Origin: Acorus gramineus
Taxonomy: Eukaryota > Streptophyta > Magnoliopsida > Acorales > Acoraceae
NCBI GenBank assembly: GCA_030737835.1
Contig: CM060848.1
Span: 17,136,804 to 17,200,803 of the forward strand
Direction: 5' to 3'
Length of the DNA: 64,000 nucleotides
Shown piece by piece: positions 1 through 64,000 of this stretch. The translations under genes and the position numbers were made by a program. Under the pieces are notes generated by a model, which worked only from the letters and a program-made list of their open reading frames with translations, was not told the origin of the DNA and did not search any database. Numbering within the stretch: the stretch's first letter is position 1; each line of letters starts with the position of its first letter.

Positions 1-421
1 AAAAATCTGGCGCTTCTACTCAGGCAATCAAAACTTGGTTCAGCCTTCCATGTCTAAAACCCAACTGACTCCAGGCAAGGAGAATTGGCCCAAACCCAAT
101 CATGAATGGCTTTCTTATCATCATGGAAGATGCTAGTTTCAGTTTAAGAAATATACTAAAAAAGAATACGAAATTGTTGCAAAATTTGGTGCATTCATGT
201 TCAGGAAAGGATAATTAAACCCAAGGATGGATGCACTTGCTACAAAGTAATAGAATGAAATCACAATGTCACCAACTAGTCCTCTTTATATGAAAAATGC
301 ATCAATAGGTTTCCCATCTTGACTGGTCATTCATAATGTTAATGGTAGACTCATTCGAAAACCTGCTAAAGAAGACACATTGGTTGCTGCACCTGATACA
401 GAAAACAGAGAACCTCCTTAC

Positions 422-3400
422 CACATCAAATGTGAAGCTGGGTTGAGATAAAACAGCCTCTGCGGTTTCTAATAGATTTCCAAGAAGGCAGGCATACCCA
501 GGAAATTCCCCAGAATCATCAGGAAGGAGCTTGTCATCAGTATGCAAAAATTGTAATATCTGATGTACGTAATGCTTGCTCAACTGAGTGGAAAAGGCCT
601 GTAATACAAAGAAACTATATAATGGACTAGTGATAATGAAATAAGTTAATATACTGCACAAACTAAAAGAAATTAATTAGCGCAGAAGTTAGACAGTGTG
701 AACAAAAATCAGAGAAATTCTATGGATTTACTTAACAGTGTTACATCCTTCCTGGCACTCAATTTTTTGTGCCTTCAACAATCATTAAAGAGAGGTGAGA
801 ATACCTGTTTTAAGAATGGAAATCGCCTCAATAAAAAGGGAACAGTAAGAACTTGGGAATAGAAACTCCACCGTGGATCCAAGTTTGGACAATTACATGA
901 TTCTCGATCAGCATGGGAAGCAAGAAGAATGACAACGTGTTCCAAGGATGATCCACTCATATCTTGCTGCATCAGAGCCATCTCTGTCAAAACTTTGCAA
1001 GTACAAATGCAGTATAGACACCCGTCATGCAAACATAGGGACTGTTATAATTGTACATAATTAAATGTTTGTGTACCAAATATATATAGTAAATTCAAGC
1101 CTAGTCCACAGTTTCCCATTACTATAAACTGGAAAAATGAGAGAATGCTCATGAAATAATTTTATAATAGTTTCATGTTCTGATAAACATCTTTTAGAGA
1201 GAAAAAAAAATGCATAATACTACAAGAAAACAATGATAAGAATATATGAATTAAGTTTTTAAGACATCAGTTTTACTATATATAAAATCCAGGTAGCATC
1301 TCAAACTATAAAAAATATCGTTTCTATTGATCTTTTTGAAACAGACATCCCCGAGTGCTAACATATTCTGAGCAGAGATTCAACTTTTTGATCAAGTTCA
1401 GGATAGACAAATTAAGTTCTGAGACCATGGAATGTTAAAAAGTAGCAATAGAACAATTGTTTCAGTGGTGTTCCTTTTAAAAGCACAATTTCATACAATT
1501 AAAGAAGACCATGAGATAAACCTTTCCAACGCACAAACCCTGGTGTCCCCCTTTACTTTGAATAATGACCATAATGATATATCCACTGAAAGGATCAAAA
1601 TATAAGCTTATAAATTCATGGAACGGGCCAACCATGAGGTCTTGGTTTCAATTACTATCGCTTATCTATCAAAAAAATATTTGATTGAATGATCATGCTG
1701 AAACTTAATAATATACAAAAACCTTCATCACATCACACCAAAACAACAATTTAAGAAATGGAGTGTCTAAAAATTTAGTTAAAAGTGGACAAGGAATAAG
1801 AATATGAACAGTACAGGCAAGTCTCTTTTTTTAAAAAAAAAATGCTTTTCATTTGTTCCAGCTGACTGTTGCCTTCTGGGAAGTTCCAAGTGATCTTTGA
1901 TCACCTTTTGGATTTAATGTAGCCTCTGCTCTGTTATGGGGAACATTAAAAAGCAAATTTAGAATGCACTGGGACAATGCCTGCAGTTCAGATTCAGAAT
2001 GTGGAAGATAGATGACAGCAGGGTGGCATGGTGTCACATGCTCCATGGGTCCATCCTGTTCTATGGGTGATCAGGAAGGAGGGCTTCCCTTATTTCTGAT
2101 AAAAACTAGTAGGGACTATATTGGATTTTTTTCCCTCAGTATTCAATCTCACCAGGGAATGGATGATGAGAGGGTTTCTCTGGCTTTCAGTTTAATGTAA
2201 TAGATCAATACATCCTCAAAATATATATTAACACCTGTACATCATCATTAACATTCTCTCTTTGATATGGAGGCCTAAGGTGAGACAGGGACAATCTAGG
2301 CAGGTGACTTGGATTTGACATAGAAATGCTATCTGTACTTATTACTATTTCCTCTAATGAAAATGTATCATCATCCAATTCTTAAAAAAAATTTGCTCAT
2401 ACCGAAATTCAGTGGGAGATGGTTTCTAATGAAGAGGAAGGAAAGTAATGCAAAAAATGATCAGGATAAACATCTACCGTTCCAGTAAGAATAATCTCCC
2501 GCAATAGGGAATATGTTTTCTTCTGGTACAGATAACCAACAACACTGCACAACCAAGGAAGATTTGGATCTATTAAGGTACACACAGCCTCTTGCAAGAT
2601 GACAGCTGGCATGGTAGAAAACTTGGGCGACATTGGCAGCTGATCCTTCAACCGCTCCCTGCATGAAAGATTTCTATGAAATACTAAAAGCAACAATACA
2701 AATCCCATAAATTGGTTAAATTGGATATAAACTCCAATTGAGTAGGCAATATGCTCATGGATATCAACTATTTAGTCACCTATTTTGATGAACTGCCAGG
2801 AGACAAATATAAGCAAGCCGCTTGATCATGTACTCCGACCCAGATAAGAGGCTCACAATATTTCCTGTCCATAACAAAACCCGGTCAGTCACATTGTCCC
2901 AATTTTCAAACCCAACCCGATTTCAAACAGTTCAGGAAACAGTACATCATCGGACTCACCACTCTCCCGTACAAACTGACGTAGCTTCCAGCATGCGCCC
3001 ACCAGGAGATTAAAATCGCCGGCGTTCTTCTCATCGAATATAAACAGGAGCTGCGGAAGAAACTTCGAATCCGGACCGAAACAATGCCTGCTCAAACAAG
3101 ACACATCAGCTTCCACAAATTCCATATCCATAACATAAATTAAAAAATCAAAATCGAACCCACCTGTCTACATTTTGGCAGCGGTCACCGTATCGGGCCC
3201 TGAACTCCTCTCGCATCCTCCGCCGCTCCGCTCTGACGACGCTCCGCCCTCTCAAGATCCTCTGCAACGCCCCGATGATCAGTCAATAATCCTCTGAAGA
3301 TCCTCTCCATACCAAACCCTAACGTAGTTTTTCCTTACCTGAAAAGTGAGGGCTGCGGCGTTCCTCTGCCGGAACTCCATCCGTCTCTTCCTCTCCAGGT

Positions 3401-3497
3401 GCGTCTCCTCGAGGAGCTTCTTCCGGTCCCTCTCTTTCGTGCTCCGCCCGCCCAGGTCGACCCTCTTCCGGGCCGACGAGTCCCCGCTGAAGAACAT
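422..3497 (-). CDS. UPL6: HECT-type E3 ubiquitin-protein ligase UPL6-like, N-terminal exons (gene runs off the left edge)
   Basis: I rebuilt seven coding exons by joining frames across GT-AG introns: 3339-3497, 3164-3261, 2960-3087, 2780-2864, 2478-2658, 805-981 and 422-598. All phases agree. The protein starts MFFSGDSSARKRVDLGGRST, close to the start I recall for Arabidopsis UPL6. A basic IQ-like helix crosses the exon 1/2 junction (RILRGRSVVRAERRR), followed by YGDRCQNVDR and later the conserved PRWSF and EFPGYACLLGN blocks. The catalytic HECT domain lies beyond the window, so ligase activity is inferred from the family: transfer of ubiquitin through a HECT cysteine to substrates. An in-frame ATG at 3518 would add seven residues, MVEEEEE; I chose 3497 because the family begins there. 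The 85-bp exon 4 and the short start of exon 6 are the least certain junctions. Bases 1-421 on this strand look like intron. Confidence 0.88.
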
Positions 3498-3674
3498 CTC
3501 TTCTTCCTCCTCTACCAAAATCGGAAGAACACGAATCCCAATTCGGATTTGCGTTGATTATACGAACACGAAATTCGAAAATCCAATCGAAAACTTGCCC
3601 TGATTTAGATGCGAATTCCCGAATCGACTGTGAGAGAAGACTTCCGTGCGAAGGATTATGGTTTCCCGGGAGGG

Positions 3675-3681
3675 TTTTATA
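3675..3681 (-). promoter_or_regulatory. TATA box of the UPL6-like gene
   Basis: Read on the minus strand the segment is CCTATAAAACC, about 180 bp upstream of the chosen ATG. It is followed by a C/T-rich leader, which suits a core promoter. This is a motif match only. Confidence 0.5.
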
Positions 3682-3805
3682 GGCGGGCCGGGAAGGGGAA
3701 GTGGTAGGAGCACCAGCGTTCGGTGAGCCCCTGATCTGGTGATTGAATCAAGGCCCTTAATCTGATGGACCATTTGAGGGTTTGTTTGGTTAATGGGAAT
3801 ATTTT

Positions 3806-4725
3806 TGAAAAACATATTATTTATTTTTATATCATCATAAATATTTTATTTTCTTTTATACTATTAAAATAATTAAAAATTATGCATTTTTATCATCTTA
3901 GTTAAATTCTATCAAATTTTCTACTAACCCTATTAAAGTCATGCAAAATGACTAAAATGTCCTTATTTTTTATTTTTATATTTGCCCTTACAAAATACAA
4001 TATTTATTTTTATACCATCAAAAAATTATATTTATTTTTATACAATGGAAAAAAATTTAAAATGTTAAATTTTACCATGAGAGCGATTTAATGGTATAAA
4101 AAAATAACAGCATCGATTTTGAATATTAAAGACTGATTTCTTCAATATGAATAAATCTTTGATATTTAAAATGCATTTTTAAAATATTTTTATTTAATTA
4201 TTATTATTTATTTAAATATTAAAATTATATGTTTTATGATATAAAAAAATATAGACTTTTTTATTTATAAATATTGTGGGAGAGCTTGTGTATGTTTGTG
4301 TGTGATTGTATCTATGTATGTATGTAGAAAGTAAAACAATTGTGATATTTTGTATGCTTTGATGACATTAATTGACATATTTAAAAATATGACATAACCT
4401 AATTAAAGTGATAAATATGTAAAATTACTAAATAATTTAATGGTACAAAAATATAAATAGGTTATTTTTAATGGTATAAACATAAATAACAAGTTTTTGA
4501 ATGGTATATATGTAAAAATTTGTTATTCTTTACATTATAATAATGTTATTTTGATCATTTTCTTTGTCTAGTTAAAAGTTAACTCTAGTTAAATTTATTT
4601 TTTGTTATAAAAGATAACATGATGGCACACTTTTTTATTGATAAAGATTGCAATTGTATTAAAAATAAATGTCTTTTGTAATGGTATAAAAATAAATAAC
4701 ATGTTTTTTAATGGTATACGTGCAA
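3806..4725. mobile_element. AT-rich inverted-repeat element, family A copy 1 (MITE-like, about 0.9 kb)
   Basis: Both ends carry inverted copies of a segment built on ATACCATTAAAAA(A/C)AT followed by TTATTTATTTTTATACC, and related words recur inside. No coding capacity is visible. The whole unit aligns in reverse complement with 24561-26306, including an internal (TATG)n block and a GTTAACTTTTAACTAGAC segment, so this is a dispersed repeat family. Superfamily is unassigned because I found no clear target-site duplication. Confidence 0.6.
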
Positions 4726-5250
4726 AAAAAAACGGTGTGGATTCGTTTGAGCATTTGACATGGTGAGTTTGTATCCGTTTAAAACGGTGTGAATGATTGT
4801 AGATGGGGTCCGAGATAAATTGGATCCGACTATGATTGAAAGTGACAAAGAAAGAAGGGCCCACTTCATTTAATTGAACACCGATGACATCATCCGTGTT
4901 GGATTCCATTTGTTGTGTGACAAATGGTCACACTGCGGAGTTTGCAGCACACTATATATTTCTTCATGTAATAACTAATACATAGACGTCATGGGTTAAC
5001 TGTTTTTGGGATGGGTGAATGAACGAAGAGAGTTTTTTATCGGTAAAAGTTTACACGTAGTAACAATGTATCAGTTGTTACAAGGAGAATCTTATCTCAT
5101 CCCTCATTATAGCACGATAAATCATGCTCCATTTGTTGATAAGTTTATTTTTATTTTATTTTTTTAATATTCGTAAGAAGGGGTGTTTTTACCGACAATC
5201 CATTTTTATTCATCCAACCCTAAAAATAGAGTGATTTAATTAGGAGAAAA

Positions 5251-6005
5251 TGTAAGAATGTGACCCATTAAGAAATGAATATGGACATGTAATGATCAAT
5301 GTTCCATTTCATTATTTGGTTCATAAAAGGATGCATTGGAAGAGTAAATCAATTAAGTATAAATTAATTAAGTTTTTATGTGGTTCAATTCCCATGACTA
5401 TCCATTTGAATAATACACAATGTATAAAGAGTAATTGTGTGTATCCCATTAAGTGGTACATAATGTATGTACATTTTCATTAAGTGATAGACAATGTATA
5501 TACATCTCTTTAAAGTGGTACACAATGTATGGAATAATTGTGTACATGTATAATCATTGGAATGAGGAAAATATTCAATGTCTTTGTATTCCCAACACCC
5601 ACCCATTATTAGATACATTCCCAAAAACATTTAGTAGGTTCATTGGATTCTTCAATGGGTTTTAAGAATCCAATTTATGTTTGAGTGTGGGAGGGTTCCC
5701 CCTCTCCATCTATAAAAGGGAGTGGACTCCCAACCCATTTGTCATGTCTCACAACATCTTGTGTTTGCACAAGCAAGAGTAAGTCCACTCCATAGAGAGA
5801 TAGGAGAGTGAAGAATCCTTCTATTCTTCTTCAAGTCCTTGTACCAAAAGAAGACTACTTACCATGGAGAAAGGTTTGTATATGTGTGTGTATATATATA
5901 TATATGTATATATACTATAATGATTCCGCATGACAGAAATATATGATTATAGTATTCGCAAACATGTTAATCAAGATTCTAAGTGCTATTATGATTTATT
6001 TTACA
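5251..6005 (+). mobile_element. Solo LTR of a Ty1-copia-like retrotransposon (fossil)
   Basis: The 755-bp unit begins TGTAA and ends TTACA and is flanked by a perfect 5-bp duplication, GAAAA at 5246-5250 and 6006-6010. Inside is a TATA-like box (CTATAAAAGGG near 5711) followed by a purine/pyrimidine-rich transcribed stretch, as expected for U3-R-U5. No internal retrotransposon sequence is attached, so this is a recombined solo LTR. Copia affiliation is inferred from size and layout. The intact duplication suggests a fairly young insertion. Confidence 0.75.
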
Positions 6006-6890
6006 GAAAAGAGATGAAGAGAGTGAGAGAAGAACTACAAAAGAAAAAAAGAGTTGGGGAGGGCAATGATGGTCTGAGGACAGCGGCTAGAGAAAAAGAA
6101 AAAGGGAGAGAACGAGGAGGGTGAGGGTTGTTTCGGTGTCCCACCCTCTTCTGTCCACCTTTCTCCTCTTGTACTACCATTGCACTCTCCCTCCCCAATC
6201 TTTCTTTCTTTCTCTCCCCTCATTATTTTTTTTATGTATAAGCCCACAAGCCCTCTTGTGGCCTAAAATCTGGGTCTGAGCCTATGGGCAAAATGTTGGC
6301 CTGAGTTTTATCCAGCGGGCTTGGGCTAGACTTGGGGTTTGCTTCTTCATAAGAAACAAAAGAAAGGTTATAACAAAACAGAATTGAATAGTTGAGATCA
6401 TGATTGTCCAAACTTAAAAATTTATGGTGAACTTGTCTTCAAACCATTAGGCTTAGCTCGTTTTCGGAAGACCCATGATTGAGCAAAAATAGATGTACAA
6501 CAAAATTTCTTAAACCTGGGCAGAGTAATCTTATTTATTAAATTCTTAGATTTTTTATTGAGAAAAAAATAATTGATCTATAGACTACAATATGAAAATG
6601 CAATGTCATAAACAATTATTAAACAAAATAACCATTTAAGGAGCAATTCATAAAAATCATTTTACTCTAATAGATTCCATGATCTGAGGTAACATAAGTG
6701 CCCCAAGTACCCTTTTTGTGTTTTTTTTTTTTAAGAAAGAAGCCCCCAAGATTAGATTCTTTGATCTTATTTGCAAAGAAGGATGTGCTAGCCAACTTTC
6801 CCAAAGTTTTATTGTGTTTCTTTTTTGGTATAATTTCTATGAAAAAAAAAATCACTCAAAACCTAATGTTCAATCCACCATGAATTATAG
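6006..6890. other. Spacer without a gene
   Basis: The stretch holds a purine-rich run (about 6005-6120), then a pyrimidine-rich run (6125-6230), then AT-rich DNA. The short open frames here are products of that base bias. No gene or RNA was recognised. Confidence 0.6.
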
Positions 6891-8400
6891 ATAGTGCGAT
6901 GTGCGCCAATATAAAACTTAAAAACATGACATCATCTAATGGAATATATGAAATTCACAATAAAGTATACAATCTGATATGTCAATAGATAGTATATACT
7001 AAATGTAAAATTGTATGCATGATGAATTTATTATGAGTATGTATTTTTTTCCATGAAAATATTTATTTATTAAACAACTATATATTACTAAACAATTCAT
7101 ATGGTGATCGTAAAAGTAAATTCATGAGTTTGCTTTCTATTTGGAAGTTGGAAGTCTTGCTGTGTGATCTATTAAGGGCCGACCCATTATCTTGGCCCGA
7201 AATTTTAAATTGATTTTTAAAAGGCCCATAAGGTTTTTAGCCCAGACTCTGACATTTTTTATTTGTTAAGGGTCATCACTAGCATTTGCTTAATTAATAT
7301 TTATGTTGAATGGTGTACATATTAATGGCCAGAACCCTGAGGGACCTAACTCTATTTTTAGTTCAATATTTATCACAAAAATTATATGCATTTATCTGAA
7401 AAACATATCGACGGAACATTTTTATTCATGCTTTGATAATTTTTTTGCAAACAATTATATGCTGTATTTTTCTATTTAGAAACGAGTTTGGAGGAAGCTT
7501 AAACGAGTTTAGAAACCAAGCTTTCTCTAAACTCAAAAGTATTTCAAAACCCGTTTCTAAATGGGGCCAAAAAACAATAACCAAATGCGATTTTAAAGTT
7601 TCTTAAACACGATCAACCTCAGAGAGCGTTTGAAAACATGTTTGGGGTGATTTTAGTTTGCAGGAATCAAAATCTAGATATTGCGTTGATACACCTGAAA
7701 ATGTCATGTCATTTAATATAGAATGCAAAATTCATAATAAAATATATACTCTAATATGTCATATATACTATATCATGAGAAAATATAAAAATGTGTGCAT
7801 GATCAATTTATTTAAATATATGTACTTGGCTTTTTTGTGAAAACATTTATAATCAAAACATTTACTTCATCAAACAAGTATGTATTTCTGAAAAAATTAA
7901 AACATGTTAGGTGGGTATGGAAAAGTGATTCATGCATGTTACGTTACATTTTCCTATCCAGGGTGTGGAAGTCTTGTTGTATGTGATTTAAAGAACATCT
8001 CCAATAATATATTCAAATGTGTACTCAAATTTAAATTTGAATAAAAGTCATCCAAAAATCTCTCCAACCATTTACTCATACCCATACCAAATTAAGTTTT
8101 TACTTAAACTTTTATCCAAATTAAAAACGACTCATATTTTCCTAAATTTTCAAAGACTTTTTTTTTTCAACTCTACTTTTTTAAAAATTTGGGTAAAACA
8201 TCAAGTGATGATTAGAGACACATCATATCAAATGAAATTTTTACTTAAATATTTAATAAAATTTAGATATAAATTTGTGTAAGAGCCGGAGATGGCCTCA
8301 CAAGCCAACCCATTAAGAGCCAAGGATGTTAATATTGGCCCGAAATTTAAACTGGCTCTTAAAGGCCCATGATATTTTTAGCCCATGTTAATATAAGTTT
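6891..8400. repeat. Diverged direct duplication (about 6891-7250 and 7660-8400)
   Basis: The two arms share an ordered series of words: a CATGACATCATCTAATGGAATA-like opening, AATTCA(C/T)AATAAA(G/A)TATA, TGCATGATgAATTTATT, ATCTATTAAGGGC/CCATTAAGAGCC, TTGGCCCGAAATTT, and AAAGGCCCAT followed by TTTTTAGCCCA. They run in the same direction, so this is an old segmental or element-driven duplication. The right arm carries extra AT-rich DNA at about 7990-8290 that opens AACATCTCCAATAATA and closes GAGCCGGAGATGG, possibly a further MITE. Confidence 0.5.
7454..7566. mobile_element. Small inverted-repeat element, family D copy 1
   Basis: TTTAGAAACGAGTTTGG near the left end pairs with CAAAACCCGTTTCTAAAT near the right end to make an imperfect hairpin. 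A sister unit lies at about 28926-29024. No coding capacity. Confidence 0.45.
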
Positions 8401-8598
8401 TATCACGGCCCAGTCACTGACTTGACCCATAGCCTAATTCGGCCCGGAGATCCAATGTTGTCACTTGATGTCTTCATTGATACTGCCCAACTAATATTAA
8501 GTACAACTTATATTAATATAAGTTGTGCTTAATATATATTTTCAAAAAAAAAAAAAAAAACTTATATTAATATATTGAATTATATTAATATGTTGAAT

Positions 8599-9134
8599 GC
8601 AAATATCCATATGACCCACGTCAACTATCCGAAATTCATATAACCCTTTGACTTTTTATGAATCCATATAATCCCCTAAAAACACATATGTAAATTCAAA
8701 TAGCCCCTTAAGTTAAATTTTTGTTGACAGATGAAGATTATTCTATTAATATTCTGTTTGTATAACTTTGACTGGAAACATAATATACAAAATACCCCCT
8801 ACAATTTATTAAAAATTTAAAAAATATTATGTAAATGATGATTTTATCCCTCCGAATAAGGTTTTATAATTTAATTTGAAGGGTAAAATCATTATCTAAT
8901 AATGTTTTTTTACATTTAAACACATTGTTGGGGTTTTTTTGGTATATCATGTTTTGAGCCAGAGTTAATGAAACAGAATATTCACAAAATTTGCCTTATC
9001 TATCAATGGAAATTTAATCTAGGGAGTGATTTTAGATTTACATAGGTGTTTTCAAGAGGTAATTTAAACTTTAGAAAAAAATAAAAGGTTATATGAATTT
9101 CAGTCATTTTATAGGGGGGGGCCTATTTGAATGG
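8599..9134. mobile_element. Inverted-repeat MITE, family B copy 1 (Mutator-like?)
   Basis: The left arm (ATATAACCC, then ACACATATGTAAATTCAAAT) is repeated in reverse at the right end (ATTTACATAGGTGTTTT, then GGTTATATGAATTT). The centre, including AGTTAAATTTTTGTTGACAG, matches the unit at 30593-31091 in the same orientation. No open frame of note. Non-autonomous DNA element by structure; superfamily uncertain. Confidence 0.55.
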
Positions 9135-9139
9135 GTATA

Positions 9140-10950
9140 TATAGGGTTTTTATTTTTGTAATTAATTATTATTTTTTAATACTTAAATAACTTTGCGTTG
9201 TGAGAAGGAGATGAGAAATCCTAGGTTCTCCATTTTAACCATCAATTTTTTTTTTCTTGATCGCATCATTTGTCATTTCTAACGCATCATTTTATTTTAT
9301 TATTTTAATTAGTGTCTATATTTAAACATATTAAATATTCTAAAATGATTCAAATCCACTCTGAACATGAAAATTCTAAAATCGAATATCAGCATTTGTA
9401 GATTAAAAACATTATGAACTGATACAAATATCAAAGTATCTATGACATGCGTACCTAACTCAATTACCTTTGGATATTACATTTTTTAAGAAGAGAGATG
9501 AATTAATTGCTTAGCACAGTCCCATGTTATAACATCAAAGTTCAAACACCACTGTTTTGGGGCCATTTCCAACAATGCAATATATAAAAAAATTTGCCTC
9601 GTCATCTTGATTGAATAATCACATATAAAATCAAATAAAAAATATTATCCACTTTTATTTGGTCTCAAAACAATTTTATTCAAATCAAAATCACAATACC
9701 AAGCGACCAACAAAAGGAAACAACTAGTGTTCATAGAATTTAAATATTCAATTCAAATAAATTATTCCACTGGTTGGTCTTCCAACTTCAAATATTCAAT
9801 CAGCGTTGATAGTAGAAGAAAAAAATTCACTTATGTCTGATAAAAGAATAGATATGAAATATGAATGAATAAATCCAAAAAAATTATTTATTACAATAAA
9901 TAAGTGTATATAATTATGATAAAATAGATGAGAACAAATTGGTACCGGTATTTTAGTTCTCCCTAAAATTGTGTTTCTTCACCTAATTTATTTTAATGTT
10001 ATATGTCAAATCATATGTCATCCCATTTTATAAATCGGGAATATCACAACTCAAATTATTTTTTTATATTTTTATGATTTTTTCTCCGCATCTTATTTAT
10101 TTAATTTTGTCTACAAAATTATGAATTCAACAATTATATATACAACCAAAACTTTATCATCACATTTTTCAAAAAAAAAATTAAAAAACACAATCAAAAC
10201 TTTTTTTATTGGGGTTTATTTATGTACATTTGAATATTATCAACATCAAAATATCTTATATCATTATTTAAACGGGACTCACAATATTATTGACAAACAA
10301 ATTTGGATAATGTCACATACAATCCATTTTTCAGTCTCAATTTTAGTTCACAGACGTTTTAATTTTTTTCTAAATAGTATATCACATTTAAAAGGATGCA
10401 TGTTTGTATATAAAAAAAAATGAAGCATACACTCCAATGAATTGCATGGATGCATATATAAAAAATGTAAAATAATTTATATCGAAGCATATACCTCATT
10501 AATCTGATTATATAAAGACTGATATTGAAACCAAAAAAAGAACTATGTGACACAACACTAAACATATTTTTAAGTCTATTAAGTGTGCAACTCTCTGTAC
10601 TCCTCTTCCATAATAATATAATCATCAATTCCCAAATATTCAACTCTCTCGTGCTCACTGATTATACCCGATTTGCCAGGCTTTTGACATTCTAGCACAA
10701 CATCCACATTAGTCAAAAAAACATTAGTCAACAAAACCAATTAATTTTTTTTTTCAGATTTCAATCCATGCAAAACACCACCTGGAAGAGACTGAAGAGA
10801 CCTTTCATTCAACCTCAACAACAAATAAAAATGCTTTAACATTACTGTATGGGTGGAGCCTGAACTAATTCTATCAGACCCACTAACATTTCATTGAATT
10901 CATCCAAGCAAAACCTTTCTTTTCTTTTTTTTCTTCTCACAAGATATACA
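9140..10950. other. AT-rich spacer, nothing recognised
   Basis: Long A/T runs and short chance frames on both strands. No splice-consistent coding pattern, tRNA or element ends were recognised. Confidence 0.6.
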
Positions 10951-11025
10951 TCATGAAAAATTCACAATCAAAATCCACAAGTGGCCTGGTATGGAATGTT
11001 TTGAATGGAAAACAACAGGTACCAA

Positions 11026-11305
11026 AAACATCATCAGTTCCCATTTCTTTGGCTTTTCAGAGTGATATATATTTTTAGCAGTGAATATGTTGTTTTTGAA
11101 GGGATTTTGATGCTGAAAGTTCACTAGTGGCATTGGATTTGTAAGTGTCGGCATGGTTAAAACCATCATCAGTTCCCATTTCTTTGGCTTTCCAGACTGA
11201 TATGCATATGGTTAGCAGTGAATATGTTGTTTTTGAAAGGATTTTGATGCTTAAAGTCCACTAGTGGCATTGGGATTTATTATTTATAAGTGTCAGCATG
11301 ATTGG
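11026..11305. repeat. Tandem duplication, two copies of about 135 bp
   Basis: TCATCAGTTCCCATTTCTTT recurs at 11031 and 11166. Each is followed by GCAGTGAATATGTTGTTTTT, a TTTTGATGCT word and CACTAGTGGCATTGG, with about 10% differences. No function is evident. Confidence 0.75.
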
Positions 11306-11861
11306 TAAGAAGATATCTTAAAACTACAATGTCAAACCATGGATGCTAAATATAGGGCTGATTAGATGTTTCTTGTGGAATTATTAGAGCACTCAAAAGC
11401 TTATTCTACCAAAATTAGATATATGAAAATGGGAATCTCACCCCCTACAAGGAAGATTCATCCAGATATTCTCAAACAACATGAAGGCACTAACATTACA
11501 TGTTATGAAAATTGGTTTCCTTTTAAAAGATTTTTATGTTCATGATATAGAATCGACGATCGATATATTATTGGAAAGATCAAACCATTAAAAAAGATAA
11601 AAAAAAACTATACGAATAGCAGGTGACAAAAATAATTGATATCGTCTCAGAATCCTACAAAATTTGATATTTTAAATTATTTTGTGGAGATATTTAATTT
11701 TACAAGATTTTATCATTAAAGCCATTAAATAAGCAAATTTGTCATTTATGGCAATAATTTGCATGGTTATTTTTCTTTCTACAAATATCAAAATTATTGC
11801 CATTGATTCTGATTGATTTGTAGAATCTTAAAATAAATAGCTATTATATTTATTTAATATT

Positions 11862-12249
11862 TTCTACTTTTAGTAAGTTTGTAATTAGATTTAATTAGGT
11901 TTCTCATTGGTCCTTATTGAGTCTATATAATAAATACTTGTTGCCTAATGGTAGATTCAACTTTTATCTATCAATAATATTGAGTTATTTTAATTTTCTT
12001 TCTCTTTAAGAGAGGTTGTCTAAGATCTTGACATAGATCAGATCTTCTATCGTTCTTCTACTTTTAGTAAGTTTGTAATTAGGTTTAATAAGGTTTCTCA
12101 TTAGTCCTTATTGAGTCTATATAATAAAGATTTGTAGTCTAATGGTAGATTCAACTTTTATCTATTAATGATATTGGGTTATTTTAATTTTCTTTCTCTT
12201 TGAGAGAGGTTGTCTAAGATCTTAACATAAATCAGATTTTCTATCGTTC
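11862..12249 (+). repeat. Tandem duplication, two copies of about 194 bp, LTR-like sequence
   Basis: CTACTTTTAGTAAGTTTGTA starts each copy (about 11864 and 12058). Each copy contains a TATA-like word (GTCTATATAATAAA), then TAATGGTAGATTCAACTTTT, then AGAGAGGTTGTCTAAGATCTT. The order of TATA box and transcribed-looking leader resembles part of an LTR, but ends and target-site duplications are not visible. The element call is tentative; the tandem repeat is plain. Confidence 0.7.
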
Positions 12250-12574
12250 TTCTGCTGCGTTAGTTCATCATCATTTTATAAATTTTGAAAGCGATTGATA
12301 ATGGTTTTAATTTCTGCTTTGCATTGTCACAAAAATTCACATACTGTGCGTGTATGAGTTCAAACCTTGCCATCTGCAGACATGGTAATATTTGAGTATT
12401 TGATCACTAAAAATACTTACTAATAAAAAAATAATAATTAGACTTGTTTAATTCTAGACGTATTATTATCATTAGTTTGAAAATACGTGTACACAAAAAC
12501 TTCTATATCTGAGTGTGTAGGTGACTATAAATTAATGCACGGATCCAATACTTACCAAAAATATATTCAACAGA

Positions 12575-13047
12575 TACATCTAGGAGATATTCAATCGTCG
12601 AATTTTTTTTAACTGTGCTCCGTGTGTCTTTGCAACTCTAGTTGGCTTATTCTAATAATTTGAATACAAATATTAATTTTTGGATTCATATCTCTTCGAA
12701 TACAAATTGAATATAAATATTTTTTAAATAATTGACATATTTAAATATTAACATCAATTTGAATAAGCAAGTGAATATTAGAGAGATATATATGAAAATT
12801 AATATTAAATTTTTAAAGCTTATTATCTCTTTCAGATACTGTACATTGAAAATTTAATAATAACATAACATATTATTATTGTGATTAATCATATAAAATA
12901 ACAAATATAAGCAACATATAATACACATATATAATTTTATAATAAATTTTAGATTCAGATATTTTTCATATCAGATATGGTGGTATTCATATCCGCACTT
13001 GGATCTTCGAATATATATTTCTGATTTTTCTCAAATACATATTCAGA
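12575..13047 (-). mobile_element. Dispersed element, family E copy 1 (TATCCGAAT-type ends)
   Basis: This aligns in reverse complement with 35949-36419. Shared words include GAAGATCC.., CATATCAGATAT, TATTAATTTTTGGATTCATA-like sequence and a central ATTATTATTG/CATAACA block. Ends are rich in (C/T)ATCCGA and its reverse, a terminal pattern seen in some plant non-autonomous DNA elements. No coding capacity. Confidence 0.5.
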
Positions 13048-13049
13048 TA

Positions 13050-15130
13050 GGAAAAAGATTTTTTTATAATCGACAGCTTTTAATCAAACTCTAGTTCAAA
13101 AGCAAATTAACATCAGGCATACCAAAGTGATGAAATCAACATCACACAATCATCCATATAACCAATTAGTATATTTCTTTCAGTTTCTAATAAAACCAAT
13201 GCGTGGTTTGATGCATCAGAGACAATCAAATCAAAAGAATTAAATTCCCCAAAACAGTCACTTCCTTTTGAGTCCCTCATAGATATTGTTGTGTCCCATT
13301 CAGAGTAATCCCACGCAAGGGTTTTCTTTATCCCATCTTTCATAGTGACCAAACACTGGATAATATATGTGTGTCACATATAAAAACATATGTTAATACT
13401 AATATTGGAAATGCCAAACAAAGCCCTTCCTTTTAAGTCCCTTCCTTGCAGAACAAGAGAAGGCTTTGTTTTTGGGAATAACAATACCGGTATAAACGTG
13501 GGTGTGCATTGTGAGGTCTGTTTCAAGCAAAGAATATTATCTTTTGAAGTGGTATATGTTGCTGTCCATGACTCCACGCAAGGGAATTAAGAAGAACAGC
13601 TACGGGCGTCGCGGGCTTTAAAGACCGTTCGATGTAGAATCAATGGTTGGGATGGCATGGAGGATAAGATTCTTATTTCATATGATTGTGGAGGAGTGAG
13701 TGGTGAATAGAGCACCCAATTGTCTATTATTAAAAATCTATATATTTGGGGAGAGGGTGATGGAGTTTGTGGTGGTTAGAGATGTTGCTGAAATGGTAAA
13801 ACTGCCTTTATTTGAAAACTGGTTGGGGTGATCTTGAGTTCCCTCCTTGACAATTGACAGGGAGATGGGGACTTTGAGAAAAACATGGTATTTGTGAAGC
13901 TGATGTATGAGAAATTTATTGCCCTTGATCTTCATCCATCCATTGAGATAGTGTTTGGAACATGTTTGAAAAATAAGATTTTGAATAAAGTGGGTTAAAT
14001 AGATTTAAAAAAACATATTTTTTGTGTTTTTTAAAAAACAATCTTTTTGCACTAAAAATTATAAGTAATTTTTTAATTAAACATGTTTTCTAAAATTCGT
14101 TATATAATACGTTTAAGCTCTTTATTTTATTAAAAAGCAGAATCACCCTCAAACCCTGTTACAACCCTTTTAGATATTTTTCAAGGATGTTATTGCACTA
14201 AGGAATCAAATATGAATTTTGATTTTATAGAATCAGCTTTTACGTAGTCAATTTCAAATGATTATTTTTGAATTTTAGCTTTTGTTCTAAGATATTGATT
14301 TATATGCTTTAAATAATTTCACATGGAATACTTCCAGCATAATAAATCCTCCAATATATGGTGCGGTTATCTTACATCCAACTTTACATTCGGTTACTAT
14401 CTTATCCCATTCTATTAAAATCAATTAAATCAAAAACTGAGAAGGGAGGTGACCGAAGGCGACCACCCATTCTTCGATGCTCACAGCTTATAAGTACTTT
14501 GGTACACAATTAAAAAAAATAGAAAAAAGAGAATATTATCCATTTTTTTATAGGAGAAAATATTCTATAAAAAATTGACTGAAATAAAAAATGGAGATCA
14601 TGTGGTGACAAAAAAGGAATCATGATTGATGAAAGAGTTGTAGCTCGTAGGTGGGTGATTTTTTTAACTGTTTGATAAAAATCCAATAAATTGAGTAATG
14701 ATGAGATGACGATCTCTCAGTATAGTGACCACAACTTATCATTTCACTGTATATGTATACATTTTTATGTTTGTTTTAATATGACATAGTTATGTATTTT
14801 AAATAAATAAGCATGAATAAGCTATGTCGATTATAGTTTACTTTGAGAAACAAATATATTCTTTCCTTTGTTATTCTAATAACCAAAGTTTAACAATCAA
14901 TTTGAATTAAAGATAAATGCTTACATTCTTCCCAACCATACAACTATTATTTATTCGATCAAATTTTCAATAAATTTAATTTAGATCAATAATATATCCA
15001 ATCCGTTGTAAAAATCAACTAGATCTCATTCAAGGATACCACTCACCAACATAAAACCTGGCATCTTTGAGACCATCAAAATATCAAAAACCAATGAAAA
15101 ACAAAATTGACTATCCATGTAGCAGTACTG
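13050..15130. other. Spacer with a possible short decayed duplication near 13110-13590
   Basis: On the minus strand two short open frames (13113-13352 and 13374-13577) share the words CCCTTGCGTGG and AGGGACT(C/T)AAAAGGAAG. This suggests a diverged duplication of one ancestral segment. I recognise no protein family in either. The rest is AT-rich spacer. Confidence 0.35.
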
Positions 15131-15149
15131 AACAGAATAATAAAAGACG

Positions 15150-15600
15150 CACGAGAGTGCATATTGGAACCGACGGACCCACCTCTCGCGCGGGGTGCGC
15201 AACTTGGGTCTTATGCGAATCCGAGCAGGTCTTCGCGCGCGCGGGACCCGCGCGCGTCTTGACCGACGACCCCTCCCCTTCATTAGTGTGTGTGCTCGCC
15301 AGCTCACACCGCGCCCGCGCGCGCGCGATCTCTCGCGTTTCGGTCCACGTTTCCAATCGCTGTCTCTCATTGCGGCGGCTGGTCCACGACCCCCCCGGCC
15401 CGGTCCACTTCACGGCCCGACGCGTGTTCCTATGGTCCCCCACTTCTGGATAACCCTCCACGCCCACCCCCCAACACGTGCCTCTCGCACGTGCCGAAAA
15501 CACTGCTTTTGTGCGGAAATGACGGCTTTCATAGAAGTCACGCTTGGACTTAAGTAACGCAATTGCAGCCAATCGGAGTCCACCACGTGTAAAAATTAAG
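15150..15600. promoter_or_regulatory. GC/CpG-rich island with three G-boxes and a CCAAT word
   Basis: Base composition changes abruptly, with many CG dinucleotides and alternating CGCG tracts near 15234-15256 and 15310-15326. CACGTG occurs at 15475-15480, 15488-15493 and 15584-15589, and GCCAAT lies just before the third. Long frames here are produced by high GC and look like no known protein. It resembles a plant promoter region, but no transcript start or coding exon can be tied to it. It lies downstream of the convergent MYB gene. Confidence 0.45.
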
Positions 15601-16198
15601 CACTTACAAATTCAGTATTTTAATCTAGATTCATTGCCCCTGGATTACGCGACAAGAGTCCCAGACGAGTTGGTGTTTCATATAATTATAATATATATAT
15701 ATTAGTAAATATCTTGATAAAGTTATACATACAACCTTTTTTTTTTTTTTCAATCAACATACAACATACGATTTTATTTTTTTAAAACATAGATATATTT
15801 TATTATAAAAATAAAATATATATTTTAATTAATGGTATCAATATATTTAAAAATATAAATTTTTTTAATTAAAATATAAACTTTATTAATATTAAGTATA
15901 TATAAGCACGTGAGAGTTGAATTGAAGTTAAAAAAAGAGAGAGTGCATGACAGCACTCTAATTATATAACACTAATAATAAAAAGCATGTATGCTATCAC
16001 TTGCATGTCACGCGGCAATCAAAGCTAATTAAATACAAATAATCCACAATTTTTTTTCTAATAATATGCAAATGAACACCGTTACACGTCAATCAAAAGA
16101 ATGATATTTCTATCACAAACCCCCCCCCCCCCCTCCTCCCTTTTCTTTCGTTTTCTTTATTTTTGCTCCCTCAATTTATTTAATTTTAATGAGAAACC

Positions 16199-17258
16199 CT
16201 AAATCCCATCACACAACTGTTGCTGTAAAAACCAAAAGTCCTCCTGGTTCAAGTAAATCTCCGACGACTCCCCACCGCCGCCGACGATCCCGTTCTGCGA
16301 GTAATCCCAATTATCTGACCACTGTGTGATCACCGTCTCCGGGTAACCCAAGTTGGTGGTGGAAGTCGGGATAACGTTATTCTGTGTATCGCTAACCGGG
16401 TTAAAGTAATCCCCGTTTGTGCTGTAGTCGGATACGGGGGAGACCTGGTGATGCTGAGTCGTCAATAGCGAGTCAGACGTGGTGGTGGTGGCGGTGGAGT
16501 TCTCCGGCGTGGGACCCGCGACGACGAATTGGGTCTGCTGACCGAGATCGCTGCCCGGGTGTACGGACCCGCTGACCGAAGCGGAATTGTTATTCCGGGC
16601 AGCCTGGATTCGCTCGAGGAGGCGGGGCATCCAGAAGTATCGCATGACGTCCTTGAATTGTTTGCTGTTGACGTCACATTGCAGCTGCTTCGCGTGTTTT
16701 TGCACTCTCGTCCTCCAATAATTCTTTATCTCATTGTCCGTCCTCCCCGGCAACTGTTGCGCGATCTTCGACCACCTTTTTTAAAAGACAAAAATTTATT
16801 TAGAAGGACTGGAAAGACGGATTAAAATAAATGAAAGGGGTTAAGTGTAATTTTCACATACCGGTTGCCCCACCGAGAGTGGAGTTCTAGGATGAGGAGC
16901 TGCTCTTCTGGGGTGATGTTGCCACGTCGGACGTCGGGTCTCAGGTAGTTCAGCCACCGGAGACGGCAACTCTTCCCGGTCCGTTTCAAGCCTATTGAAG
17001 TAGTACCACCCATTATTAGTTTTCATAAGGACTTTGTTAAAAACAAAAGTTTGGGTTTGGGTTTGGGAGGAAATCAAAAGGTATACCTGCGCAACGGGCG
17101 AGAGAGTTCCAACGGCCTTCGCCGTGGATGGCGATGTAGTTGACGAGGACTAGATCCTCATCGACGGTCCAGGGTCCCCTTCGAAGGTCCATCATCTCCT
17201 CCTCGCTTTGGGTGGTGGTGGAGCTGCTGCAACTCCTCCCTCGCATGTGTACGTCCAT
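16199..17258 (-). CDS. MYB108: R2R3-MYB transcription factor, subgroup 20 (MYB108/MYB78-like)
   Basis: Three exons (17087-17258, 16862-16991, 16199-16775) join in phase to give 292 residues. R2 has Trp30, Trp50 and Trp70; R3 has Ile83 in place of the first Trp, then Trp102 and Trp121, the normal plant pattern. Both introns sit at the classic R2R3 positions (after [11 protein letters not shown] and after WGNR). After R3 come [13 protein letters not shown] and [11 protein letters not shown] (149-159), the subgroup-20 signature, and the protein ends with DFWFLQQQ as in Arabidopsis MYB108. Members are nuclear regulators of stress, jasmonate, anther and senescence responses. The middle is rich in Thr, Ser and Asn. 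The start at 17258 is the first methionine giving an N-terminus like the family; an upstream in-frame ATG at 17339 would run through a (GA)n tract. MYB78, MYB62 or MYB116 orthology is possible; the clade is certain, the exact paralog is not. Confidence 0.9.
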
Positions 17259-17307
17259 AGCTTCTTTTGCTCGCTTTTCTTTCTTTGCCCTTGATAGTAC
17301 AGACCAG

Positions 17308-17450
17308 AGAGAGAGAGAGAGAGAGAGATGGAATTTCAAGTGGGGTTTTTTTTTGGGGATGTCTTAGATATGGAGAGAGAGGGAGAGGGGGAAGGGAACG
17401 TGTGGTTTTATAGAGGGTGAATTGGGAAGGGGGTAATAGAAAGACACGTG
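17308..17450 (-). promoter_or_regulatory. MYB promoter and leader: TATA box, G-box, (GA)n tract
   Basis: Read on the minus strand, CTATAAAACC (about 17404-17413) is a good TATA box 150 bp before the start codon. CACGTG at 17445-17450 is a G-box. A (GA)n tract (17308-17329) lies in the presumed 5' leader. Confidence 0.55.
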
Positions 17451-17459
17451 ATTGAACAC

Positions 17460-18620
17460 GCCGCAATGAGAGGGGGGGTGGGGGGCTTGTGTTAATAATT
17501 AAAATTTTAGGAGGGGGTGTTTAGATCAGAGAAGTTTGACTTTCAACGCACTTTAGAAAGAGATGGGAGGCTCTTGCTGGTCTTCTTCCCCTGTTTGTCC
17601 TCTGTCTTACATCTGCACAGACATTCTCATGCTTTTTTTTTTATTTAAGGAGTGTTGAAAAATATTGTACTAGATTTTGATAAGGGATCTTACTTGTTAA
17701 TGGAAAAAAAATATTTTAATTTTTTTTTATTGATATTTTTTTTTATCAAATTTTCTCATATCAACCTATAATAAAACTCTTCTCAATAGAAAGTACATCT
17801 ACCATCCTATTAAAAGAAAATTTGATTTTTATGAAATTTTTTTTTAATATTTAAAGAAATTTTAAAATAGAATAAGATTGGGTAATTTAAATAAACTAAC
17901 AAATTTTTTTTTTTGTTCTTTCTCAAATTTAGCATTTTCTTGATAAGTTTACAAATTAAAAACCTTGAATTTGGGGCACATGGGACTGAGTGAAGCTATG
18001 ACCTTAATCAATATAACTAATTTGTGTGATATTTTTAGATTTTAATATTTTAATTTATTGTTGCTATCAATTTTTTTTTTTTTTTGCCTCAATTGGTATT
18101 TTATTTCAATATATAATCTAGAGAAACATAGTATAATATAGAGACATGTTTTGATCCTTCAATTTCTCACATTGTTGTAATCTTTCGTATTAAGGATTAC
18201 TATTTAGACTAGGGACACTCTTAAAATTAATTAATCAATACTACATTTGAAAATTGGTTTGAGAATGAGCCTTTTCACTTCGTGTTTTTCTCATATTCTT
18301 GTCATAACTAAATATGTTTTTTTTCCCTTCTCTTAAGACAAGGATTTAACAAATAGTAGAAGAGAGGCTGAGCCTGCAGAAGAAAGCAACCCTAACGGTT
18401 TTATAAACATATTTTTGTCAGAGGGTATATGATTGCCAAATTTTTTTTATCCAAATATGTTTTCAAACTCTATGATAATGCATATAGTTTTTAAATAAAA
18501 ATATACAAAAAAATAATAATTACATATTAATTGCAATCTTCACCCTTCCAACACACCTTCAAATATGTGTATGTTGATGTAAACCACACTTTGGTTTCAC
18601 TTTTGTGTTTTGTTTAACTC
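17460..18620. other. Spacer without a gene
   Basis: AT-rich, with several A/T homopolymers. No gene, RNA or element ends seen. Confidence 0.55.
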
Positions 18621-18621
18621 A

Positions 18622-18822
18622 GGGTGCGTTTGGTTGCGCGATTACAAAACTGATTCTGCAAGAAACTCACTTTCTCAGCTTTCTGAAATCACAGCTTTTT
18701 GGCACTATTTATCTGAAATCTATGTGTAGGAAGCTGTTACAGTAAAATTGTTTGGTTACACGATTGTAAACGCAGTTTCCTGCAATCGCAACCGCAACGT
18801 AATCGCGTAACCAAACGCACCC
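18622..18822. mobile_element. Tourist/Harbinger-like MITE, family C copy 1
   Basis: Ends are GGGTGCGTTTGGTT at the left and AACCAAACGCACCC at the right, with an inverted repeat of about 24 bp carrying two mismatches. Flanking trinucleotides are TCA and TTA, one change from the TTA/TAA duplication expected of PIF/Harbinger MITEs. Length 201 bp, non-coding. Relatives start at 28782 and 51290. Confidence 0.75.
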
Positions 18823-18849
18823 TTAGTATATCGAAAACATCCTTTTACA

Positions 18850-21800
18850 ATCTATAATAGTTGTGTCTGGACAATGTTATGGGATATATATACACTGCTA
18901 TATAATTATATACATACGTCCTAATTTACATTATGTTTATATTAACGATATTTTGTTATACATAATAGGTACATTGCTAGTGTTATACATTATTAGGAGA
19001 CATATCTTTATACATTGTTATAATTTTGTACATTGTAATATAGTATAAGTATCTTGTGATTCTGTTATATTACCATCCCACCATAGCCGTCAGTTGTGGA
19101 CCTCGTGGTCAGAGATAAGTGTGTTGATTGTCAGTCAAAGAATTAAAATAAAATAAAATAAATAACATTAAAAAAATTTGGATAGGGAAGAATATCAAGT
19201 ATTAAAAATTTATTGAGGTGACAAAAAAATCATGCAATTAATTTTCATAAAATACACAAAGTGAATAATAGAAATAGAAGAAATGGTTCTGGTAAGAATA
19301 TTTTTTTTTGTTAACTTATTTGACCCAAAGTATACAACCTCCACCACTTTTTACAAAGATGACTCAACATTCAAAATTGACCGTCCGATGTGTGCTGTCC
19401 CTTGCGCGCTCCTCCAACCAAAAGTACATTGAACAAGTGGCGATTGCTTGATGTTCCCGATGTCCATTGGACGGCTGTGATTGAGACATCCCCACTGCCA
19501 CGTATCAGTGCAACCAAAAGTGGGAAGGTTAACGAACCGCTTAGATCGAACCAGTTCCGTCGGATCACCGCAACAGGATGGAATAAAGGTTTTTGAAATG
19601 GACGGCCCTGATTGAATAATGGTATTCGATCCACGTCAGATCGATCTGTACCAGGTACGGATAGGTTTTATTTGATATGGACTGGCGATAGCGATTAAGT
19701 GGAATCATTGGGTCCTCCTACGTGGCAAGATCTCATTAACTGTCCGGGGTGTCAGTTTTCAGGTGATCCCCTCCAAGAAAAAGGAACACCAGATCTGGAC
19801 CACCCGATCTATATGTCCATCACGATGTTCTGTTTGGATGGCCCAGATGTGCTGGTGTGAAAGTGACAACAGTTTCTCATACAATTCGGGAGGGGCCGAA
19901 TTAGCATATTTAACATGTGAATTTTTTTTTATTATAGAAGACTGATAAAAATTCATAAGAGTCAAATACGCATGCATGCATGTGTTTATATCTCTCATGT
20001 TAAGATGTGCTTTGCATATTAAAATATTAATTTTTTTTTTAATACGATGAATGTGATCACGTTAATTGAGAATTTGTATATATAAAAAATGATTCTTAAG
20101 TTATATTCATGAAAAATATGTGTTTTAAAAATAAGGAACTGAATGTGAATTTTGTGGTGGTCTCACGTGAAACGTCAGAGTCATTGATATAGTGTGAGAA
20201 TATCAATAGACCGTGATATGTGTTAAAAAGATTGTAAAACATGTATAGAATATTTATTAAAAAAAAACCAATATTGATCACCAGATTAAACAGTTTCTCC
20301 TGAGTGGGCATGTGACCTCTCACATGGTGGATCATACTGAATTTAGCCATTTATCTACACATATGTTCTATCAAATCATATTTCAACATATGTGAATACC
20401 TTTAGACACTTGTCAAATAGTCACAATACAGCTTGACACATATATTTACTTGAACGTCAATAAAAGTACCCAACATGTCAAGATTCGTCTAAAAATAGAG
20501 ATTTACCGTCCTAAAATCGAATCACGATATTTTTTTCTTCAGATTTTACCTTCAAGTCATTTTCATTTATTAGAAATTAAACGAGTGGTTTATGACTTGA
20601 ACTGTTGTTTAATAGAAGGATTCCACTTGATCGAATGGTCTATAGTTTTGGCTATGCTTTTTTTTTAAAATTTTATGGCATACAAGACCTTGTGTCAGTT
20701 GACACTACATAGTTAAGACATTCCCTAATAACGTCTTCATTTTAGGTAGGAGAACTAATCTCCACATATAGTTCTGGTCCAGTAATATTTTATAGTAAAT
20801 GAAAAAGGTTCATGCAATGTTTTGTCTAAATCTGATTGATAATCTTTCTTTAAAAAATATTGAGAAAATGTTTTGTTAGTCAAAGTTTAATAAACCAACA
20901 GTTCAAATGAGGACTTGCTAGTGAGAATGAAAGAATTGATAATGATGTTTATGAAAAAAATGGGCACAAAGTAACAAAAAAGGACATTAATTAATTTAAC
21001 ATGTTTATCGAGTTGACGCATGATTCATTTTGTGTTTAAACCTCATATAATATGACACAAGTGGGAGACAGAACAGACAAAGAGGGGAAGACGTAATGTA
21101 CGTTGAAAACATGTGACATTTTTTTTTTTTTTTTGTTCTTATATATGATGAGTTGGGAGGGGCTGCTTTCCTTAATAAATACATATAAAGCTTGGTTTTG
21201 TGCACGTTTATGTGGGTGTTGTTTCTAGTAGAAGCAGTAGTAGTAGTACATTGAATATTATAACATGTTTTCACATTAGGACTTCGGCAGTTGTGTCGGC
21301 ACATCGATCTGATTCGTCCCCTGTTTATGCATAATAACTATATATTAAATAAATATACAGTACATTTATAATATATATAATACATGTGACTTTGACAATG
21401 AGACATTGATTCTTGATCCTTCTAGTGGCTTAGCTCGCAAAGAAGTGTTATTTTTCGATTTCTTTTTCTAGTTTCAATTTTAATCCTATATATATATCGT
21501 TAGTATTATACACTCACATTAACGAAATATATATTTTATTATAAATTTTTATATTTTTCTTATAAATTGATTGATATAATTCAATAGAGTGTATATTTTT
21601 TCCTGTATAAAATAATATACAAGATTAGATCGATGAGGTATTGTATTTAATTTTTAAATTAGAACATGCATATATATGTAGATTGTAATTAAAGTTGTGT
21701 ATAATATTTTTCTATTAAAAAATAATTGTATTAAGGCACACTCATCATCATTCTAAAATGACATATTTTGTTACCTGAAACATATGCATTTAAAAACAAT

Positions 21801-21850
21801 TGAATAGTCCAGAGACTACATGTGTGAATGACTACATGTAGAACATTCTC
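18850..21850. other. Spacer; GC-richer patch at 19380-19860
   Basis: Mostly AT-rich. The patch at 19380-19860 is GC-richer and contains ACGGCTGTGATT and CCGTCCGAT, words that recur upstream of the invertase gene (39770-40100). Its frames are short and unrecognised, so I annotate no gene. Confidence 0.5.
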
Positions 21851-21866
21851 TAACATCATTATTCTA

Positions 21867-22018
21867 TTCGATTCGATATCTCTTCTAACCAATACCAGCA
21901 CTGGTTGTACTTTTCTTTACTTTGATTTCTGTCATCTGTTCTCCCCCTATTCAGAATTTGTAATTTGAATTCAGCAATGAAATCGGATAGCAATCATCTA
22001 TCTTTTTTAACAAAAAAA
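21867..22018 (+). mobile_element. Severely 5'-truncated LINE tail (about 150 bp)
   Basis: A 15-bp duplication, AACATCATTATTCTA, flanks the insert (21852-21866 and 22019-22033). The insert ends in an A-rich tail. Its last part (ATTCAGA.TTGTA, then GATAGCAAT.ATC) resembles the 3' end of the LINE at 27572-28057, which suggests the same L1-like family copied by target-primed reverse transcription. Confidence 0.7.
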
Positions 22019-22304
22019 AACATCATTATTCTAAAATTGGTTTCAAACTGGATCTTAGTTAGTTCGTTCTAATTGGAAAAAATTATTGAGTAATTTTATT
22101 TCGAATACTTTAAATTAAATGTATATGCTGAAAAAAATAATTGGCATGAGATTAACAGCTTTCTAGTTATACACGGCTGAACTATAAATAACATGTGAAC
22201 TAGAAGAAGAACATCCCTTACCCGTTTGGATATAGAGACATAAGCTATTATGAGCTTTATACCTATTCCAGAAATTGTTGACTTTATCAATAGAATAAAT
22301 GATT

Positions 22305-22673
22305 TTCTGTTTGGTTGTGTTTTCAGTTATTCTCGTTAGGAAACGTGATAATAAAGGTTAGAGTTTTTGGTTGATGAAGAATAAAATGTGAATAAGGTGT
22401 AAAAAGGTTATTTGGTATGTGGGTCTATTGATGTATTACAGTATTAGAGGTGATGACAAGTAATTTGAAATGAAAAATATATATATATATATATGGGACT
22501 CACTTATGATTGTTGTTGAAATAGGCTAATTTCATGGATTATTATACCCCTTTATTCTTTCTTATTCCGGCATCCAAAAACTATCTTATTCCCCTCACCC
22601 AAACACCTTTTTTTTTTTCCTATTCCATGCCTATTCTTACTTATTCCCCCCTTATTAATCCACCCAAACAGCC
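22305..22673. mobile_element. Possible Tourist-like MITE
   Basis: TCTGTTTGGTTGTG at the left and CACCCAAACAGCC at the right are inverted copies with few mismatches, 369 bp apart, and nothing between them codes. No convincing target-site duplication was seen, hence low confidence. Confidence 0.4.
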
Positions 22674-22858
22674 ATAAAGTGTGATAAGCAGCTGAACACA
22701 AATATAACATGTGAAATAAAAGAACATATAAAATGTGGCTTCCCATCTTTAATGATCATCAATTGCATTATACATTTATACCATCTTCAATGCTTCTCAA
22801 AAATGATAGATTACTATTTGAATTCATCTTACAATGTTATCACATTTTTAATTTCTCT

Positions 22859-22880
22859 CCCCCCCCCCCCCCCCCCCTCA

Positions 22881-22911
<31 letters not shown>

Positions 22912-22916
22912 CACAC
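22859..22916. repeat. Compound microsatellite: C-run, A-run, (CA)n
   Basis: A run of about 18 C is followed by about 18 A and then about nine CA units. Slippage-prone; length may be affected by sequencing. Confidence 0.85.
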
Positions 22917-22919
22917 CCT

Positions 22920-24560
22920 TAGACACATTCTAGAACCCTTGAATTAAAACCCATTATTTAATAAACCTCTATTCCCTTGAAGGAGACCAGCATTGCCAAA
23001 AGTCAAATAAACTATAAATTAATTAATTGCCAAAATAACAGTGTCCCACAAGTGTTCCCACAAGAGAACCTCTACTCTTAACTCTGATAAACAAAAAAAT
23101 GTTAATTACGTTGTTCACATGGAACATAAGACAAGATTTTAAAATGTGATGTCATGCATGTTATATTTATATTTTCATCGACCTAAATGTTTGAAACTTC
23201 AATTAATGGACAAGTAGTTACCGAAATATAGATATCATGTGATCATCTTCTCCGGATGATTGGATATTAACACATCTGAGTGGGATTGAGTATTCTGCGT
23301 GTTTTTATATATATATTTATATCTTGTTTGATTTACATTAATGTTATATTCTGCATTTTCACAATTCTGTGATGTTGCCACGAGTATATATAAAAATGTA
23401 TTAGAATTTGTTAAAGGAATCCTAAATCACCAATAATTTATACATGGATAATGTTCTAGCAAGAGCCAATAAATGCATGTATTTTCATAAATATAATATA
23501 TTTGGAAGATATATATGGTTTAGGGCATAACAGCAAGTTAAAATATCAGATTATATCAACCCTTTTTATTCACACATAAAACTATGTTTTGAAATGAGTT
23601 TGGATAATTTTTTAGCCACTATGTTTCTATAAGTATCGTATTTAATCAAAATTTATTTGCAAAAGCCTCACAATCCCAATTTTTATGAAAGAGAAAAATA
23701 ACTTTTGTTTAAAACAGAAACAACTTCTAAGGAATGTAATTAAAGTATGGCTCTTGAAAAACTATTTTCCATGACCGCATTAAGCGGAAAAAAAATAAAT
23801 TTACCAACTTTTTTCAAATGTCAAAAAAAAAACTTTTAATTGTAATTTTAAACTAATATGTATAGATTAGATGACCAGAGAGATCCAAGAAAAAAATTAT
23901 GAAATTAGCAGAAATAAATAGAGATGATCTTTTAGAAATTTTGATATGCTGAAGTATTTCACAAATCTTTTAGATGCAACTATTTATACGGATTTTGTCC
24001 AACTTTTTATTATCAAGGTTTTCAAATAAATAACTTTACTAGTTATGATAATTACCCGCACTGTAATCTCTCATTTCTCAAAACTCAGAATTGATTTTGA
24101 TCCATTCTACCTGCCTTTTTGGAATCTCTAATAATTAGTATTAATTAATTTAGTTAAATCTTTTATATTTATAATGCATTCCGTGTTTGACTTAATTAGG
24201 TTTTCTAATTGAGGAGCATCATTGAACCATGAAACATGCATGTAATCTAATGACATTTTAATGGCAGCAAGACATATATAGATCAGATTAATTGTTGTCA
24301 TCACCACTAAGAAATGAACAATTAATGCCAACACCTCTCCAAAAAAATGATTAGATGAGGACATGTCATCTTGTTACTTGTGTTTGATTAAAAAATTAGT
24401 TAAGAATGATCTCGATATTATCTATGTGATCATTGTTGATCCACGTATGAAGCAGTTTTTGTGTACCTACGTTCTTTAAATTATGAAAATGTTACACAAG
24501 TCATTTTTATACTTCAAAACATAGACCTCATATGTTTTTTATTTTTAAAGGTTTTTTTTT
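22920..24560. other. AT-rich spacer, nothing recognised
   Basis: No coding pattern, RNA gene or element termini recognised on either strand. Confidence 0.55.
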
Positions 24561-26306
24561 GTATGTATACCATTAAAAAATATATTATTTATTTTTATAT
24601 CATTACAAAAAATATATTTATTTTTATACCACTGTAATTTTTATCAATTAAAAATGTGTTGTCTTGTTACTTTTTATAACAAAAATCAAATTTAACTAGA
24701 GTTAACTTTTAACTAGACAAAAAAAGGGACCAAAATAACCTTATTATAATCTTTTTCATAATGTAAAGAATAACAAGTTTGTGCATATATACCATTCAAA
24801 AACTTGTTATTTATGGTTATACCATTAAAGATGTATTTTTCCCCTTCAATCAAAACAATTGGATAGAGCTTCCTTTTTTAATCCAGACCTGGTTGAACAT
24901 GGATCCTGCACTCAAAAAATAATCAGGAGCACACCGGTGTGGTGCCAGCCAAATGGACTCTGAAGAGATGTATCAGTAAGGGAATTCAAAGGATAATTTC
25001 ACTCTAAAGATGGCTTGTAGACCAAATGAAAATTAGATACCCTAATTCGTTCATCACCTCTCTTTTTATAGGGTTCATGAACTTAGATAGCCGTTATTAG
25101 TGGCCTTGTAGTCATTGTAACAGCTCTCCCTTAATGACTGCTTAGTGGGTGAGTTTTGTGGTAAATGCCCTGCCTTATTGTAGTTGAATGTGTCCTTAAT
25201 TACCCACATTTTGCGAGTAACAGACCTTAACCACTCACCTGACAGTTACAAAGCATTTTGGGTGTTTGACCGTTTCTCAGGTCTTCCTCACGGTCTTGGC
25301 GTGTACCTGGTTATTTATATGTGAGGAATAAGACTGGCGACCAGATCTTCAATCTGGTAATGCTTCACCTGTTCAGGATGACATTTGCCCGCGAGGTGTA
25401 AGATTACATGACCAACCCTTCAATCTGGTCATGTCTCACTTATTCGGAAGTGCCTGTTCGGTATTCTAAATTTAGGTTCAGATTCTTAGATGTTAGATAT
25501 AGTGGCACATATCCATCTAAGTTTTGACACGTGTTTTTTTACAGATTTTTTACTCCACGACCATTAAAAATAATCTAGTTATTTTTATACTATTAAATTA
25601 TTTTGTAAATTTTCATATTTATAAATTTAATTAAATTTTGTCTTATTTTTAAATATATATATTAATATCATTAAGGCAAACAAAATATCACAATAGTCTT
25701 ACTTTTTACATACATACATACATACATACATAGACAATATTCACACACACATGCATACACAAACTCTCCCACAATATTTATAAATGAAAAATCTATATTT
25801 TTTTATATCATAAAACATAGGATTTTAATATTTAAATAAAAATGATAATCGAAGAAACATATTTTAAAAATACATTTTAAATATCAAAGATTTATTCATT
25901 ATTAAAAGAATCATAGTCTTTAATATTCAAAAGATGCTATTTGATAATCACAAAAAATAATAGATTTTTCGCATATATAACATTAAAATCAGGTTATTTT
26001 TTGTATACATCAAATCATTCTCATGGTAAAATTTAATATTATTTATTTTTTCTATGATATAAAAATAAATATAAATTTTTGATAGTATAAAAATAAATAT
26101 TGTGTTCTTTAATGGAAAATATAAACATAAAAAACATGGATATTTTAATCATTTCTCCATGATTTTAACGGGGTTTGTAAAAAATTTGACAACATTTGAT
26201 GATAAAAATGCATAATTTTTAAATATTTAATGATATAAAGAAAATAGACTATTTGTGATGGTATAAAAATAAATAATACATTTTTCAATGGTATATATGT
26301 AAAAAA
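24561..26306. mobile_element. Family A element, copy 2, inverted relative to copy 1 and split by an insertion
   Basis: The two ends carry the ATACCATTAAAAAA/TTATTTATTTTTATA inverted repeat of family A, and the body is the reverse complement of 3806-4725. Without the 730-bp insertion (24830-25559) the element would be about 1.0 kb, close to copy 1. Non-coding. Confidence 0.6.
24830..25559. mobile_element. 730-bp insertion nested in the family A element, with an apparent 9-bp duplication
   Basis: Alignment with copy 1 breaks exactly here. ACCATTAAA is present on both sides (24821-24829 and 25560-25568), as expected of a 9-bp target-site duplication. The insert has a more even base composition than its host and a diverged internal direct repeat (TTCAATCTGGTAATG and TTCAATCTGGTCATG, about 70 bp apart). 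Its ends are not a clear inverted repeat. A 9-bp duplication suggests a Mutator-like element, but this rests on one pair of flanks. Confidence 0.5.
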
Positions 26307-26309
26307 TAT

Positions 26310-27556
26310 TTTTCTTTTTTAAAAAAAATAAATAGTAAACATCGTCTATCTAAAATGATATACGTTTTGATAAAAAATTAAATGAATTTAATAATTATAT
26401 AATTTAACAAGTTAAATATTTCACTTCAAAGTTAGAGAAGTACATGAAACTATAAACTATATATAAAAAAAAAAATTGTATAAGAGCGCACTAAAATTTT
26501 TTCAATTACCAGCGATTGACGGCCAAAAAAGAAAGTGCAGTCGCTGCTGATGACAGACTCGTCAAAGAAAAAATCCCCGTGTTTTCCGGGGGTGCCACGT
26601 AAACCACCTCCCCTTCCATGGACTTTTTTGTTATTATTCCAAACTCCAAATAATTAAAGTCTCCTTAAATTAATCTAATCTAAGCCTGAAGCGTCTTTGA
26701 CTCAAACTTCACTAATAATAATGTTATTACAATAGCCACCTCTGCCTGTGTCTTTTCATTTCATCCAAAACCGCGTACAATGTATCTCTCTCTCTCTCTC
26801 TAAATACTGCTTCGAAAAGTCGTGCTAGATACGGTAGGCGCCGAAGTATACATGTACAGATATACGACAACGACGACCACTACCATCTCTTCAACTTTGA
26901 AAAAAAAATCTACTTAGGTGTTTGTTGTTGAATGATGTTCATTCTTTGGATAACATTGATTACTACTACTAATAATATTATATAATATGGTTTTTATGTG
27001 TGTTGTTTATGCTTGAAGCGTGGAAATGCGTAGTAAGGTCAGTTTTTCTTAGGGGGGGAATGTTTTGTGATTAATATAATTGGTGTGTTGGGGTACCACT
27101 AGGCAGGGGTCATGATAAGCTTGTTTGTTTAATGATTTGATTGTTCCTTGAAATGGTGTTGCTGTGGTCCCCCTAAAATGGCAAAACTAAACTGTGCACC
27201 TCTTTCTTATCATCTTTTTTTTTTCTTTCTAATATTACTTTTCCTAAAAAGCAAAGGACTCCACAATTAATCTCCTGGGTCAGAGTTTCTACATATAATT
27301 CAATGTCAGACATGTAAATGATACAAAATTATATAAAATGAACCTATATAATTAAATAAAATAAGGATAATGTTAGATACAACCAGGAAGCAGTTCTATG
27401 AACAGTTTTGATGAGAAATATAAATTATATTCAATTTCAAATTGAATGAACCCATTTTTAACAAATATATTTGTTGAATGACTAACAAGATATATGAGAC
27501 TGCAATTGAGATAAGGATTGTGTGTAATAATGCGCATAAAATAATATTTGTCTATA
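26310..27556. other. Spacer; promoter-like patch at about 26510-26880
   Basis: The patch holds GCCACGT, TTGACTC and a (CT)n tract (26786-26801) but leads to no recognisable coding exon. The remainder is AT-rich. Confidence 0.4.
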
Positions 27557-27571
27557 ACATTGTGTAATCGT

Positions 27572-28057
27572 CTCCACTATGGCGGGAGCTTTGGGAGGCT
27601 GACAGGTTATTGAAATGCACGGGTTCCGCCAAGGTCGAGAGACAGGTCCTCCGTTCGATGGTGGTTGCGGGAGCATGGTCGATCTGGCGCGCTCGCAACG
27701 ACACGGTTTTTAACGCGTCTCAAGTTTATGTGGAAAACATTTGGGAGACGACGACGGCTTTTATTGTACAATAGGGCCAGGGTATCGTGGGGGCCTGAAG
27801 TGTGGCCTTCAACGGGGGAAGAATTATTGTTGTTACATAGTTTCAGGGGATTTTCATCGGTGGTGATAGCGGTCCGGTAGACACCTCGTTTACTTTGGAT
27901 CACATTCACTAAATTTTTTACTTTGCATTGGTTTTATGTTGTTTTTTCATGTCTTTCTTTACCCTCTCACCTCTAATTCAGAGTTGTACCCATTCTTCTA
28001 AGAATACAAATTTGATAGCAATATCAACCTTATTTCAAAAAAAAAAAAAAAAAAAAA
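27572..28057 (+). mobile_element. 5'-truncated L1-like LINE, ORF2 C-terminus and poly(A) tail
   Basis: The plus strand encodes AWSIWRARNDTVFN (about 27671-27712), a typical zinc-finger/reverse-transcriptase tail motif of plant L1 ORF2, followed soon by a stop and a 3' untranslated region ending in about 20 A. Near-identical 15-bp flanks (ACATTGTG.A.TCGT at 27557-27571 and from 28057) are the target-site duplication. Only the last 0.5 kb of the element was copied, so it cannot move on its own. Confidence 0.88.
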
Positions 28058-28139
28058 CATTGTGCAGTCGTGTTATGCAAGTATTATGTGTGTTTGTTAC
28101 ACTGATACTATGGGGACCTCCATGTGAACAAGGCGGGCA

Positions 28140-28156
28140 TGTATAAATAGGACACG
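28140..28156 (+). promoter_or_regulatory. Promoter-like TATA box plus G-box without an assigned gene
   Basis: GTATAAATAGGACACGTG places a strong TATA box beside a CACGTG. The following 280 bp hold no coding exon I can support. It could start a non-coding transcript or be a chance pairing. Confidence 0.3.
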
Positions 28157-28781
28157 TGTTGATTGATGGGTGAGACAAAGACATCCAATAGAGACTCCTG
28201 GGGGAGGAGACCTAGTATTTCCACATTCAAAATCAAATCATAGGGTTTCTCTTTCTCGTTAGTTAGGTTAGGTTAACTCTCTCCTCACAAAGTCTGTATG
28301 AGAAGAGAATAAGATCTCAACAGTGTTTATGTGGAGATACTGTATGGCTTTAATTTCAACTGTTGTGTTTTTGAGTTTCCAAAGTTTGAAATGTCCCAGG
28401 TAGGTGTATGTCAAAGCCAGGGCGGATCCAGGATAATATTTTAGGGTGGGCTATATAGCCTATATTAAATATTTATATAGAAATTTTTTTATTCTTATAT
28501 TTGATAGTCTATATTAAATATTTATATAGAAGTTTCGTTTTCTTATATTTGATGTAATTATTTATATACTAAATAATGTGATATTCAAAAGACATGCACG
28601 TGAAGAAAAGAAAAAAAAATGTAATTAAAGTTGAATACTTTGATTTTGTAAGAATTGCTAGAAAAATAAGAAGAGTTGTTTTATGGATATAAATTTTCTT
28701 TATTGTTCAATTGACATTAATTCTTAAGATAATATTTGAATTTTAAAATTTAGAATGGTTAAAATTTATAATAAGATTGAA

Positions 28782-28870
28782 GGCTGCGTTTGGTTGCACG
28801 ATTGCAAAACTGATTTTAGACAAAAGATGGGTTTAAATTTGATTTTGCAAGAAGCTGTCTATTAACAATT
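28782..28870. mobile_element. Family C (Tourist-like) MITE fragment
   Basis: GGCTGCGTTTGGTTGCACGA and then GCAAAACTGATTTT match the left end of the unit at 18622. The right end is missing or overwritten by other repeats. Confidence 0.5.
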
Positions 28871-28925
28871 TCTAAAAAACTCAAAGTTTTGGGCATTTTT
28901 TCACAAAAATATGTATATAGCTTTT

Positions 28926-29024
28926 GGCTCCATTTTTTTTTTTTTGTGGAACGGGTTTGGAAAAAGCAGATTTTCTGCAAACTCAAAAGCTGCCTAAACC
29001 CGTTTCCAAATGGGTCGGAGTTCG
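28926..29024. mobile_element. Family D hairpin element, copy 2
   Basis: GGAACGGGTTTGGAAAAAGC pairs with the later CTAAACCCGTTTCCAAAT, matching the unit at 7454-7566. Confidence 0.45.
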
Positions 29025-29249
29025 ATTTGGTTTGTTAGGATGAGATCCAATTTGTTAGGATACTATTTGATTTGTTATTAATTTGGTAGGTTGATATCTA
29101 GTTTGTTAAAAATATATTTTATGTATAAAATGCAATTTATATAATATAAAATATAAATATTATAACATGTATCATCAATTATAAAAAAAAATGCAACTCT
29201 GGGCCGAGCTGTAGCCCGGCCCAGCCAACTCGTACGTCCGCCCCTGTGT

Positions 29250-30590
29250 ATAAGTGTTAGGCAGCATGCACTTTTTCTTTTTTTAGGGTTAACATAACAG
29301 TATAGAAGAATAGCTCCAAATAATGGGATATATGGAATCAATTCAAATGACGACGATGATGATGATGGCAATGACGATGACGATTGCGGAATGATCCAAG
29401 TTGGCATCTGTGGCAATAGTGGAGACGAAAAGCAGTAGATGTGGATGTGATTTTTTTTTTTCCTTTGAAAAGATGCTCAGGGAGGAAGAAAAACTTTGTG
29501 ACTACTGAATACATGGAGAAAGAAAAATGAAAAGTTGATTATAGTAGAAAATTGGTTCATCATCTAGATGCAGATGTTGGAATCTATGTACATTAAGGCT
29601 GGCCTCCTCCAGTTATGGAGGAATTTTAATTCCAAAAGGACAAAAAGAAGAAAGCATTGAATCATCTAGTCAATGGTCATAGTAATGCTGCTTGTGTACA
29701 TGTCAACATATCCATGGAACTAATATTATTATTCTCTGAAGAGGAAGGAAATTAAGGAAAACTTGGTAAATAGGATTTGAACTTCAATTCCATTATATTA
29801 GAAACAAGGATGATGTATCATTGTATCATTGCGAGGGAATTGGAATTTTCGTTGGATCGGGAACTGAATTGAATCTAGGTACTCCTTCATAGAACATCAG
29901 AATAGTCTATTCTGATTAGTCAGAGAAAAAATAAACAAAGAGTGAGTCTCGCCTTATTTTATCATTATCGAAATTAGTCATTGAGATCTCATTTGGAAGT
30001 CCTCTAATGTGTCGATCAACATGATTTGTTAATGGAATGGGTTTTTCGAGGAGTGCACTTTCTTTGAATGTTACACTAGACATTAACTTGGATTGCTTAT
30101 TAGTGCTTAATTAATGAAAACTGTCTTAGAGTCCACCAACTCTCTCTTACGTAATGTGATTTATGTGTAAAGTCCTTGGATTAATGGAGTTCTCGGGAGG
30201 TCAAGACGACGTACGTGGATCTTCTTAAATAGTACATATTTTTTCCATTCAAAGAATTTCACAGATGGTGGTACATTATTGTCGTAATTGGTTCCTCATC
30301 AAAGAAGTTGAATTGATAAATCTACTCTTGAATTGAAGTTGTTAGTGTGTGTTAGTGTGTCAAGGAGTTTGATGGGTTATGTGGAATTCTTTTAATTTCT
30401 TTCTAATTTATAATGACCCAAATCTTTTTTTTAGATATTCATGAAGAAAGTTGTGTTACTTCATTAAGAAATTTTCTTTCTATGAGAATATATACAGGGG
30501 TCAATATTAATAGGTCACATAGGATTTAGTCTACATACTAATAAGCAACTAATGAGCAAGTGTATTGTAACTCCCAAGCATTTTTTTTTA
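29250..30590. other. Spacer without a gene
   Basis: Contains a short (GAT/GAC)n-like run at 29345-29385. The frame across it is low-complexity. Nothing else recognised. Confidence 0.55.
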
Positions 30591-30592
30591 TT

Positions 30593-31091
30593 GGAAAAAA
30601 ATCCAAATAACCCGAATAAACTACCCTCTAATTTTTCATAAAGTTCATATAACCACCTGAAAACACCTATGTAAATCCAAATAGTCTCCCTAAGTTAAAT
30701 TTTCGTTGACAGATGATGAATATTATGTGAATATCTCGTTTGTTTAACTTTAGCTCAAAACACAGTATGCAAAAAAATTTCCTACACTGTGTTAAAAATG
30801 CAGGAAATCCCTTGTAAATGATGATTTTACCATTCCAAATAGGGTTTTACAAGAGGTAAAATAGTCATGTATAAAGGGGTTTTCTACATTTTTAACACAC
30901 TGCAGATTTTTTTTATATAACGTGTTTTTAGTCAGGGTTAACCAAATAAAATATTTACATAATATTTTTTATATGTTAATAAAAATTTAACTTAAAAAAT
31001 TATTTAAATTTACATATATATAGATTTTAAAAAAAGCATAAGGGATTATATAGATTTGGACAGGTCACGCAGTGTTATGTGGATTTTTCCC
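30593..31091. mobile_element. Inverted-repeat MITE, family B copy 2 (Mutator-like?)
   Basis: The left end GGAAAAAAATCCAAATAAC and the right end GTTATGTGGATTTTTCC are inverted copies. The AGTTAAATTTTCGTTGACAG core matches 8599-9134. Flanks TTTTTTATT and TTTTATGTT could be a worn 9-bp duplication. Non-coding, about 500 bp. Confidence 0.6.
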
Positions 31092-31703
31092 TTTTATGTT
31101 TGAATTTACTGGCTCTTTGAGGGCCCACCGGCCCAGTTCAAATTAATGGTCATCCCCATTTGATAATAGAATATTGCACAAGGACACTGGTACATAGAGT
31201 CAGGTCGTACATTCTTTCTTATAATCGAGTACATAATATAATTTTATCTTTTTTTTTAAAAAAAAAACATACAATTAATTTATTTCAACCAAATATAAAC
31301 TTCACATTCTTTTTCATGAAATTGGGTATTTTAAATAAATGAAAATACACATGTTCTGTGCTTTGTATTATAAAATAGATAGAGATAACATATTTCATTT
31401 AAAAGAGATTTATTACACTCAGTTTCTTTTACAATCTTAAATACAGTCTTATATTAGCCCTCTTTGTTCACTGTATCGAGGTATGTCACCCGTTAAAATT
31501 TTTTACATTTTTTATTAATGATATTATTTAATTCATTAGAATATATATTTAGTATTTTATAAAAATACATATTTCATTAAATAAGACATATATGATTTTA
31601 AAAAATAAAAATAGATGTTGTATGTGTTTTGGCATGTAAAAATGGACTCTGTATACCATTTTCCATTACAAATGGATCCGTTCGACAACTTGATCGTGCA
31701 TAA

Positions 31704-31733
31704 TGGGCTTGAAAGCCCATTATAGCCCAACAG
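31704..31733 (+). promoter_or_regulatory. Paired GCCCA (site II-like) motifs upstream of GET2
   Basis: AAGCCCATTATAGCCCA lies about 120 bp before the GET2 start codon. TGGGCT/AGCCCA pairs are common in promoters of plant housekeeping genes. A (GATC)n run follows at 31814-31836 in the leader. Confidence 0.4.
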
Positions 31734-31846
31734 TGGGGACTTTTCAGTCTTTTACAGCCCAGGACGAATTCGGGCCGGACCCACGCCTGATCTATTCATC
31801 GATCCGAGGAGAAGAGATCGATCGATCGATCGATCGAGAGGCAAAG

Positions 31847-34800
31847 ATGGAGAGCGCGAGAGAGGCTCGTCGTCGGAGGATCGTCGAGAGGGGATCCGAC
31901 CGCCTCGCTCTCATCACCGGTCAGATCCGGTCTCTCCCTCCGCCGTCTTCATCGCAGCCGCCGATTCCCCCTCTCTCAAACGACCTTCGGACCACCGGTT
32001 GTCTCTTCATATGATCTCTTCTTTCATTTTCATCACCAACATCTTTAAATGCTCGAACGAGGACTTCTAGGGTTTTGATTTCGCACATGGAATTGAATGC
32101 CTTTGTGAATCTGTGAAATCTTATTCGTGCTTTTAGGTCTATATTAGATGAATTTTGTTATCATTGTTGTGAAGATTAGAATTTAAAGCATAACATTATG
32201 TGGGAATTACTTTATAAGTTACTTGGATTACTAAATTCTGGAACTTTTGAATAGTTTCACTTGCTGGCCTTGTTTGTTCCTTTCAATTGCTATGAAAGAC
32301 CGAAATTATGACCTGAAAATGAAAAAAAAAAAAAATGTTGGGGGTTGTGGTTTGATGTTTTGAGTATGGAGGATTTGACATTGGAGAAGATTATTTGTTG
32401 GAGGGGGTGACAGAGAGGGAGATGGTACTACTTTGTGTTTGGTTATTTAACTCTTTAGAAGAACTTTAAACTTTAGGAAGAATGGGAGATTGGGCCTTGA
32501 AAAGAAAAGGTGATCCAAGTAAGACAAGATACTACTACATCTTGTTACAGTTGTTTGGTTTGCCGTTGAGTTGAAGTTGGTAGAAGCGATGTAAATTTGT
32601 ATCAAAGATGATCCACCTGTGTAAACTTTTTGACATTTAGTGATGAATTCCTTGATCAGTTATTAAATTTGCAGCTATTGATTATTTGATTCCTGGTCAA
32701 GTGTCAAGTGGCTGATTGATATAAATTTGCATGGACACTCTCAAGTATTATTTTTAATTTTATTTTTATGACCTATTGTTACACCATAAAAGGAAATTGT
32801 TAGAATCAAATAATGAAATAATGGGAATCCTTGTATTTCACTTAGGGTTTAATTCCTTTATATACAAGTACACAGGAGTTACACGTGTAATACACTACAC
32901 ATATATTGACATAACACATATAATCTAACATAAATAAAACCCTTTATAATAAACATTTAATTTCTGGGCTGTGTAATCACTTAGGTAGATTTTAAAAAAA
33001 GAGATGATAAGCAGAATCTAAAGAGATGGGCCTCGACTTTGGCATGTGCTTCTTTTTTTGTTCCATTGGGATTCATTTTTTGATTGATATTGTTCTCAGA
33101 AAAAGTAAGTTATCTCACTTGTTCTATGCTAATGATTCAACTTCTAGGCTATAGTTATAACTCTATGATGCTTTGTCTATAAGCCATCTAGAGTCAAGGA
33201 TGTTGTAAGCTTAAATCAGGTGACATTGAGGAAGATGAAGGGTTCATTCACAGCCACCCGGTGGTAAATACAATAGGCATTCTTCTTTTCAACCAAACAA
33301 CAATCAGAAAAATGTTAATTTGCTATATCTTAATAAAATACTTGGACTCACATATGGGCCACGATGATTCATTTAATAATAAATCTTGCCTTATAGTAAG
33401 CTTGAAATATTGTTTGGAGGAAGTAGAAATTCTTCCTTCCTTTTTAGAAAGTATTTGTCCGAAGGTCATCTTTAATATGCACCAAAGTCTAGTTGGCAGG
33501 CGCTGCTCTGTGTATTGTCAAAAGACTCAAAACTGATTGTCTGTGTGCTGAAACTGAACAGAAAAAGCAATCAGAAGAAGCAAAATAGGGGTATTTTGCA
33601 GTATGTTGTTAACTTTCTCTGATGGAAATTGATTTATGAAGCAGTGATTTTTTTTTATCCAGATGATTTCACTCTCCAAACTTATGCTTCATTTTTATGT
33701 GTTGCTAATGTTTGTTATCTGTCACTCATCCTGTCATCGCTATTGTCTTTGCGCATTCAACAGCTGCTTCCCTCAGTGAGGATAATGCCATGAGCCATGA
33801 TTTATCAAAAAATGAACCCAGCGATGAAGTCATGAGGACCATGGGAGAAAGTGGTAGTAGTGTTCCAGGATCATCGCAGGTGTCCAAGATCAGCAATGAA
33901 ACAGAGACTGGTGAAGTCCAGGACACGAGTATTGTTGCAGAATTGCCTGTCACTTCTCAGATTCAAAATCCACCCAATCATGAATCAATCAACTGTCCCC
34001 AGGTCATCACTGCTGAAATGAATGCAGAGCCATCCATCTCTTTTTCATCACTGCAGAGTCCGCCAAGACATGATAACAGTGAAGAGATAAATCTACAACC
34101 ATGGTTTATGAACCATCAACTCTTCAATAGCAAACAAATAGAGTCGGCCATATCAGCTTCCGAGAATATCCGGCTGCTTTCTTCTGCCATTATAGCCCTG
34201 TTTGTTGTTCTATTATACCACAGATGTCTGTTGGGCGGCACAGGTGTAAGAAGCATCCTAGCATTCAGGCCCCTTTGGCTCGTCTTACTGACAGACATCA
34301 CCATTGTGTTTGGGTTCCTATTTGCAAGCAAAGATGATTATCAGGAAAAAATGGATGAATCAAAGAGGGCAAAACCAGCACAAGTGCAAGATTGGCCAGA
34401 CGTGGTTGCAAAAGCTTTGGAGATGTTTTTTCTGTTGAGGAAGGCTCTAAGTGCTGTTTTCATGGATTGGAGTGTCTATGTCATTGTCCTCGTCTCTGCT
34501 GGTTTTTTCTCTGCAGGTATCGCGACTGAGACACTCTAACTTTAGTGGGATATGTTTATCAGGGTGAGTTAATCCCATAGTGTCAAGCTGCTACTTTTGA
34601 ATGTGAATGATAAGAGTGATTGCATACTTTTGAAGGCTAGTGGCATTTTCTTTGCCTTTCAACAAACATCACAGTGATCTATCCAAGAAATTTTACCTCC
34701 TCCTTTTTGTTCTTTGTGAATGAGATTGTAATTGACATTCTAAACATGCTACTGTACTGCATGAATCTTTTCTGGTTGATGCTGTGTGGGATGTGCAATG

Positions 34801-35003
34801 TCACAGTTTTTTTATTTTTTATTTTTTGGTAAAAAAGACATCAATTATAGATTTTGGAGTTTCAGTGGTGACAGGCACACATCTGGAGATGGAGGTGGGT
34901 CAATTGTGTCACTACATTTCCTCCCTCTTATAAGGTGCCTTTGACAGCTTGCTTTCCTCCTTTTCCAGGGATTGCATGTGCAAGTGAGACTGTGAACGAG
35001 TGA
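31847..35003 (+). CDS. GET2: GET2/CAML-like receptor subunit for tail-anchored membrane proteins
   Basis: Preferred model: exons 31847-31997, 33764-34516 and 34969-35003, all in phase, 312 residues. The N-terminus MESAREARRRRIVERGSDRL carries the basic cluster that in Get2/CAML proteins docks the GET3 ATPase, and it matches my recollection of Arabidopsis GET2 (At4g32680). A long Ser/Glu/Asn-rich, presumably disordered cytosolic linker follows, then three hydrophobic segments near residues 188-205, 219-238 and 287-303. With GET1 it would form the ER receptor that inserts tail-anchored proteins. The 1.77-kb first intron holds a short solo LTR. The last junction is uncertain: if exon 2 reads through, the protein ends ATETL at 34539; if spliced, it ends ACASETVNE. 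Family assignment rests on the N-terminal motif plus the three-helix C-terminus. Confidence 0.72.
32798..32930 (+). mobile_element. Short solo LTR (TRIM-like) in GET2 intron 1 (fossil)
   Basis: A 133-bp unit begins TGTTAGA and ends TCTAACA, a perfect 7-bp inverted repeat, with a TATA-like TTTATATACA inside. Flanks are GAAAT and TAAAT, a 4-of-5 match to a target-site duplication. Length fits terminal-repeat-in-miniature elements. No internal retroelement sequence. Confidence 0.6.
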
Positions 35004-35009
35004 ATCCAC

Positions 35010-35948
35010 TAGGATTGGCTGTTGCCAATCTCTCCTACAATCTCACATTTCCACTTCTACCACCAACCACTACCAAATCACATATTGCATCATGTGAGAG
35101 AGAGGTCCCATCACTTCTTGGTTTTCAAAATACTCCATTGCCATGTATGATATAAGCAAATGTAAAATAATCAAGATTTGGATGGAGAAAGGTAGCGGTG
35201 AGCTCTGATATAGGAATTGGATGTGTGTGGTCCCTTTGTGGGATCATTTGTTTTTTTTTCTTTAAATGAATAATAGCTGAGTCACTTCTTTCTATTAAGA
35301 TAAAAGATAAAAGGAGTACAGTTGAAAAAGAAAACCAACCAACCAGTCTTTCGTGGGACCATTTGTTCATTGCAAATATGGTATGAAAAGATAGACGATT
35401 TACCACCGTTTCTATAAGGATCTAGGCTGAGGGGATATATAGACCCTTAATCATATTGGAAAACAAAGATGGTGTCTCATATTGGAAAAGAAAGTAAAAA
35501 AAAAGCATTGATGTGTTGCTTCAATTTAAAAGGACAAGTCTTTGCTGGTGAAGATTGGGATCTTGCGGATTTGGACAAAGTTGTAATTCAAATTCTTCTA
35601 GAAAATCATATGCGAAAAAATAATACTAATTGAGTTGAATTTTTATATAAATTCCTCCTGAAAAATTTACATATTCCAATAATATAATGAACAGTTTAAC
35701 TGGACATAAGGGTAGTTATGCAGGGATGGAAAAAAATTAGATGATATTTTTTTTGGATTGCTATCATTTTCTCTTTCCATTTGAACCATTTATCTTTGGT
35801 GTTTATTTTATTATAAAAATATATAGTTAAATTATATGTAAGAAAAAATTATGGGGAAATTAGTTAGGTTCTTGTGGGCTGTGGTCACCTGTGAATCATT
35901 TGTAAGTCCCCCTAATTTTTAAGTGTTTTTTAGCCAATAAGTAAGCTT
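35010..35948. other. Spacer between GET2 and the PPR gene
   Basis: AT-rich and without recognised features until the family E element. Confidence 0.5.
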
Positions 35949-36419
35949 ATCAATTATTTAAAAAAATTCAAATTCAGTCCGAATCTGTATCCGAAAAATG
36001 AAAAATATCTGATATTCGAAGATCCGGAGTGAGAATATGGATATCAGTCTATCCGATCTGAAAAATATCTGTATCCGACATATATTATAAAAATATATAT
36101 TTGCATTATATATTGTCTATATTGTTATCTTGTATGACTAATCATACTAAGATAATATATTATAATACTATTAAATTTTTAATGAATGATATCTAAAATA
36201 GAGAATAAACTTAAATCTCAATTTTAATTTTGATCTCTCTAAATATTACTTGATTATCAAATTAATGTTAATATTCAAACATATCAATTATCCGAAAAAT
36301 ATCCGTATTCGATCCGTGTCGAAGGGATCTGAATCGAAAATTAATACCCGTATCCGAATCCGAAAGTTAGAATATGAATATTAACATATCTGATCTGTAT
36401 CCGTCTGATTGACAGGCGT
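35949..36419 (+). mobile_element. Dispersed element, family E copy 2
   Basis: Ends are dense in TATCCGAAT/ATTCGGATA words (GAATCTGTATCCGAAAAAT at the left; ACCCGTATCCGAATCCGAAA and ATCTGTATCCGTCTGATTG at the right), arranged as an imperfect terminal inverted repeat. It is the reverse complement of 12575-13047. Non-coding. Confidence 0.5.
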
Positions 36420-37023
36420 ATGTATAAGGAGATGAAAAAATATATCTTTAGGTCCCTAGAGTATAATGCCATTACTTTTAATATCAAAAATATCTCTAAT
36501 CAATTTTTTCAATACACTATTAACATTCTCCAGTACATTATTAAGTATCTCCGATACATTGTTAATCTTTGCAAAATGTTAACAGACGACGAGGGACATT
36601 TTCAGTATTTTAGACAGACAAACTAATAACATCAATTTCTAAAGATCTAAAGATAATTTTTCACTGCTTTAGGGCTAAAAAATCTTGAAAACTTTCAAGG
36701 ACTTAAAAATAATTAATAGGTGATCACAAGGACCCTAATAAATTTTCCCAAAAAACATATATACTGTCTTCCCTAGATGTATTAATTGAAAATTATTCTA
36801 TAAAACAGAAATCAAAGGTATAAAAAATAATAAAAATCTTAAAATCTTGCATGTTTTCCACGTGACAACACAATGTTATCCCCCATAAAAAAAAATATTT
36901 GGATTTTTTTTTTAAAAAAAAAACAAAAACAAACAAACAAAACATTGTGATTCCAAGTATTAAGACCATCATCTCTATTAAAAAGTCCACTGCAATTTTG
37001 TTAAATAACTCTCCGATTTGAAC

Positions 37024-38544
37024 ATGATATTGTCCTCACAAACTCTTCATCCAATCCTCCCCCATCAATCCCCTCACTCACCACGCCCAATCCTTTCATC
37101 CAACAAACCCATCAAGAACAACAAGACCCCCACCCCCACCTCCTCGGAATTCGGGACCCTCCTCCGCTCCTGCATCGAAACCCGCTCTCTCCAACAAGGC
37201 AAGGCCCTCCACTCACGCATCATCCAAGCCGGGTTCGACCGGAACCGAGACTTGCTTCCCAGGCTCATTAAGCTCTACTTCACATGCAACGGAGCGAGCG
37301 ACGCACAAAAACTGTTCGATGAAATCCCCCATAGAAACCGAAACGTCTATATATACACTTCTATGGTTTCTGGGTACTTGGAGAATCAAATGTTCAATGA
37401 AGCCTTCGATGGTTTCTTCGAAATGCTCGAAAATGGCGTAAAACCGGATTCTTTCACCTTCTCTGCTCTCATGAAGGCTTGTGTTCAATTGGGTTCTCTC
37501 GATTTGGTTGTTCAATTGCATTGCATGATTGCGAAGCTTGGTTACGGGCCTTCCGATTTATCCGTCGCTAATTCTCTCATCAATGCGTATGGGTTCTTTG
37601 AAAAATTTGAGTCTTTTAGTCGAATCTTCGACGACATGCCCATGAGAGACGTCGTTTCTTGGACTTCGATGATTCAGGCGTGTAATCGGTCGAAAAGACA
37701 TGGTGAATCGATGGAGCTGTTGTCGAAGATGCAGTTCGAGGAGGGGCTTAAGCCGAACGCGTTAACGGTCGTGTCCGTGTTACCCGCTTGTGCATTCTTC
37801 GCTTCTCTAAAGAAAGGTCAGGCGATCCATGCTTTCGTTATGCGAAACGGACTCAATTCGAACGCGGTGGTTGCGGCTGCGCTTATTTCCATGTATTCGC
37901 AATGCGGGGAATCCGATGATGCTTTGGTGGTGTTCGACGCATTGGAGGGGGCACCAAACGTTGTGGTTTGGACATCGATGATCGAGGGGCTATCGATGAA
38001 CGGGAGGTTTGACGAGGCATTGAGGCTATTCGAGGCAATGCAAGTCAAACCGAATCGCATAACGCTCGTGGTGGTCTTATCCGCTTGTAGCCATGGAGGT
38101 CTTCTCGAAGTGGGTCGACGGATTTTCGATAGCATGAATGAGAAGTTTGGGATCGAGCCTCGAATGGAGCACTACGCGTGCGTGGTGGACATGTTGGGCA
38201 GGGCGGGTAGGTTTGATGAGGCAGAGGATTTCATCGAACGCATGAAGGTTAGACCGAACGGGAGCGTGTACGGGGCGTTGCTCGGGGCATGCCAGGTTCA
38301 TCGAAACGTAAAGCTGGGAGAGAGGGTGGCGCTCGAGCTATTTGAGCTCGAACCGAGCGATGCGGGGAATTACGTGATGCTTTCGAACTTATACGCTTCG
38401 ACGGGGAGGTGGGAGGAGGTGGGGAGGTTGCGGGTGGCGATGATCGATAGGGGATTGTTTAAAAGCCCTGGCTATAGCTGGTTGGAGATGCGAGACAAGA
38501 TTTTCGTGTTTGGCACGGACGAGCGCGCCGATTTGGATTGCTGA
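37024..38544 (+). CDS. PLS-class pentatricopeptide repeat protein with E domain, intronless
   Basis: A single exon encodes 506 residues (508 if the ATG at 37018 is used). It has a run of P, L and S type repeats with characteristic words (VKPDSFTFSALMKAC, RDVVSWTSMIQAC, LKPNALTVVSVLPAC, VKPNRITLVVVLSACSHGG, MEHYACVVDMLGRAGRFDEA). An E domain follows (YGALLGACQVHRNVKLGE, then GNYVMLSNLYASTGRWEEV, SPGYSWLEM). It ends shortly after the E region and lacks the C-terminal DYW deaminase domain. Family members bind organellar RNA in a sequence-specific way and commonly direct C-to-U editing with partner proteins. The N-terminus is rich in Ser, Pro and His with few acidic residues, suiting an organelle transit peptide; target organelle and RNA cannot be read from sequence alone. 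Confidence 0.93.
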   Translation: MILSSQTLHPILPHQSPHSPRPILSSNKPIKNNKTPTPTSSEFGTLLRSCIETRSLQQGKALHSRIIQAGFDRNRDLLPRLIKLYFTCNGASDAQKLFDEIPHRNRNVYIYTSMVSGYLENQMFNEAFDGFFEMLENGVKPDSFTFSALMKACVQLGSLDLVVQLHCMIAKLGYGPSDLSVANSLINAYGFFEKFESFSRIFDDMPMRDVVSWTSMIQACNRSKRHGESMELLSKMQFEEGLKPNALTVVSVLPACAFFASLKKGQAIHAFVMRNGLNSNAVVAAALISMYSQCGESDDALVVFDALEGAPNVVVWTSMIEGLSMNGRFDEALRLFEAMQVKPNRITLVVVLSACSHGGLLEVGRRIFDSMNEKFGIEPRMEHYACVVDMLGRAGRFDEAEDFIERMKVRPNGSVYGALLGACQVHRNVKLGERVALELFELEPSDAGNYVMLSNLYASTGRWEEVGRLRVAMIDRGLFKSPGYSWLEMRDKIFVFGTDERADLDC

Positions 38545-38699
38545 ACATGTTTTTGGTTGAGGCCTCCCGTTTGGGACCGCGTTACGTTGTGGGCACGTTT
38601 TGGTGCTGGCGAACGCGGTGGAATGTCACTTCCAAACCAAACCAAACACCCGCGTTCGTGTTTGGATAAAGCTAATGAATAATAGTGTTAAGTTTAGTT

Positions 38700-40431
38700 T
38701 TTTTTTACAATCGTTACCGGCTTTAAGTTTTTTAAGTATATACTAAGGAGTTTTACAGAAGAAAATATTGTAAGTATAAATACGAATGAATTTGGAATAT
38801 ATTCCTTTGCACAAACACAAATGAAAGCCAATGCCATTGACAAATATAAAACCATGTTAGGAAAAATTAGACAGCAATGGTAGCACAAGGATTATAAACA
38901 ATGTCCTTTCTCCGATGCATATTTTCCTAACCACCGTTTGGGTAACATAAACTATTAAGGGACAAATAACCGTTGTAATATATATGATAAATAAATCATT
39001 TTTTGTAGAGTTGTATTTTAAGTTATTTTTATTAAAAAATATAATAATAAAGTTTTTGTTGTTTGTTTAATAATAAAAAATTATGAGTAAAAGGTAAATA
39101 AATAATTATAAAATGTTAAAAAGTTGGTTTGACATAAGCAATTTTGATTTATGCGAGATGATAGGTGATTTAACGTGTGAGTCTTTTTATACAAACAAAT
39201 TGGATGGAATAATCTAATTTAAAAAGACATAAAATATCAATATTATTTTTTTCCTATCTATTCTGAGACAGTTATATTTAGTTATTCCTTACAAACAAAT
39301 AATTTTTTAGACTTATTCATTTATATTTCACCAAATTTCATATTTTCCGAGTTCATTCCACCATCCAAATAAGGGTTAAAAGCTCATCCATGTCCGCATC
39401 TAATCAACCAGATGGACCATGAAATTTCAATATATTATTAAATTGATCAATTTCTTTTGAATAATCAAAATTATTTCAGACCAATATCAGTACTCGATTT
39501 ATTTATTTATTTATTTTTATTTTTTTACTAAAAACTATCAAAATAAAAAACTGCATTAAGTCTCTATAAACATCATGTACACATGGAGAAAGTATTAGAC
39601 GAATAATATTGCCGGTCAAAAGAAGCAGTCAATCGGACTCGAATTTTAGATCAATGGATAGTTGATTCTTTCACGGAATATAAACGTGGACGTCATTTAA
39701 TCACGTGCTTTCCACCAAAAACAGGTGGACATCCACCCGTACGTACATTTTGTGTGCTCCGATACCCCCATTCGAACGGCTGTGATCTTTTAACAAGGAA
39801 GTGTTTTTTTCAGACACGTGTTATTCGTTCGGTAGTTCAACGAGAGGTCCTGACGTGTACACGTTCGACTGGATAAACTCAACCCAAAAAAGAAACACGT
39901 GTCCACGTCAGCATTCCATCCCTCTTATCCACCATGGATAACTTTTTCCGTTTATTATATCACAATCCGTTTCTCAACCGTCCGATCCAATCTGAACGGC
40001 TGTCACCAATCTTGACGTGGCGTCAAGGCGCACGTGCGCGCCGACCATCCACCGACCCTTTGACTCCAACCATTTCTGACGGTTCGATCGGTGGATCCAA
40101 CGGTTCCCGTGATAGTCTAAAACCATGGGTAATTTCGTCTTTTTGAAATTAAATTTTTCTGGTCATGATTCGTGTTCAAACACGTTCCCTCATTTTCCCC
40201 GAATTTTCCATATGTTTTTTCTCTGTTTCTTTTGTCCGAAGCATTTCCTTTCACAAATATATTTCACAAGCTTTGATTTATTTTAAAAAAAGGCTTCTTT
40301 AAAGTTTCTTCATTATTTGTATATACGAAATCCATACGAAATCCCCAATTTTTGTGAACAATTCAATCGATTTTTTTTTTTTGATTGAGTTCGATTAGGG
40401 ATTCAATCGATCCCGTATTGTTGTTGTTGTG
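38700..40431. promoter_or_regulatory. Spacer and promoter region of the invertase gene, with ABRE/G-box-like words
   Basis: The first kilobase is AT-rich. From about 39660 several ACGTG words occur: AATCACGTGC, GACACGTGTT, AAACACGTGTCCACGTCAGC and GACGTGTACACG. ACGGCTGTGAT and CCGTCCGATC are interspersed. No TATA box stands out. These are motif matches consistent with abscisic-acid or light-responsive control, not proof of it. Confidence 0.4.
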
Positions 40432-43400
40432 ATGACGATGATGATGATGAGTGCGACGACTTCCATGAAGCCCTGTTGTCGGATCCTGTTCGGCTCCGGC
40501 ACGCCCGCAGTCCGCCGCCGTCGCGTAGCCGCCGCCGCCGTCGGCTACATCCGCCGATTCGACGCCTCCTACTCCCGACGCTTCCCCCGCATCGTCCGTC
40601 GTATGCCCTGCCACTGTCGCGCCTCCGCCGCTGCCGGCGCCGACGGGGGCGTCTCGATCGCCCGGCGACACTCGACCTCGGTCGAGATCGTCGGCGCCGG
40701 GGAGAGCAAGGGGTTCGAGAGGATCTACGTGCAGGGTTTGGCGGCGGCTGTGAAGCCGCTCGTCGTGGATCCGATTCCGGTGGAGGTTCCGGGGCCGCCT
40801 TCGCCGGAGGAGGCCGTGGAGGAGGAGAGGGGGGTGCCGATCGCGGCGGAGAAGGAGCTATCGGAGATGGAGAAGGAGGCGTGGAGGCTGCTGCGAGAGG
40901 CGGTGGTGAACTACTGTGGGAACCCGGTCGGGACCGTGGCGGCGAACGATCCATCGGAGAACGCTTCGCCGCTCAATTACGATCAGGTGTTCATACGCGA
41001 CTTCGTTCCGTCGGCGCTCGCGTTCCTCCTGAAGGGGGAATTCGAGATCGTTCGCAATTTCCTTCTCCACACTTTGCAATTGCAGGTGAATTTTGTATTC
41101 TGTTGGTCTTGATTTCTTGATTTTGTTTGGATTGAAATTGATTTGAATTTTTGTTTTTTGGGTGTGATTGTAGAGTTGGGAGAAGACGGTGGATTGCTAT
41201 AGCCCTGGACAGGGGTTGATGCCGGCGAGTTTTAAGGTGAGGTTGGTGCCGCTGGATGGTGGGAATGAGGCGTTTGAGGAGGTGCTGGACCCTGATTTCG
41301 GGGAGGCGGCGATCGGTCGGGTCGCCCCTGTTGATTCCGGTGAGTGACTGGTGGTTTGGTTTGGTTTTAGGGGTGACTCTTATCTTGATTGTCAAAAGCA
41401 TGTGGTTTATGTCTGGTATATAAGAAAAGTATTGTTACACGCAATTTATGTAGACGGTCCCACGGACAGTCCATATACCTCCATAGCATTCTTATGATAT
41501 CTTCATCAATTATAAGTATTTTTTGCACATTTGCTAAACATGGGTCTATTCACTAGACATATACACTTTTCATAAAAACATATATCTTATTAGACTGTTT
41601 CTAACATTATTCATATAAGAATGAAACAAGAGTCTCTCTTCATACTAAAAAGATGATAAAGTGCTTCTTAGGGCAACATTATAAAACTAACTCTAACCTA
41701 TAATCTCTGTGTTCATCTCTTTTATTTTAAAATCATATGCATTTTTCCTCTCATTTTCTTTTAAAAAAACTACAATGCATATTTTAATAAGTAAATTCAA
41801 AAACATATTATTTTTTTAGGAAAATGAACTTGGTGTATCCACCGCTTCTTTGTATTAGATAGAAAGGAGTACATGCCCGATGAAAACAAAGCAGCAAATT
41901 AAGCAAAAGAGAAGAGGAAAGGAGAGGGAAAAAAAAAAAGAAAAAGAGGGGGGAACTTGGGTGCTTGGGTATGAGATTAATCAATATCTGTGAAAAATAT
42001 GGAAGTTTAATTGATGATATCTTAAAAATATTATTTTTAAATATATGTTAAATGTTTTTAATATTGATCTTATATTGAATGTATAACTGGATATAGGACT
42101 TACATACACTCATGGATCAGGAGGTGCTTTTGAGATGGAAATTTGAAATTCCTACATATATTGGTTCTGCACTTGTAAGAGTTGTGATGTGTGATCATAG
42201 TATGCACACCATGATTTGCATTGCGACTTAATGATATGAAGATGTAAATATAGTCTAGTTGCTCACATCAAGAATTTACAGAATTTGTTATTCTAAGGGG
42301 TTAGTTGCATGATATTATTGTCATTATATATTTATTTATTCTGGTGCTTGATAAATAGTGACATTTTCTCTGGTCCTCTATTGAGGTCAAGGGTGTCTCA
42401 ATGTCTTGACTAAAATGATTAATTAAAATTTTGGGTTAGTGAAAACTTGTGATATGGCATTGACAGGGTTATGGTGGATCATCCTGCTGAGGGCTTATGG
42501 AAAGATCACTGGAGACTATGCATTGCAAGAGAGGGTGGATGTCCAAACTGGCATAAAACTGATCTTGAACTTGTGTTTGTCTGATGGATTTGATATGTTC
42601 CCATCTCTACTGGTCACAGATGGCTCCTGCATGATAGACCGAAGGATGGGTATCCACGGACACCCTCTTGAGATCCAAGTAATTTAAAGTTCCACTGAAT
42701 CCTTTTCTATTGAAGTTTATTACTTTTTTATGCTTCCATTGCAATTTTATTGTCCTTGTTGTTTTAGACTAGTTATATATTGAATCGGACATGCTGGAAT
42801 TGTTTTTTCATTGACTTTTGTTTTATTCAATTTTGTAGAGATTTTTCTCAGATGGCCCATTGTGTACTTAACCTCAGAAGATGAACATGTCAGGGTGAAA
42901 AATCCATTGTAAACGAGTATCAATCATGTAATTAGATGCACTATATGTTGCTGATATTTGCATTCCAGCCTGACACTCCATCGGTAGGGTAACCTGTATC
43001 CATGTGTGAACTTGTGAATTAACTATGATTATATGTGAGAACCTGATGACAACTTTTTTCATTTTAAATAATTTTACTTGATTAAACTGTCAGAGGGCTT
43101 CTTATTTCAGTGAATCTTGCTCAGGTCTTACTTTAGTAATTAGCAGCTTAAAGTCAAGGGAAAGAGAGGTTATAAGTAGCTGAAAATGTATTGCTAATAT
43201 TTTTTAATACGAAGGCAGTTAGTTTAGATACGGTTTTGGTAGTCCACTGCATAACACATAGGCCTGCAATCTAGTATAAGATCGTTCCCAGTTGATGTTC
43301 ATGGGAAGAAAATTACACTTTCCAGTTTCCACTGAACTCAGAGCATAAATGATTTGAAATGATTACATGCTAAAGCAAATTATCTCATGCATGAACTTGG

Positions 43401-45379
43401 ATGATTAAAAATCCTTTTATTCTGCTTATTTTCTACAATTGAATGAATGTGCCTCGTTGCCTCCATCATAGATTACATTCTAGCAGCCAACTGTTTGGAT
43501 GCTGTCAATAGTGATTGTTATGATTCAATTGGGATGTCTAAATTTTACTTCTACTCGGGAAAGTTTTTAACGCATTCTTCTTGGTGCTGATTGCAGAATG
43601 GTGTGCAACTTTGTTTAATCTTTATTAGAACCATGGATACTCCAACTGATTTTTACATTTTTTTTGGCAGGCATTATTTTACTCAGCTCTTCGGTGTTCA
43701 CGTGAAATGATCACTGTCAATGATGGATCCAAGAATCTGGTGCGAGTCATCAACAATAGGCTCAGTGCGTTATCCTTTCACATTCGAGAGTATTATTGGG
43801 TGGATATGAAGAAGATCAATGAGATATATCGGTATAAGACAGAGGAATACTCTCAAGATGCGATTAATAAGTTTAACATTTATCCTGACCAGATTCCTTC
43901 CTGGCTAGTGGATTGGATTCCTGATAGAGGTGGTTACCTTATTGGCAATCTTCAGCCAGCTCATATGGATTTTAGGTTCTTTTCACTTGGCAATCTATGG
44001 GCCATAGTCTCTTCTTTGACCACCCCAAAGCAAGCCGAGGGCATCCTTAATCTTATTGAAGAGAAATGGGATTCCATTGTCGCAAATATGCCTCTTAAGA
44101 TATGCTATCCTGCTTTGGAATATGATGAGTGGCGGATTATTACCGGAAGTGATCCAAAGAATACGTGAGTTTCTTTTCTTCCTTCTTGGTTGATATAATT
44201 GGCTTTTGCAGCATATTTCATTGCATGCATCCTTGAATGTGTGTTCTGCTGCAGGATGTGAATGCATTCTTAATCCTATCTATACCACAGTAGATTTATT
44301 ACAATTGAATTTTGCAAATTTCTTAGGACTAGCCTGCATAGGGTTGGATTGGCAGAGGGATAAAACTTTTCCAACTAGAAATACGGATAAAAATGCATTT
44401 TTTTCACCCATCCTCTCAGATTCATTATTTGTTCTGTAATCAGTGTGGATCCTTAGCCTCCTGTTATCCATATACTACCAAATTTGATTTGTCCCTTTCC
44501 AGTCTGCCAAATTCTCTACTTTGTAACTCATAGGAAGACAGTACAGGACATACGCAATCTCCAGTGGATGGAATGAGGAAACAAACAAAACACCCTATAA
44601 AAGAGGATTATCTGAGCCATTGTTACACGTCGTCTTATTTATTTTTATCTTTTCTCCTTACAGAAAGTTTTTGGTGGTGGTGTGTTGATGATGTTAATAT
44701 TTAATGAAGTGAAGGAAGTGAAATCATTAATTATAAATAAAAACAAAGAACCATCATTTGAGATATATCTTCAACAGAAGAAGCTAGGTTGCCCTTAGAA
44801 AAGATAACGAGCCACTCTGTTTAAAAGAGAATTTTTTTATTGTACCATGCATCAAGCTATCCATTAAAAATTGTTCTCTCATGCTACTTCTAACTAGGGA
44901 ATATGATTTTTTGCAGGCCTTGGTCATACCACAATGGAGGGTCTTGGCCTACACTCTTATGGCAGGTACTTTAGATACTTTATTCTACTATACAACTTGA
45001 TATCGAAAATTTAATTCTATTCTAAACTTTCCTCCCTCCTTTTTTTCCCCAGTTCACGCTAGCTTGCATTAAAATGGGTAGGCCTGATTTAGCCAGGAAG
45101 GCTGTTGAGGTGGCTGAGAAGAGGCTATCAAAAGATAAGTGGCCAGAATACTATGATACCCAAACTGGCAGGTTCATTGGGAAACAAGCACGTCTGTATC
45201 AGACATGGACAATAGCAGGGTTTCTTACCTCCAAAATGCTCTTGGAAAATCCAGAGATGGCATCCATTCTGACATGTGATGAGGATCTTGAGCTGCTGGA
45301 GGGATGTGCATGTCTTCTGAATAAGAGCGCACGCGTCAAGTGCTCTCGCTATGCTGCGAAGTCTCAGGTTCTCATCTAA
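40432..45379 (+). CDS. INVA: Alkaline/neutral invertase (GH100), INV-A type, probably mitochondrial
   Basis: Six exons (40432-41085, 41174-41339, 42467-42678, 43671-44164, 44917-44965, 45053-45379) join in phase to 633 residues, the usual length for this clade. It hydrolyses sucrose to glucose and fructose at neutral to alkaline pH. Signature blocks are [19 protein letters not shown] (about 183-200), [33 protein letters not shown] (Asp272), [61 protein letters not shown] and KWPEYYD (Glu557). The Asp of VDSGLWW and the Glu of WPEYYD match the catalytic pair as I recall it for cyanobacterial InvA. The N-terminus is Arg/Ala-rich with almost no acidic residues, and MKPCCR resembles Arabidopsis INV-A, so mitochondrial targeting is likely. 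Exon 1 is far more GC-rich than later exons. A GTG just before the ATG was not used as start. Confidence 0.93.
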
Positions 45380-46280
45380 TAACATACTTAAATAATTTGA
45401 TGACATCCCATATTCTTTATGATACTTAGGAAAAAAAAAAGAAAAATAAGCTGATGAAACATAGTGCATTCATCCCTAGGAGACTATTTATATTAGGTGA
45501 GGTACATGTGTCTGTGACATACCGCTGACTCTTCCGGCCTAGTTTTTTTTTGGGTGGGGGGTTTTGCTGGGGCAGTTCTAAACATTCTAGAACTAGATGC
45601 AATCTGGTTTGAGGAGATTGAACCAAGGATTGAGTCACAGAGAGATGAATGATGTTGTATACTCTTGACCATCACTCAAAAACACTATATTGAATCATTG
45701 AAGTCCACATTGAATGGATACAAATACTACTGATGTACTGTTGTTGTTCTGTATCCAACATTTTTTCTTATTATTTTGTGATTTGGACATGTGTGTGCAC
45801 TTTGTCTACCATTTTTAAGCAAGTGACTCCTGTTGAGTTGCTGCAGGTGTAAATGTTAGGCTCTGCTTGGAATCGATTGTCAAACTTATTCTCTTTTTTC
45901 AAAATTATTATTCAAATACCAAAAGGATTCTATTTTTAAACTTTATTTATTTATATTTTTTTTGTTTCAAACGTTGATTTTTATATGTCAAGAAAACAAT
46001 ATTTATGAAAAAAGCTGGTTTATAGCAGCTTTCATGATAAAGAAAGTAAAATATCATATAAAGCTCCAAAACAAGTTTTTAATTAATTCCTTAACACACT
46101 AAAGTAGACACAGTCGCACAAGTCTTCTTACACTTTCTTTACTAAAAAGTGCCCCCCACTACTGAACAAGGCAAAACTGGGGAACCATGTACATCCATAA
46201 CTCACACACACATTACAAACTCACACCTGCAGCTAATTAACATACACATAATAAACCTTGACCTTAATAAAATTTTTGAA

Positions 46281-47493
46281 TTATAAGTGATTCAATCCAT
46301 GGAAGCCATTCCGATGATCATCATCATCGTCGTTGTCGACAAAGTCCGCCACCGTCCGGAAGGGATCGAGGCGGCTGTGGCTGAGGCGGAGGGAGTAGGC
46401 GGCCTTCTTGTACTCAGCCCAAGTGAATGGCCTGTAGAGGGAGGGTGTCTGAGCCGTGACTGTCTCCGGGAGGGGGGCGATCCGGGCGTGGAGAGGCGGT
46501 GCACCGAAGTACACCATGGACAGCCTAGACCTGTATGGGTTCACCATGGCTCTATGTCTCACACTTATGAACCTCCCGTTTGTTAAGGCCTTTTTTTTAT
46601 TCAGTAAACCAAAAAAAAAAGAAGACAATGCACATTCAGCTCCACATTGGCACATTTTTATTGTATATATTAGGTTATTGAAAGAAGAAACCTACTGTCA
46701 CACTGGGATATTTTTATAATCATTTTTTTAGTCAAGTTGAAAATGAAATCAAATAAAAATGTAAAACTTTATGCATTTAATTCATTTGAATATGTGTATT
46801 CCTATCTTTTTGTAAATATATATATACTTAACTAGGCAAGTATTGTTAAGAAAAAAGAAAATAAAACTGCATGTGATCTGTATTAAATATGACATTTTGA
46901 TTTTAATTTTTTTAAAATAAGATGAAGTTTGAACTTTTACTGGCCATTTGATATTTTCAAAATTTATACACAAAAATAGGAAAATACAAAACTTGAAGAA
47001 AACATGAACCTTATAAATTCATAATTAAAAAAAAAAATTGAAAAAACAAAAATGAGTTATCTTGAGGTGCTCTAGAACATGGTAATTAATTAAGTACATC
47101 ATTAACTCAAAGCGTAAAACTTGAGAAATTCCATCAAGTACGTAAATGTTTTGCATGAGTAAACAAACATGAAAGGAAGATCAATATTCTTGCTTAATAA
47201 TGTCACCAAATAGAACATGCGGATGTCATGCAATTACATTACATTGGTTTAAGTACAATGAAAATATATATGAAGATAACTAATTAAACTGTGTTCTGCA
47301 GTTTTGTTTTTCTCATCATTAACAGTCCTCGAAATACATCAAGGAGTTGATGAGAACTACAGTTCTTTAAATCATATTAAAAAAAATTTGATTTAAAATA
47401 TGAAACCAAGGTGCATTACAGTCCGGTCAAAACGCATGGACTAACAATGATAAAATAAGGAGTTCACGTGTGTGGTTTGAAAGATATGATATG

Positions 47494-47562
<69 letters not shown>

Positions 47563-48862
47563 GTGTGTGTGTAGTGTGTAGTGTGTACCTGCAAAGCATC
47601 ACCAACGTTGACACAGAAGGAGTCCGGGTCAGGCGAGACGGGGGCCCAAAGGCCGTCCCCAAGCGAGATCTGAAGGCCCACAACGTCGTTTGACCTCAAC
47701 AGTGTCAATATTTGAGGGTCCGAGTGCTCCCCAAAACCTACCACACCTTTCACACTCACTCCTCCACCATTAACAACATTACACCACCCTTGTTGACTTG
47801 ACATGTCTCTGCCACTGCTGTTGTTGTTGTTGTCCTTGTCAACCGTACCATTGTTGTTAGTAGTTGTTGTTGTTGATATCAGTGAAGGGTAGTGATTGAG
47901 CCTGAACACAGAGTCACTCTCACCATCTCTTATCAGCCTTGCAAGTTTTTTTGGATCAGTTAATCTCAGCCCTTCACCCACCATCTCTAGAATCTCGACC
48001 GCTAGATCCTTCACTGCCTCCACGTACTCCCTCACTGTGCAACTGTATAAAAATAATGTGACATTGATTTTTTTACCCCTGCATGGATGTGTATAGTAGT
48101 ACTAGTACTATCTCTTGCATGTGTATATATATATTTTTTACCTTATATAGGTGTTGTTGGGGTTATGTGTTTGGCTTGATTGTTTGGCTCTGTGTAGCAT
48201 GGTTTGAGGAAGAGGGAGGGGGGGTAGGTGACTAGGTGTACCTTAGTCTGTCTGTGTTTTTCTGATTGGATGCATGGATTGACAGTGTGTCAGTGTCATG
48301 GTTGTTTCATGTTCTCATGAAGTTTCTTTTTAAATTTTCAGAGGAGGGAACGGAACATATGGATTTCATAATTAACAGTGGGGATTCTTTCTTTTTTCTT
48401 CTTTTCAAACAAGAAAAAGAAGTTGATGTGTGTCTGGACCATTGGCCTACCTCTAAAGCTTTGTTTGTTTATGAGTTTGCTTAATTTGTTTCTGTATGTG
48501 TCCCATATAACTGATTTTAGGGTGATTTATGATATATAAAAACTGTAATAAAAAATATTTTACAATCTTACTGAAAATGTCATAGGGTCAATCTACTATA
48601 TATTACAGAGATGAGCTAGATAGGCTGGATCCGATATATGAAAGTTTAAGAGGATATTGTCATAGTATTTTAATTTTGTGTTTTCAAAATAATAATGCAA
48701 TATGTTTTTTCAGAGAGCATTTTTTTCTACATATGTGGCACATAAACTAAACCTTTGTAACCATCAGACATAATAGTATAACAGCGTATATATACATTGG
48801 ATTTAACAACACAGATCAGTCAACTTGATTATTTTGTGTGTGTGTGTGTGTACGTGAGAGAT

Positions 48863-48894
<32 letters not shown>

Positions 48895-49718
48895 CCTAGT
48901 ATTGGGTGGAATGCCCGATGGAATGATTTTTGTAAACTTGGATTACTTCGATGTAATCCAGGATAATTAGCTAGCTGTGGATGAATAATAGCTGAATAAA
49001 AAGAAGACATATGGTAGTTTTTACGTGTGAAAACAAGCCACAGTCGACAAATATATATATATCAGCAAAAAAACATCACAGACACACATATTATTGTAAG
49101 TTTGCAGTGACCAATTATTGATGCGCCTGCACCACAAATGTACTCAGAATCTGATATGTTTCAAATTATATGTGCTCACCTAACATGACCCAATGAAAAC
49201 CAAAACTTATGATATTACTTGTCAACCCAACCACCCTATATTGTATGATCCAACACACAACATATATTTATGGTTAACAATATAATTAACATCATATAAA
49301 AATAATTAAACAAACACATTAATTCATATATAGCCAACCTGAACTTGTTAGGGTCCTCGCTAATGGTTTTGGACCTGTGGTTGATGGAGGCCTGATTTGT
49401 GTGGAGGAGGAGGTATTCAACCTCTCCGGTGTCGCCGTTGAATCCGATGTTCTTGTAACCGTAGCCCAGAGGATTGGGCGGCCCCGCCTTGAGCTTCTCC
49501 GGGGGTGGTTGAGCGAAGAAGGCGAAGGCCTCGGCCTCCATATTTGCCACTACGTGGCGTGGTACACCATGGTTGACCACCTTAAAGAAGCCAAGCTCTT
49601 CGGAGGCTCGGACAATGAGGTCCACCACGTCGGACCTCTTCCGGGTTAGGTCAATCACCGGGAGCCCGATCGGTCGAATGCGGTCTGGCCGGACCGGTGT
49701 CGGAGATGCTGCTACCAT
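46281..49718 (-). CDS. GA2OX: Gibberellin 2-oxidase (2-oxoglutarate/Fe(II) dioxygenase)
   Basis: Three exons (49339-49718, 47589-48042, 46281-46589) join in phase to 380 residues. The enzyme 2-beta-hydroxylates bioactive C19 gibberellins and their precursors, inactivating them. Diagnostic parts are GFFKVVNHGVP, AGPPNPLGYGYKNIGFNGD, the iron site GFGEHSD (His233, Asp235) with RHRAM (His290), and the 2-oxoglutarate-binding YRSRLSMVYFG (Arg300, Ser302). The end, FTWAEYKKAAYSLRL, is typical of C19 GA2ox. Oddities: a Thr/Asn/Ser-rich stretch of about 49 residues between LNHYP and GFGEH, where Arabidopsis GA2ox2 has about 16 by my recollection, makes the protein longer than usual. The exon 3 acceptor follows an A-rich rather than pyrimidine-rich tract. 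Exon 2 begins with a split Ser codon (SCTVREYV). Intron 2 opens with an AT/AG/GT microsatellite. Paralog number cannot be assigned. Confidence 0.92.
47494..47580. repeat. Compound microsatellite (AT)n(AG)n(GT)n in GA2ox intron 2
   Basis: About 16 AT units, about 17 AG units and then GT units lie directly after the exon 2 splice donor on the minus strand, close enough to influence splicing if lengths vary. Confidence 0.85.
48834..48897. repeat. (GT)n and (GA)n microsatellites in GA2ox intron 1
   Basis: A GTGTGT run is followed, after TACGTGAGAGATG, by a GAGAGA run. Confidence 0.8.
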
Positions 49719-49859
49719 AATTGGACTATGTTGAGCTTAATTTGTTTAATTTCCTCTGGATAAGAGAAGATGTTGATTTTGTTATATGAAGACTAAGAGA
49801 GGTAGTGAAGTGGTTTTGGAGGGGGGGGAATGAATGGAGGGGGGAGTTGGGGGGATAAA

Positions 49860-50091
49860 ATAGAGAGGATAGTGTGCATGTGACAAGGTGTCACAGATTG
49901 CACATTTTGTATTAATTAAACATGAAACAGTATTTTGATCAAACGATAAGCATTGTTACACACAAACCTGGCCCTTATATATAATCTTACATGCAGTCTT
50001 ATATATGTCTCATAACAAAGTGTGGTTATATATACACTCACATTTCATTGAATTAAATATGTAATATTTTACTTATTCTATAGATGAACTC

Positions 50092-50139
<48 letters not shown>

Positions 50140-51289
50140 ATTTTATAAAATTATATGTTTTACCTTTTAAAAAAATTAAAAAATGTATAGATTAATATTG
50201 CATGGACACTATAAATGAGACTGTTCCTTCCATTTTTAAGAGCATAATATTAATTATATCTTGTTTAATTAGATTGACTTTATTGGTGGTGTATTTTCTT
50301 ATATATTATTATTATTGTTATTGATGACTTTTTTTGTTGCATTAATATATTGTGTTGTTAGTTTCCCTATGTGGGTAAGATCGAATCTACGATGCTCGGG
50401 GTAGAATAATATGGGACTGACTAAGATATATTCGGGTGTATAATATTAGTCTACACTTGAATTTTATATTTGTTATAAATCAACAAGGATGAAGATAATG
50501 GTCTATAAACTAAAATTGCAGTGCTTATTTGGTTAAAAATGTTCCCTAGGTCTCCACGTATTTAAATCTCGAAATTTCCACTAAAATAATAAAATGTTGG
50601 GAAATCAACTCTCTTGTCTACTTCCACTTGGATTTAGAATATTTTGAATGTTATATAACTTGTGTTTGCAATAAGCAGGACAAGAGGACATCTATAACAG
50701 GAATTTTTCTGGGAGGGTCTATATGGAAAAGGTGTGACCTTGATGTTGAGGCCTTAGGTGACATAAGTCTTAGGTGGTGAATGACATAAAATATTGTTTG
50801 CAAGAGAGAAAGAAATCTTAAAAGGACTTTTTGGTACATATCCACTAATGGAGGCCTAATTTTCATCAATATGTAAAGATTATTTTTTTAAAACACTGAA
50901 TGTGAAAGTATTCAAATTCTATTAAAATGGAAAGATTTCAAGAGGGTAGATAAGTAGTTTACCTTCCACAGTTTGTACACAAATACATTAGAATAACCTC
51001 AATTATTTACTGCTATTTATAATTAAAACAAATTCCTTGCTCCCCTTTTCCAATCAATGAGAGGAGCATATTGTTTTCTTGAGTCGAATGTAGACACATC
51101 TATTTCAAGAAACATACGATGTCTAAAATTGGGTTTACAAGGAGATGATGAAAATGAGCAAAAAACAAAGGAAAAAAATAAGGGGGGTGGGGTGGATGAC
51201 CCTCATCAACACCACAAAGAAAAACAGGTGCAGAGAGGAGCATACTCTGAAGGGGTGTTTGGAGCAAGTATGAAAAACATATTTTTCTA
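49860..51289. other. Spacer with an (AT)n microsatellite at about 50095-50138
   Basis: About 20 TA units are present. The frame at 50651-50869 (minus) resembles nothing I know and has no splice context. Otherwise AT-rich. Confidence 0.55.
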
Positions 51290-51519
51290 GGCTACATTTG
51301 GTTGCACGATTGTGCAGCTTTTGCGATTGCAGGAAGCTGGTTCTACAATCGTACAACCAAACAATTTTACAATTGCAGCTTCCTGCAAACAGTTTTCAGG
51401 CAAACAGTACCCAAAAGCTGCGATTTGAGAAAGTTGAGGGAGACATCTTCCTGTTGAATCAGTTTTAAACTCAACAATTGCAAAAAATCAGTTTTGTAAT
51501 TGCGTTATCAAACGCTACC
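51290..51519. mobile_element. Tourist/Harbinger-like MITE, family C copy 3
   Basis: GGCTACATTTGGTTGCACGA at the left and ATCAAACGCTACC at the right are inverted relatives of the family C ends. Internal words AACTGATT/AATCAGTTTT and AGCTGCGATT are shared with 18622-18822. 230 bp, non-coding. Confidence 0.65.
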
Positions 51520-54500
51520 TAAAGCAGTTTTGAAATTAACTTTTCAAGATATATATATACACAGACTACTTTTGTTAGATTATTAAAAATTGTATGTTAT
51601 AATTACTAAATATTGTTGTTCACTTTCTTCAAAAGTTGGATTCGTTGGAGTGCTTAAACATGAGTTTCAAGCCCTAACTAAGCAGGTAGAGTTATATTTC
51701 AGACATCAAAATAAAGACGTCGATCAATAGTTTGAAAAATATGAATAAATTTCACACTTATTATACAGTCTAAATATATAAGAATGTTATCATACTTTTC
51801 TATAAACAAACATGGCCTAGAGATTTGGAGTCCTCATCAATGGATGCGGATGACTTATGTTTTTAATAGCTGAATAAGTGTTATTGGAGGTCAAGTCATC
51901 TGGTAAGTATTGATATACGTACTTTGGATCAGTATTTAAGTATTGATGACCTTTGGTTGATGTTGAGACTTAACTTTTTTTTCTTCTTCTGGTGCATGGT
52001 TGAACTTGAATATACTTAATTTGGTTGGCCTTTGTAATAGGAGAATGACTAACATATATTGTCTTGCCTTAAAAAAAAACCATAAATGTTTAATTTATAC
52101 GACTAGATAGTAAAATTTGTCAATAAATGTATTGGTATACACTTTTTTTTGGGTACAATATTGGTACACTTGTAATTAACTGATTGCCTTGATTAAAAAT
52201 TTTCTATAAGATATGCATGCTTACCACTCTATACAAAAGTATTATTAAATATTCAAATTGGTTTATATATCACCATCATCATCATCGTCATCGTCAATAT
52301 TATTTGATATTACACGCCTACAAGGTCACCATTACATTTGCAATGTTGAGTATAATAACTAGTTTAATTTACTTGAAAAAAAAAAAAAAGTCTAAGGCCA
52401 CAAAGAATCAAATATTCAAATTGATGTTTTTTATATTTCGGCTAGACACCCAACCTCCCTTCCAACCTTGCATTTTATTCACCTCCCTTCAGACTCATAA
52501 CCCAGTTCTTTAATATATATAATATGTGTGTGTGTGTGTGTGTGTGATGATAGCTAACAAGATCTGCCATTTAAAAAAAAAATACAAATAAAAACAAAAA
52601 CATTTTTGTCATATTAAATTTTCTTCATTCTTACTCTTCATGAAGCCCTATGAAAATTAGATTCCTAGAATGGGGAATTCATCTTCTAGGACCAAAATAA
52701 ACACAAAGGCTGAAGGTGATCGATTTGAAAACGAAGAAGAAGAAGAAAAAGAAGAAGAAGAATGTATCCAAAGTAATTCTATGTTACTTAAGGATTCAAT
52801 ATAAATAATATATATATAGGTCGGTTGGACTTAACAGACTCGTGTACCTCTCAACAAAGGCATGTCTGTGGTTAGATTTGATGAGACAATTAAACTGTCC
52901 CAATTAACTTTAATTCCAAATAAATAATAGTGAAAATTTGTTTAGTTGTAATATCACGTTTTTAATAACTAACACATTGAACTTGCTTGTGCTACAAAAC
53001 TAACATTTAAAACCAAGCTTGGCTACATACCATTGCTTTGGCCAGAAGGAAACAAAGAGGTGATATTTCACCCAATTGAGTCAGTGACCAACTGCTTAAT
53101 TGTGTCCATATATATTTATTTATAAATTAACAATAAGAGTTTTTTTTTTTTTTGGTGGGTAAAGACGGGTTCAACCTGAGCATCTCGACCATCAACTATA
53201 AGAGTTGATTTTTCTGAGTTCATCAAATAATATAATACAATTTAGTGGGCCCATAATACAAAAAAAGATTATTGTATTTTAATTAAGTTATAAGCCTATA
53301 TTTGAGGCCGACAAGTCGGGGCTTGTAAATCATTTCCCTTTAATTAAATATCATCAATATCATTGCCGGATTTGAGGTGTTGGTTAGGTTGATCATGTTA
53401 CAATAATTATATTCCTAATTAGGTCACAAGATACAATAAATGATAATGATAATAATAAAAATTATTATTAATTGGATTGTGAGGGGTGGGGGGGGGGGGG
53501 GTGATTTCTAGGATATTTGGTGATTTTTGTTCAAGTATGTTGACATATTTAATTTATTTTAGAAAATAACCATATTTGAATATGCATTTTTTTAAATTGC
53601 TATACAAAAATGACATATATACCTTTTAAACAATTTCTTTAAAGAAATTTGTATAATATTAATTTATGAATTTCACGTAATAAAATGATATCTCTTAAAT
53701 ATTTTTCATTGATATATATTAAAAATCATTCGTTAACATCATGAAGGTGCAGCTATTTGTCCAATCAAAGTGTTCACATGCAGATATAAATATAATATTA
53801 TAGGATACTTTACAATATATATTTTTTTTCTCACTATCCCTGAGTTTTGTTTGTCATTGTTTGTCTCGTTTTTCCTAGGTTGTGCATAGAGTCTTACTTT
53901 CATGTTATTGTATCAAAACACAACCCAGTTTTTTTTGTCTTATCATGAAGAATGTTTTTTTTGTTTATGTAAAGTGAGCATATAATTTGGTAGCTTTTGC
54001 TGGCCTGTTTTCGACCAGTAGGCTTTCAGAGTCAAGATTCAATGTCCCTAAAGTATCTGATTCTCTGTAAATTGATCTGTTAATGTTTCACCTAGCATTG
54101 TATGATTTATAATTTTATATATATATTGATAGAGGTTGAGTGATTGAGAATCAAATGCCATTTGAAGACAATAGAAAAAGGTACTGCTCAATTCTTAAAT
54201 GAAGGGAATGTCCATCAATCAAAAGTCCCCACACCACTATATTATTAGATAGGAAAGGATTTATTTTTCAGTCATGTGGTGGCTAGTGAGGGGAAATGTA
54301 ATACATATTGTGATTTGCATGATCATGTTTGCTTTATATGTACTCAAATTCATTTAAAATTGCAAGATTCAGGGGTGGATGCAAAGGTTGGCCCGGCCCC
54401 AGTTATTACGAAATTTTTTGGAGTGTTGTTAGACAGTTTTTGTTGTGAAAAAATAATAATCAAAGTGTACATGATTATCATTTTGATTCCATTCCATCTA

Positions 54501-57500
54501 CATTACAATTGAAAGGGAACGATTCAAATTTAGGCATTGAAGTTGCACCATGTATTTATTTTTCTTTATTTTTAAAACATACTAACACAGCGAAAAATTA
54601 GAACGGAGATTTCAATAAACCATAATTTTTAAAAGAAAAATAAAACTAAAAAATATGTTAATAAAAACTATCAACCCTAAATTATAAATCTCCTTTTTAT
54701 ACTAAAAAAATTACCAAAAAATATAGTAAAAACAAAAATTTGTTACAACTAACTCTAGATGATCCTAAAAAATATTCGGATTTGATTTCAGTTAAATTCG
54801 AGTTATTATAAAGGAGATATTGAGAATCTAAAAAGTTACTAAAAATAACAAAAATACCATTTTGAGGGCCGAAAAAATAAAAAAAAAATGAAAAAATAGG
54901 TGTGCGTTGTGGTATAGCGATAACTTTTAAAGATCTCTTCGATATTTACCTCCAGTAAAAATTAAAAATTTTAGATGATTCTGAGTTTAGAGCGTCTTTT
55001 ATTTCTACGGAACACGTCGGCCACCCTGCATCACATACAAACAAATAACCGGTGAAGAAAACAAACCCCACATAGTTAAACCATATACATATATAAAAAA
55101 AGAAAAATCTAAATTTCTTCTTTCTCTAGAAGGGAAGAGTGTCTAATTTCAACGGGCTCGGAATTAGGTTCCAGTTGCAACATTTCTTTTTGTTTTTTTT
55201 TTTATTGACACATTGACCATATTACATGAGAAACCTAAGTGGGTCAATGTCGGTGGCCTCTAATTCAGTGAATTGGGAATATAAGAGCCGACCACAAGAC
55301 ACCCACATATATATATATAATTATATATAATAATTAAAATATAAAAGAACCAACAAAGCAATCTTTTAATTAATACTATATATTCAATAAAGCTGACTAT
55401 ATGTGTGTCTAACAGTCTACAGCACCCTCAATCCAGCTGATTCCTCTCCTTAGAAAAAATTTATGTTCGTTTCCCATCTGGATATTGACTTTATAGGGTC
55501 AAGCATGGGACAAAAGGATGGGGAAGGGGAAGAGTGAAGCATTGATATACATATATATAAAAGATATATCTATTACCTATCTTGATTTTTTGAAAAATGT
55601 TAAGAAAGTTCTCACATCATTTTTATTTTTTTTAACAAAACATATAGTTTTATAAAAATAATATATTCATTATAAATATAGTACAACATTTATAATAGAA
55701 CTAAAAATAACATATTTTATTTTAAGAAGATATATATTTTGTTAACGGGATTGGATACAGAAGTGTGAGTGACAGAAGTCACATAACCCTATTTTAAAGT
55801 TAGGGTCAAGACTAATTACAGGAAAGAACAGCAAGCAACAACAAAAGGGGTTAGGACAAGATGTCACTTGGGGGGTGCCCAAGTTGTGTTGCAGCTTTTA
55901 GAGACTTTCTTTTAAGTTGTTTTATATCTATATTTTTGTTAGACCAAAAGGTAATGGCAACCACTCATATCCCAGGACAAATGTCACGGGAGGGTGATTA
56001 ATTTTTAAAAATAATAATACAATATGCTCTTCTTGAGAGGCTACTGCATTTGAAGATATGTTCTAGATGCATGGGTAGGTCTTATTTAAAGAAAATAAGA
56101 AATCTATATAGAGTGAATGCCTATGCTTTACAGCAAGGGGGATTGGATCTTATGATGTCTGGTCATTTTCCAAATATCAAATGCTTTTGGTTATAAGAGT
56201 TGTATGATTATAATCTGAACAAAGTTTAGCTAACATTAAAAGGCCCACGAAGCTATTTGACACAGCTCATTAACCGGCCCATTACACGTCATAAAATTGT
56301 GCTTAGACTTTGTGGTTAGATACTTGTATTCATCAATGACTTTCTGTTGCCGATTCAATAGTTTTTCTCTCTTTTCATAAATTGCTTATTCTCTAGGGAG
56401 ATTTGTGGTTTCTACTTAGAAAGACTTGGGTTTAGATGAGAGTTTGCAAGATTTGCATCACAAGTGGATATTTATAAAAATCTCACCAAAAAAAAGAGAG
56501 ATGTATCAAGGTAAAAATATTTCAAAGTCTTTCCCATGTCATGATTGTAATCTTACAAGGCAAAATCTACCCTCCATTATCTCATTATAAATCTAACATA
56601 AAAAAATGTGTATCCAATTCACCTGAGTATATATAACATTAAGCCCTTTTTTTTTCTTTTTCTTTGGGCAGGTATTTACTGAATGAAAAATGTTAGACTT
56701 AGTCATTTTTATCAATCAAAACTCAGATCAAAATAGTAAACATCATCTAATGAGGTATATGTTTTGATAAAAAAATGTATATCGCTCCAATATTTCGAGT
56801 TGAATGAACTTATTTTTAAGTAAGTGAAAGGAAATATTAACGAAATATATATTTATCGTTTAACGAGACATACGCTTCACTGGATTTTTAAAGAGCTATA
56901 TAAGATTACATTTGAATTAGGGAAAAAAATTGAGTGTGACAACGGCCTTAGTAAATTAAAGCCCATCTTTTACCCCGCATTTGTCAAACAAATAGGCCTA
57001 AAAACCAGGCCCAAACCATGGTGTTGAATTTGGGCTGCCCGCACATGGGTGGAAGTTGAGCCTCAGTGGATGAAATATTGGAAAGAGCGCTCTATTTTAC
57101 AGTTTCATACACTATAATAACGTAACATATAATGTATTATGATAGTGTATAAGATGTATGGATTAAGAAGAAAAAAATTTAAAGAGAAAAATATACATTA
57201 TTGTATCGCAGTATATATTTCATTTCATATAACAATATGTATTTAATTGTATAATTTTTTTAAAAAATATGTACTATAAATAGGTTGCATAGGAGATTGA
57301 ACATATCATTTTTCAAAGAAAATTGACACCGAGCTTCCTTCACAACCCACACGTTTTTTTAAAATCTAGTTAACAAAATATATTTAATTTATAAAATAAA
57401 ATAAATACTCGTGTAAATTGAATACATATATTTTTATGTTTTTGATGCTAGAGTATTACTGATGATATATACTGTGTAATAGTAACATGACAAATGGTAG
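51520..57500. other. Long AT-rich spacer without a supported gene
   Basis: Contains a (GT)n run at 52525-52546, a G-run near 53490-53501 and several A/T homopolymers. Short frames on both strands lack splice signals, codon structure or family resemblance. No RNA gene recognised. Confidence 0.55.
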
Positions 57501-57739
57501 AGGGTGCTGTAAAACGAAACCAAAATGTAAAAAAAATTACCTCAATTTTTTACTTGGTCAGATACGAAAATAAATCCAGTTAAAGCCTATCTGGCGAGTG
57601 GTTGAACTTTTGTAAGTTAGTACCGGTAGGTAATAATAATTAGGCCCATGTCCTGGGGGACAACACGACATGCTTGTATTATGCCCACAACAGTACACGA
57701 TGGGCCTGCCATTCAGAGCTTTGGCCCACCCATTCTGAC

Positions 57740-58190
57740 ACTTGCGGGGGCCCATTGAATTGTTCTGTCTCTGTTTGTAATAGCTTTTCCGGATCCGTAT
57801 TGGGTTTTCTTTGGGGTGCCTCTAATTGGACCCTCAAATTGGGGTCCACACCCCTATTTTTACACACCTATAAAAAATCATTCACATTCTTTAAACACCT
57901 TTATATGTAAGTGGGCAATAGATTTTCATTGCACACCAACCCTTTCAAATGCAACCCCTCTTAAAACGTCAGAAATCACATACTTCTACCACCCCTCTCG
58001 CCGTGGACACCCCTCGTCGTCCGTTCTCTTGCTCGCCGTCATCAGCCTCCCCGTGGACGATCCAGCCCAGCAGTCCGTGCTCTCCCTCTCCGCCATCATC
58101 TCTTTTGCACCTCTCTTAATTTTTTTTATCTTTTTAGTGGATATTGTTATGTATGGATTGATTTATGGATTGATCTCGTATAAATAAATT
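57740..58190 (+). other. Promoter-like, GC-richer patch without a supported coding region
   Basis: CACACCTATAAAAAATCATT (57863-57882) resembles a TATA box, and a C-rich stretch full of CCGT and CGCC words follows (57950-58100). The 123-residue frame over it ends in hydrophobic low-complexity sequence and matches no family I know. It could be the 5' remnant of a gene. Confidence 0.3.
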
Positions 58191-58418
58191 TATTTATTTT
58201 TGTGATTGAATGCTAGAATATAATGGGCTTGATGATGTTTTTTTTAATATATATTTGTGATTGTGCCCATTTTCATGGATTGTATGCCAAATGTCTATTT
58301 ACATTTGAAGTCCTATGAATATTGTGAGTTGTGTGTTTAGCATTTCATGGTTTTTTACAACGGTTTATGGATTTCATTGTTGTTTAGGGTTAGATTCATA
58401 TGGCATTGTCTGTAACGA

Positions 58419-59283
58419 CACTATCAGTGTCAAGATATATCACATCTGTCGACACAAATATTGTCAACGATCCCACAAAATTGAATGAACATTCAAACAA
58501 TGATGATGACACTGAAACAGTCGAGATAATTATACACTTTCGACAGTTATTATGTCGATACACCCAGAAAAAAATCCAATGAGAGCTGATACCACAATCC
58601 AAGTTAGAGAACGCTGCAGTAAGAGGGTGAACGACCGTTGAACGTTATTCAATGAACTTTTTAAAAAACAATGAAGTTTTTTTTTCTTTTTTTTGTCCCC
58701 CATGTGAAACAATGGGTTAATCATCTATGGTTTTACTATATAAATTTTTAAAGCAAGATCATTTGGCGTTTTGCTGTTGTTAAGTTTATAAGTTGTTTTA
58801 ATGTTTGAATGCTTCAATATTATATGTTTAGGTTCTTATTTCAATGTTTGAATGTTTGGGTTAATGCTTAAAAGTGACTGTAAAATTTTAATATTCAACT
58901 CTTTGGATTAAAGTTTGACTGTTTTAATATTTGAATTATTAGGGAAAATGAAGAATATGATTAGTTTACTAGTATCGATATTTACACTGTCGACATATAG
59001 CTAACCCGTCGACACACAACATGTCGTCAAGTTCCCTGATTGGTTCTTCATCAACAACAGTATTGTCAACAGTAATGACAAGCCTCGACAAAAATGGTGT
59101 CGATAGAATTTAAAGAGGCAAGAGGTTAGTTATGTGTTACTTTCAACACAAGCGGTGTCGACAGTTATACGATTTCTCGACGTTAGCAGTATTGAACAGG
59201 TTTCAGATGCTACGAGTTGAGTTATGTGACCCCTTCGATACAAAGGATGTCGACAGTAATACGACCTATCGACAATCGTAGTG
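58419..59283. mobile_element. CACTA-like non-autonomous element with GTCGAC-rich subterminal repeats
   Basis: The left end reads CACTATCAGTGTC, and the right end, in reverse complement, reads CACTACGATTGTCG. Close inside both ends the words TGTCGACA, TCTCGAC, ATCGACA and TCGACAGT recur many times in both orientations. CACTA elements typically have such subterminal repeats for transposase binding. Flanking triplets are CGA and TCG, so the expected 3-bp duplication is not confirmed. 865 bp, no transposase. Confidence 0.45.
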
Positions 59284-59289
59284 TCGACT

Positions 59290-61750
59290 AAATATGAATA
59301 TAAGTGGGTGTGCACATGATCCAAATATAAATAGATTTTTTTAATACATCCCGATTAATAGGGGTGTGCACCTGAAAATCTAAATCGTATCATACTGTTG
59401 AATTTGAAAATAAAGATATATGGTTTTATTGATACTGAGATGAATATGAATCTAGCCAAATTGGTTTTGATTAGTTTTATCAGTACCAAATTGTACAATT
59501 CTTTAATTAAACTACTCAGCTTATGAATCGAACTGCACAGTCAATTATTATGTACATATTTCACTCTCTTAATAGAGTCAGTTAGGTATTGAATAAAACA
59601 TGAATTTCTTATTATCATTAGTATCCAATGGGATAGTGAACATGTACGTAATAATTGGTTGTGCAATTCGATTCATAAACTGTGTAGTTCAATTAAAAGA
59701 TGATATAATTTAATATTGACAAGACTCTTCAAAGCCAATTCAAATTGAATATGGATTCTAATGAGAAGAGGGAACATGAGGGATCATTAAAAAAAAAAAA
59801 AAAAAAAAAGAGGAAAAGTCTCCTTTTGATTTGATAGGTGGGGGGGGGGGGGGGGGGAGACGTGGACAAATGTAATTTTATATATGTTCAGATATGTTTT
59901 TTGGGGAGGGGGCATCAGTGTTGATCATGGCCTAGAAATAGGATTGCAAATCTATAAATTGTATGGGGAGAGGACATTCCATGTGGACGTATCATTTATA
60001 AATTGTAAATGAGCTTTAATAAACTTAATTCATTTTTGTAGTACATCTTGTTAATTACTTTTACTCATAGGATCAAGATATATCTCTTATTCAAAATTTT
60101 ATATTTTTTATACATGATAACATTCAATTTATTAAAGTATATAATATACATTTTATGAAAGAGCTTATCTCATGAGATAAAATATACAAATTTTAATAAA
60201 AATAAAATATGTGCTGTTTGTATTCTAGACTATAAAATTGTGTGAATGTAACATTTTTCTTTATATATTGATGGTGGATTAGTGATGGATTGATTCAAGG
60301 GCGACAATACATTCGGTAATTGCAGTCGGCCATATAGTTTTAGTCCAATATATGAAACTATCTAATATAATGTAAATTATGCTAGTTAATGTATATATGT
60401 TTGCTTAAGAAAAATAGGAAAGGTAAGTATTCAATTTATTTGAATGTATATGAGTATATCTCATATATTGTTAATGTATGTATTTCATTAGATATAAATA
60501 CACATATACAACATGTATATATATAAATTCAAAATGTGTTGAAATTGCAAAAAATGGATGTTGTTGTTAAAGGTTTCAATTGTCATATACATTATATTGG
60601 TGTTGGTATATTATATTCCAAGTTTCTCTTCACTATGAAGAGTAGAATGAATTAAAAATCATGCATGTATATAATATCTAAAACATAAATAATCGAATCT
60701 AAGACAACCCGATAAAGAGGGATACCTCTAAATCTCTAATATATCAAGAGATGATTCAACTTCTTTTTTTCTATTGTAAAAGAGTCTTACAATTAGAAAT
60801 TGTTACTCAAAACTGCCTCGATAAAATTTATAATATTCATACAAGGAAATAGAATTATAGATAGAAATTTTTTTTTTTTTTTGTTATGATCACTTTATTG
60901 TGTTCTCTAGCTAGAAAGAAGTTCAGTATGAAACCTAATTGGCAAAGGCATGCATTCTTTAAAAACTATAATCCAAATCAAAGAATACCTTTAAGTTGAT
61001 AGTTATTTGCCAAGATTATAACAAACAAGAGAATACAAATTAAAGGTCCACATTTACGTGTAAATTTAAGTACATAGAGTTCATAAACTTATCTTTTTGG
61101 TTTTGGATTGAAGCAATAAGAAGATCACAATCACATAGGTCCAACAAAAAAGACAAGTGTAGGGATGACAGCCTCAAATGGCTACATAAAGAAAAACAAA
61201 ACAACCAATTATTACTAAATTCTTGGTGCACAAAGATAGAGAAGACGAAATGTAAAACCAATTGATTCAGAAGAGACTCAAAAAAGTGCATGTATACCAC
61301 GTATAGAGAAGGGAAAACATATGCAAACATAATCATAACCCAAAGAACAATAATGGAGAGAGATTGCATGTCCAATTCAAATAACATAATGCAAATCTTT
61401 GGAACACATATATTGTACAAACTCCCAACTGCTGTTACTACCTATTCTGATCAATCAGTGGGTCACGAGGAGAATATTGTGGAGTCTACCCACTCATCAT
61501 TCAGAGACTTTAAAAGAAAAAAAAGACAAGTAAGTAAACAAGGACACACACAAAACAAAGGAGAGGAAGAACTGGCAACAGTGCAGAAGCATATATGTCT
61601 GCGCAAATACTCCCATAAGCCAGAAAGCAAAGATAAAAACACCACCCACATGTTTATAGGCCAAGAAACAAGAACACAAAAGGTGGTTGGTTTTGGTTTT
61701 TTTTTTATCATGTGGTTCTAGGTAAATCAAGGATGATAATTATTTAATTA
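59290..61750. other. Spacer downstream of TAS3
   Basis: Contains an A-run (59789-59809) and a G-run (59840-59857). Open frames at 61040-61420 (minus) and 61290-61721 (plus) overlap each other, are compositionally biased and match no family I know. Part may be transcribed as the TAS3 3' region, but no polyadenylation site can be fixed. Confidence 0.45.
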
Positions 61751-61775
61751 TTTATCGGATAAGATAAGGAATGAA

Positions 61776-61792
61776 AGGTCGTAAAGCGACCT
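61776..61792 (-). other. Small hairpin just 3' of the TAS3 cleavage site
   Basis: AGGTCG-CTTTA-CGACCT (minus strand) can form a 6-bp stem with a 5-nt loop, 12 nt after the 3' miR390 site. Role unknown; possibly chance. Confidence 0.4.
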
Positions 61793-61804
61793 CCACCTTT
61801 TAAA

Positions 61805-61825
61805 TAGCTCAGGAGGGATAGAGAG
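61805..61825 (-). promoter_or_regulatory. TAS3 3' miR390 target site (cleavable)
   Basis: Pairs with miR390 (as I recall its sequence) without mismatch at miRNA positions 2-17, mismatching only at positions 1, 18, 20 and 21. Positions 10 and 11 are paired, so slicing between 61815 and 61814 is expected and sets the siRNA phase. Confidence 0.92.
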
Positions 61826-61899
61826 AAGTGGAGAGGAAGGATTGGGGGAGGAGGAGGAGTTCCTGGAGTATGGTTAGATCAAGACAACAACTGCGGCGT

Positions 61900-61920
61900 G
61901 GGGTCTTACAAGGTCAAGAA
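61900..61920 (-). ncRNA. tasiARF, 3' copy
   Basis: Minus strand reads TTCTTGACCTTGTAAGACC followed by CC, identical to the conserved tasiARF as I recall it. It would be loaded into AGO1 and guide cleavage of ARF2/3/4-type mRNAs. Confidence 0.95.
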
Positions 61921-61941
61921 AAGGTCTTACAAGGTCAAGAA
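61921..61941 (-). ncRNA. tasiARF, 5' copy
   Basis: Immediately adjacent to the other copy and identical except for its last two bases (TT instead of CC). These 3' positions are least important for target recognition, so both should be active. Confidence 0.93.
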
Positions 61942-62018
61942 AACTAAATTGTAGCACTGAAGAAAAGGATGGAGTGGGAACTTCGAGGGAGGTGGGAGAC
62001 TCGCAGGGAAGGAGGAAA

Positions 62019-62039
62019 AAGCTCAGGTAGGATAGCGCC
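62019..62039 (-). promoter_or_regulatory. TAS3 5' miR390 target site (binding, probably not cleaved)
   Basis: Matches miR390 at 19 of 21 positions. The only mismatches are at miRNA positions 10 and 11, across the slicing point. In angiosperm TAS3 the 5' site is typically bound by AGO7 without cleavage, which this arrangement explains. Confidence 0.92.
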
Positions 62040-62048
62040 TATTGAAGG

Positions 62049-62204
62049 CTAATAATAGCCAGCATTTGAGAAACACTGCCTTTGATGGGGATTGTGGTTG
62101 GTGAAAGCTCCATTAACGGAGAATATCCGATCGTTGGGAGCTCGAGTGCTCATGATCATGGTGATGATCATCAATGTAAGGTTGGTGATGATGGCTTCCC
62201 TCAT
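62049..62204 (-). CDS. TAS3 upstream small reading frame, 51 codons
   Basis: Starts MREAIITNLTLM and ends with SNAGYY and a TAG stop nine nucleotides before the 5' miR390 site. Arabidopsis TAS3a also carries a short frame ending close to its 5' site. Published work, as I recall, links ribosomes stalled there by the AGO7-miR390-SGS3 complex to efficient siRNA production. The peptide itself looks unconstrained (Met/Ile-rich, no domain), so the role is probably the position of translation rather than the product. Confidence 0.75.
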   Translation of the reverse strand: MREAIITNLTLMIITMIMSTRAPNDRIFSVNGAFTNHNPHQRQCFSNAGYY

Positions 62205-62697
62205 GTTGATGAAATTATATGTTCAAATTGTTTTCCCTGCGTGACAAGAGGAAACATGAAAACATGAGTCATTTGGGTGTATTAATACCTGCATAGAAGC
62301 AAGCAAGGGAAATGTATCAAAAGAAATTAAACTACAAAGATATGCTTAATTAAAGAGTACCAAAATGAACAAACTTTTTACCATGGAAAGGCCATAATAA
62401 AACTCTCTCAAATCTTATCCATTCATTTGGTCGTGAAAAAAAAAAAAGTGATTGTAAATAAAGCAAAAAATGCACATTCATGTCTAAGAAGATTTCTTAT
62501 CAATCAAAGCTTCATGACACAAAGGAATAACAAAGATACATGATATAACCAAAGAAAACATAAAGGAGAAGAAGAGATGAAGAGAAGGGTGACTTTGGAA
62601 GCTATATTTCCTTTGTAAACTCACCCTGGATTTCTGTGTGTTTGAGAGAGAGAGAATGAGGGCAACAAAAGGAGAAGAGACTGAACATGTGGAATGA

Positions 62698-62740
62698 AGA
62701 GAGAGAGAGAGAGAGAGGTTGATAGGAGAAGGTATAGGTG
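62698..62740 (-). promoter_or_regulatory. Putative TAS3 core promoter
   Basis: On the minus strand CCTATACCTTCTCC (about 62725-62738) lies about 20-40 bp before a (CT)n tract (62698-62717), resembling a TATA-like box plus pyrimidine patch. AGGCCCA and GGGCC words lie further upstream near 62800-62825. Confidence 0.4.
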
Positions 62741-62849
62741 TCTGTCCCTATCCGGGTAGGTCCTCACAGCAGTCCGAAATGACTTAATCGGTCTCTTTAT
62801 GGGCCTGACAGTTACGTACAAGGCCCGACCCACCAAAGCCATAAGTCAT

Positions 62850-63177
62850 AACAATCTCCAAAACCACATTTTTTTTAATTTTTTTTAAAATAATGTCTCC
62901 ACACGTGTGCGTCACTCATCTACCTATGCATGTATATTATAAAACAATCAATGTTTCAGGCCTGAAATCTGACCACGCACGTGTATCTCAAAATGTTAAA
63001 AAAAAAAAAAAAAAATTAAAACTTGGGGAGGAGCTTCCAAGGCTTTGTGCTTTGGATATTCAGTCTATGTATCCGAGTCTCTCTTATAATATGTAAAAAT
63101 CTATAATATATAGAAGTTCTGGGTGTATTTTTTTTACTATACGAACTTGTTGCATATATTTTAGGGTTAGGGTTTTT

Positions 63178-63208
<31 letters not shown>

Positions 63209-63637
63209 TCACAGTCTTCAATGATGAGAGGGTCGTCAAAGGAGAAAGTAAATTGTACTCTTAATTGGGTGAATATTTAATCCTATGACACAGTTTGTTG
63301 ATGTTAGCTGAATTAGCAAATGCAGATTTTAAACAAATGACAGTTCTACTGACAAAAGAAGAACAGAATCTAATGAAAAAATATATATATCAATGAATGA
63401 TGTAATTGTATATGTATGCATTAACCTTATAATTAAGATGATGATATTGATGTTGGCTCCTCTGAGATAGATGATCCATGTTATTTATCTGCTAATTCAA
63501 TCAGCTTCAGAAAAATACATAAAACCCTAATAAACCCTATAGATTGCATGACGTGGGATTTATATTTTCATGCAATTTGTGGGAAACTGTGGCTTCTGAC
63601 AGCATGTCATCACTGACTGTCGATGCTGTCTATACAT
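62850..63637. other. Spacer with T/G homopolymer
   Basis: A T-run (63173-63187) runs directly into a G-run of about 21 (63188-63208). CACACGTGTG and CACGCACGTG words at 62900-62990 could belong to the TAS3 promoter. No gene seen. Confidence 0.5.
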
Positions 63638-63665
63638 TTTTTTTTTTTGGAATAAAAAAAAAAAA
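63638..63665 (+). mobile_element. 28-bp retroposition scar with 16-bp target-site duplication
   Basis: GATGCTGTCTATACAT occurs at 63622-63637 and again, identically, at 63666-63681. The 28 bp between are a T-run, GGAAT and an A-run. This is the form left by target-primed reverse transcription that copied little more than a poly(A) tail. Confidence 0.6.
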
Positions 63666-64000
63666 GATGCTGTCTATACATGTTGGAAGGAAAACTCTTG
63701 TATGAAAGACTATAATAATCTTAAGGTGCCTAGGGTTGCCATTGACTGTTTGGAGACATCATAATTCAGATTATATATATACAACACTTTCGATTATATT
63801 TATGCACACCCAGCCATGCATGTTATATTTTATATTATAATATTTACCATTGATATTCATGTTTTTAATTGAGGACTGCAACAAACAATACCTAATAGAA
63901 TCAACCTTAGCACCAATTAATGAGGACATTAAACAAAACAAGAAAAAATCAATCACTGTAACAAGTAATTTCAACACAAATCTTTGCTAGCTCCACCATA

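Follow-up and report, generated by a model that had tools for sequence, protein, structure and literature searches.

A two-tasiARF-class TAS3 locus and its putative partner genes in the Acorus gramineus genome

The minus strand of the analyzed window (the whole stretch of 64,000 nucleotides, C2:17136804-17200803) almost certainly carries, at ~61.8-62.7 kb, a two-tasiARF-class TAS3 gene, whose transcript would follow the known course from miR390 and AGO7 to ARF mRNAs. Read 5' to 3', this strand contains a miR390 site, two tasiARF units, and a second miR390 site; the initial annotation had proposed these four elements, and their positions, order and strand were all borne out. The joint expectation of all four parts is ~3e-29 under an order-0 model, and chance is therefore no explanation for the layout. 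The miR390 sites, phase register, open reading frame (ORF), paralogue, MIR390 genes and ARF target sites can all be recognized in the sequence of the genome searched (398,581,865 bases in 137 contigs, denoted C1, C2, etc.). The sequence case for the gene is strong, and from it we infer activity, i.e., siRNA production. The gene is an ordinary one, belonging to a class already known from many dicots, as described in reports on several species (PMC3835848, PMC3446319, PMC10673657, PMC5954288).

Layout and phase register of the locus

The two miR390 sites (Table 1) are the only placements with at most six mismatches to miR390 on either strand of the whole window, and none of 100 shuffled sequences contained a match with at most three. 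Their distance, given earlier as about 210 nt, was measured as 214 nt, with 193 nt in between, and they flank the tasiRNA region. By its mismatch at position 10 the 5' site is predicted to be of the non-cleavable type, while the 3' site, paired through its center, is of the predicted cleavable type; the cut assigned to it follows from the position 10/11 rule. Two exact copies of the 19-nt tasiARF core are present (minus strand, 61923-61941 and 61902-61920), within the two adjacent 21-nt repeats described in the initial annotation, and no other place in the window matches it at up to four mismatches. Shuffled sequences never contained two tasiARF matches at up to three mismatches (0 of 100), although isolated matches did turn up (mean 0.02, largest 1).

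The tasiARFs lie 85 nt (4x21+1) from the predicted cut. Counted in 21-nt steps from 61815, 5'D5(+) is TCTTGACCTTGTAAGACCCCA (61899-61919) and 5'D6(+) is TCTTGACCTTGTAAGACCTTT (61920-61940), i.e., the tasiARFs are in register with the predicted 3' cut as 5'D5/D6, the canonical 21-mers being offset by one nt. The abundant reads anticipated earlier at 61900-61920 and 61921-61941, in steps from 61815, are thus placed one nt too high. The offset is a point against the TAS3 reading, yet we regard it as no defect: the in-register D5+ and D6+ of longan DlTAS3 also have TCTTGACC as their first letters, and they are reported with 284 and 478 reads, respectively (PMC4680215). Reads from Nicotiana benthamiana with a TAS3 inverted-repeat construct are reported to include both TCTTGACC and TTCTTGACC forms (PMC12274081), and for lotus TAS3c, a gene with one tasiARF, a shift of two nt in phase has been reported (PMC4254747).

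Table 1. Features of the TAS3 locus, other genes of the window, and ARF genes elsewhere in the genome
Feature	Coordinates	Strand	Remarks
5' miR390 site	62019..62039	-	2 differences: A.A at position 10, G.U at 11; predicted AGO7-miR390 binding without cut
3' miR390 site	61805..61825	-	differences at positions 1, 18, 20, 21 only; 2-17 perfect; predicted cut 61815/61814
tasiARF unit 1	61921..61941	-	exact 19-nt core; in-register form 5'D6(+) = 61920-61940
tasiARF unit 2	61900..61920	-	exact match to TTCTTGACCTTGTAAGACCCC; in-register form 5'D5(+) = 61899-61919
51-codon ORF, TAG stop	62049..62204	-	same start and TAG in C1; putative coding
Gap from ORF stop to 5' miR390 site, 9 nt	62040..62048	-	also 9 nt in C1; 8 nt at C3
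Possible leader intron	62237..62624 (alternative acceptor 62289)	-	best donor, two best acceptors of region
Conserved stretch, probable core promoter	62715..62805	-	long near-identical runs with C1, by eye; function putative
Upstream conserved block	62970..63041	-	73% of 80 vs C1
Upstream conserved block	63042..63083	-	95% of 42 nt vs C1
Upstream conserved block	63206..63249	-	89% of 44 vs C1
Upstream conserved block	63538..63635	-	81% of 100 vs C1
Further block aligned with C1	61655..61684
Downstream conserved block	61305..61517	-	65% over 223 columns vs C1; perhaps transcript 3' end
2OG dioxygenase	47427-48101, 49236-49736		Pfam scan of ORFs
Invertase	40399-41112, 43650-44168		Pfam scan of ORFs
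PPR gene	37009-38541		Pfam scan of ORFs
MYB fragment	16199-16780		Pfam scan of ORFs
ARF gene, two sites	C3:28620865 and C3:28621042		beside PF06507 match
ARF gene, two sites	C6:22344566 and C6:22344743		beside PF06507 match
ARF gene, one site	C5:16767524		beside PF06507 match
ARF gene, one site	C32:1090579		beside PF06507 match

In the published descriptions, Arabidopsis TAS3a, apple MdTAS3-1, tea TAS3a/b and watermelon TAS3a share with the window two miR390 sites, a central mismatch in the 5' site together with a 3' site of the cleavable type, and two tandem tasiARFs on the transcript strand (PMC3835848, PMC3446319, PMC10673657, PMC5954288). The phase positions differ, D5/D6 (plus one nt) in the window against D7/D8 for Arabidopsis and tea (for Arabidopsis also given so in PMC4006784). 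In longan DlTAS3, as reported, the tasiARFs occupy 5'D5/D6 and are likewise offset by one nt, D6+ is identical to that of the window, D5+ agrees at 19 of 21 positions, and the 5' site also has a central mismatch, whereas the distance between the miR390 sites is 158 bp instead of 193 and the remaining register units agree at only 6-14 of 21 positions (PMC4680215). The one-tasiARF, or short, TAS3 genes, e.g., apple MdTAS3-2, likewise combine dual miR390 sites with a tasiARF; however, MdTAS3-2 is described with a single tasiARF and a 5' site without the mismatch at position 10, unlike the window (PMC3446319).

Related loci and surroundings

The exact tasiARF core occurs four times in the genome, twice in the window and twice at C1:4002168-4002207. 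The C1 copy aligns with window positions 61787-62830 (67% over 1116 columns), and further blocks range from 61305 to 63635. The conserved stretch is thus wider than the 61760-62717 given earlier for the complete locus. By eye, identity peaks at ~62715-62805, the start of the ORF, the stretch between its stop and the 5' site, the tasiARFs, and the 3' site. In both places TAS3 has, ~18-19 kb away and in mirrored order, an exon of an alkaline/neutral invertase (95% identity between the two), which indicates that the two genes sit in a duplicated (syntenic) block. The C1 miR390 sites have five differences each, against two and four in the window; those of the C1 5' site are at positions 7, 9, 10, 11, and 17.

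Two further TAS3-like loci contain one tasiARF each, exactly at 5'D6: one at C3:21310721-21310951 (5' site differing at positions 9, 11, 18, 3' site at 7, 18-21) and one on the minus strand at C6:13664638-13664879 (5' site differing at 8, 9, 11, 17, 19, 3' site at 7, 18-21). They resemble the short TAS3 genes in having one tasiARF, yet their 5' sites are mismatched. The search that yielded the C6 locus returned 10 places (control, 3), others including C1:18515078, C2:13120403, C3:24548717, and C70:96263. In total, the genome has at least four TAS3 loci (C1, the C2 window, C3, and C6), found by searches with mismatch limits or among the matches listed, and more diverged ones are possible.

The surroundings of the window TAS3 were described initially as gene-free, a fair description with respect to coding genes among the ORFs scanned: between 49.8 and 64 kb, none of 20 ORFs (18 of the 24 listed stop-to-stop ORFs of at least 70 aa, plus two short ones) had a Pfam match at E<=0.01. 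Elsewhere, recognized genes of the window come from 10 scanned ORFs, six of which had matches (Table 1), and the nearest such gene to TAS3 among the ORFs scanned is the 2OG dioxygenase (exon 49236-49736). At gathering thresholds the whole window gave no Rfam match, a point against the TAS3 reading, although Rfam may hold no TAS3 model; matches to Flavo-1 and HOTAIR_2 within 60-64 kb (E<=1) scored far under gathering and were taken as chance. The tasiARF tandem had no exact match in the viral contigs scanned. A hairpin gene at 61400-61560 was ruled out (z -0.02).

Several other sequence features were observed in this part of the window. A near-palindromic hairpin at 59459-59740 has 102-nt arms that are 79% complementary (-107.7 kcal/mol, z -13.2, none of 100 shuffles as good). 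It has 77 matches listed in the genome, with palindromic copies counted on both strands and 40 of 886 candidates scored, and in view of these many matches a MITE-like repeat is more probable than a miRNA gene. At 63188-63208 and 59840-59857, uninterrupted runs of 21 and 18 G adjoin T or A runs and are possibly assembly-prone. Finally, a pair of 19-nt direct repeats at 63622-63684, 95% alike and with starts 44 nt apart, surrounds T and A runs, and the weak Flavo-1 match falls there.

The short open reading frame ahead of the 5' miR390 site

The 51-codon ORF that stops shortly before the 5' miR390 site was absent from the initial annotation. It has a 44-codon counterpart in C1 that shares its TAG and its 9-nt gap, and the two differ by indels of 3, 12, and 6 nt. 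Their peptides are identical at 15 of 36 positions (E 7e-06); at the first, second, and third codon positions, 32, 35, and 31 of 45 nucleotides agree. The C3 locus also has an ORF of 51 codons, with a TAG 8 nt ahead of its site and no detectable similarity to the window ORF. The C6 homologue of the C3 ORF (30/50 identical) extends into the 5' site, where it terminates at 61 codons; C6 also has an ORF of 28 codons that stops 11 nt ahead of the site. An ORF of at least 44 codons (44-51) with a stop 8-9 nt upstream of the site was thus found in three of the four TAS3 loci, C6 being the one without.

In Markov sequences, such an ORF arises by chance in 43-53 of 10,000 cases per locus for a distance of 8-9 nt and in 299-372 of 10,000 for 0-15 nt; at sampled positions of the real window, the frequencies were 7/3438 and 53/3438, respectively. 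Reports on Arabidopsis describe ribosome-bound ORFs of TAS RNAs that end at the miRNA site (PMC5207768), and ribosome stalling near the 5' miR390 site has been described as well (PMC8860578). When most of the ribosome-bound region of Arabidopsis TAS3 was deleted, the abundance of RNA and siRNA reportedly went down and the efficiency of miR390 cleavage was not lowered; the authors of the deletions ascribe to ribosomes mainly the stabilization of TAS3 RNA (PMC12127299).

It is possible, though we hold this only tentatively, that the stop codon is a selected cis-element at 8-9 nt before the 5' site, independent of the peptide, which would place a terminating ribosome at a fixed distance from AGO7-miR390. 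A TAG at this spacing has been kept by two dissimilar ORF lineages, C1/C2 and C3; on the other side stand C6, the one locus of four without it, and the Arabidopsis deletions, reported without a drop in cleavage efficiency (PMC12127299). If this reading is true, C6, where the ORF runs into the site, would be a natural test, with fewer siRNAs expected. Arabidopsis is already known to have ORFs that end at the miRNA site; the novelty, if unreported, would lie in a spacing that is constant between unrelated ORFs.

We consider it unlikely that the stop lies there by accident and that ribosomes play no part at the window locus. A chance of ~3-4% per locus for an ORF of at least 44 aa ending 0-15 nt before the site, and the C6 exception, would agree with an accident, as would the undiminished cleavage after removal of the ribosome-bound region in Arabidopsis (PMC12127299); the dN/dS of the window and C1 ORFs (0.34/0.64), which the small number of synonymous sites (27) keeps from being conclusive, can also be counted on that side. 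Nevertheless, two dissimilar ORFs end at 8-9 nt, with a chance of ~0.4-0.5% each, every indel between C1 and C2 has a length divisible by three while TAG and gap are identical, and the ends of the ribosome-bound Arabidopsis ORFs (PMC5207768) point the same way.

The leader may also contain an intron (Table 1), according to splice-site scores from approximate weights. With the acceptor at 62237 one ATG would remain upstream of the ORF, and with that at 62289 four. In C1 the acceptor at 62237 is kept, and the donor at 62624 is not.

Partner genes and proposed pathway

Exact miR390 occurs twice in the genome, at C5:28450845 and C8:6466204, both times in a hairpin with CGCTATCTATCCTGAGTTT in the other arm (-71.6 and -70.3 kcal/mol for 161 nt, these being fold energies only). 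The search returned 12 places at up to three mismatches (control, 1); those at three mismatches are the C3 TAS3 site and seven others. A third MIR390 gene at C32:11728581 (two mismatches) was rejected, as the sequence gives -41.7 kcal/mol for 161 nt and no single long stem.

Six target sites encoding VLQGQE beside PF06507 matches correspond to four ARF genes (Table 1). Positions 1-20 of D6(+) pair with all six sites free of mismatches, with G.U pairs only; for D5(+), one or two mismatches fall at 19-20. The genome search behind these sites gave 124 places at up to three mismatches and its control 366; also among the matches listed were two-mismatch matches at C8:14582106, C32:1625505, C53:500948, and C53:947376, and a three-mismatch match at C3:21310816. 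A site at C2:25471812 is in the VLQGQE frame and pairs with D5(+) bar one G.U and one mismatch at position 21; with no PF06507 match listed nearby, it was left out of the count as a fifth ARF gene. With MIR390 and ARF genes present elsewhere in the genome and every testable sequence feature in agreement, the earlier assignment of the window gene to the long, two-tasiARF TAS3 class is supported.

The existence of a second two-tasiARF copy in C1 allows for the window gene being a silent or weakly used copy by descent, with the C1 paralogue doing the work. We find this quite improbable, as miR390 fits the window copy better than C1, the window tasiARFs are exact, its ORF is uninterrupted, and conservation extends to the stretch on the promoter side. 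An ARF gene fragment on the plus strand, where the repeat reads VLQGQEKVLQGQE and an ORF at 61870-61947 encodes GVLQGQEKVLQGQE, the motif of ARF target sites, was ruled out with hardly any doubt: the flanking ORFs scanned had no Pfam match, the units are spaced by 21 nt against 177 nt for the paired ARF sites of the same genome, and the two miR390 sites would be left unexplained.

For the TAS3 gene, the known pathway would predict the following course of transcription, binding, cutting, dicing, and silencing. A polymerase II transcript would begin near 62.7 kb; ribosomes would translate the 51-codon ORF and terminate 9 nt ahead of the 5' miR390 site, which AGO7-miR390 would occupy without cutting. 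The 3' site would be cut by AGO7-miR390 between 61815 and 61814, the 5' fragment would be converted to dsRNA via SGS3 and RDR6, and DCL4 would dice it from the cut in 21-nt steps. The resulting 5'D5(+) and 5'D6(+) would then silence ARF mRNAs at the VLQGQE-encoding sites.

The window adds one more TAS3 gene that protein annotation cannot show, and the sequence parts of a miR390-TAS3-ARF module are visible within one genome. Its four TAS3 loci found here form two paralogue pairs, and a single locus lacks the usual spacing of the ORF stop, so that nature itself provides a comparison by which the part played by ribosomes in making siRNAs may be assessed.
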